From the IMG/VR virus record IMGVR_UViG_3300025759_000435, positions 1 through 30,630 of that record: DNA of 30,630 nucleotides; one strand, written 5' to 3'. The translations under genes and the position numbers were made by a program. Below, in pieces: positions 1 through 30,630 of this stretch. The notes below the pieces were generated by a model, which saw only the letters and a list, made by a program, of their open reading frames with translations, was not told the origin of the DNA and searched no databases. The stretch comes from a virus. How positions within the stretch are numbered: position 1 is the stretch's first letter; every line of letters starts with the position of its first letter.

Positions 1-235
1 GTACTACCTCCGTCATACGCTCAAAGGTGAGGTCGAGCATGTGAGTCGTGGCGGCGGCCATGGCTTCGAGTCTGGTGGGGCAGATGCCGTGCACCTCGAC
101 CGCGCCCCCGAGCTCGCAGACCTTCCACTGCCAGCAGTCGCCGGCGGGTCGGACCTCGGCGTCTCGGTAGGGCTTGCGGAGGGTGCGCTGCCATCCGGTC
201 GCGAAGGCTGCCCACTGCGTCAGGGGCGGCCTCAT
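1..235 (-). CDS. Hypothetical small early protein, truncated by the window edge (left allele)
   Basis: I do not recognise a named family. The readable part starts at ATG 235 and runs off position 1 just before its stop. Its intact counterpart at 29948-30187 has 79 residues. Visible features are a Trp-rich N-terminal part (PPLTQW, ATGWQR) and then a WQWKVC strand, a short Gly-containing strand and a helix rich in Ala (EAMAAATTHMLDL). This looks like a small alpha/beta fold. Its start overlaps the stop of the 43-aa gene by ATGA, so it is translated with the leftward early operon. Against the right-end copy it differs around RPAGDCWQW versus RPVAGGWHW, and otherwise mostly by silent changes. Function is unknown. 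Confidence 0.7.
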   Translation of the reverse strand, partial: MRPPLTQWAAFATGWQRTLRKPYRDAEVRPAGDCWQWKVCELGGAVEVHGICPTRLEAMAAATTHMLDLTFERMTEVV

Positions 236-363
236 GCTGCCACCCCGTACTCACTCGCGCAGTCCCACCAGCCGTCTTCGACGCCCTTGCGGTAGCCGGA
301 GTCGTAGCTGCAGCGGGCGAAGACGGCGGCGAAGATGAGAAGGAAGGCGTAGATGCGGGTCAC
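232..363 (-). CDS. 43-aa membrane-anchored or secreted small protein (left allele)
   Basis: The product begins with a positive residue and a hydrophobic stretch (IYAFLLIFAAVFA, about residues 4-16), then a short polar tail with Cys18, YRKGVEDGWWDC and EYG. This suggests a single N-terminal membrane segment or signal peptide. The residues before Cys18 do not match a good lipobox, so a lipoprotein is not supported. The start in this copy is GTG at 363, overlapping the stop of the upstream 66-aa gene (GTGA). In the right-end copy the same protein starts with ATG. Conservation of the protein across the two variants supports a real gene. No function can be assigned. Confidence 0.6.
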   Translation of the reverse strand: MTRIYAFLLIFAAVFARCSYDSGYRKGVEDGWWDCASEYGVAA

Positions 364-560
364 TTCGCACCCCCCATGCGGTCGATGGTAGCGGCTTCGA
401 CGGCCTCGGCGACGGTAGGGCCGACACCGTGGCCGGTCTTGTCGCGGTTGCGGGCGTAGATGCGGCACGAGAACTGCTGCGTGCGAGTGTTCCAGCGCAG
501 GCGCACCTCGGGCCGGTCCGTCGAGGACAGCAGCCCAACGAGAAGGGACTCCATGCTCAT
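360..560 (-). CDS. 66-aa hypothetical protein, variable cassette present only in the left allele
   Basis: This small protein has basic strand-forming segments (VRLRWNTRTQQFSCRIYAR) followed by GHGVGPTVAEAVEAATIDRM, giving a strand-strand-strand-helix look. Its layout resembles that of the 79-aa protein two genes downstream (strands, then Gly and PT, then an EA..AA helix), which hints at a shared fold; that is inference. The start overlaps the stop of the upstream RHH-like gene (ATGA) and the stop overlaps the next start (GTGA). The right-end variant lacks exactly this gene, 197 bp, with translational coupling preserved on both sides. It is therefore an optional accessory cassette of the early operon. 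Confidence 0.65.
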   Translation of the reverse strand: MSMESLLVGLLSSTDRPEVRLRWNTRTQQFSCRIYARNRDKTGHGVGPTVAEAVEAATIDRMGGAK

Positions 561-742
561 TCTGCACCTGCCATGCGCTGCAGTGCCTGGCGCTCGATGC
601 GGCGGTTCATGTCGGTCAGCACAAGCGGGCCGATGACCTGCTCGAAGTACTGAGGCACCGAGAGCTTCGCCAAGGCGGCGGCGGCCTTGATGTTGTGTTC
701 GAGCTCGGGGCTGAGACGGGGGCGGAAGGTTGCGGTACTCAT
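557..742 (-). CDS. Ribbon-helix-helix-like small DNA-binding protein
   Basis: The 61-residue product starts with a short strand (STATFRPRLSPEL) followed by two helices (LEHNIKAAAALAKL and VPQYFEQVIGPLVL). That is the order expected of an Arc/CopG/MetJ-type ribbon-helix-helix fold, which binds operator DNA as a dimer. It is encoded in the leftward early operon, downstream of the intergenic region that holds paired operator-like repeats at 1301-1328 and 1385-1555. It is the best visible candidate for a protein acting there, which is an inference from position. The start overlaps the stop of the upstream gene by ATGA. No paired toxin is recognised, so an antitoxin role is less likely. Confidence 0.6.
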   Translation of the reverse strand: MSTATFRPRLSPELEHNIKAAAALAKLSVPQYFEQVIGPLVLTDMNRRIERQALQRMAGAE

Positions 743-978
743 CGGGACTGCTCCTTGTGCAGCTCGTCAATGCGAACCATGCCCGTGGCTACTTCGCCGC
801 AGACGTAGTCGCAGGTGCGGTCGAAGCTCTCGATGCGCTTGTAGAGCTCGGCCGGCGAAAGGTCGCGCATGTCGCGCACCAGGTCGGAGTGAAGGTTGCG
901 CAGCTTGTCGAGCTCGGTGGCGAGCTCTTCGAGCGGCGTGAGGGAGGGAAGGTTGAACTGCATGGTGATGGCAGGCAC
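739..978 (-). CDS. Hypothetical helical small early protein
   Basis: This is a 79-aa product when started at GTG 978, which has GAGG six bases upstream overlapping the stop of the preceding 26-aa gene. The internal ATG at 963 would give 74 aa but has no Shine-Dalgarno sequence. The chain is rich in Leu, Glu, Lys and Arg with a regular helical pattern (LEELATELDKLRNL, then AELYKRIESFDRTCDYV), suggesting an all-helical or coiled-coil protein. It overlaps the RHH-like gene downstream by ATGA. No family was recognised. Its place in the early leader suggests a host-takeover or regulatory role, but nothing in the sequence proves this. Confidence 0.6.
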   Translation of the reverse strand: MPAITMQFNLPSLTPLEELATELDKLRNLHSDLVRDMRDLSPAELYKRIESFDRTCDYVCGEVATGMVRIDELHKEQSR

Positions 979-986
979 GGGGAACC

Positions 987-1067
987 TCAGAGGGACATGA
1001 TGAGGAAGAAGAGCGAGCAGACGAACAGGGCGCCGCAGGCGTCGAGGATGAGGTCGGGGAGATTCAT
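987..1067 (-). CDS. 26-aa single-pass membrane micropeptide
   Basis: The predicted peptide is MNLPDLILDACGA followed by LFVCSLFFLIMSL, so the second half is an uninterrupted hydrophobic segment long enough to insert in a membrane. The start ATG overlaps the stop of the upstream 71-aa gene by ATGA, and its own stop lies inside the ribosome-binding site of the next gene. This coupling is the main reason to believe it is translated. Longer readings in this frame run upstream through the overlapping gene and look like shadow sequence. Very short membrane peptides in phage early operons can act on the host membrane, but function here is unknown. Confidence 0.5.
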   Translation of the reverse strand: MNLPDLILDACGALFVCSLFFLIMSL

Positions 1068-1279
1068 GCCATCCACGTCTTTGCGCGAAACGCCCGTGAG
1101 TGCCGAGAAATGCGGTCTGCGGTGACGTGGTCCAACTCGGCAAGGTCGGAGTCGGAGGGTGTGCCCCGCTCCCACTGCTGACGCGCGCAGCTCCACATCG
1201 TGACCGTGCGGTCGCGGTGGAGGATGAGGGTGTTGAATCCGTGGCGGTTGGCCTTGGCGGGTCGGTCGGTGCGGTTCAT
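1064..1279 (-). CDS. Hypothetical protein, first gene of the leftward early operon
   Basis: The product has 71 residues and starts at ATG 1279, preceded by AAGGAG at 1286-1291 with good spacing. It is the first gene downstream of the leftward promoter candidate at 1308-1336, with a leader of about 20-30 nt. The chain is basic and polar with no membrane segment: an N-terminal NRTDRPAKANRHGF, then TLILHRDRTVTMW, then an acidic patch (SDSDLAELDHV) and a basic end. I do not recognise a family. First genes of phage early operons often encode small anti-host or regulatory proteins; that is context only. The frame could be read further upstream, but that would cross the promoter. Confidence 0.6.
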   Translation of the reverse strand: MNRTDRPAKANRHGFNTLILHRDRTVTMWSCARQQWERGTPSDSDLAELDHVTADRISRHSRAFRAKTWMA

Positions 1280-1300
1280 GTTTGGCTCCTTGGGGACAGG

Positions 1301-1336
1301 TGGGACACTTGTACCATTGGGACACTTGGCCCACAA
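1301..1336 (-). promoter_or_regulatory. Leftward early promoter with overlapping tandem operator repeats
   Basis: Read on the minus strand, TTGTGG (1331-1336) is followed after 17 bases by TACAAG (1308-1313), with TG one base upstream of the -10 hexamer, an extended -10 arrangement. This is a sigma-70-like candidate about 30 bases ahead of the first early gene. The 11-bp sequence TGGGACACTTG (plus strand) occurs twice, at 1301-1311 and 1318-1328. One copy overlaps the -10 and start region and the other fills the -35/-10 spacer. Such placement is typical of a repressor operator that blocks polymerase. The match to the promoter consensus is partial. Confidence 0.5.
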
Positions 1337-1384
1337 GGACCACGAATGTCATAGTTCGGTCACAGCCGATTTGGCCGGGGACAG

Positions 1385-1555
1385 ACCCTGCACTCTTGAG
1401 AACCCGCCCCTCATCGGCAGAGTGCAGGGTGTGCGGCTTTCGGGTAGATTCTTGAGCACCTGAAATGCACGTTTTTACTACTCGAAGAAATTTCCCCCAA
1501 ACCCTGCATACCCTGCACTCTGTTGATCATTAGGGCATTCTCAAGAGTGCAGGGT
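1385..1555. repeat. Two identical-geometry modules of inverted 11-bp sites (ACCCTGCACTC)
   Basis: The 11-mer ACCCTGCACTC lies at 1385-1395 and 1510-1520, and its exact reverse complement GAGTGCAGGGT at 1420-1430 and 1545-1555. Each inverted pair has a 24-nt spacer, and the modules start 125 bp apart. Flanks extend the match: both reverse sites continue as GTGC, sites one and four share TTGAGAA on their inner side, and sites two and three share TG..GAT. A partial site, ACCCTGCA, lies at 1501-1508 directly before site three. Equal spacing in both modules points to a protein that binds two sites at a fixed distance, such as an origin-binding protein or repressor. Confidence 0.8.
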
Positions 1556-1593
1556 GTGCCCCTCGGTCAGCACGTCATTCTCGGAGATTGTCA

Positions 1594-1836
1594 GTGAATA
1601 CCCCTATGACTACTGAGCAGATTCTTGAGGCGGTGGCGAAGCTCGCGCCGGAAGCCATCACCTGCATCGAGGGCACACTGCAGGGGCGGCAGTCCCCCAA
1701 CAAGGCGCAGCTCGACTCGGCCTGGCGCGTCCTTGAGTGGAGCAAGGAGGCAGCAGCAGTTCGGGCCGAGAAGGCGACGGACACCCCCGACGTCGAGGAG
1801 CTCAAGAACGTGCTCAAGCTGGTCGAGCAGTGGTAG
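1594..1836 (+). CDS. Candidate small terminase subunit (TerS)
   Basis: The product is about 80 aa when started at GTG 1594, which has GGAG (1583-1586) seven bases upstream. ATG 1606 is an alternative start. The chain is helical and charged: TTEQILEAVAKLAPEAI, then LDSAWRVLEWSKEAAAVRAEKA, then an acidic end VEELKNVLKLVEQW. Small terminase subunits recognise phage DNA and feed it to the large subunit. They are short helical proteins whose gene normally lies just ahead of terL, as here (22-bp gap). The call rests on position, size and helical character, because I see no diagnostic motif. It is the first gene of the rightward unit and adjoins the repeat cluster, which could serve as its recognition site. 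Confidence 0.45.
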   Translation: MNTPMTTEQILEAVAKLAPEAITCIEGTLQGRQSPNKAQLDSAWRVLEWSKEAAAVRAEKATDTPDVEELKNVLKLVEQW

Positions 1837-1840
1837 ACTG
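1828..1840 (+). promoter_or_regulatory. Inverted CAGT-N5-ACTG element before terL
   Basis: CAGT (1828-1831) and ACTG (1837-1840) are inverted around five bases at the end of the TerS candidate, just ahead of the terL ribosome-binding site. TG.TAGACT within it also resembles an extended -10 promoter element, but no good -35 was found. Similar elements precede the capsid gene and the first fibre-region gene. Confidence 0.3.
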
Positions 1841-1858
1841 TCCCCGAGAGGACACCCC

Positions 1859-3406
1859 ATGACATACGTACCGCCCAAGGTGCCGGCGGCCCTGCACGAC
1901 AAGGTGCGGGGCCTCGTCGGTGACCCGTCTGCCTTCTGCCGTCTGCATCGAGTGCAGGACAAGGACAGCAAGAGGGAGATTCCCTTCGACCCGTTGCCCA
2001 TGCAGGTCAAAATCTTCGACGCCGTAAAGCGCGGATATAAGCGCATTTTGGTGATAAAGGCGCGACAAGTAGCGGCTACAACAGCCTGCAAGATGGTGCT
2101 CCACCAGCAATGGGCGAGCACCCCGACGGCCGCCCTCTTCGCCCTCGTGTCATTGCGGGCGGAAAGTGCCACGGCCCTCCTCGATGACAACCGCCGCTGG
2201 ATGCACCACCCCCCGAGCATTCTGCAGCGAGACCTCGACACCCGGGCGAAGGGAGAACTACGCCTGGCGGACACCGGGGCAACCCTCAAGGCGTTCACTT
2301 CTCGCAGCTCGACGGGGCTGCGCAGCTTCAGTCCCATCGCTGCACTGCTCAGCGAGTTCGCCTTCGCGCCCGACCAGGAGGAGCTCCTTGCGCAGGCCTT
2401 GTCGGCAGTGGGTGACGGGTTGCTCATGCTGGAGAGCACGGCCAACAACCCAGGCGACCGCTTCAGCGAGCTCATCGCCGGCGCACCCGAGAACGGGTGG
2501 CACCTCATCACTCACTGGTGGTGGGAAGAGCCCAAGTACTGCGACCTGGTACCCGACGACTTCGAGCGCACCGAGGCAGAAGCCGAGCTCGCCGAGGCCT
2601 ACAACCTGACCGACGGGCAGCTTGCGTGGAGGCGTCGCTACCTCGCCACCCTCGGCCCCTACAAGTTCCGACGGGAGTACCCGGCCTGCCTCGATGATTG
2701 CTTCCTCGGGCGGGAGGGCGGCTACTACGGCGAGGAAGTACTGCAGGACATTCACGTCATAGAGCACGAGCTGCACGGCAAGCGACACGGGCGGGAGATT
2801 GAGGCACCGCACCCGCACGACCGGTACGTCATGGGCGTCGACATCGGGGGCGGCGTCGGGGGCGACTACTCGGCTTTGTGCGTCGTCTCGGTCTCGACGA
2901 TGCAGCCGGTCTACACCGAGCGGAACAACCAGGTCACACCCGCCGCATGGGCGCACCGCTGCATCCAGGTCGCCAGCCGCTACAACGACGCGCTCATGCT
3001 CGCCGAGAGCAACAACCACGGGCATGCGTTCCTTCTGGAGCTGACACATTGCGGCTACCGCTACCAGTGGCGGAACCCCCAGGGGAAGCCCTGGGTGACC
3101 ACCCTGCAGTCGAAGCTCGAAGCCTTCGACACCCTGCGCGAGAGCTTGCAGGTCGTCAAGGTGATGGACCGGGTCACCTGGATGGAGCTGCGAAGCCTCA
3201 CCATCCCGGCCGGCAAGGTCGCACCCGAGGCCCCCAAGGGCGGCTACGATGACAGCGCCATGGCGATGGCGTTAGGCTACCGCTGCCTGCGCGACATCCC
3301 GTCATCTTGGCGCACCCATGCGCTACAATCGGGTCGCACCCGCATCGATGACCTCATCAGTCGCAGCCGAGCTCGCCGCATCCGCTCCCACTCTCTCCCC
3401 TTCTGA
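1859..3406 (+). CDS. terL: Terminase large subunit
   Basis: This 515-aa protein is the ATPase-nuclease motor that packages DNA into the prohead. The ATPase half shows a variant P-loop (KARQVAAT, 67-74) of the KARQ type used by many terminases, a Walker-B-like segment IAALLSEFAF (160-169) and the coupling motif LESTANNPGDRF (191-202). The nuclease half shows GVDIGGGVGGDYSA with Asp328 and Asp336, LAESNNHG with Glu383, and YDDSAMAMA with Asp464/Asp465, the usual RNase-H-like acidic set. Start ATG 1859 has GAGAGGACA (1846-1854) upstream; the open frame extends to 1625 but that part is a shadow of the preceding gene. Portal follows 8 bp later. Confidence 0.95.
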   Translation: MTYVPPKVPAALHDKVRGLVGDPSAFCRLHRVQDKDSKREIPFDPLPMQVKIFDAVKRGYKRILVIKARQVAATTACKMVLHQQWASTPTAALFALVSLRAESATALLDDNRRWMHHPPSILQRDLDTRAKGELRLADTGATLKAFTSRSSTGLRSFSPIAALLSEFAFAPDQEELLAQALSAVGDGLLMLESTANNPGDRFSELIAGAPENGWHLITHWWWEEPKYCDLVPDDFERTEAEAELAEAYNLTDGQLAWRRRYLATLGPYKFRREYPACLDDCFLGREGGYYGEEVLQDIHVIEHELHGKRHGREIEAPHPHDRYVMGVDIGGGVGGDYSALCVVSVSTMQPVYTERNNQVTPAAWAHRCIQVASRYNDALMLAESNNHGHAFLLELTHCGYRYQWRNPQGKPWVTTLQSKLEAFDTLRESLQVVKVMDRVTWMELRSLTIPAGKVAPEAPKGGYDDSAMAMALGYRCLRDIPSSWRTHALQSGRTRIDDLISRSRARRIRSHSLPF

Positions 3407-3414
3407 GGCCCCAC

Positions 3415-5118
3415 ATGCTGACCCCCGAGCAGTGCCAGTCTATCTGCATGCAGCACGACCTCTACTGGGACGGCAGGCGCGACGAGCTGCGCGAGCTGCG
3501 AAACCTGTACATGACGCGCTTCTTCCAGTCGACCGCACCGACGCTCGACGGCATCCTCCGCACCGAGGTGCCCAAGGCCTACGCCGTCGTCGAGAGCTAC
3601 CTCGGCAGCCTCTACGCGAAGAACCCCTCGGTCGAGGTCATGCCCGACATTCGAGGGCGGGGCAACGCGGAGGTTGCCGAGGCGACGGCCAACCAGTACC
3701 TGCTCTCGGTGCGCGAGCAGCTCGAAGACGCCACACGCCTGGCGCTCATCTACCCGGCGGGCTTCATCAAGCTCGCACCGGTGCTCAGTGCCGACCCGTT
3801 GAAGCGGGTGAGCTGTGCTGCCCTCTCGCCTTGGGAGGTCATCGTGGACGCTACCGCGACCTCCTGGGAACAGCAGCGCTACGTCGGGCACGTCTACCTC
3901 ATGCCCCTCCTCGAAGCCTCCGAGCGCTACAGCAGGTCGCCCGAGGAGTTCCGCGCCCGTGCCTACTCGAAGTGGATTGAGTCCACGGGCATCGCCGGCA
4001 AGGACCAGCTGCTGGGGCTGGGTGACCCGACGCAGACGCCGCCAGAAGAACAGTGGGTGCGAGTGGTCGAGCTCTACGACCTGCTCGGGGATGCGCTCGT
4101 GGTGTGGTCCCCGGACTACGCCGACGGCAAGGAGCACCTCTTCGAGGGTGTGCAGGTGCAGGTCGGAGCCCTCGACCCCGAGGCGGCAGCCGACGCAGAC
4201 CGACCCGATGCCGAGCTCGAACACGAGACAACGGGCATCCCCTACAAGACCGCCAACGGTCGCCCGGTCGTCCCCATCATTCCCCTGTACTTCAGTCGCG
4301 ACCCCGACACCCCCCTGCGCGGCTACTCGCTCATCCGTCGGAGCCTCGACCAGTTCCGAGAGCTCAACGTCATGCGCACGTACCAAGCGCAGGGCGTGCG
4401 GCGCATGGCTCGGCAGTGGATGGTACGGGCGGGCTTCCTGTCCGAGGATGGTGCGGCGAAGATTGCGCAGGGGCTGGACGGCGAGTTCATCGAGGTCGAC
4501 CTCCAACCGGGTGCCCCCCTCGAAGGCAACATGATGCCGGTGCCCCAGGCGCCCATCCCTGCCGACATCAGCATCTACTCGCAGACGGTGCAGGCCGACA
4601 TCAACGAGGCAGGCCTTCTCGCCCCATTCACGAGAGGAGAGGTGACCAAGAGCACAGCCACCGAGCAACAGCTTCTCGCGGCCTACACGAGCAGCGAGGT
4701 CGGGCGGATGGCGCGGACCCGAGACGCCGTCATCACCTCCATCGCGAAGACCTACAACATCATGCTCAGTGTGGTGCTCGGAGACGACGCCGAGCCCCTC
4801 GCCTTGCCCAACCCGGTCGGCCCCACCATCCTCTCGGCCGATGACCTCACCGGCGACTTCGGCTACTGGGCAGTCGACGCAGGCACCACCCCGATGAGCG
4901 ACCTTGCGAAGCAGCAGGCACTTGAGCGCCTGGTGCCCCTCCTCGTCCAGCTCGGTGCCGACCCTCGGCAGGTGCTCGGCGAGCTCGTGCGCACGTACCA
5001 GCTCCCCGAGTCCTTCGCCGAGGTTGCCGAGCCTCAACCCGTCGAGCCTTCCGCCCCTACCGGTCCCGCTCCCCTCCCGTTCCCCGCAGCAGGGGGACTC
5101 CCCCCCGAAGGTGCCTGA
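3415..5118 (+). CDS. Portal protein (head-tail connector)
   Basis: At 567 aa, directly after terL, this matches podovirus portals in size and position. The portal forms the dodecameric channel at one capsid vertex, docks the terminase during packaging and carries the tail. Visible family-like segments are the N-terminal helical part with VPKAYAVVESYLGSLYAKNP, LSPWEVIVDATATSWEQ, the PVVPIIPLYFSRDPDTPLRGYSLIRRSLDQF region leading into the long wing helices, and the channel region VTKSTATEQQLLAAYTSSEV. The C-terminus is Pro/Glu-rich and low in complexity. GAGG lies seven bases before ATG 3415. The stop abuts the ATG of the next gene. Confidence 0.88.
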   Translation: MLTPEQCQSICMQHDLYWDGRRDELRELRNLYMTRFFQSTAPTLDGILRTEVPKAYAVVESYLGSLYAKNPSVEVMPDIRGRGNAEVAEATANQYLLSVREQLEDATRLALIYPAGFIKLAPVLSADPLKRVSCAALSPWEVIVDATATSWEQQRYVGHVYLMPLLEASERYSRSPEEFRARAYSKWIESTGIAGKDQLLGLGDPTQTPPEEQWVRVVELYDLLGDALVVWSPDYADGKEHLFEGVQVQVGALDPEAAADADRPDAELEHETTGIPYKTANGRPVVPIIPLYFSRDPDTPLRGYSLIRRSLDQFRELNVMRTYQAQGVRRMARQWMVRAGFLSEDGAAKIAQGLDGEFIEVDLQPGAPLEGNMMPVPQAPIPADISIYSQTVQADINEAGLLAPFTRGEVTKSTATEQQLLAAYTSSEVGRMARTRDAVITSIAKTYNIMLSVVLGDDAEPLALPNPVGPTILSADDLTGDFGYWAVDAGTTPMSDLAKQQALERLVPLLVQLGADPRQVLGELVRTYQLPESFAEVAEPQPVEPSAPTGPAPLPFPAAGGLPPEGA

Positions 5119-5637
5119 ATGCCTCTCGTCATCGCAACCGGAGCCCCCCAGGGCATGCCCGCAGACCTTGCCGCCATCGCAGAAGAGCAGGATGCGCTCA
5201 TCGGGGAGGAGATGGCAGACCTCGTGCCGCGCCCCGACCGGCCCTACTCGGCGAAGGTCTACAGTGCGCTGACCGATGCCATCGCCAAGGCCGCGAAGGT
5301 CATGGGGCTCGACCTGACGCCCGAGAAGTACACCGAGGACGTCGCGCAGATGGACGGCGACGTTGCCCGCTTCCTCGCCATGATGGCAGCAGCCGCTTCG
5401 GACTACGGCAAGCCCTTCCCCGTCGAGCTCGAAGACATCAAGGGCGACGCCGAGCTCACCGCCATCACTGCCGCCCTCACGCAGCTCGCCGGCGACAAGG
5501 CCTTCGCCGAGTTCCTCGACGCCCCGGCCGAGCCCGAGGAGGTCATCGAGGAAGAGACCGTCATGCCCGACGGCGAGGTTGAGGAAGAGGAAGAGGAAGA
5601 GGAAGAGTTCGACTTCGCAAAGCGCATGCGGCGGTAG
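5119..5637 (+). CDS. Acidic head-region protein of unknown function
   Basis: The 172-residue product lies between portal and scaffold genes, so a role in head assembly is likely from context. The middle is helical (YSALTDAIAKAAKVMGLDL, then GDVARFLAMMAAAASDYG, then ELTAITAALTQLAGDKAFAEFL). The end is striking: a run of nine Glu and then FDFAKRMRR as the last nine residues. A near-identical FDFARRLKR, also after acidic residues, occurs inside the internal virion protein at 15150-17021. I do not recognise a family. It could be a second scaffold component, a portal-associated factor or a minor head protein. The Glu run is encoded by a GAGGAA repeat near 5579-5606. Confidence 0.75.
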   Translation: MPLVIATGAPQGMPADLAAIAEEQDALIGEEMADLVPRPDRPYSAKVYSALTDAIAKAAKVMGLDLTPEKYTEDVAQMDGDVARFLAMMAAAASDYGKPFPVELEDIKGDAELTAITAALTQLAGDKAFAEFLDAPAEPEEVIEEETVMPDGEVEEEEEEEEEFDFAKRMRR

Positions 5638-5639
5638 CC

Positions 5640-6116
5640 ATGCCCTTCAAGTCGATACGATTGCGCCTGGCGCAGCTCTTCGGCTTCGGGCAGCGCCCCA
5701 AGTCCGTCATCCCTGCCACACGAAAGCAGGCCTACTACCGTTCCTACGAGGGCGGCGTCATGGGCAACCTGACGCAGGCCATCGAGCGGAAGCAGCCGGT
5801 CACGTTCTTCTACAAAGACAAGTGGCAGCCCGAGGGGACGCCCGGCGCCTTGGGGCAGCGAGTCGGCAACCCTCACGCCATCTGGAGGGGCACCAACGGG
5901 CGCACCTACCTGCACCTCTACGTCGACCCTCAGTCTGCGACGGCCACGGGGGGCCTTCCAGGGTGGCGGACATTCCTTGTCAATCGAATCCAGGGGGTGA
6001 GTGTCCTTGAGCTTGGCACCACCTTCCTCGGCCGTCCGGTAGCGTTCGTGAAGGCGCCCGGATGGAACCCGTCTTGGTATCGCCAGGTCGGGCAGCCCAT
6101 AAAGCTCATTCAGTAA
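5640..6116 (+). CDS. WYL-like domain protein in the head gene cluster
   Basis: The product has 158 aa. The order of motifs resembles a WYL domain, a small SH3-like beta barrel usually found in bacterial transcription regulators and anti-phage systems: LTQAIERK (44-51), VTFFYKD (54-60), QRVGNPHAIW (73-82), RTYLHLYVD (88-96) and WRTFLVNRIQGVSVL (109-123), with the classic Trp-Tyr-Leu position reading Thr-Tyr-Leu. A short basic N-terminus (FKSIRLRLAQLFGFG) precedes it and no HTH is present. Its place between portal and scaffold is not where a transcription factor is expected, so it may be a structural or ligand-sensing use of the fold. The assignment is pattern-based and could be a generic barrel. 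Confidence 0.5.
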   Translation: MPFKSIRLRLAQLFGFGQRPKSVIPATRKQAYYRSYEGGVMGNLTQAIERKQPVTFFYKDKWQPEGTPGALGQRVGNPHAIWRGTNGRTYLHLYVDPQSATATGGLPGWRTFLVNRIQGVSVLELGTTFLGRPVAFVKAPGWNPSWYRQVGQPIKLIQ

Positions 6117-6126
6117 GAGAGGACAT

Positions 6127-6948
6127 ATGAGCCATGAAAGCGTTGCCGAGCAAGTTCTTGCAGAAGTGCAGGCACAAACAGCTACCCAGCCGGAAGCGGT
6201 GCCCGAGGTGCCCGCACCGTCGACAGACCCCGAGCTCGCAGCGATGCAAGCTGCCATGGAAGCAGACGGGGCAGAAGTCGAGCTCGAAGAGCAGGAGGGC
6301 GACGAGCCCCCGAAGAAGCGGGGACTGAGCTGGGAGCAGGCCGTCAAGTCGGTGCCGCCCGACATCGCCAAGCTCATGCGCAGCATGCAGGCCGACTACA
6401 CCCGGAAGACGCAGGAGCTGTCCGAGCAGCGACGGGACTTCATGCGCGAGCGCGAAGCCTTGATGCGGGGCAAGGAGGCCCTGACCACCCCCGACGAGCT
6501 GCCCGAGTACGACCCCTTCAACGAGGCGAGCATGAACGCGCGCATCGAGGCCGAGGTCACCCGCCGGCTGCAGCAGGTGCTTGAACCGATGCAGGCCGAG
6601 TACGAACAGATGGCAGCGCAGGACAGCTACAAGACGTTCCTCACCGAGCACCCCGACTTCGAGAAGGACGCCGGCCTGCGCTCGGAGGTGCAGCACCTCC
6701 TTGAGAGCAACGACTCGCTCGACCTGGAGACCGCCTACTGGGCAGCCAAGGGCAAGAAGGCGAAGGTCGAGGCTGCCAAGGCCTCGGAGGCTCGGAGCGC
6801 CAAGCGTCGGGCAGCCAAGGAGGCCGCCCTCAAGGGCACGGGCACCCCTCGCCGTGGTAGCGTCGGAGCTCGACCAGGTCGAGGCGACCTGAAGAAGATG
6901 AGTGCGGCAGACATTCTCGCTATGGCCCAGGCTATGCACCGTAGCTGA
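6127..6948 (+). CDS. Scaffolding protein
   Basis: The 273-aa protein is highly charged and helical, with an acidic Pro/Gln/Ala-rich N-terminus (to about residue 60), long coiled-coil-like segments (MRSMQADYTRKTQELSEQRR, then ARIEAEVTRRLQQVLEPM) and a basic Lys/Arg/Ala-rich C-terminal third ending AADILAMAQAMHRS. Scaffolds guide procapsid assembly through a basic C-terminal helix-turn-helix that binds the coat protein, and they are encoded immediately before the coat gene, exactly as here. ATG 6127 is preceded by GAGAGGACA (6117-6125), the same ribosome-binding site used by terL, ssb, the exonuclease and erf. No protease domain is visible. Confidence 0.82.
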   Translation: MSHESVAEQVLAEVQAQTATQPEAVPEVPAPSTDPELAAMQAAMEADGAEVELEEQEGDEPPKKRGLSWEQAVKSVPPDIAKLMRSMQADYTRKTQELSEQRRDFMREREALMRGKEALTTPDELPEYDPFNEASMNARIEAEVTRRLQQVLEPMQAEYEQMAAQDSYKTFLTEHPDFEKDAGLRSEVQHLLESNDSLDLETAYWAAKGKKAKVEAAKASEARSAKRRAAKEAALKGTGTPRRGSVGARPGRGDLKKMSAADILAMAQAMHRS

Positions 6949-6956
6949 GACCGTGC

Positions 6957-6974
6957 TACAGTAGCGGCACTGTA
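6957..6974 (+). promoter_or_regulatory. Inverted TACAGT-N6-ACTGTA element before the capsid gene
   Basis: TACAGT (6957-6962) and ACTGTA (6969-6974) form a perfect 6-bp inverted repeat around AGCGGC in the 119-bp gap between scaffold and capsid. TG.TACAGT within it looks like an extended -10, though the upstream -35 match is poor. It could be a capsid promoter, a processing hairpin or a protein site. Related elements lie at 1828-1840 and 21365-21379. The rest of the gap (6975-7057) shows nothing else I can name. Confidence 0.4.
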
Positions 6975-7067
6975 AGGCCACCCCATTGCGGAGCCTTGCG
7001 CCTTCGGCACTGCGACGACCGCAGCACGCCTCGAAACGCAAGCAATCCAACCGCAATGGAGGCCTCC

Positions 7068-8081
7068 GTGGCCGCACCCCAAAGCGTCATCAGCACTACG
7101 CTGCAGCTTCTGCGCGACAAGCTGATTGACAACTCGTTCCTTTCGCACCCCCTCTTCCGCGCCATCGAGCAGGCCGGCAACCTCGTCAAGGTGTCGGGCG
7201 GTCTTCGCGTGGAGCAGCCCGTCATCTTCGGCGAGCACTCCAGCATCACCGAGCTCAGCAACGGCTTCGAGCCCGTGTCGATGGCGGTGACCGACCCGTT
7301 CCAGACGGCGAAGTTCGAGTACTCCAACTTCACCCAGCCCATCATCCTGTCCGCCGTCGAGAAGGCAGCGAACAAGGGTGACCTCGCAGTCGTCAACATC
7401 TTGGAAAGCAAGATGAAGAACGTGATGCTCGGGCTGAAGAAGGAAGTCTCGAAGCAGGTGATGGTGGGCAACAGCTCCAAGCTCACCACGCTGCAGACCC
7501 TGAACGGCATGACCACTGCCGCCTCTACGGGTTGGCTCGAAGGCGTCGCCGCTGCTTCCCAGCAGAACAGCGTCGGCGGTCTGAGCAAGGCCACCTACCA
7601 GGCGCAGAACTGGTTCAACAACTTCTTCGACTCGGCGGGCAACTTCGACCTCGCGCACCTCGACCAGCTCATGATCGATGCGCAGATTCGGAACCCCTCC
7701 GGCGAGTTCCCCGACATGATTTTCATGTCGCCGAAGTGCTTCGCTGCCTTCCAGAACAAGCAGCAGAGCTACGTGAACTACGTCTCGGCCTCCGACCGCG
7801 ACAGCCTCGACCGCGACATGGTCGCCATGTGGCGTGGCGCCAAAATCTACGTCGAGCCGAACCTCGGCTTCACGGCGCAGAACCCCGCCAAGCCCGTCTC
7901 GGCCTACGTGCTGAGCAGCAGCAACTTCCAGCTCTACGCGGACACCGACGGCTTCTTCGAGGTCTCGGACATGATGCCCGTTCCCGGCACTGCGACCGAG
8001 GCCGCCATGGTCTTCTGCCGCATGCAGCTTGTCACCGGTCACCTTGCCTCGCACGGTGTCCTTCTCGATGCGGAGGCCTGA
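7068..8081 (+). CDS. Major capsid protein
   Basis: The likely product has 337 aa from GTG 7068, which has GGAGG at 7058-7062 five bases upstream. ATG 7056 (341 aa) and the longer frame from 6996 lack a ribosome-binding site. The sequence has features of HK97-fold coat proteins in podoviruses: an N-terminal helix (STTLQLLRDKLIDNSFLSHP), an extended-loop region with KVSGGLRVEQPVIFGEHSS, a spine-helix-like segment (AVEKAANKGDLAVVNILESK), and late P- and A-domain pieces (PDMIFMSPKCFAAFQ, GAKIYVEPNLGF, VLSSSNFQLYADTDGFFEVS). Position after scaffold and before a decoration-like protein and a terminator fits the most abundant virion protein. Confidence 0.88.
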   Translation: MAAPQSVISTTLQLLRDKLIDNSFLSHPLFRAIEQAGNLVKVSGGLRVEQPVIFGEHSSITELSNGFEPVSMAVTDPFQTAKFEYSNFTQPIILSAVEKAANKGDLAVVNILESKMKNVMLGLKKEVSKQVMVGNSSKLTTLQTLNGMTTAASTGWLEGVAAASQQNSVGGLSKATYQAQNWFNNFFDSAGNFDLAHLDQLMIDAQIRNPSGEFPDMIFMSPKCFAAFQNKQQSYVNYVSASDRDSLDRDMVAMWRGAKIYVEPNLGFTAQNPAKPVSAYVLSSSNFQLYADTDGFFEVSDMMPVPGTATEAAMVFCRMQLVTGHLASHGVLLDAEA

Positions 8082-8084
8082 GCC

Positions 8085-8558
8085 ATGGCTACCTCTACTC
8101 TCGTTCAGTTCCTCGGCGACGGCATCACCAGCCCCTCGGGCACCGAGGCTACGACCTCGAACCGCCGCCAGGTCGAAACGTTCATCTCCAGCGCTGCAAT
8201 CGTCGCCGGTGATGTGGTCGGCCTCGACAACACCAAGACCGGCTCCGACCGCGTGCTCTACGTGAAGCAGGCCGCCAACGTCGGAACGGGCAACGCTCTC
8301 GCCATCGGTGTCGCCCTCGACGCTGCTGCTGGCGCAGGTGAGCAGGTGCGCGTGGTCGTCTCCGGCTATGCCGCTGACGTCAAGTGCAACGCAGGCACCA
8401 TCGCCTCCGGCGCTGCCCTCTCGGCAGGTTCCGCAGCCGCTGGTGAGGTCGAGACTGCTGCAGCCAGCGACACCGCCGGCCTCTTCGCAGTGGCCCTCGA
8501 AGCCAAGGGTGCAACGACCGCCAACAAGGTCGCCATCCACATCTTCAAGCGCTTCTGA
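8085..8558 (+). CDS. Head decoration/stabilisation protein
   Basis: The 157-aa protein follows the capsid gene by 3 bp, with GGAGG near the capsid stop as its ribosome-binding site. It is rich in Ala, Gly, Val and Thr. The pattern (IVAGDVVGLDN, then NALAIGVALDAAAGAGEQVRV, then VVSGYAADVKCNAGTIASG) matches small capsid-decorating beta proteins of the DUF2190-like kind, which sit on the outside of the expanded head. Near-equimolar expression with the coat protein is suggested by the shared transcript and the strong terminator directly after. A minor head-completion role is the alternative. Confidence 0.72.
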   Translation: MATSTLVQFLGDGITSPSGTEATTSNRRQVETFISSAAIVAGDVVGLDNTKTGSDRVLYVKQAANVGTGNALAIGVALDAAAGAGEQVRVVVSGYAADVKCNAGTIASGAALSAGSAAAGEVETAAASDTAGLFAVALEAKGATTANKVAIHIFKRF

Positions 8559-8567
8559 GCCCCCCCA

Positions 8568-8647
8568 GGGCAGGTCGGCCCACTGTCCTCTCGGGTCACC
8601 TGCCCCGGCCCCATCGGTTGAAGCGCTCGCCGGTGGGGCCGTCTTTT
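8568..8647 (+). terminator. Rho-independent terminator after the head genes
   Basis: A 12-bp stem pairs 8606-8617 (CGGCCCCATCGG) with 8630-8641 (CCGGTGGGGCCG), with one G-U pair and a 12-nt loop, followed by TCTTTT (8642-8647). Directly upstream a second hairpin pairs GGGCAGGT (8568-8575) with ACCTGCCC (8598-8605). This is the clearest intrinsic terminator in the window. It would limit read-through from the highly expressed capsid and decoration genes into the tail genes. Confidence 0.8.
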
Positions 8648-8658
8648 CGAGGTGACGC

Positions 8659-10029
8659 ATGAATCTCGGTGAGCTGCTCGACTTTTGCGGCAACCTCCTC
8701 GACTACGACCCGAGCAACCCGACCTATCGGGAGCAGCTCGTCTCGCTGCTCAACGATGCGCAGACCAGGTCGCTGACTGACCGGCCTTGGGCCTTCGCGA
8801 GCCGAGACCGGAAGGTCAAGGTCTACACCGACACGACCTTCGACCTCACCTTCACTTCGGGCAGTGCCACGGTCACCGGTGCTGCGCTGCCCCTCTCGCC
8901 CGACCCCATCCGGCCGGGCAGCAACCTCGCCGGGGCCGAGCTCGTCTTCAAGGACAGCGCAGGCACCACTCACCGGCACCGGGTTGCCTGGGTGGAGCTC
9001 ACGACCCGGCTGTACCTGCGCAACCCGTTCGAGGGTGTGACCGGCACGTACACTGCCACGGTCAAGCGGCGAGAGGTCTACCTGCCCTCGGACTGCATGA
9101 CGGTGCAGAACGTCTCAGACCCCCACGTCGGGATTCCGGCGAAGGCGCTCTTCTTGAGCAAGTGGGAACGGGAAGACGCCAACCTCGACCCCGACCTGCT
9201 CGGCACCATCGAGGCGTACCTCCCGAGCGAGGGCAAGCGGGTGCCCGCCCCTCAAATCCCCCGAGGCATCGCAACGGTGGCAGGCGTCGGGCAGGGTGTG
9301 CGCACCATCAACCTCTACATGTGCAACGTGCGCGGCCCCCATGCGCAGAACTTCCCGAGCTACCGCCGGGATGTCAGCTCGGGCTTCGAGAGCGCCTTCT
9401 CGAAGGTCGGCACCTTCAACCTCTCGGACACTCAGACCCTTCAGCTGACCCCCGAGGTGCTACCCAACAACACCGGCCTCTACCGGCGGTACTACTTCAC
9501 TTGCCCCGAGGCCAACATCCTCGCCCCGGTGCGCATCCGGCATGCAGACGCGGTCGATGCCCTGGCGGTCGGAGTCGACACCGTAGCCCCGACGGGCGGT
9601 GTAACGCTCAAGCCCAACCTCGCCCTCTCTCACCTGAGCGGGCAGGCCTTCCAGTCTGAAGCGGTGCGCTACCTCTACAACCAGGCGGGCGTCTACCAAT
9701 CCGTAGAGCTCTACCCGCACCCGAGTGCCGACCAGGACATCAATGCCCGCATGGTCATCGCTCCGACGCGCATGCAGGAGGACCAGGACGTCCCCCTCGT
9801 GCCGGCTGCCTACGCGCAGATTGTCGCCTACGCCGCCCTTGAATCTCTCACCCTCAAGGTCGACAACCCGGCACTCAGCCAAGTCTACATGCGGAAGAAG
9901 GACACCCTCTACAAGGCCATGGAGCAGCGCTACCTCAAGGAAGTGCCCCGGCGAATCATCAAGGGCACCCCGACGGCCGGCTATCGCTTCGTGCGCAATC
10001 CCTACGGCCCCCTCACGTACACGCCATGA
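8659..10029 (+). CDS. Head-tail adaptor protein
   Basis: The 456-aa product is the first gene after the terminator, with GAGGTGA five bases before ATG 8659. The N-terminus (LGELLDFCGNLLDYDPSN, YREQLVSLLNDAQTRSLTD) looks like the helical bundle with which podovirus adaptors such as P22 gp4 and T7 gp11 dock under the portal. A long beta-rich region follows (TFDLTFTSGSATVTG and so on), then a C-terminal part with SLTLKVDNPALSQVYMRKKD and KAMEQRYLKEVPRR that resembles the end of such adaptors. It overlaps the nozzle gene by ATGA, the usual adaptor-nozzle order. Assignment rests on order, size and fold pattern. Confidence 0.7.
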   Translation: MNLGELLDFCGNLLDYDPSNPTYREQLVSLLNDAQTRSLTDRPWAFASRDRKVKVYTDTTFDLTFTSGSATVTGAALPLSPDPIRPGSNLAGAELVFKDSAGTTHRHRVAWVELTTRLYLRNPFEGVTGTYTATVKRREVYLPSDCMTVQNVSDPHVGIPAKALFLSKWEREDANLDPDLLGTIEAYLPSEGKRVPAPQIPRGIATVAGVGQGVRTINLYMCNVRGPHAQNFPSYRRDVSSGFESAFSKVGTFNLSDTQTLQLTPEVLPNNTGLYRRYYFTCPEANILAPVRIRHADAVDALAVGVDTVAPTGGVTLKPNLALSHLSGQAFQSEAVRYLYNQAGVYQSVELYPHPSADQDINARMVIAPTRMQEDQDVPLVPAAYAQIVAYAALESLTLKVDNPALSQVYMRKKDTLYKAMEQRYLKEVPRRIIKGTPTAGYRFVRNPYGPLTYTP

Positions 10030-12209
10030 ATCAGTCGCAGTACCAAACCCCGCTCGCAGGTGGCGTAGCTACCCGACTGCCTCAGAACCCGCAGGATGCC
10101 GGGCGGCTCCAGAACTGGACCCTCGACCGGGTGTCGGGCGGCTGGTCGTCTCGCGTCGGCTACGAGCAGTACCGCACCGGCGAAAACGACTTCGACCCGT
10201 TCGGCTCGGTCGGTCCGGTGTACGCCCTGCACGTTGCACAGCAGCTCGCCGGTGGAGCTCGGCAGGCTGTGCTCTTCGAAGCCGACGGCAAGCTGCAGTA
10301 CTACTACGACGCGGCGGGTGTGCCCTCGCTGCGAGTCCTCCAGGCTGACCGCCACATCCCGACGCCCACCGAGGCCGGGTCGTGGTTCACGGACACGCCC
10401 TACGGCGTCATCGTGACCAACGGCGTCGACCGCCCGGTGCTCGTCGACCCGTGGCCCCTCGGCAGTGCCGCCGAGTCCTCGGCAGCCATCACCCGATGCG
10501 TTCGGCCCTTCGGCTTTGCCACCCTGCCGACGTCGCCCGAGGCACTCCGGGTCAACCCCATGCCCGCCCCATCGGGCGGCAGCTTCGACCCCACCATCCT
10601 CGGCAGCGCCTTGACCATCTGGTGCCCGTCCAACCCGCTTTCAATCTCCGACGGGGGGCGATGGGGGCTCGGCTTCGCCACCAACACGGCAGGCGGGGCA
10701 GCAGACGGCGACAAGGAGGCCCTCTTCAACTACGTCGTCAGCTTCGTCTCCGACACGGGCAGCGAGGGGCCGGCATCCGAAGTCGGCACGATTGCATGGG
10801 GTCTGACGGCGCAGGCCGAAGGCTTCCGGCATGCCGTCGGTGTGCGCCTCCCCATCGGCCCGCCGGGTACCGTTGCCCGCAAGCTGTACCGCACAAAGAA
10901 CTACTCCGACGACTATGTCTACCAGGGCGACACCACCCTCTACCTGGTGGACGTCATCCGCAACAATGCCGAGGACCTGTTCTTCGACGCCATCAAGACG
11001 GCAGACCTCACCCTTCCGAAGCCCGACATCGCGACCGGCCCTTTGCCGGCTCCCCGAGCTCGCTTCAGCGCCCTCTACGGTGGATGCCTTTGGCTCGACG
11101 GGGGCATCGATGACGGCCTCAGTCTGTACTACTCGGCGCCAGGTCTCATCGAGCAATTCGCCGCTACCTCCTTCATTCAGCTCAGCAGCGAGGGCGGTGC
11201 AGTCACCGGCCTCTTCGGGTCGTACACCAACCTCCTCGTCTTCCGCGAGAGGGGCATTGATGTCGTCACCGGCAGCTTCGCCGAGGGCTTCAAGGTCACC
11301 ACCATCAGCAACTCAGTGACCTGCCTGAGCCCCCACACCATCGCAGCGGTGCCCGGTCTCGGCGTCGTCTTCCTTGCCACCGACGGCGTGTACGGTCTCA
11401 CCGGCGGGCTCGAAGGCGGCGCCATCACCGACTTGGTCAACCTCACCGTCGGGCAGGATGAGCTACTCGAACAGGTGACGCCCGACTGCCTGCCCCGAGC
11501 GGTGGCGACCTTTTCGGCCTCCGAGCGGCAGTACCAGGTCTACATCCCCACCCAGGGCAACGACCGACCGAACCGGGGCCTTGTGCTTCACCTCGACCGC
11601 CTTGCCCTCATCGACTCGCTCAGGCTCAGCCCATGGAGCACCCGCCAGGGCTTCCCCGTCGGAGCCATCGCTACCCGGGCAGACGGCACCGTCATCTTCG
11701 GGCACCACACCGGAGCCGAGGCCGGCGGCACCGACTCGCAGCGCGGCCTCTTCGTCATGTCGGGCAAGCGCACCCTCGGCAGCAGTGTGGTCGATGACGT
11801 AATGACTGACGCAGGGCCGCCCACGAGCGTATACCGGTCGGCCTGGTGGTCGGCAGGTGACCCCCAGCTGCAGAAGCAGGTGAGCTACGTGACGGTGTGG
11901 GTGATGACGACCGGCAACGTCTCGGTCACCCTGCGCCACTTCAAAGACTTCGACCTTGTGCCAGTCGACGAGCGCACGTACCTCATGCAGCCGCCCGACG
12001 CTTCGACGCTGCCCGCCCTCGACTCGGCCGTGCTCGGCTCGGGCAGCTACACCAAGGCGCGGCTCGTGCCCATCCGCTACAGCGTTGCCCATCAATCGGC
12101 GGCCTGGTTCTGCTTCGAGATTGAGACGACGTCAGACGTCATCCTGGTCGGGCATGAATACGAGTTCACCACCAAGGGCACCAAGGTCGTCATGGGGAGG
12201 CGAGCGTGA
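10026..12209 (+). CDS. Tail nozzle (tail tubular protein B-like)
   Basis: This 727-aa, beta-rich protein follows the adaptor, as nozzle proteins do in T7-like and P22-like tails. The N-terminus (QSQYQTPLAGGVATRLPQNP, GRLQNWTLDRVSGGWSSRVG) has the look of nozzle proteins that list a bare set of values and then a propeller-like body. Repeating strands such as PYGVIVTNGVDRPVLVDP, YGGCLWLDGGIDDGLSLYY, GLGVVFLATDGVYGLTGG and ERQYQVYIPTQGN suggest beta-propeller blades. It would form the hexameric tube through which DNA leaves. Its end overlaps the next gene start by GTGA. Confidence 0.72.
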   Translation: MNQSQYQTPLAGGVATRLPQNPQDAGRLQNWTLDRVSGGWSSRVGYEQYRTGENDFDPFGSVGPVYALHVAQQLAGGARQAVLFEADGKLQYYYDAAGVPSLRVLQADRHIPTPTEAGSWFTDTPYGVIVTNGVDRPVLVDPWPLGSAAESSAAITRCVRPFGFATLPTSPEALRVNPMPAPSGGSFDPTILGSALTIWCPSNPLSISDGGRWGLGFATNTAGGAADGDKEALFNYVVSFVSDTGSEGPASEVGTIAWGLTAQAEGFRHAVGVRLPIGPPGTVARKLYRTKNYSDDYVYQGDTTLYLVDVIRNNAEDLFFDAIKTADLTLPKPDIATGPLPAPRARFSALYGGCLWLDGGIDDGLSLYYSAPGLIEQFAATSFIQLSSEGGAVTGLFGSYTNLLVFRERGIDVVTGSFAEGFKVTTISNSVTCLSPHTIAAVPGLGVVFLATDGVYGLTGGLEGGAITDLVNLTVGQDELLEQVTPDCLPRAVATFSASERQYQVYIPTQGNDRPNRGLVLHLDRLALIDSLRLSPWSTRQGFPVGAIATRADGTVIFGHHTGAEAGGTDSQRGLFVMSGKRTLGSSVVDDVMTDAGPPTSVYRSAWWSAGDPQLQKQVSYVTVWVMTTGNVSVTLRHFKDFDLVPVDERTYLMQPPDASTLPALDSAVLGSGSYTKARLVPIRYSVAHQSAAWFCFEIETTSDVILVGHEYEFTTKGTKVVMGRRA

Positions 12210-12874
12210 AGCATTGGGCGCAACGGCAGGCGACCTCGGGGGGCACCCTCGAACCGAGCGCAGTCAACGACGAGCTGCGCGCGCAGCAGTCGAGCATCAC
12301 CACCCTCGACCGCGACCAGCTCCCCGACAACTACGCAGACGAGGCCCGGGTCAAAGACTACGCCCTCCTTCGCAGCTACGTCGACACACAGTACCCGCCG
12401 GGCAGCGGAGAGCAGGACACCGTTGTTGAAACCTACATCGGTGCCGGCAACATGTGGGACTCTGTGACCTTCCGCGTCTACCCGGGCGGATGGCAGAACG
12501 TGTCGGCAGGCAACGGCATCCAGCTCACCGGCTTCAAGGGTGGTCACCTTCATGTCGAGTGGACGGGCAACGGCTACATCTTCGGAAGCATGGCAAAGGG
12601 ATTGAACCAGCCCTACCCGAAGACGCCCCGCTACCTCAACCTCCGCATCACTGCGAACGGCGTCACCATTGCCGAGAAGCGAGGCCCCGGATGCCATGAG
12701 GCTTTCCGGGTCATCGGGTCGAGTCTGGTGCCGCAGGGTGACATCACCCTCCGCTTTCAGTGGCGCATCAGCGGACCGTCGCAGGATGACCCGTCAGCAA
12801 CAACGGCCGGGGAGCCGGTCGCCCAAGCGCACCTCTACGGCATGCGCTACCTCGCAATCGGAAGGTGGCGCTAA
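12206..12874 (+). CDS. Tail-associated protein, first of three related tandem genes
   Basis: The product has 222 aa from GTG 12206, with GGGAGG upstream. The first 60 residues are helical and polar (TLEPSAVNDELRAQQSS, then ITTLDRDQLPDNYADEARV), like an attachment arm. The rest is beta-rich with Gly, Trp and aromatic residues (SVTFRVYPGGWQNVSAG, ITLRFQWRISG), ending in HLYGMRYLAIGRWR. The two following genes have the same two-part plan: a helical Ala/Leu/Asn arm carrying an acidic-aromatic DxxQ/DxxN stretch, then a beta-sandwich-like body. They may be tail spikes, fibre hubs or appendage paralogs. No enzyme motif is visible. Confidence 0.62.
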   Translation: MKHWAQRQATSGGTLEPSAVNDELRAQQSSITTLDRDQLPDNYADEARVKDYALLRSYVDTQYPPGSGEQDTVVETYIGAGNMWDSVTFRVYPGGWQNVSAGNGIQLTGFKGGHLHVEWTGNGYIFGSMAKGLNQPYPKTPRYLNLRITANGVTIAEKRGPGCHEAFRVIGSSLVPQGDITLRFQWRISGPSQDDPSATTAGEPVAQAHLYGMRYLAIGRWR

Positions 12875-13761
12875 TGTCCCGAATCACCGACGGCCCCATT
12901 GTTTCGGGCGATGCGCTCGACGCTGCAAGCCTCAACACTCGCTTTGCGTCCTACACGCAGACCGACCTCAACCAGTTCAACCACCGAGACGCAGCGCACG
13001 ACCTGCCCCAGTTTCAGACGGGGTGGCTGCTTACCCATGCGCAGGAGCAGCTCATCGGGCTCAACGACTGGCGGCACACGTCGACGGTGACAGTGAACGG
13101 CATGACAGCCATGCCGGCGAACCCTCACCCCATCGAGGACGGTGCGGGCAACCCGACCGACATGAGCTTCGGGGCAGGCCTCACCGTCGCGAACGGCGAA
13201 GTGCTGCGCGTCTACTGGAACCTCTCGGCCAAAGCCACCCAGGGCAGCAACTGGGACTCGGCAGGAAGCCTCGGCTACTACGGGTTCAACAACGCGCCCA
13301 ACCCGGACACCAAAGAAGACACCTGGGGCGGTTGCTGGGTGTTTTACCTCGAATGGGACGTCACGAGCTCGGCGCGCGCGAACTACGTGCCGGTGCCGGG
13401 GCAGGGCGACTTCAAGACGACGGTCGGCAGCTACTACGGCGACAGCCTTGCATCTACGCAGGCAACGAGTGTCATGCCCTCGGGGCTTCGCTATGCCGAG
13501 CTGCCCGACAATGGCTCGCTGCCCAACCCGAGCTCGGCAAGCACCCAGCGGTGGCGCGGAATCTCGGGCGCCTGGTACTACCCCCGCACGGTGCCTTCGA
13601 GCCTCGTGGTCTACGGCATCCGGGTCGTCGTCAAGGGTGTGCTCCACCCCTACCGAAGCGGGTCGGTCAACTACCTCGTGCACGACACCGTCTACAGCAA
13701 CGGGGCCAGCCTCGACTACAATGGCGGCAACCTTGCCGTTCTGAAGCATCGGGTGCGCTGA
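12874..13761 (+). CDS. Tail-associated protein, second of three related tandem genes
   Basis: The 295-aa product is translated from ATG 12874, which overlaps the previous stop (TAATG), with GGAAGG upstream. The start at GTG 12865 would lie on top of that ribosome-binding site. The arm (SGDALDAASLNTRFASYTQ, then TDLNQFNHRDAAHDLPQF) corresponds to those in the genes on either side. The body is rich in Trp, Tyr, Gly and Asn (WVFYLEWDVTSSARANYVPV, RGISGAWYYPRTVPSSLVVY), typical of surface-exposed beta domains of tail appendages. It may contact the host or cap the tail side. No catalytic signature is seen. Confidence 0.62.
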   Translation: MSRITDGPIVSGDALDAASLNTRFASYTQTDLNQFNHRDAAHDLPQFQTGWLLTHAQEQLIGLNDWRHTSTVTVNGMTAMPANPHPIEDGAGNPTDMSFGAGLTVANGEVLRVYWNLSAKATQGSNWDSAGSLGYYGFNNAPNPDTKEDTWGGCWVFYLEWDVTSSARANYVPVPGQGDFKTTVGSYYGDSLASTQATSVMPSGLRYAELPDNGSLPNPSSASTQRWRGISGAWYYPRTVPSSLVVYGIRVVVKGVLHPYRSGSVNYLVHDTVYSNGASLDYNGGNLAVLKHRVR

Positions 13762-14478
13762 ATGTCATTCACTCCCCCCACCACCTTTGCCGACGGCACT
13801 ATCTGCACCTCCGCTGCCCTTGAGGGCAACTTCGAGGCGCTACGTGTGTACCTGCATGGCGGCATCGTCCCGGGCGACATCGAAAACGCGAAGTGGATTG
13901 ACACCCGGCACGTCCAGCCCCCGAGCTTCGAGCCCTTCGCCGGTGTGCAGCACGGCATCACCGGTCACCAGGGCGGCAACAACTCGGGCCTCATCCGTCT
14001 CACCTTCTGCACCAAATACCTCTCGGGGCAGGGGCGCACGAGTTCGCAGGCCTTCCACCCCATCCCGGGCACCGCCATCACCGTCGACACCAGGCGCGCG
14101 AGCACGGCCGTCTTTCACTACTGGTGGGAAGTCGAGGGCGGACCCGATGAGAGCACAGCAGGCGGGCAGGAGTCGACGGACACGGACCGGCAAGTGTGGA
14201 TTGCGCCCTACGTCAACGACCCGGCATCGGCTTACAACTTGCGGAACCATGCGCAGGAGGTCGCGAACGTGCAGTCAGTCGCGAACATGTGGCGCACCGG
14301 TGCCCCCCTCGGCCCGAACATTCCATACACCATCGCAGGGGCCTACCAGTCGAGAGACGGGGTGCTCGTCTACTCGGCCCCGAACGGCCGCAGCACCTTC
14401 GGGCTCGCTACTCACTCCCAGCTCGACCGCGCGGCGGTCGTCAACTGGGGCGTCGCAATCGAAACCTTCTACCTCTGA
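13762..14478 (+). CDS. Tail-associated protein, third of three related tandem genes
   Basis: The 238-aa product starts directly after the stop of its neighbour. The arm reads CTSAALEGNFEALRVYLHGG, then VPGDIENAKWIDTRHV, matching the general plan of the two upstream genes. The body is beta-rich (GLIRLTFCTKYLSGQG, TAVFHYWWEVEGGPDE, DGVLVYSAPNGRSTF) and ends VVNWGVAIETFYL. All three being kept in tandem with diverged bodies suggests subunits that share one attachment surface. Function beyond tail appendage is unknown. Confidence 0.62.
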   Translation: MSFTPPTTFADGTICTSAALEGNFEALRVYLHGGIVPGDIENAKWIDTRHVQPPSFEPFAGVQHGITGHQGGNNSGLIRLTFCTKYLSGQGRTSSQAFHPIPGTAITVDTRRASTAVFHYWWEVEGGPDESTAGGQESTDTDRQVWIAPYVNDPASAYNLRNHAQEVANVQSVANMWRTGAPLGPNIPYTIAGAYQSRDGVLVYSAPNGRSTFGLATHSQLDRAAVVNWGVAIETFYL

Positions 14479-14484
14479 GGCATC

Positions 14485-15150
14485 ATGGACCCCATCACCC
14501 TTGCACTCATCGCAGCAGGCGGTGCAAAGGCTATCGGAGGCATCGCACAGGGCGTCGGCACTGCCCGAGCTGCGAAGGCCTTGCAGCTCACCCCGCAGCA
14601 GCAGCGCGAGCTCGACGAGCTGCGCAGGCGGCAGCGCACCGGAGACCTCGGACTCACGGGCAGCGAAGAGGCGCGACTGCGTCGGCAGGCCGAGGGCGCG
14701 CAGATGGGCGTCACCCGAGACCTCGAAGCGATGGCGCTACAGCAGGCAGCAGCACAGCAGGCCGGCGGCCGGGCAGTCTCGGGTCGGGACATCTTCCTGC
14801 AGGAGCAGGCCGAGCAGCAGACCTTGAGGGGCATGCAGCAAGCCGAAGAGGAAAGCATCCGGCAGGCCGACATCGCAGAGCGCCAGGCCGAACGGGCGCA
14901 GATTGCGCAGCTCGAACAGCAGGCACAGCAGGCCGAGGCGCAACGGCGGGCAGGCATCGCGCAAGCCGTCACCCTCGGCCTCACCGGTGCCGCCGATGTC
15001 GGGATGCAGGCCGTCGGCATGGCCCACTCGGCGAAGATGCAAGAGGCGAGCATCCCCAAGGTCGATGACCAGACCCTGCTCTTGAGCTACCAGCCCCAGC
15101 CGACCGGCTACACCTTCGGCGGCCTCATCCCCCAGCCCGAGTTCCAGTGA
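14485..15150 (+). CDS. Internal virion (ejection) protein, small
   Basis: This 221-aa protein begins with a small-residue amphipathic or membrane-active segment (TLALIAAGGAKAIGGIAQGVG) followed by a very long Gln/Ala/Glu/Arg-rich coiled coil (LQLTPQQQRELDELRRRQR through QAQQAEAQRRAG). A second Gly/Ala hydrophobic stretch (VTLGLTGAADVGMQAVGMAH) and a short polar tail come next. Podovirus ejection proteins such as T7 gp14 and P22 gp7 have this composition and sit between the tail tube genes and larger internal proteins, as here. It would leave the head first and help build a channel across the host envelope. GAGG lies six bases before ATG 14485. Confidence 0.75.
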   Translation: MDPITLALIAAGGAKAIGGIAQGVGTARAAKALQLTPQQQRELDELRRRQRTGDLGLTGSEEARLRRQAEGAQMGVTRDLEAMALQQAAAQQAGGRAVSGRDIFLQEQAEQQTLRGMQQAEEESIRQADIAERQAERAQIAQLEQQAQQAEAQRRAGIAQAVTLGLTGAADVGMQAVGMAHSAKMQEASIPKVDDQTLLLSYQPQPTGYTFGGLIPQPEFQ

Positions 15151-17021
15151 TGGCTACCACCTCCTTCGCCGGGCGTCGCCCGCAGTACGTCGAGTCCTAC
15201 GCCCGCACGGCGGCAGCCTTCCAGCGCTACCAGGACATCAGCCGGGACATCCAAGCCGAGCAGGACAGGCTCAACTATCTCGACTCGCTCATCCAGAGCG
15301 AGCGCCAGAACCTCACCAACCTCAACGAGGTCTTCCGGGTCCGTCCGCAAGACCTGGGGTCTGCGCAGGCACTGCTTCAGCAGACCTACGCCTCCGAGGA
15401 CGCAGAACGGCGCAGGGTGGCCGCCGGGGCAGCGGGCAGGGCAGCAGGCCTACAGCTTCCCCGAGAAGCGCGACAGGACATCCAACGCCTACTCGCGGAG
15501 GGCAAGTCGGTCGATGCTCGGGACGCCGCACTTCGGCTCATCACTGCCGACACCACCCCCGAGCAGGGGCGCGAGCTCGTCGGGCTGCTCCAGCGCGGAG
15601 GCCTCGAAGCGGCAGGCCTCGACCAGGTGCGGGGACAGCTCCAGCGCATCGCCCGAGGACGCGCCCCGAGCGGTGCCGCCCGTGCACTTGCACCCGAGGA
15701 GCAGGCGGCAGAACGTGCACTGCAGCAGCAGCTTGAGGCGGCATTCTTCGCAGGGCCGGCAGGCATCCGGGGAGGCTACGACGGGCAGGCCATTGTCGAG
15801 CGTCGGGCGTCGACCGCAGCACCCGAGGGTGTGAGCTTCTCGACGGAGGAGGACGCCTTCCAAGCTGCGCTCGCTGCCTTGCAGGATGGCACCCTCGCAG
15901 CGGAGGACTTCGCGAACGAGGAGGACTTCGCCTTCGCCAAGGCGCTCTACGACGAGGCGGCAGCGAAGCAGGCGTACCGCAACGACCAGCGCGTCAACTT
16001 CGAGGCCGAGGTGCTCACCTCTCGGCAGCGGGTCGCCGAGCTGCAGCAGGCTCGCGCGACGGCACCAGGTGCCCAGTACACCGACCCGGGCAGGGAGCGT
16101 GCACGGCGCGAGCTCATCGCCCGAGGCTACGACCCCGAGCTCAACCAGGGCCGCTACCTGCAGTACCAGAAGTCGCCCTACTACAAGGCCATGGTCGAGG
16201 CCGACGACATCCTCAACAGCCTCGTCGCCGAAGACGTAGAGCTGCAGGCCGTCGGCAAGTCGCAACGGCTCGCCGCTGACCTCATCCGGCAGCTCGACGC
16301 GACCGGACGCCCCTACGACATCAAGAAGGTCGAGAAGCAGCTCGGCAAGGTGCTCAAGGGCGAAGAGCTGCAACAGGGGCTTGCCTTCGCGCTTGCTACC
16401 AAGGAGTACGACGCCCGCAACCTCGCCAGCCCCAACCAGCGCGAGCTCCAGCGGGCAGCGAAGGAGCGGGAGGCGAAGGCCGAGGAACAGGCGCGCGAGC
16501 TCGACGCCACCATCACCCGAGACCTCGAAGAGGAGGCCGACCGGCAGTTCGACTTCGCGCGACGTCTCAAGCGTTCCGAGACCAAGGAGGAGGCCTTCGG
16601 GCAGCTCCTTGCCCTGCAGGAGCCTGCAGACTTCCCAGACGAGCCCGCACCGGCACCGGCACCCGCACCGGCTGCCCCTCGGGAGCAGACGGTCTTCCGA
16701 GACCCGACCGACCCGAACTTCGTCTACCGACGCACGGCCGAGGGCTTCCAGGTCTTCGAGAAGGGGCGACGCCCCTACAGTGTGCCATCGGGTAGCCGCC
16801 CGGCTCAGAGCATCGAGCAGGTGCTTGCAGGAGGCGCCCCCCTTCCTCCGCAGCCCCGTCGACCGGCACCGGAACCGGCACCCGAGCCCGAGCCCGACCT
16901 TGCGGCAGACATCCTCGCAGCCGGTGTGCCGACGGAGATTGCAGCCCCGGCAGGGGAGGCCGAGCCTCCTGCCCCGAAGAAGCGGGTGCGCTACAACCCG
17001 GCGACCGGTCGCTTCGAGTAG
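15150..17021 (+). CDS. Internal virion (ejection) protein, middle
   Basis: The 623-aa product starts at ATG 15150, overlapping the previous stop (TGATG). It is almost wholly helical and charged, with Gln/Ala/Arg/Glu runs (FQRYQDISRDIQAEQDRLNY near the N-terminus, SPNQRELQRAAKEREAKAEE later). Residues 467-475 read FDFARRLKR after an acidic stretch, close to FDFAKRMRR at the C-terminus of the head-region protein at 5119-5637. The last 130 residues are Pro/Ala/Glu-rich and disordered (PAPAPAPAP and PAPEPAPEPEPD), ending VRYNPATGRFE. Order and composition fit T7 gp15-type core proteins, although sequence identity to any is not claimed. No enzymatic domain is seen. Confidence 0.68.
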   Translation: MATTSFAGRRPQYVESYARTAAAFQRYQDISRDIQAEQDRLNYLDSLIQSERQNLTNLNEVFRVRPQDLGSAQALLQQTYASEDAERRRVAAGAAGRAAGLQLPREARQDIQRLLAEGKSVDARDAALRLITADTTPEQGRELVGLLQRGGLEAAGLDQVRGQLQRIARGRAPSGAARALAPEEQAAERALQQQLEAAFFAGPAGIRGGYDGQAIVERRASTAAPEGVSFSTEEDAFQAALAALQDGTLAAEDFANEEDFAFAKALYDEAAAKQAYRNDQRVNFEAEVLTSRQRVAELQQARATAPGAQYTDPGRERARRELIARGYDPELNQGRYLQYQKSPYYKAMVEADDILNSLVAEDVELQAVGKSQRLAADLIRQLDATGRPYDIKKVEKQLGKVLKGEELQQGLAFALATKEYDARNLASPNQRELQRAAKEREAKAEEQARELDATITRDLEEEADRQFDFARRLKRSETKEEAFGQLLALQEPADFPDEPAPAPAPAPAAPREQTVFRDPTDPNFVYRRTAEGFQVFEKGRRPYSVPSGSRPAQSIEQVLAGGAPLPPQPRRPAPEPAPEPEPDLAADILAAGVPTEIAAPAGEAEPPAPKKRVRYNPATGRFE

Positions 17022-17030
17022 GGGGCAGGC

Positions 17031-20000
17031 ATGGAGTACGAGGTTGGCGACACTGTCTACGAGTTCCCCGACGACATGGAGCAGGCCGAGGTTGTACGCA
17101 TCCTGACGGCCGAGGGCATCATTGCCCCGCCTCCGGGTCTGCCGGCCGAGCCCATCCCCGAGCTCGAACTGCCTGCCCCGGACATTCCGCCGGCTGCTGA
17201 GCTTGCAGCGGCAAGGGAGGAGGCCGCACGCCAGGCCGTTGCACCTCAGATGCAAGCGCGGCAGACGCTTATCCCAGAGGGCGAGGTCTTCGCCGAAGAG
17301 GCTCGACTGCTCGAACGGGAGCGAGCCGAGCAGCAGCGCCAAGCTACTCGGGTCATTCAGCCGGGCGTAGAGGAACCCCGGCGAGTGGACCCCGAGGGCT
17401 TCGTGGCCTTCCGTCCGACTCGCATTCAGGAGCGCGAGATTCCTGCTGTGCTGCCTTCGGGCGAGTTCCTGACCGAGAGGGTGTATGTCACTCCAGAAGG
17501 CGAGGAACGGCCCCCTACGGCGGCGGAAGAGGCACAGGAGGCCTTCGCACTGCAACCCATCCTCGGTGCGGAGTCTGCCCGGGTCATCGGCGAGGGCATC
17601 AAGGCGAGGCAGGCCGAGATTGACCGCAAGATTGAAGCCGGCGAAGAGGTCGGCACCTTCGAGCGGGCCGGTCCCCTCCTTTCGGGCATCCTCACCGAGG
17701 CCAACGAGACGGCCGGAGTAGTCGAGACCGAGCTTGGTGCAGCTCTCCGCTCTACGATGGGCTGGGTGTCCGCCCTTGCCGCCGAGGGCTACTTCAGAGG
17801 TCTCGGGTATGAGGTGGATGAGAACGGTGTGCCGGTCGACCCGGATGACCTCGGGCTTGCCATTGCGCAGGGGCGCCGCACCCTCGGCATCCCCGACGTC
17901 GTCTACCCGCTGCAGCTGCCCACCAAGGTCGGGCGCGAGATTCTCGGCGCAGTCAGCCCCGAGCTCGCCGGGCAGTTCACCGACCTCGTGAAGTCGGTGC
18001 CGCAGCTCGCCGTCCCTACCCCAGGCGTGGCAACGCAGTCGCAGCTCCGCAAGGTCACCACCTTCGACCCCGAGGGCAGGCGCGTCGTCTCGGTCATGGA
18101 AGTGCCCAACCCGCTCGAAGACTTCGAGGGATGGAAGGAGGCCGAGGGCGCGCGCATCGCTCAGAACGTCGCAGCCGGTCGCACCATGGGCGACGAGTTC
18201 AACGACGCCCCGGCCGTGCGGGACTGGTACGCCTCGGTGTGGGGCGACCCCGACGCAGCCTACTGGGCAGGCAGTCTCGGCGAGGTCTTCGTGCCCGCTG
18301 GACCAGGCACTGCAGCTCGGGGGGCCACCAAGGCCGTCAAGGCAGCCACCAAGACCCGGGCAGCGAGCGAGGCCGCACGCCTTGCCATCAAGGCAGCGGA
18401 GGCGACCGCAGCAGCCAAGCCCCAGGGGCGGGCGAGCAAGGCAGCGCAGGCAGCCGCCCTCGGGCTTGCCAACCCCGTGGCCGACATCGCTGCAGCCATC
18501 ACACCCGGCAAGGCCTCCGACGGGCGGGTTGTGCGGAAGGTCGCGCAGAACGTGCTCCGGTCCGGTGCGCTCGATGAGGCGACGGCCGCACGAGCTACGC
18601 AGGCCATCAAGGCGACGAGCAACACCGTCGACCAGGTCATCAAGGACGTCGCGCCCGTGCTCGGCGAGAACGCGGACTACTTCGCCCGGCAGTTCAAGCT
18701 CAACGTGCCCGATGACGTTGTCATGGTCACCACGAACGTCGGTGTGCCTCGGGCGCATGAGGCCGCCCTGCGTCGCAGCCTCGGCGCATTCCGCAGGGAG
18801 GTCTTCCGGGGCAGCCCCAAAGACGTCGCCGACCGACTGCCCGACGCCATCGGTGCCGAGGTAAGCAAGTTCGAGCGGTGGCAGGACATGCCGGCCGCCC
18901 TCCGTGCGGAGGCCACCACCCTCCTCGAAGACGCGCATGCCGTCACCCAGGCCCCCCAGGTCGCCCGCCTTGCCCGAGACCTGACGGCAGCGCAGACGTA
19001 CCTCACCGGGCAGACTCGGGGCATCGACCTCCTTCTCAAGTCGAGGGCCTTGCAGACGCCCGCCGCAAGGCGAGCCAAGGCGGTACTCGGGGGCGCTCGC
19101 TTCCTCGAGCAGGAGACTGCAGCCGTAGCCCGAGCACGGGCCGACATCCGAGCGGCAGCGCAGACGGAGTTCGCGCGCATCGGCAAGCGACTCACGCAGC
19201 AGGCTCGCGAGCTCGGCAGCGCAGACAAGGCGGTCGACACCATCTTCAGGGAAGAGCTTGCCCGGTCGCCCAAGCCCATCGGAGCCGAAGAGGCCTGGGT
19301 GAAGACGATGGGCGCGCTCTACGGCGACGAGTTCCGCGCGCAGCAGCTGTTCACCCTCGCCACCGAGCGAGGCCTCATCAACCGCATTGCTACCGACTTC
19401 CCGACAGTGGAGACAGTGCGGGCAGTCGACCAAGCGCTGATGAAGGCGAACGTGCCGGGCATGGCCGGAGCCCGGGGAACCTCTCGGCTCACGTCATGGC
19501 TCGCGCCCGACTACCAGAAGGCACTTCTGAAGGTCGCGACCGATGAGGGCACCAAGAAGGGACTCGCCGCCCGAGGGCGCTACACCGAGCAGCTCGGCAG
19601 CGCAGTCGAGAAGGCCACGGCGCAGGCCGGCGAAGTGCCGACCGGTGCCGACCGCATCGTTGCCGCCCTCACCGAGGCGGTCGATGTCGAGGTGCCGAGG
19701 CTCACCACCCGAGGCCGCACCCGCTCTCGCATCTACGACGTCATGCAGTCGCACGCAGAACGGGTGCTCGCCGAGAACGGGGAGGAGTTCGCCGAGTTCA
19801 TCGAGGGCATCAGCCCCCGCGCCCGTGCGAGTCTGCAGGGTGTGCTCGGTGAGCTGTTCGACTTCGTTGCGGGCACCGGGCGACGCAATGTAGTCACGAA
19901 CGCGCAGTATGGCTACGTTCTGCCCAACGTGGTCGGCTTCCCCGCTGCCCTTTTCCGGCAAGCGCTCACCCCCCTGCTGACCGTCGGGCTCAAGGAGTCG

Positions 20001-21371
20001 GGCGACATCCTCGACCGCCTCATCAAGCGCAGGGTGTACGGGGGCGGCCTCACCACCCAGGACGGCGTCTACTACAGCGGCAAGCAACTGCGAGACCTCG
20101 CCGAGGAGACCGGCCTCGGGTACTCGACGGTGTCTTCGGAACGGGTCGGGAGCCTTGCGGGTGACCTCCTCCGAGACGCTCGACGGGCAGCAGAGGGACC
20201 GCTTGCAGCAGTGGTCAAGCGCGAGCTCAACCCGCTCGACAAGTCGTTCTACACTCGGACGGCCGAGGCCTTCGAGCTTTCGCTCAGGCAGGCGGCCTTC
20301 GAGGCGGCGCTCATCAAGGGGCAGTCCCCTCGGCAGGCAGCGGAGACCGCACGGCGCGCCCTCTTCGACTACTCCGAGGTGCCCGGCCCCATCCGCGACT
20401 CTATCGGGCAGTACGTCGCGACCGCAGCCGGCAACACCAAGCTTTACACCGAGCTCGCCCGCGCCATCATGTCGAACCCCGACAAGGCGCGCATGGCATT
20501 CAAGGCGAAGCTGCAGCAGGCTCGGGCGCAGGACCCCTACAACCTGCACGGCGACAAGGCGCTCAAGACCCTCGGGCTCGCGAAGGTCGGCGACGGTGTC
20601 TACTTCGGCCCCGAGCTGCCGCTACTCGCTGCTCCAGAGCTTGCCCTCGGCATGGCTCGGCAGGCTGACCTTCTCGTGCAGGACTTGAAGAAGGCGCAGC
20701 AGGCAAGCGAGACGGCCGGGGCAGTCGTTGACCAGGTCGTGCAGGGGGGTGAAGTGCTCACCCGCACCCTCGCAGACGAGGCGCTGCCCGGTGTGCTGCG
20801 TGCGCTCGACAGCTTCACCGAGGGGCAGTCGTACCAAACCCAGGGCATCCAAGGCGCCGCCCCAGTCAGTGACGAGCAGATGTTCTGGTCTGCCGCCTTG
20901 TACGCCCACCATGCAGACGCAGGCCGGCAGACGGGCGCCTGGGACTGGTTCGAGCGAGTGTTCAAGCCCAAGCTCGTCACCCCTCCCGAGCAGCTCGCGC
21001 ACCCCGACCTTCCCGAGTACTGGACAAAGGCACCCAAGGGTGTACCGCACCTGCTTTGGGGCAGGGATGAGCGAGGCCTGCCGCTCTACGCAGTCATCGA
21101 GCCGAGTGAAGACGGCGAGACTGCCATGCAGCTCCTTCGCGCCCTCACCCCGAACGCCATCGATGAGGCTTTCGTCGCAGGAACCTCGGCCGTCGAGCTC
21201 GACCCCCAGGAGGACGGGCGACCGATTCAAGTGTACGGGGGCCGTGCACTGCCTCGCACCGCCGCCGAGGCGGCAGCCGGTGCACTGCTCGAACGTGCGC
21301 CCGTCGCCGACCCCGAAGAGGCGCGACGTCAGCAACTGCTACAGATTCAACAGGTCGCAGCCGGGCAGTGA
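17031..21371 (+). CDS. Giant internal virion (ejection) protein, 1446 aa
   Basis: This is the largest gene of the genome. The N-terminus (YEVGDTVYEFPDDMEQAEVV) is a short strand-helix module seen at the start of many phage virion proteins. Then come a Pro/Ala/Glu-rich linker, Ala-rich helical regions (TKAVKAATKTRAASEAARLA), and a C-terminal half with RTAEAFELSLRQAAFEAAL and RQAAETARRALFDYSEVPG. That last pattern recurs in very large phage internal proteins. The end again turns Ala-rich with DPEEARRQQLLQIQQVAAG. No lysozyme, transglycosylase, peptidase or ADP-ribosyltransferase motif was found, though remote ones could be missed. It is the third and last of the presumed ejection set, like T7 gp16. 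The ribosome-binding site lies in GGGGGCAGG before ATG 17031. Confidence 0.72.
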   Translation: MEYEVGDTVYEFPDDMEQAEVVRILTAEGIIAPPPGLPAEPIPELELPAPDIPPAAELAAAREEAARQAVAPQMQARQTLIPEGEVFAEEARLLERERAEQQRQATRVIQPGVEEPRRVDPEGFVAFRPTRIQEREIPAVLPSGEFLTERVYVTPEGEERPPTAAEEAQEAFALQPILGAESARVIGEGIKARQAEIDRKIEAGEEVGTFERAGPLLSGILTEANETAGVVETELGAALRSTMGWVSALAAEGYFRGLGYEVDENGVPVDPDDLGLAIAQGRRTLGIPDVVYPLQLPTKVGREILGAVSPELAGQFTDLVKSVPQLAVPTPGVATQSQLRKVTTFDPEGRRVVSVMEVPNPLEDFEGWKEAEGARIAQNVAAGRTMGDEFNDAPAVRDWYASVWGDPDAAYWAGSLGEVFVPAGPGTAARGATKAVKAATKTRAASEAARLAIKAAEATAAAKPQGRASKAAQAAALGLANPVADIAAAITPGKASDGRVVRKVAQNVLRSGALDEATAARATQAIKATSNTVDQVIKDVAPVLGENADYFARQFKLNVPDDVVMVTTNVGVPRAHEAALRRSLGAFRREVFRGSPKDVADRLPDAIGAEVSKFERWQDMPAALRAEATTLLEDAHAVTQAPQVARLARDLTAAQTYLTGQTRGIDLLLKSRALQTPAARRAKAVLGGARFLEQETAAVARARADIRAAAQTEFARIGKRLTQQARELGSADKAVDTIFREELARSPKPIGAEEAWVKTMGALYGDEFRAQQLFTLATERGLINRIATDFPTVETVRAVDQALMKANVPGMAGARGTSRLTSWLAPDYQKALLKVATDEGTKKGLAARGRYTEQLGSAVEKATAQAGEVPTGADRIVAALTEAVDVEVPRLTTRGRTRSRIYDVMQSHAERVLAENGEEFAEFIEGISPRARASLQGVLGELFDFVAGTGRRNVVTNAQYGYVLPNVVGFPAALFRQALTPLLTVGLKESGDILDRLIKRRVYGGGLTTQDGVYYSGKQLRDLAEETGLGYSTVSSERVGSLAGDLLRDARRAAEGPLAAVVKRELNPLDKSFYTRTAEAFELSLRQAAFEAALIKGQSPRQAAETARRALFDYSEVPGPIRDSIGQYVATAAGNTKLYTELARAIMSNPDKARMAFKAKLQQARAQDPYNLHGDKALKTLGLAKVGDGVYFGPELPLLAAPELALGMARQADLLVQDLKKAQQASETAGAVVDQVVQGGEVLTRTLADEALPGVLRALDSFTEGQSYQTQGIQGAAPVSDEQMFWSAALYAHHADAGRQTGAWDWFERVFKPKLVTPPEQLAHPDLPEYWTKAPKGVPHLLWGRDERGLPLYAVIEPSEDGETAMQLLRALTPNAIDEAFVAGTSAVELDPQEDGRPIQVYGGRALPRTAAEAAAGALLERAPVADPEEARRQQLLQIQQVAAGQ

Positions 21372-21379
21372 TACACTGC
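21365..21379 (+). promoter_or_regulatory. Perfect inverted repeat GCAGTG-ATA-CACTGC before the fibre-region genes
   Basis: The 15-bp perfect inverted repeat overlaps the stop of the 1446-aa gene and lies 35 bp before the next gene. It contains TG.TACACT, an extended -10-like element (hexamer 21372-21377), and CAGT...ACTG as in the elements before terL and the capsid gene. No good -35 is seen. It may be a promoter, a regulatory site or a short hairpin. Confidence 0.4.
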
Positions 21380-21413
21380 GTCAGGTCGTCAGTCCAAGCA
21401 TGAGGAGAGACCC

Positions 21414-21854
21414 ATGCCTACCCGCATCACCCACTTCCTGCATCACAACCCAGTGGTCGGCACCCAGGCCGTCACCACTGCCCTCAACACCTCGGCAGTG
21501 CATGCCCATGACCTGCAGGCGAACCTCCCCAGGTTCCAGAAGGAAGGGCGCAACTTCCGGGGCATCGTCAACGGCATCCAGGTCGTCTTGACCAGTGCCA
21601 CGAGCGCCACCAAGGTCACGATTCGCCTTTGCGAAGATGCGGCGGGTGACATTGTCCTCGTTCCCGACACCGAGGCCGACCTTGTTGCCGGCATCACCAC
21701 TGCCGCCACCAAGTGCGCCATGTTCAAGGTCGACCTGCCCATGTGGCAGGACCTTGCGGGACCGGGCAACGGCACCCTCTACCTCTTCGTGAAGGTCGAC
21801 AACGCAACGAGCTCGCCCGTCTTCACCGGCAGTGAAATCTTTTGGCAGGAGTAG
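21414..21854 (+). CDS. Beta-rich virion protein, probable tail or fibre component
   Basis: The 146-aa product has GAGGAGAGA before ATG 21414. The chain alternates short strands with small polar residues (GIQVVLTSATSATKVTIRLCE, GDIVLVPDTEADLVAG, GTLYLFVKVDNATSSPVFTG), a jelly-roll-like pattern typical of small virion surface proteins. It lies between the giant internal protein and a larger fibre-like protein and shares their transcription direction. It could be a fibre adaptor, chaperone or head fibre. I do not recognise a specific family. Confidence 0.6.
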   Translation: MPTRITHFLHHNPVVGTQAVTTALNTSAVHAHDLQANLPRFQKEGRNFRGIVNGIQVVLTSATSATKVTIRLCEDAAGDIVLVPDTEADLVAGITTAATKCAMFKVDLPMWQDLAGPGNGTLYLFVKVDNATSSPVFTGSEIFWQE

Positions 21855-21857
21855 GGA

Positions 21858-22952
21858 ATGCCCATCACACCGTGTTTCGACCCTACGACGGGTGCGAGCG
21901 GAGGCGCAGCTCCAGGGGGCGGCTCGACGCCCGTTACCCCTCCTGCTGCGCAGTCGCAGGACGTCGCAGGGGGCGGTAGCTTCGCAGCGGTCACCTTCGG
22001 AGCGTTCACCGACCCTGGGGGCCGAATCAACAGCTACTCGGCCGCCAAGACCAACGTCGTCGGCTCGGGCAACATCTCGGGCAGCGGCCTCGGCCCCTAC
22101 ACCTTCTCGGGCACTGCAGACGGCGAGGTCATCACCGTCGAGCTCGACGCGCTCGATGCGTCTGCCAACGTGCTTGCGACTGCCGTCTTCACCGGTAGCA
22201 TCGCCGGGGCACCGCCCTCTTCGGAGCTGCTGCAGACCTGGGACTTCCGAACGGCCGACACCGGCACCTTGAGCGGCTCGGGCAACATCACCAAGAACAG
22301 CGGCGCCGACATCATTGTCGGCTACAACGTCTTCGTGCAGTCGGGCTCGCCGACCGCCACCACCGACATCACTGCCGCCGGTCTTCGGGTCTTCCGCTCG
22401 AACGCAAACAGCGTCTCGGGCATCGCTCTCGACCTCGCCGGTGTGCTCGGCCTGGTGGACGATGCGCGTGACACGTTGCTCTTCTTCGTGCACTTCGCCA
22501 CCATCAGCAACTCGGTCATGGTGAACAACCAAAACCTCGGCATCAACGCCAGCAACGCCAACAACAGCATCAGCAGCACGCCGACCAGAGGTTTGTTTCT
22601 CAACAACACGACGGCCAGCAACCTGGCGATTCGGGTGCGCGAGTTCGATGGCGGTGCAACCACCGTCACCAAGAGCAACTACGGCAGCTCGTGGCCAACC
22701 TCGGGCACTGCACTCCTCGAAGTGTCGGGCAGTCGGGTGCTCGCCGGCTGGAGTGACGCAGCCTCGCCGGCTCGCAGTGCTGTGCCGGTGGCTACCGCCG
22801 GCATCAGCAGCTCGGACACGGCGCCCGCAGCCTCCCCTCCGAGCACACCGTTCGCGCATCTGCAGATTGCCCCGAACCCCCAGGTAGGCGGGGACATCCA
22901 GCTCACCATCTCTCACATCGAAGTCTTCCGACTCGCAGCAGGGGCAACCTGA
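21858..22952 (+). CDS. Fibre-like protein with Ig-type and lectin-like regions; receptor-binding candidate
   Basis: The 364-aa protein starts at ATG 21858 with AGGAG seven bases upstream. A Gly/Pro/Ser/Thr linker (about residues 10-45) leads into a strand pattern like a bacterial Ig domain (INSYSAAKTNVVGSGNIS, GPYTFSGTADGEVITVELDA, NVLATAVFTGSIAG). The C-terminal 240 residues begin LLQTWDFRTADTGTLSGSG and contain GLRVFRSNANSVSGIALDL, TLLFFVHFATISNSVMVNN and LTISHIEVFRLA, typical of a concanavalin/LamG-like jelly roll that binds sugars. This makes it the best receptor-binding candidate in the genome. Domain names are pattern-based. It overlaps the next gene by TGATG. Confidence 0.6.
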   Translation: MPITPCFDPTTGASGGAAPGGGSTPVTPPAAQSQDVAGGGSFAAVTFGAFTDPGGRINSYSAAKTNVVGSGNISGSGLGPYTFSGTADGEVITVELDALDASANVLATAVFTGSIAGAPPSSELLQTWDFRTADTGTLSGSGNITKNSGADIIVGYNVFVQSGSPTATTDITAAGLRVFRSNANSVSGIALDLAGVLGLVDDARDTLLFFVHFATISNSVMVNNQNLGINASNANNSISSTPTRGLFLNNTTASNLAIRVREFDGGATTVTKSNYGSSWPTSGTALLEVSGSRVLAGWSDAASPARSAVPVATAGISSSDTAPAASPPSTPFAHLQIAPNPQVGGDIQLTISHIEVFRLAAGAT

Positions 22953-23197
22953 TGGCCTATGTCACAACCGAGACGCCCTTTGTTCAGGAGGGCGAGTTCA
23001 CCGGCGGCGACGGTGTCAGCCGTAGCATTGTCAACCTGGGTTGTCCTAAGCTCGACGAGGCCGATGCCCGCCGGCTCGCCACCCACTACAAGGAGCGCAA
23101 AGAGCAAGGCCTCGAACCCCTTGCCGCCGAGTGTCGCGAGCTCGCTGCCCCGCTCATGCAGGCCATGGTAGACGCTGGACTGGCCGATGCCGGTTAG
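22952..23197 (+). CDS. Hypothetical 81-aa protein
   Basis: The chain has a polar N-terminal part (TTETPFVQEGEFTGGDGVSR) and a helical part with LDEADARRLATHYKERKEQG and RELAAPLMQAMVDAGLADAG. The start overlaps the stop of the fibre-like gene, and its own end overlaps the next gene by 11 bp, so it is translated within the late unit. It might assist fibre assembly or be a minor virion component. There is no membrane segment and no recognised family. Confidence 0.6.
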   Translation: MAYVTTETPFVQEGEFTGGDGVSRSIVNLGCPKLDEADARRLATHYKERKEQGLEPLAAECRELAAPLMQAMVDAGLADAG

Positions 23198-23441
23198 GCG
23201 CATCCGCCGAGGGGAGCCGGGCTTCGGGCGCAAGAAGTTCGTGGCTACGGGCACTCACGAGGGACGGAAGTACACCGTGCGCTTCGGCGACCCCGACATG
23301 GAAATCAAGCGGGACGACCCGAAGAAGCGCAAGGCCTTCCGCGACCGGCACAACTGCGACAACCCAGGACCACCCAACAAGGCGCGCTACCACTCGTGCA
23401 AGATGTGGTCAAAGAAGCCCGTCTCGAAGATTGCGAAGTGA
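23187..23441 (+). CDS. Small basic protein of the FGDPDMEI...RH.C type, widespread in phages and large viruses
   Basis: The 84-aa, Lys/Arg-rich product contains KFVATGTHEGRKYTVRFGD, then PDMEIKRDDPKKRKAFRDRH, NCDNPG, and YHSCKMW. I recognise this ordered pattern (strand pair, FGDP.MEI, DDP, F..RH.C, Y.SCK.W) from short uncharacterised proteins in other phages and some large DNA viruses. The His55, Cys57 and Cys71 positions could bind a metal. It overlaps the previous gene by 11 bp and sits next to another small basic protein (23861-24214), with the endolysin between them. A role in DNA or virion binding is inference. The molecular function is not established to my knowledge. Confidence 0.65.
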   Translation: MPVRRIRRGEPGFGRKKFVATGTHEGRKYTVRFGDPDMEIKRDDPKKRKAFRDRHNCDNPGPPNKARYHSCKMWSKKPVSKIAK

Positions 23442-23444
23442 ACT

Positions 23445-23858
23445 ATGAGCTACCGCTACTCGTCTCGAAGCCTCTCTCGCCTCAACACTGCGCACCCCGA
23501 CCTGGTGCTCTTGTTCACCGAGGCGCTCGACGCTCCTGACTGCCCCTCGGACATCACCATTCTCGAAGGCTTTCGAAGCGAACAGCGGCAGAACGAGCTC
23601 TACAACCAGGGCAAGTCCCAGCTCAAGTGGCCGAAGAGCTACCACAACAAGTTTCCCAGCCGGGCAGTCGATGCGGCCCCCTACGTCAACGGCGGCATTA
23701 GCTGGGACTGGACGTACTACCACCCCCTCGCTGCTCACCTGAAGGCGACCTGGAAGCGCCTGCAGGCCGAGGGGCGGGTGAGCTCCGACCTACGCCTTGA
23801 GTGGGGCGGAGACTGGCAGAGCTTCCCCGACGGTCCGCACTGGCAGCTGGTGGGGTAG
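23445..23858 (+). CDS. Endolysin, M15-type peptidase (L-alanoyl-D-glutamate/D-Ala-D-Ala peptidase)
   Basis: The 137-aa enzyme cuts the peptide part of peptidoglycan at the end of infection. The pattern is that of single-domain M15C/VanY-like phage endolysins: SRSLSRLNTAHPDLVLLF, ILEGFRSEQRQNELYNQG with GKSQ, SYHN with His67, AVDAAPY with Asp76, RLEWGGDWQSF with Asp123 and PHWQL with His132. His67, Asp76 and His132 are the expected zinc ligands. The His-to-Asp spacing is nine residues, longer than in most relatives, suggesting a small insertion. No signal peptide is present, so it needs a holin. Membrane-type genes downstream at 24426 and 24754 are the candidates. Confidence 0.9.
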   Translation: MSYRYSSRSLSRLNTAHPDLVLLFTEALDAPDCPSDITILEGFRSEQRQNELYNQGKSQLKWPKSYHNKFPSRAVDAAPYVNGGISWDWTYYHPLAAHLKATWKRLQAEGRVSSDLRLEWGGDWQSFPDGPHWQLVG

Positions 23859-23860
23859 TC

Positions 23861-24214
23861 ATGGCAGACGACGCATGCACCAAGGAGGTCAAGGCCCGCT
23901 ACAAGGTGTGGCCGTCCGCCCGAGCCTCCCAGGCCGTCAGCAAGTGCCGCAAGCGCAAGGGGCAGGTGCGGAAGACCGAGAAGGGCACCAGCCTGCGACG
24001 GTGGGCGCGAGAGAAGTGGGTAGACAAGAAGACCGGCAAGCCGTGCGGGCACTCGGGCGACAGCAAGAGCCAGTACTGCCGGCCGAGCAAGGTCGTCTCG
24101 AAGAAGAAGACCCCCTCGACTCGTGCTACAAAGACTGAAGTTCAGGACGCGCTCTTTCGAAAGCGTGCGGGCAAGCGCGCCAAGAGCAAACCGACCCCGA
24201 GGAGAGACCGATGA
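23861..24214 (+). CDS. DUF5872-like small basic Cys-containing protein
   Basis: The 117-aa product starts at ATG 23861, three bases after the endolysin stop. The ordered motifs EVKARYKVWPSARASQAVSK, CRKRKG, SLRRWAREKWVD, TGKPCGHSGDSKSQYCRPSK and VSKKKTP match my memory of DUF5872-type proteins, found in many phages and in large eukaryotic viruses with unknown function. Cys29, Cys62, His64 and Cys73 could form a metal site. The C-terminal tail is strongly basic (KRAGKRAKSKPTPRRDR), which suggests DNA binding or packing; that part is inference. Its end overlaps the next gene by ATGA. Confidence 0.7.
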   Translation: MADDACTKEVKARYKVWPSARASQAVSKCRKRKGQVRKTEKGTSLRRWAREKWVDKKTGKPCGHSGDSKSQYCRPSKVVSKKKTPSTRATKTEVQDALFRKRAGKRAKSKPTPRRDR

Positions 24215-24426
24215 AGACCCGACTGCTGCGCGAGCTCGGCCGAGCACTCGTGATGGGCGACAGAGACCAGCTCACAAACGCCCTTGATGCCGCCATTGAA
24301 CCGCATGGCCTCATGTGGGAACGGGTGAGCGATGTCGTCATTGGCTGGGTGGTCGACCCCATCATTGAGGGGCGAGAGGAAGTCATCGCCGGCATTCGTG
24401 ACGCACTCGACCAGGTGCAGTCGTGA
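24211..24426 (+). CDS. Hypothetical 71-aa protein in the lysis region
   Basis: The product has GAGGAGAGA before ATG 24211. The sequence starts MKTRLLRELGRAL, then DQLTNALDAAIEPHGLMW, a mildly hydrophobic VSDVVIGWVVDPIIEG and a helical end. The central hydrophobic piece is short and contains acidic residues, so a true membrane segment is doubtful. Its N-terminal MKTRLL and its codons resemble the start of the 36-aa gene at 24754. It lies between DUF5872-like and membrane-protein genes, and a lysis-accessory role is possible but unproven. Confidence 0.55.
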   Translation: MKTRLLRELGRALVMGDRDQLTNALDAAIEPHGLMWERVSDVVIGWVVDPIIEGREEVIAGIRDALDQVQS

Positions 24427-24746
24427 TGCTTCCCGTCATGCTGCTGTGTGCGGTCGCATGGGCGCAGGACGCTCACACGGTGCCGCACGCAGCCACAGAC
24501 ATGTGGGGAGTCGGAGGAGGAGGAGTAGCGGGACTTCTCGCGGCTGTTCTTGCCCTTCTGGTCAAGGACAAGCTACTCTCGGAGAAGCAATCGGGTGCGG
24601 CGCCCGATTCCTCACTTTCCGAACTGCAGACGCGGGTCACCCGACTCGAACTGCAGCACGAGGCGCTACGTGACACGCAGCGAGACCTCAGACAGCTCAC
24701 CGAGACCCTCGGGCAGCTCATCCGAGACCTCGCTGCAGCGAAGTAG
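24426..24746 (+). CDS. Membrane protein with coiled coil; holin or inner spanin candidate
   Basis: The 106-aa product starts at ATG 24426, overlapping the previous stop; GTG 24423 is an alternative start. It begins with a hydrophobic signal-like segment (LPVMLLCAVAWAQD, possible cleavage after AWA), then a Gly-rich turn and a second hydrophobic stretch (VGGGGVAGLLAAVLALLV, about 29-46). A basic KDKLLSEK follows, then a long heptad-patterned coiled coil (LQTRVTRLELQHEALRDTQ to LGQLIRDL). Placement just after the endolysin fits a lysis role. Two hydrophobic segments suit a class II-like holin, while the coiled coil recalls inner-membrane spanins. Which one it is cannot be decided from sequence alone. 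Confidence 0.55.
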   Translation: MLPVMLLCAVAWAQDAHTVPHAATDMWGVGGGGVAGLLAAVLALLVKDKLLSEKQSGAAPDSSLSELQTRVTRLELQHEALRDTQRDLRQLTETLGQLIRDLAAAK

Positions 24747-24753
24747 GCAGACA

Positions 24754-24864
24754 GTGAAGACCAGACTGCTCGCCATTCACTGCCTGCTACTCGTCATTGC
24801 ACTTCAGCAGAACCTCTCGGCTGCTCAGAACGGCAGGTCTGCCGACGGTGCGCCGTCGTTGTAG
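24754..24864 (+). CDS. Possible 36-aa secreted/membrane peptide at the end of the late unit
   Basis: From GTG 24754 the frame reads VKTRLLAIHCLLLVIALQQN followed by LSAAQNGRSADGAPSL. That is a basic N-terminus, a hydrophobic core and a possible signal-peptidase site after LSA or SAA. It lies 7 bp after the membrane/coiled-coil gene and overlaps the 3' end of the convergent ssb gene by 40 bp. The ribosome-binding site (TAGG) is weak. It could be the tail end of the lysis cassette, for example a tiny outer spanin-like protein, but there is no lipobox. Chance occurrence is possible. Confidence 0.35.
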   Translation: MKTRLLAIHCLLLVIALQQNLSAAQNGRSADGAPSL

Positions 24865-25235
24865 TCGCTTCGACGGTAGCTGCCAGAGCGACGATTGGCG
24901 AAGTCCTCGGTAGCCGAGGCCTGCTGCTTCGGACCGCAGAAGCCCCAGTCGCTGACCTTCACTTCGAGGGAGCTGCCCGGGGTGCCGTCGCGCTTCTCAT
25001 ACTTGCGAAGCTGGGGCACTCCGGTGATGGCAACCCAGTCGCCCTTCTTCAGGTGCTTCGCAGCGGTTTCTCCGCGCTTGCCCCAAACCGAGCACTGCCA
25101 CCAGGTCGTCAGCTTGTGGTCGCCGTAGCCGGTGTCGTTGGGCAAGGTGAGCTCGCAGATAGAGTGTCCGTTCGGCGTCTCGCGCAGCTCGGGGTCACGA
25201 GCGAGACGGGCGGTGATGGTGATGAATGCGGGCAT
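24825..25235 (-). CDS. ssb: Single-stranded DNA-binding protein
   Basis: The 136-aa OB-fold protein coats single-stranded DNA during replication and recombination. FITITARLARDPELRETPNG and ICELTLPNDTGYGDHKLTTW, then WWQCSVWGKRGETAAKHLKK and GDWVAITGVPQLRKYEKRDG, follow bacterial SSB closely. The tail is short and polar and ends in ADLPF, close to the acidic DDDIPF tip that recruits host replication and repair proteins. This suggests that the phage recruits host factors, in line with the absence of its own polymerase. ATG 25235 is preceded by GAGAGGACA on the minus strand (25238-25246). It is the last gene of the leftward operon. Confidence 0.93.
   Translation of the reverse strand: MPAFITITARLARDPELRETPNGHSICELTLPNDTGYGDHKLTTWWQCSVWGKRGETAAKHLKKGDWVAITGVPQLRKYEKRDGTPGSSLEVKVSDWGFCGPKQQASATEDFANRRSGSYRRSDYNDGAPSADLPF
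24831..24857. other. Pair of adjacent small hairpins at the convergent junction
   Basis: CGGCAG-GT-CTGCCG (24831-24844) and GACGG-TGCG-CCGTC (24844-24857) are two back-to-back perfect inverted repeats, located exactly where leftward ssb and the rightward late unit meet. Because they are symmetric they would fold in either transcript. No U-tract follows on either side, so a classical terminator is not shown. They also lie within the ssb coding region. They may slow or process the convergent transcripts. Confidence 0.35.
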
Positions 25236-25244
25236 GATGTCCTC

Positions 25245-26081
25245 TCACTTGAGCTTGGTGTAGTAGGTGGGCACCTCGATGAGGCGCTCCCGTTGGTATC
25301 CCGGCCAGTGGCCGAGCTCTTCGCAGTCCTTGTAGACTGAGGCGAGGTCGTAGTAGAGCGTCTTGCAGTCCTCGACGGTCTCGGGGCCGAGCTCGCAGGC
25401 TACCACGTCGTGCGGTGCTGAGGTCTCGGCGTAGAGGGCGATGAGGCGAGCCCCGAAGACGTTGTCGGGCTCCAGGTCGTAGAGGGCGCAAGCTGCGTGG
25501 AAGTAGTGCCACAACTGCAGGTGCACGAGGTAGCGCCCCATCGTGTGCGTCAGGGTGTGCTCGTCGAGCTCGCCCGAGGTCGTCTTCAGGTCGACAATGA
25601 CCAGGCCGTGCTCGGGGCTGTAGTGCAGCAGGTCGAGCTTCGCCTTGCAGGGGCCGAACTTGCCCTCCCAGACAATCGCGCGCTCGACCTGGGTGCCCGG
25701 GTGACCGAGCAGGTCGAGAAGCAGCGGGTGCCGGCTTGCCGCCTCGGCAACAGCTCGGGCAGTCTCCTGCTCGCTCTCGGTGATGACCTCTCGGCCTGCC
25801 ATGGCCTGCCGCTCCTTCCACTCCCGGTAGGCCTTGGTGCGGCGGCTCTCGCCCTCCCAAATGGCATAGCGGGCCGGGAAGTGCACGGGCTCGAAGGTCA
25901 TGCAGTGGATGGCGCTGCCGAGCACCATGTTGAGCGTCTTGGGCTTGGGGTGCGCCTTGCGGTGCACGTACTGCTTCGGCGACTTCACCAACTCCTTCAA
26001 GCTCGAAGCGTTGACGGCCTCGAAGGCGAAGTAGGTGGCGTCGTCCCAGGTCGCGGTCTCTTCGTGGGTGGGAAGGTTCAT
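25245..26081 (-). CDS. RecE-like PD-(D/E)XK exonuclease
   Basis: The 278-aa protein matches the family of phage exonucleases related to RecE C-terminal domains (DUF3799/PDDEXK-type). It shows ASSLKELVKSPKQYVHRKAH (26-45), GSAIHCMTFEP with His59, Glu134 in QVERAIVW, CKAKLD with Asp150, and VDLKTTSGELDEH with Asp164-x-Lys166. That is the full active-site set (H, E, D, DxK). Such enzymes resect one strand from double-strand ends to make single strands for an annealing protein, here the ERF protein two genes upstream. The start ATG 26081 overlaps the RuvC-like stop and has GAGAGGACA (26087-26095) upstream. Confidence 0.85.
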   Translation of the reverse strand: MNLPTHEETATWDDATYFAFEAVNASSLKELVKSPKQYVHRKAHPKPKTLNMVLGSAIHCMTFEPVHFPARYAIWEGESRRTKAYREWKERQAMAGREVITESEQETARAVAEAASRHPLLLDLLGHPGTQVERAIVWEGKFGPCKAKLDLLHYSPEHGLVIVDLKTTSGELDEHTLTHTMGRYLVHLQLWHYFHAACALYDLEPDNVFGARLIALYAETSAPHDVVACELGPETVEDCKTLYYDLASVYKDCEELGHWPGYQRERLIEVPTYYTKLK

Positions 26082-26554
26082 GTCGTTGTCCTCTCGTCGT
26101 GCAGGGTGAGCACGGCAGCCAGTGCCTGCCATGCGTGCCCGGTGACGCCTTGCAGGGCGGTCGGGCGGGTGTGGTGGAAGTCGTCGGGGTCGAGGCCGTG
26201 CTGCTCGATGACGTTGCGGCGAATCTCCGAGTCGCTCTTGCCGAGGTAGGCCTTGACGTCCTTGCGGTGCACCGGCACCGTCTGCAGCCCGAGCAGCTCA
26301 GCATGTTCGAGCAGTCGGCCTACGACGACGGTGGTGTGGATGACCGACCAGGACGGCGGCCCCGGATGCGTGTGCTCGATGGCTACAACCGCCTCGTCGG
26401 TGTGCAGCTCGTGCAGGGTGGTGCGCACCTCTTCGAGGGTGAGCTTGTTGAAGGCGGCGACGACCTTGCCCGCCCCATCAGCCTCGACCACGTAGACGAC
26501 TACACCGGAGTGAGTCGGCCCCGGGTCGATGCCGATGTAGAGGTCGGAGGGCAT
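26078..26554 (-). CDS. RuvC-like Holliday-junction endonuclease
   Basis: The 158-aa protein has an RNase-H-like N-terminus (YIGIDPGPTHSGVVVY with Asp10), a second acidic motif VVAIEHTHPG (Glu60) and the RuvC-type middle region VVVGRLLEHAELLGLQTVPV then RKDVKAYLGK. RuvC relatives cut four-way junctions made during recombination or replication. The C-terminal motif, normally D..DALA, reads GHAWQALAAVL (139-149), so the last two acidic residues are not in place. His140, or Asp residues nearby (121-125), may substitute. ATG 26554 overlaps the erf stop by one base (TGATG). The genes on both sides encode recombination enzymes. Confidence 0.78.
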   Translation of the reverse strand: MPSDLYIGIDPGPTHSGVVVYVVEADGAGKVVAAFNKLTLEEVRTTLHELHTDEAVVAIEHTHPGPPSWSVIHTTVVVGRLLEHAELLGLQTVPVHRKDVKAYLGKSDSEIRRNVIEQHGLDPDDFHHTRPTALQGVTGHAWQALAAVLTLHDERTTT

Positions 26555-27183
26555 CACGCCTCGGACTCGGCGGCAGCCTTGACCGCTGCGATGCCGTTGC
26601 CGTGCGTGAGCCACTCGTGGCACCGGTTGAGCTGTGCCGGGTTGAGGTTGGCGAGGGAGGCGCGCCCCATGGACTTCGCCCACTTGTCGAAGTGGTCGAC
26701 GGTGAGCTTCTGCGCGCGGAGCTCGGCGACGATGAGGGCTCGCCAGTCCTTCGTCGGGGGCACCTGGCGCTTCGACGGGCGGGCGCTCGCTGCGTTGCCG
26801 TCATCGTCTTCGACGGGCAGTCCCATGATGGCCTGCAGGCTGTAGCGGCGAAGGTAGGTGATGGCGCTGCCGACGGCCTGCGCATCGTTCTTCTTGCCCA
26901 TGGGCGTCGCTACAGTGCTCGACACCATCTGCCCGCTGCTGTGCAGGAGCACGGTGGTGAGCTGTACCTGCGTCTCGTCCAGGTGCGGCATCTGCAGCAC
27001 TCCGACGCCGTGCTCATTCAGCACGGGGATGACGGCATCGATGACGGCCGAGAGGGAGGCGTAGCTGCTGCGAAAGTGCGGGTTCTTGCTGTCCTTGACG
27101 GCGAAGCCCATGGCGGCCTGAGCCTTGATGAGGGCGGCGAAGAGGTCGGCGCGGTCGTCGGTGAAGCTGAAGAGTTCAAACAT
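26554..27183 (-). CDS. erf: ERF-family single-strand annealing recombinase
   Basis: The 209-aa protein shows the ERF superfamily core: LFAALIKAQAAMGFAVKDSK then NPHFRSSYASLSAVIDAVIP (34-53), LNEHGVGVLQ, VQLTTVLLHSSGQMVSSTV, and GSAITYLRRYSLQAIMGLP followed by VEDDDGN (105-130). P22 Erf and relatives anneal complementary single strands. In phages they promote circularisation and concatemer formation by recombination. The C-terminal part (about 135-209) has a helical domain with ALIVAELRAQKLTVDHFDKW and LNPAQLNRCHEWL. ATG 27183 has GAGAGGACA upstream overlapping the primase-helicase stop. It pairs functionally with the exonuclease and SSB downstream. Confidence 0.92.
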   Translation of the reverse strand: MFELFSFTDDRADLFAALIKAQAAMGFAVKDSKNPHFRSSYASLSAVIDAVIPVLNEHGVGVLQMPHLDETQVQLTTVLLHSSGQMVSSTVATPMGKKNDAQAVGSAITYLRRYSLQAIMGLPVEDDDGNAASARPSKRQVPPTKDWRALIVAELRAQKLTVDHFDKWAKSMGRASLANLNPAQLNRCHEWLTHGNGIAAVKAAAESEA

Positions 27184-27193
27184 GGGTGTCCTC

Positions 27194-29464
27194 TCATGTC
27201 GTGGGGGTGTTGTGCTCGAAGTCCGAGCGGGTGAGTCGCTTGATTGCGAGGATGCCGGTGCCGTTGCCTTCGGGCATCCCGTCCTTGAAGTAGTAGGTGA
27301 CGCCTGCGCTGCGATACCTTGTAAACCCAACCGAGTGCAGTGCGGAGGACAAAGAAAGTCCGAAACGTTGCACGCTTAGGTTGTGGTCAATGGCAGAGGC
27401 AAACTCGGCAACGGTGAACCGGTTGCGCTTGCCGCCCTTGTTGGCCTCATGGGCGCAGCTTGCACACTGGGTGAACCAGTCGAGGTACTGGAAGACGCCG
27501 TTGGCCTTGCGGTTCCAGCGGCTTTCCTCCTTCGTGAGCCACCACTGCTCGCCATCCTGGAACCGCTTGTAGGCCTCGGCGAGCAGCTGGTCGCGGTACT
27601 TGCGCAGCCAGTCGAGGTTCGCGCTCTCGCCCGTGCAGGCGACAACCCAGTAGCGTCGGCTTCCGGTGCGGTCGCGCAGAACGTCCCACTCGTTCGAGGT
27701 CATCGTGATGACGGTGTGCCGGCGGTACGTGCGCATCTTGCGCCCGAAGGGCGGGCGGAAGCGGTCGACGGCCGAGGTGATGAAGGCCTTGCGCGTCTCC
27801 TGGTCTGCGTTCGAGCTTCCTGCCATCTCGGCGTCTTCGTAGATGAGGGCGCTGTAGAGCTGCAAGTAGCAGTCCTTGTCCTTGATGTTGAAGCGGGTGT
27901 CGCTGTAGAGCTCGGACTGCCCCGGCCAGTTCGCCCACTCTCGCCACACCGACGACTTGCCCCAGCCCTGGGGACCGGTGAGCAACATGCAGGTGTGGAG
28001 CTGACAGCCGGGCGAGAAGAGGCGAGCCATGAGGCCGATGCACCACTTCGAGGCATACGTGCGGTAGATGGGCAGGTCTTCGGCACCGCACACTTCGAGA
28101 AGCCAGCGGTCAATCCGAGGGCAGCCGTCCCATTCGAGCGACTTGACGTAGTCCTGCACGGGGTTGCGAGAGGCCTGACGGCAGACGAACTCGACGGCCC
28201 CGAAGAGCAGCTCGCGCCCGACGCGCCAGTGCCAGTCGTAGGCCAGTTCCATGTGGGTGATCACGCGCACCCAAATGCCGTCGTCTACTGCGTCATGCCC
28301 ATCCATCTCGCACTGCCGAAACAAATCGAACCAGAGACTGAAGCTGGCGTCATGCGTCAGCATGCGGTGCAGGTTGCTGACCGAGTTCTTGATGCGGCCG
28401 GGGCTGCCGTCGCGCTTCGCCGGCTCTCGGTGCAGCTCCACCAGGCCGGGCTTGCTCGCAGGCCGGTAGCTGTTCCAGTAGGTGCGCGCCTGGGGGCCGG
28501 AGTAGTAGCGGGCGCGGCCGTCTGCCTCTCGATGGAAGAAGCCACTGCCGACGCTACTGCCGCCGAAGGGGCAGATGACCTTGAGGCGCTCCCCGGGTGC
28601 GAGGGCGTCTGCCATCTGCTGCCATGACCGCCCATCGCTGAGACGCTGGGACCGGAAGTCGATGTCGACCGAGGTTGCCTGCCGAGGCCGGCGACGCTTC
28701 GGGACGACGTCCGTCTTGGCTCTGGCCTTGTCGTTGTCGGTGAGCTGTGCCTGCCGCACCCACTGCACCCGAAGACGGCCGATGGCGTCGGAGTCGAGAA
28801 CGGTGTCGGAGGCGGCTACCACCTCGACGGGCTGCACCCGGAATGAACACTTCGTGTTCATGCTGCCCGGTGCACGGGCGAGGCGGGCGCCTACGTCATG
28901 CGTCCGGTCAAAGGCTCGGTGGTACGTGTTGAGCGGAGGCGAGAAGCCCTGCGCGAGCTCGGCGGCCTGGCGGTTGCACTCGTCCACGATGGCAGCGTGC
29001 ACTTCCTGCAGGGCGGCCTTCTCCTCTCGCATCGCAGGGTGTACGCCGAAGTGGAAGTGCCAGCCCCAACCGCTGCAGATGGTGAGGGTAGGGGGCGCAC
29101 CGACGACCGCTTCGAGGATGCCGCCGATGTCATCGAGGAGCAGACCGAGGAAGGCCTCCCGCTGCTCTTCGGGCATTTGGTACATGTGCGCCTTGCGGTC
29201 GGCAGCCTTGTCGGGCAGCTCCGAGCCTCGGGCAAGTCGGGCGGCGTCCACCAGGCCGAGCATGTCGAGGTCGAAGAAGAGGGAGGTGACCCCCCTGCAG
29301 TTCTCGACCGACCGACCGCGCCCTTGCTTGTCGACGACTCCCCGGAAGAAGAAGCCCGTGCTGATGTAGTCGCCGCCCTTCAGGGACTGCTCGACGTAGC
29401 AGCACCCCTCGGGAGGCTCCGGCCATACGGACCGGACCCGGGTGTCAGGATGCTTCGCGTTCAC
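27194..29464 (-). CDS. Primase-helicase fusion (AEP-like primase plus VapE/SF3-type helicase)
   Basis: The 756-aa protein carries two enzymes needed to start replication. The N-terminal third resembles archaeo-eukaryotic primase/primpol domains: SLFFDLD (61-67, DxD metal site), CSGWGWHFHFG (130-140, sGxGxH motif) and RLARAPGSMNTK (194-205). A short linker with CPFGG near 298-302 follows. The C-terminal part is VapE-like: LEWDGCPRIDRWLLE (443-456), P-loop TGPQGWGKSS (496-505), Walker B-like ALIYEDAEM (539-547), VITMTSNEWDVLRD (585-598) and GSRRYWVV (601-608). It starts at GTG 29464, overlapping the upstream gene by 20 bp. An ATG nearer the domain is not available in this stretch. No DNA polymerase gene is present, so host polymerase must extend its primers. 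Confidence 0.85.
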   Translation of the reverse strand: MNAKHPDTRVRSVWPEPPEGCCYVEQSLKGGDYISTGFFFRGVVDKQGRGRSVENCRGVTSLFFDLDMLGLVDAARLARGSELPDKAADRKAHMYQMPEEQREAFLGLLLDDIGGILEAVVGAPPTLTICSGWGWHFHFGVHPAMREEKAALQEVHAAIVDECNRQAAELAQGFSPPLNTYHRAFDRTHDVGARLARAPGSMNTKCSFRVQPVEVVAASDTVLDSDAIGRLRVQWVRQAQLTDNDKARAKTDVVPKRRRPRQATSVDIDFRSQRLSDGRSWQQMADALAPGERLKVICPFGGSSVGSGFFHREADGRARYYSGPQARTYWNSYRPASKPGLVELHREPAKRDGSPGRIKNSVSNLHRMLTHDASFSLWFDLFRQCEMDGHDAVDDGIWVRVITHMELAYDWHWRVGRELLFGAVEFVCRQASRNPVQDYVKSLEWDGCPRIDRWLLEVCGAEDLPIYRTYASKWCIGLMARLFSPGCQLHTCMLLTGPQGWGKSSVWREWANWPGQSELYSDTRFNIKDKDCYLQLYSALIYEDAEMAGSSNADQETRKAFITSAVDRFRPPFGRKMRTYRRHTVITMTSNEWDVLRDRTGSRRYWVVACTGESANLDWLRKYRDQLLAEAYKRFQDGEQWWLTKEESRWNRKANGVFQYLDWFTQCASCAHEANKGGKRNRFTVAEFASAIDHNLSVQRFGLSLSSALHSVGFTRYRSAGVTYYFKDGMPEGNGTGILAIKRLTRSDFEHNTPTT

Positions 29465-29951
29465 GTTCTTCTCGCATGATGGACCCCACCAAGGTGCGGC
29501 TGAAGTTGAAGGGGATGTCGCCGTCTGCCTTGATGCAGTCGGTGATGACTCTCGCGCTCATGCCCGGGTAGTCGGCGAGGTATTCCCGCACCTCACGAGT
29601 CAGAAGCCACCGTCGCCGAGTGCTGCCCGATGCGATGCCGAGGCGAGCCCGGGCACCCTGCACGGTGGTGACCCCTACGTGTACGCGGAACTTGTCGGTC
29701 ATCATCTGCGCGAGCTCTCGGTCATGGGCATAGGGGTGCTCGTGGATGAGGAGCTCGACTTGCGCAGCAATGAAGCCGGCCGGGCGGGTGAGGCCCATCT
29801 TGTACCAGCGGAAGCTGAGACCAGACGGAGCGATACCAAGGGCAAGGGCCGCCTCGGTCATCACTTCGGCCTTCGCTCGCAGCCCAATGGCCTCGTCGTA
29901 GCGTTGCCGCCACTCGACCGTCTGCTTGACCTGGTCCTTGCTGAGCCTCAT
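29445..29951 (-). CDS. Multi-HTH DNA-binding protein upstream of the primase-helicase
   Basis: The 168-aa product shows three helix-turn-helix-like stretches: AALALGIAPSGLSFRWYKMG (about 34-53), DRELAQMMTDKFRVHVGV with TTVQGARARLGIA (about 77-107), and LTREVREYLADYPGMSARV with ITDCIKADG, then NFSRTLVGSIM (about 116-160). The last two share a pattern: acidic helix, a turn with M/V, then a recognition-like helix ending in R or M. Direct linkage to the primase-helicase and the spaced repeats at the operon start make it a candidate origin-binding or regulatory protein, by inference. The ATG overlaps the upstream 79-aa gene stop (ATGA). Confidence 0.6.
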   Translation of the reverse strand: MRLSKDQVKQTVEWRQRYDEAIGLRAKAEVMTEAALALGIAPSGLSFRWYKMGLTRPAGFIAAQVELLIHEHPYAHDRELAQMMTDKFRVHVGVTTVQGARARLGIASGSTRRRWLLTREVREYLADYPGMSARVITDCIKADGDIPFNFSRTLVGSIMREEREREAS

Positions 29952-30187
29952 GGTACTACCTCCGTCATACGCTCAAAGGTGAGGTCGAGCATGTGAGTCG
30001 TGGCGGCGGCCATGGCTTCGAGTCTGGTGGGGCAGATGCCGTGCACCTCGACCGCGCCCCCGAGCTCGCAGACCTTCCAGTGCCACCCGCCGGCGACGGG
30101 GCGCACCTCGGCGTCTCGGTAGGGCTTGCGGAGGGTGCGCTGCCATCCGGTCGCGAATGCTGCCCACTGCGTCAGGGGCGGTCTCAT
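29948..30187 (-). CDS. Hypothetical 79-aa small early protein, complete (right allele)
   Basis: This is the full-length counterpart of the truncated gene at 1-235. Its stop overlaps the start of the multi-HTH gene (ATGA), and its start overlaps the stop of the 102-aa gene (ATGA), while in the left allele the same start overlaps the 43-aa gene. The chain has PPLTQWAAFATGWQR, YRDAEV, WHWKVCELGG and a final Ala-rich helix. The arrangement of strands, Gly, PT and an EA..AA helix is similar to the 66-aa protein at 360-560. No function was recognised. Silent differences between the alleles support coding under purifying selection. Confidence 0.72.
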   Translation of the reverse strand: MRPPLTQWAAFATGWQRTLRKPYRDAEVRPVAGGWHWKVCELGGAVEVHGICPTRLEAMAAATTHMLDLTFERMTEVVP

Positions 30188-30492
30188 GCCTCACCCCCCG
30201 GCCACCGACCGATCGCAGCGGCGACGCTAATGCACGCGCGCCCGATGTTTGCGGCCCGTCCATGCAAGCCAGCAACCTGCACGATTGTCGTTCGCCCGTC
30301 TCCACCGACGACGACGACCGGCCCTCCAAGCAGCCTGAGTAGCCACCCTTCCCACGCCCAGTGGTCGGGGTCCACTCGGTACGCAGCCCATCCAATCAGG
30401 TCGGGGCGACACTTCCAACCCGGAATCGAGACCGCGAGGCTGCCCCACTCGGAGGCGGGAGCGTCAGGGGCGGGCAGTTCGAAGGCGGTCAT
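30184..30492 (-). CDS. 102-aa hypothetical protein, variable cassette present only in the right allele
   Basis: The product contains ASEWGSLAVSIPGWKCRPDL, WAAYRVDPDHWAWEGWLLRL, then GGPVVVVGGDGRTTIVQVAG and ACISVAAAIGR. It is Trp-rich, with a likely beta-strand pair in the second half, and no family was recognised. Its start overlaps the stop of the 43-aa gene and its stop overlaps the start of the 79-aa gene, both by ATGA. In the left allele this 305-bp unit is absent and the 43-aa and 79-aa genes overlap directly by ATGA. It is therefore an exchangeable early cassette. It contains one of only four GATC sites seen in the window. Confidence 0.65.
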   Translation of the reverse strand: MTAFELPAPDAPASEWGSLAVSIPGWKCRPDLIGWAAYRVDPDHWAWEGWLLRLLGGPVVVVGGDGRTTIVQVAGLHGRAANIGRACISVAAAIGRWPGGEA

Positions 30493-30620
30493 GCTGCCAC
30501 CCCGTACTCACTGGCGCAGTCCCACCAGCCGTCTTCGACGCCCTTGCGGTAGCCGGAGTCGTAGCTGCAGCGGGCGAAGACGGCGGCGAAGATGAGAAGG
30601 AAGGCGTAGATGCGGGTCAT
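30489..30620 (-). CDS. 43-aa membrane-anchored or secreted small protein (right allele)
   Basis: This is the second copy of the gene at 232-363, nearly identical in DNA, with at least one silent change (the Ala codon GCC for GCG in DCASEY). Here it starts with ATG at 30620 because the upstream partner is the RHH-like gene, whose stop it overlaps by ATGA. In the left allele the 66-aa cassette intervenes and the start is GTG. The N-terminal hydrophobic segment and Cys-containing polar tail are the same. Confidence 0.6.
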   Translation of the reverse strand: MTRIYAFLLIFAAVFARCSYDSGYRKGVEDGWWDCASEYGVAA

Positions 30621-30630
30621 TCTGCACCTG
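30617..30630 (-). CDS. 3' end of the RHH-like gene (right allele, cut by the window edge)
   Basis: The last 14 bases are identical to 557-570 and encode the final residues and stop of the RHH-like protein. They show that the right end has come round to the same gene order as the left end but without the 66-aa cassette. Confidence 0.6.

Follow-up and report, generated by a model that had tools for sequence, protein, structure and literature searches.

We analyzed a 30,630-bp stretch of viral DNA (referred to in its full length as the window) in which two mirror-image modules of inverted sites, located between divergent gene blocks, probably form a SaPI-Rep-like origin of replication. Comparison with related phages makes it fairly likely that this region is the phage replication origin and that each ACCCTGCAC within it would be bound by the C-terminal winged helix of a VapE-type primase-helicase. 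Binding of these arms by the primase, melting of the AT-rich centre and the start of copying at this place are each steps that we infer. A first-pass annotation of the window had offered four uses for the site pairs, namely an origin, a partition-like site, a TerS recognition site or a repressor switch; the origin fits best among them, a repressor or promoter switch is possible, the TerS reading is disfavoured and the partition reading found no support, as discussed below.

Paired sites in the window and their conservation among relatives

The sites sit in a divergent gap (Table 1). Leftward, minus-strand genes run from about 1.3 kb and continue at the other window end from 30.2 down to 24.8 kb, where they encode SSB, a nuclease, a RuvC-like resolvase, Erf, the VapE-type primase-helicase and small proteins; rightward from 1591 lie the genes for TerS, TerL and the structural proteins. 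Cumulative GC skew, suggested by the first-pass annotation as a check, does peak at the sites. However, all genes tested, on one arm as on the other, had a negative coding-strand GC3 skew, and the skew turn thus follows gene direction; being confounded in this way it is uninformative, and we set it aside as evidence for an origin. At the two window ends (1-400 and about 29950-30600) we observed diverged near-copies of one stretch, in which paralogues of 79 and 82 aa lie. The ends share no exact terminal repeat, and the near-copies reflect either the duplication of a gene in tandem or variation between strains at the joint of a circle.

The 11-mer ACCCTGCACTC occurs exactly four times in the 30,630 bp, at 1385-1395 (+), 1420-1430 (-), 1510-1520 (+) and 1545-1555 (-). 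Starts within a pair lie 35 bp apart, leaving a spacer of 24 nt, or of 28 nt if only the conserved 9-mer ACCCTGCAC is counted as arm, and the second module starts 125 bp after the first. Among 200 randomised windows generated by a first-order Markov model, none had two inverted pairs of 8-mers or 9-mers lying within 300 bp. The two inverted-pair modules with equal spacing that had been read from the letters are therefore real, and so is the criss-cross sharing of their flanks: sites 1 and 4 have ...CTCTTGAGAA in common and sites 2 and 3 have ...CTCTG..GAT, because module 2 repeats module 1 in inverted and diverged form (arms of 67 nt, 76% complementary). The AT-rich patch claimed between the modules was also confirmed, the surrounding sequence having an AT content of only about 34%. 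Missing from the original set of four exact sites was a fifth, partial one, which is a perfect ACCCTGCAC in four relatives (L005, L042, L027 and L025). In addition, a weak repeated GATCATTAGGGCATTCTCAAG-like element was noticed inside the spacers and beyond module 2 (1396-1419, 1524-1544 and 1563-1580); it is clearer in a group of relatives represented by L148 (GATGAATAGCGCRTTCTCG), where copies also flank the modules.

Table 1. Positions of the sites, genes and domains discussed in the text
Feature	Position in window	Strand	Remarks
HicB-like ribbon-helix-helix (RHH) protein, 61 aa, conserved	557..742	(-)	rival binder, more likely a ligand of the TGTCA repeat
TGTCATAGTTCGGTCACAG direct repeat, (T/G)GTCA	1347..1365	(+)	period of 11 bp; single occurrence in the window; lies left of module 1 in classes A, B and C
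Module 1	1385..1430		arms ACCCTGCAC at 1385-1393 (+) and 1422-1430 (-); 28-nt spacer; 46 bp outer to outer
Inter-module gap, locally AT-rich, candidate melting region	1431..1509		AT-richest 40 bp at 1452-1491, 62%
Fifth, imperfect arm	1501..1509	(+)	ACCCTGCAT (site text ACCCTGCATAC at 1501), in tandem with site 3
Module 2	1510..1555		arms ACCCTGCAC at 1510-1518 (+) and 1547-1555 (-); 28-nt spacer; 46 bp
TerS-like gene, first of the rightward late block	1591..1836	(+)	disfavoured as arm binder
C-terminal winged-helix domain (about residues 677-746), proposed to bind arms	27227..27436	(-)	AlphaFold and column statistics
VapE-like primase-helicase, proposed initiator	27195..29464	(-)	Pfam PF05272, E=1.5e-62; PDB 7pds, E=1.4e-26
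Multi-HTH protein	29445..29951	(-)	without homologue in most relatives carrying arms

We gathered relatives through TerL (56 loci) and through the primase (24); searching with a TerL profile extended the set to phages with as little as 67% TerL identity. Among named phages, window positions 1100-3600 had no DNA match, and TerL and VapE gave only distant matches. In 18 distinct relatives with arms of the same type (class A), the 9-bp arms were 96-100% identical and the spacer was exactly 28 nt in both modules, whereas the spacer sequence was only 54-57% identical and the inter-module gap varied from 78 to 83 bp. Thus, arm sequence and within-module distance are constrained and the remainder much less so. 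The exact class A module (ACCCTGCAC-N28-GTGCAGGGT) was found in 26 stretches of IMG/VR, 25 of them from this phage group, compared to about 1 expected for equal base frequencies and a database size that we estimate ourselves at about 6e10 bases; in cellular genomes (genome_contigs) the 4 matches compared to 3.7 expected on the same assumption are at chance level, and no primase relative was found there; neither result points to prophage copies. The first-pass annotation had named absence of the pairs in close relatives as a refutation, and its proposal passed this test.

Upstream of TerL, several relatives (L012, L016, L017, L045 and L057) have extra genes between TerS and TerL, apparently DNA methyltransferases as judged from their sequence, and L052 has a pentapeptide-repeat-like sequence. 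In more distant phages with a primase of 38% identity, two copies of a TTTACAATGTAAA-containing inverted pair lie 99 bp apart (L176:5179-5341, L178:5179-5341 and L175:1844-2006); the same phages have a second pair set (TTTGAGGGG), possibly marking another type of origin.

Arm classes and the candidate reader of the arms

Two further arm classes were found among the relatives. Class C (L020-L022 and L024) has ACCCGTCCC-type arms with spacers of 36/37 nt, and class B (L033-L038 and L045) has C-rich CCCCCCTC-type arms, which are runs of C and make the class B geometry ambiguous. All classes have the form ACCC-NN-C-N-C in common. Within a genome all arms switch together, and both spacers change together too, which argues that one diffusible protein reads the arms and speaks against hairpins. 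The invariance of the spacing while spacer sequences drift, together with the joint switching of the arms, strongly supports the earlier suggestion of a bound protein complex with fixed spacing. As far as sequence comparison can tell, the arms are real, conserved elements read by a protein. In a tree of the primase core, class A is paraphyletic and classes B and C are derived separately; the covariation described below comprises two switching events, and the class C sequences are few. One relative (L008) has mixed arms 300 bp upstream of its TerS (ACCCCCCAC, ACCCCGCAC, ACCCTGCAC and ACCCCACAC), as if it stood between classes; its primase is not on its contig.

The best candidate for the reader of the arms, judged by covariation across these classes, is the VapE-type primase-helicase, whose helicase match in the PDB is described as 'similar to D. 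nodosus vapE'. It was present, full-length or in part, in most fetched members, the remaining members being short contigs. Its AlphaFold model was poor over the full length (mean pLDDT 46), and the C-terminal domain was modelled alone, giving a winged helix with pLDDT 82-89 over most of the domain. Searched against PDB folds, the model gave only weak winged-helix-like matches (Z up to 6.2); SaPI Rep was not among them, which counts neither for nor against a likeness to it. The domain had no sequence match to solved C-terminal domains.

Three gap-free primase columns (373, 429 and 723) show no variation within class A but differ in B as well as in C. We next restricted the analysis to the 161 columns that are identical in all of class A and in outgroups down to 38% identity. 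Of these universal columns, 4 changed in class B and 2 in class C, and T723 alone changed in both, compared to 0.05 columns expected. T723 (27296-27298) is N in class B and K in class C, and it is positioned at the start of the second wing strand of the modelled winged helix. Both class C changes, at 706 in the recognition helix and at 723 in the wing, fall in the C-terminal domain. A comparison of evolutionary rates between the C-terminal domain and the core was dropped as evidence; class B evolved faster, but so did some class A branches.

More distant relatives extend this pattern. TGCAC arms accompany primases of only 53-54% identity that carry T723 in two groups: L148/L155-L161, with mirrored modules and 39-nt spacers, and L169/L181, with eight ACCCTGCAC-type sites in a mirror-symmetric array that has tandem repeats beside its centre. 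In L144/L145/L151/L152 (TerL 78%), arms were not recognisable in the same gap, and the one recovered primase (L194) keeps T at 723; here the origin may have moved or changed form. T723 is likewise kept in L195/L196 (primase 38% identical), in which TGCAC arms were not found. T723 is thus not sufficient for TGCAC arms, and we regard its covariation with arm class as a strong lead rather than proof.

Alternative readings of the sites

A weaker rival among the candidate binders is the 61-aa RHH protein, which in place of the primase could bind the arms as a regulator or as an accessory factor of the origin. It is present in nearly all relatives, and its residue 13 is acidic in every sequence seen outside classes B and C, R in B and S/H in C. 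The beta-strand is the usual base-reading part of RHH proteins, yet this strand (FRPRLS) hardly differs between classes A, B and C though the arms change, and it becomes KYRVELS in L169/L181, where the arms stay ACCCTGCAC. What the protein tracks better than the arms is the TGTCA repeat to their left. Two or three units of the (T/G)GTCA repeat persist in classes A, B and C as well as in the L148 group. The repeat is lost in L169/L181 and L144/L152, where the RHH beta-strand differs, which suggests the RHH protein as its binder. The repeat at 1347-1365 is probably the site of a second factor, for which the RHH protein would be a better candidate there than at the arms, and we hold RHH binding at the arms to be quite improbable. 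Just upstream of the first leftward gene (1295-1345) we also observed GGGACA / TGGGACACTTG / GTACCA-type repeats, whose sequence in relatives depends on class and which are possible further regulatory sites.

Unlikely, in our estimate, is a reading without an origin in which the modules are operators: a phage regulator would bind the paired sites and control both promoters, those of the early block running leftward and of the late block running rightward. The region does sit between these divergent blocks, conserved spacing would suit a looping repressor, and promoter-like hexamers can be picked out by eye inside module 2 of L148 (TTGCGA-N18-TATAAT) and of class C (TTGTCG-N18-TACAAT). However, a consensus scan for sigma-70-like promoters, which did not cover other promoter types, found none at 1050-1900 of the window, the protein that covaries best is a replicative primase-helicase, and the eight-site array of L169/L181 is more origin-like. 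Given the hexamers inside module 2, a combined origin and operator is possible, as is an overlap with divergent promoters and hence self-regulation.

The readings that place the sites in packaging, partition or RNA structure fit less well. Phage pac sites are often in or near the terS gene, and about 35 bp separate the end of the sites from the TerS-like start codon; but of 76 TerS columns not one was constant throughout class A and different in class B, although the arms changed, and a pac site that lies ahead of the terminase genes and is recognised by TerS is very improbable. The multi-HTH protein, also named as a candidate by the first-pass annotation, was rejected as a binder, being absent from most relatives that keep the arms. 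No support emerged for a partition-like site, and no ParA/ParB-type gene was found among ten proteins scanned against Pfam. Each inverted pair could in principle form a hairpin in RNA or DNA, with a stem of 9-12 bp and a loop of 22-28 nt. Pairing alone would permit the modules to drift apart, whereas the same arm sequence recurs in both modules and in all genomes of a class; moreover, extra arms occur as direct repeats, and neither an Rfam match, another RNA family nor a tRNA was found. Function as hairpins is accordingly hardly credible.

Proposed mechanism and comparison with known systems

For the origin bound by the primase-helicase, we propose that two inverted sites at a fixed distance would make up one module and position one helicase assembly. 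Mirror-image modules flanking the AT-rich stretch would then let two assemblies load in opposite directions, and the loaded assemblies would open the AT-rich centre and allow bidirectional copying. Within-module spacers of 28 nt in class A, 36-37 nt in class C and 39 nt in the L148 group are roughly one helical turn apart. The complete scheme, a mirror-symmetric origin whose rigid inverted-pair modules each place one self-loading VapE helicase in opposite orientations and whose specificity switches via a single wing residue (T to N, T to K), is tentative, and we would put it at somewhat less than an even chance. For this family of uncultured phages, comparison alone names a probable origin, its probable initiator and a residue that probably sets specificity. 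Short DNA probes and point mutants could then be used to test how self-loading helicases of the VapE or D5 type find origins and load onto them, with the natural A, B and C pairs as ready-made controls.

The closest known counterpart is the SaPI Rep/ori system. In SaPIbov1, iteron sets lie on both sides of an AT-rich stretch. The phage loci likewise have multiple short specific repeats (in the window four exact sites plus an imperfect one, and in L169/L181 eight), an AT-rich region between the repeat sets (62-85% AT in class A loci) and a candidate initiator whose AAA+ helicase domain is VapE-like or related to that type (PF05272, 7pds). In both systems a self-loading initiator helicase of the VapE family or related to it goes with short repeated sites and with recognition by a C-terminal domain (PMC7581432), the latter being predicted for the phage. 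SaPI origins lie just downstream of rep (PMC7581432), in contrast to the phage sites, which are upstream and separated from the primase gene by several other genes. Furthermore, the phage has two inverted pairs at a fixed distance in mirror-image modules instead of runs of short direct repeats, its primase and helicase are one protein, and the carrier is a tailed phage of roughly 30 kb. Because gene order differs and origin function here is predicted, we do not file the phage locus as a member of the SaPI type.

Iterons of plasmid origins are direct repeats, and the initiator of iteron plasmids is not known to be a helicase itself. Direct tandem repeats in phase were not found in the window, where the arms are inverted and the fifth site alone is a tandem direct copy. 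What the phage locus would share with these origins is an initiator that binds short repeats next to an AT-rich region of unwinding, as described in PMC4980987. SaPI Rep and SCCmec Cch2 bind origin repeats with their C-terminal domain, probably as two hexamers (PMC7581432). For the putative Cch2 origin, the likeness to the phage locus is that the C-terminal domain of the initiator helicase, taken by itself, binds the repeats (PMC7581432), a role predicted for the phage domain; unlike in the phage, however, the Cch2 site consists of three 5-nt direct repeats and its inverted repeats are dispensable for binding, whereas the inverted pairs are the conserved part of the phage modules. PLE RepA, from a satellite of Vibrio cholerae, offers a precedent for the switching: its DNA-binding domain and the origin iterons switch together in nature, and cognate pairs work only together (PMC8263062). 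It differs in being a RepA_N-type initiator for which helicase activity is not predicted (PMC7145576) and in having semi-palindromic repeats of about 30 bp. By analogy with SaPI Rep, Cch2 and PLE RepA, each phage module would place one VapE helicase assembly.

Follow-up and report, generated by a model that had tools for sequence, protein, structure and literature searches.

A putative hypervariable early locus with two gene-cassette slots and two apparently coexisting alleles in an unclassified tailed phage of about 30 kb

The nin region of lambdoid phages (lambda, P22, and L) is composed of packed, small, nonessential early genes, which are joined by ATGA stop/start overlaps, variable in content, and mosaic (PMC8022706). 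Short homologies at gene borders have been proposed as recombination sites in lambdoid phages (Susskind and Botstein 1978; Clark et al. 2001, as cited in PMC3029335). Between mycobacteriophages Island3 and Brujita, the inserted gene 68 repeats the last 18 residues, i.e., approximately 50 bp, of the upstream gene 67 (Pope et al. 2011, PMC3029335). The mobile regulatory cassettes of T4-type phages, PeSLs, are described as having repeated borders that aid modular gene shuffling (Arbiol et al. 2010, as cited in PMC4503421). It has long been asked whether mosaicism at the junctions of phage genes arises through short homology at the borders or through joining at random followed by selection.

The window analyzed here is the whole of a 30,630-bp virus record, i.e., IMGVR_UViG_3300025759_000435, and its features are listed in Table 1. 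The locus at its ends is probably a hypervariable part of the early operon in an unclassified tailed phage of approximately 30 kb with a circular genome map. Two slots flank a conserved 43-aa gene, and each holds zero to three small single-gene cassettes with RTGA (start/stop) overlaps, i.e., ATGA or GTGA. As in the nin region, these overlaps prevail. In 12 slot-bearing maps, 47 of the 50 joins before the fixed primase join were 4-bp RTGA overlaps, as given by an ORF caller that favors 4-bp overlaps. The nin region lies between the replication genes and a Q-type antiterminator, whereas the slots here are upstream of a VapE primase in an unrelated phage of approximately 30 kb. No nin genes and no Q-type antiterminator were recognized among the proteins scanned. 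The 80-aa cassette behind the HicB-like gene of two relatives, L015 and L033, has almost the same arrangement as Island3 gp67/68. Island3 is a single case, whereas here several cassettes and both kinds of gene end (5' and 3') are involved, and two alleles apparently coexist in the same sample. Unlike the lambdoid boundary sequences as cited above, the shared sequence here is made up of the genes' own terminal codons, and the cassettes that carry it have unrelated bodies. PeSLs, in the citing account, are promoter/stem-loop elements between genes, whereas 4-bp overlaps leave zero intergenic room. Overlapping genes also leave no attC space, unlike integron cassettes, and no integrase was found among the proteins scanned, which are a subset of the ORFs. 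The route of gene shuffling is of a broadly known kind, and the family is an unusually rich case. Its join types stand side by side, i.e., RTGA only, ribosome-site tails, shared ends of 23-29 bp, and in-gene hybrids, and, judging from the closeness of the relatives and the apparent coexistence of alleles, the events are recent.

Table 1. Features of the window
Feature	Position	Strand	Remarks
127-bp exact repeat, left copy	1..127		Start of left-end allele; matches 29953-30079
127-bp exact repeat, second copy	29953..30079		Most likely the graph fork vertex
79-aa gene, allele A copy	1..235	-	Last codons at 29948-29952; conserved in L004, L012, L013, L014, L035, L040
43-aa gene, allele A, GTG start	232..363	-	Conserved linker between slot 1 and slot 2
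Slot 1 cassette, allele A, 66-aa protein	360..560	-	Same slot in L012, L031
HicB-like gene, 61 aa	557..742	-	3' end adjoining slot 1 hyperconserved; copied at end of unrelated L015/L033 cassette
79-aa gene upstream of HicB-like gene	739..978	-	
168-aa gene downstream of slots	29445..29951	-	Family in L004, L012-L015, L025
79-aa gene, allele B	29948..30187	-	9 codon differences from allele A
Slot 2 cassette, allele B, 102-aa protein, family c17	30184..30492	-	Relatives in slot 1 (L040, L042) and slot 2 (L014, L031)
43-aa gene, allele B, ATG start	30489..30620	-	
HicB-like gene last codons, allele B	30617..30630	-	
VapE-type primase/helicase	27194..29464	-	Fixed downstream gene; Pfam VapE-like 1.5e-62; PHROGs DNA helicase 2.4e-64
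ERF single-strand annealing protein, candidate recombinase	26554..27330	-	Pfam ERF 3.2e-23; PHROGs 4.8e-42

The window was compared with itself by blastn. Positions 1-237 matched 29953-30189 at 95.8% (E 1e-107), and 225-371 matched 30484-30628 at 96.6% (E 1e-64). At the sequence level, 1-570 and 29953-30630 were confirmed as two alleles of one early locus, i.e., A at the left end and B at the right end. On the minus strand, the gene order of allele A is 79 aa, HicB-like 61 aa, 66 aa, 43 aa (GTG), 79 aa, 168 aa, and primase, and that of allele B is HicB-like, 43 aa (ATG), 102 aa, 79 aa, 168 aa, and primase. From the HicB-like gene to the 168-aa gene, every join in both alleles is a 4-bp overlap, ATGA or GTGA (TCAT or TCAC on the given strand). 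This coupling had been described in an earlier, sequence-only reading of the window, and its net length differences and start-codon switch were reproduced. The right allele has an extra gene of 309 nt, i.e., a net gain of 305 bp, and lacks the 201-nt gene of the left allele, i.e., a net loss of 197 bp, while the 43-aa gene switches its start from GTG on the left to ATG on the right. The same reading called most other differences silent, which was half right. When the start codon was set aside, 10 codons differed between A and B; five of the differences are silent and five change the amino acid, the latter in a single block at codons 31-36 of the 79-aa gene. The right end meets the left again at 558 with 13 exact bases (30618-30630 = 558-570), and the crossover between A and B can be placed only within TGA. 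The tail of the 66-aa gene, CGCATGGGGGGTGCGAAGTGA, resembles that of the HicB-like gene, CGCATGGCAGGTGCAGAATGA.

Relatives were searched in IMG/VR. Eighteen loci of 75-81% identity were found with the primase as query, 22 with a primase profile, and 34 with the HicB-like family. In the gene maps, the HicB-like, 43-aa, 79-aa, and 168-aa genes are conserved in a nearer group of approximately 12 contigs. Slot 1 is the border of the HicB-like and 43-aa genes, slot 2 is the border of the 43-aa and 79-aa genes, and both hold different genes among the relatives. Slot 1 is occupied by the 66-aa gene in allele A, L012, and L031; by a 104-aa gene in L013, L014, and L032; by 104-aa and 81-aa genes in L035; by an 80-aa gene in L015 and L033; by 95-aa and 50-aa genes in L004, L005, and L025; and by 129-aa, 134-aa, and 93-aa genes in L040. 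It is empty in allele B. Slot 2 is empty in allele A, L035, and L040, and holds the 102-aa family c17 in allele B and L031, an HTH gene of 76 aa in L012, an HNH-like gene of 139 aa in L013, the HTH gene plus c17 in L014, and an 89-aa gene in L015 and L033. The sequence-only reading had suggested a comparison of related phages for other genes at these two slots, and about a dozen small genes in reassorting combinations were found there in the nearer relatives. The single-gene cassette differences at start/stop overlaps, which it had noticed between the window ends, recur at the same places.

Because c17 is found in slot 1 (L040 and L042) as well as in slot 2 (allele B, L014, and L031), a cassette can change slots. 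The slots also reassort, since the slot 1 gene of L014 is that of L013 and one of its slot 2 genes is that of L012. L012 and L013 are the closest pair among L012-L014, yet both of their slots differ. These two genomes are approximately 90-93% identical over approximately 8 kb on each side, and at both slots their alignment ends no more than 4 bp from the gene borders. All four states of the 66-aa gene and c17 were present, i.e., both in L031, only the 66-aa gene in allele A and L012, only c17 in allele B and L014, and neither in L013. Outside the locus, an 11.8-kb stretch of L031 is collinear with the window, with 91.5% identity. L031, a close relative with both families, suggests that each of the alleles A and B may have arisen from an ancestor with two cassettes by the loss of one gene, but gain is equally parsimonious. 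In L018 and L010, an HNH-like cassette and the 66-aa family lie on the upstream side of the HicB-like gene, and cassettes are thus accepted at more than two positions.

The 104-aa cassettes of L013 and L014 showed a synonymous identity of 0.89, against 0.72 in the primases (p=2e-4). A recent transfer of the 66-aa gene between the window phage and L012 (88% nucleotide identity) was rejected, as the synonymous identity was 0.69 against 0.65 in the primase (p=0.48). In L014, a gap of approximately 77 bp (3691-3768) separates the HTH and c17 cassettes, unlike the 4-bp joins elsewhere, and perhaps contains a tiny gene or some remnant. In L004 (9293-10020), the 168-aa and 79-aa genes precede the primase in the opposite order to that found in the other phages.

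The 168-aa protein as a single query found no relatives, and its family alignment hit seven loci, all on contigs already known, with zero new slot states. An exact 38-bp pattern from the 43-aa gene had no match in the viral contigs, a set from which near-identical records may be missing. The primase alignment had no match in 84,980 prokaryote genomes, and a host or prophage was therefore not identified. Among phage records, the window DNA and the 66-aa and c17 cassettes had no match, and the primase matched only under 60% identity.

The 61-aa HicB-like protein scored 20.6 bits with PF05534 (HicB), just under the Pfam cut-off of 21. The structure model of the 66-aa cassette is alpha-beta3-alpha (pLDDT 74.7), with weak matches to dsRBD/ABA-sandwich-like folds (E 0.0017-0.03). 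The model of the 102-aa cassette was unusable (pLDDT 45.7). The other cassettes are HTH-like, HNH-like, DUF1653, or membrane proteins, or have no match, and no cassette matched known anti-defence families in Pfam or PHROGs. The locus suggests rapid turnover within a pool of small early genes, a kind of set that the sequence-only reading had regarded as the usual place for anti-host or anti-defence functions. These genes are candidates for host-takeover and anti-defence screening.

Short homology at the borders between otherwise unrelated modules was present in the relatives. The first 29 bp of the 129-aa and 134-aa genes of L040 are identical (MTALQTPAPE/D), although their bodies are unrelated, and the 89-aa gene of L015 starts with the similar leader MSALQTPAPD. 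Family c17 and an unrelated 93-aa membrane protein of L040 are almost the same in their final 39 bp (ALGRWPGG), with 23 bp exact at the 3' end. A 24-bp sequence near the end of the HicB-like gene, GCACTGCAGCGCATGGCAGGTGCA, is found again near the end of the unrelated 80-aa cassette in slot 1 of L015 and L033, and slot 1 of these phages is thus flanked by direct repeats. All of these exact matches are in register. The sequence-only reading had taken TCA or ATGA to be the only shared bases, which holds strictly for A against B but not for the relatives, with their exact ends of 23-29 bp and crossovers inside genes. In-register terminal matches between non-homologous families averaged 6.9 and 7.8 (maximum 29 and 24), whereas internal segments averaged 2.9 (maximum 9). 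Part of this excess is the common RTGA and the ribosome-site (Shine-Dalgarno) tail, and most non-homologous cassette pairs have 12 bp or less in common at their ends. In codons 55-60 of the HicB-like gene, all synonymous sites are identical in nine phages, against 0.56-0.71 in primase blocks. A 19-bp piece of this tail matched 12 contigs among all viral contigs, all of them known relatives, and occurred twice only in L015 and L033. A match of L073 to the 5'-boundary pattern was discarded as chance, i.e., the end of a tail gene in an unrelated phage.

Footprints of past crossovers were found inside genes. One gene, flanked on both sides by sequence identical in L015 and L033, is a different hybrid of the 79-aa gene in each phage. 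In the L033 hybrid, eight leader codons are followed by the later part of the 79-aa gene. In the L015 hybrid, the leader runs into c17 sequence and then into the same 79-aa gene tail. The breakpoints inside the 79-aa gene have no clear homology on one side. The two hybrids are located at 2155-2406 of L015 and from 6816 onwards of L033, and the phages are otherwise nearly identical. The 50-aa gene of L004 is composed of the first 28 codons of the 79-aa gene and other sequence. The 104-aa gene ends with GGTGCAAAGTGA in L014 and L035 but with GGTGCCTCATGA in L013, and in L035 GGTGCCTCATGA is the tail of the neighboring 81-aa gene. By its sequence, the L013 tail is the product expected if a crossover in GGTGC had deleted the 81-aa gene, an event that would also bring the ATG start of the 43-aa gene. 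This tail swap and the L015/L033 hybrids fit crossover at border sequence, whereas the crossover between A and B is resolved to TGA only.

The gain, loss, and replacement of cassettes would occur by recombination at short common sequence in the gene ends, i.e., RTGA alone, a ribosome-binding-site tail of 5-12 bp, or 23-29 bp of terminal coding sequence. As RTGA marks both borders of every gene, a crossover there would remove or add whole genes and restore both frames and the coupling. The switch of the 43-aa gene between GTG and ATG would follow, since the upstream gene supplies the first base of the start codon. With more sequence in common at the gene ends, homologous annealing would become possible, and the enzyme is probably the ERF annealing protein of the phage itself. 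Erf/RecT/Red-type proteins, including Red-beta, recombine short and diverged homologies better than RecA (PMC3945230). Selection for the coding frame would remove inexact products, and the cassettes probably bring conditional benefits against hosts or rivals. As a whole, this explanation, i.e., two coexisting alleles, slots, short-end recombination, ERF, and frame selection, is considered likely. Against it, long common ends are known from relatives whereas the A/B pair is not resolved beyond TGA, the exactness of RTGA is equally explicable by rare joins made at random and then sorted by selection, and the similarity of the tails is partly a Shine-Dalgarno constraint.

Illegitimate recombination with selection is the strongest competitor and is given somewhat less than an even chance. 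The joins would be random, the survivors would be whole genes with coupled starts, and the RTGA and tail matches would be a by-product of dense gene packing and Shine-Dalgarno needs. The TGA at the A/B crossover, the short common ends of most non-homologous cassette pairs, and the one-sided breakpoints of the 79-aa gene in L015 and L033 all agree with it. However, exact in-register matches of 29, 24, and 23 bp on unrelated cassettes, the excess of terminal matches over internal controls, and the synonymous identity of HicB-like codons 55-60 argue against it. A further step would be to regard the terminal codons as dedicated, interchangeable recombination ends (5' leaders and 3' ribosome-site tails) of a plug-in cassette pool, which reassorts between two slots in living populations by ERF-driven annealing. 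This bolder version is speculative and rather doubtful.

The reason why the contig ends in this locus was also considered. From 1 and 29953, the two ends are identical to the base for 127 bp. Full-length relatives close on themselves at other genome positions by exact end overlaps of 127 bp (G001), 99 bp (G003 and G005), and 141 bp (G006). Values of 127, 99, and 141 are standard k values of de Bruijn assemblers. Exact self-overlaps of k size in the relatives indicate that the family map is circular, i.e., circular or circularly permuted. The 127-bp repeat of k size and these closures together suggest that the window ends are the two arms of a fork in the assembly graph. Most likely, as these sequence signatures strongly indicate, the contig ends at a fork between alleles coexisting in the sampled population. 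From the contig alone, coexistence of A and B in one sample would be the straightforward reading, and closure would yield a genome of 29,952 bp for A and one of 30,060 bp for B. The self-comparison far beyond chance, the 127-bp k signature, and the circularizing relatives bear out the sequence-only reading that the ends are alleles of one locus. Contig ends within the locus were weakly enriched in a post hoc count (5 against 1.5 expected, p=0.02).

The right end may instead belong to a different, related phage, which the assembler joined to this genome. The join is placed at the exact 127-bp repeat, where an assembler can switch, and one contig is the sole basis of the pair. Such a chimera is unlikely, and even a chimera would leave two alleles of one locus, from very close phages in the same sample, with shared genes approximately 96% identical. 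The same two-slot variation is also present between intact relatives. An unrelated phage as the source of the right end, a case raised in the sequence-only reading, is unlikely on the same identity, and L031 carries both the 66-aa gene and the 102-aa family.

Other contig ends were observed in the family. The ends of G008 (30,154 bp), i.e., L067 and L068, its first and last 3 kb, have a common stretch of 90 bp at 94% and no exact overlap; G008 is possibly another contig ended by population variation. The contig end of L033 has exactly 77 bp in common with L015. This was not relied on as a k=77 signature, as L013, from the same sample, closes at 99 bp.

Homing, in which an HNH nuclease cassette cuts slots lacking it and repair copies cassettes between phages, is very unlikely. 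L013 has an HNH-like gene in slot 2, and L010 and L018 have one upstream of their early genes, but such a gene is absent from the slots of both window alleles and of most relatives, and most cassettes are not nucleases. Least probable of all is a true duplication, in which a single linear genome would carry a diverged copy of the locus at either end. Both copies are present in the contig as given, and the record is classed as linear by IMG/VR, but the repeat is exactly 127 bp long, the HicB-like gene is single in each relative record, and relatives of 29.9-30.6 kb form closed circles at other places.

In the window, the region separating the divergent early and late operons (1378-1562) carries a 67-nt imperfect inverted repeat (76%) composed of repeated CCCTGCACTCT / AGAGTGCAGGG motifs. 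This region looks like an operator or origin region, and a similar stretch is found in L031. Just upstream of the early operon (1301-1334), two tandem near-repeats of 17 bp, TGGGACACTTGTACCAT / TGGGACACTTGGCCCAC, were observed.
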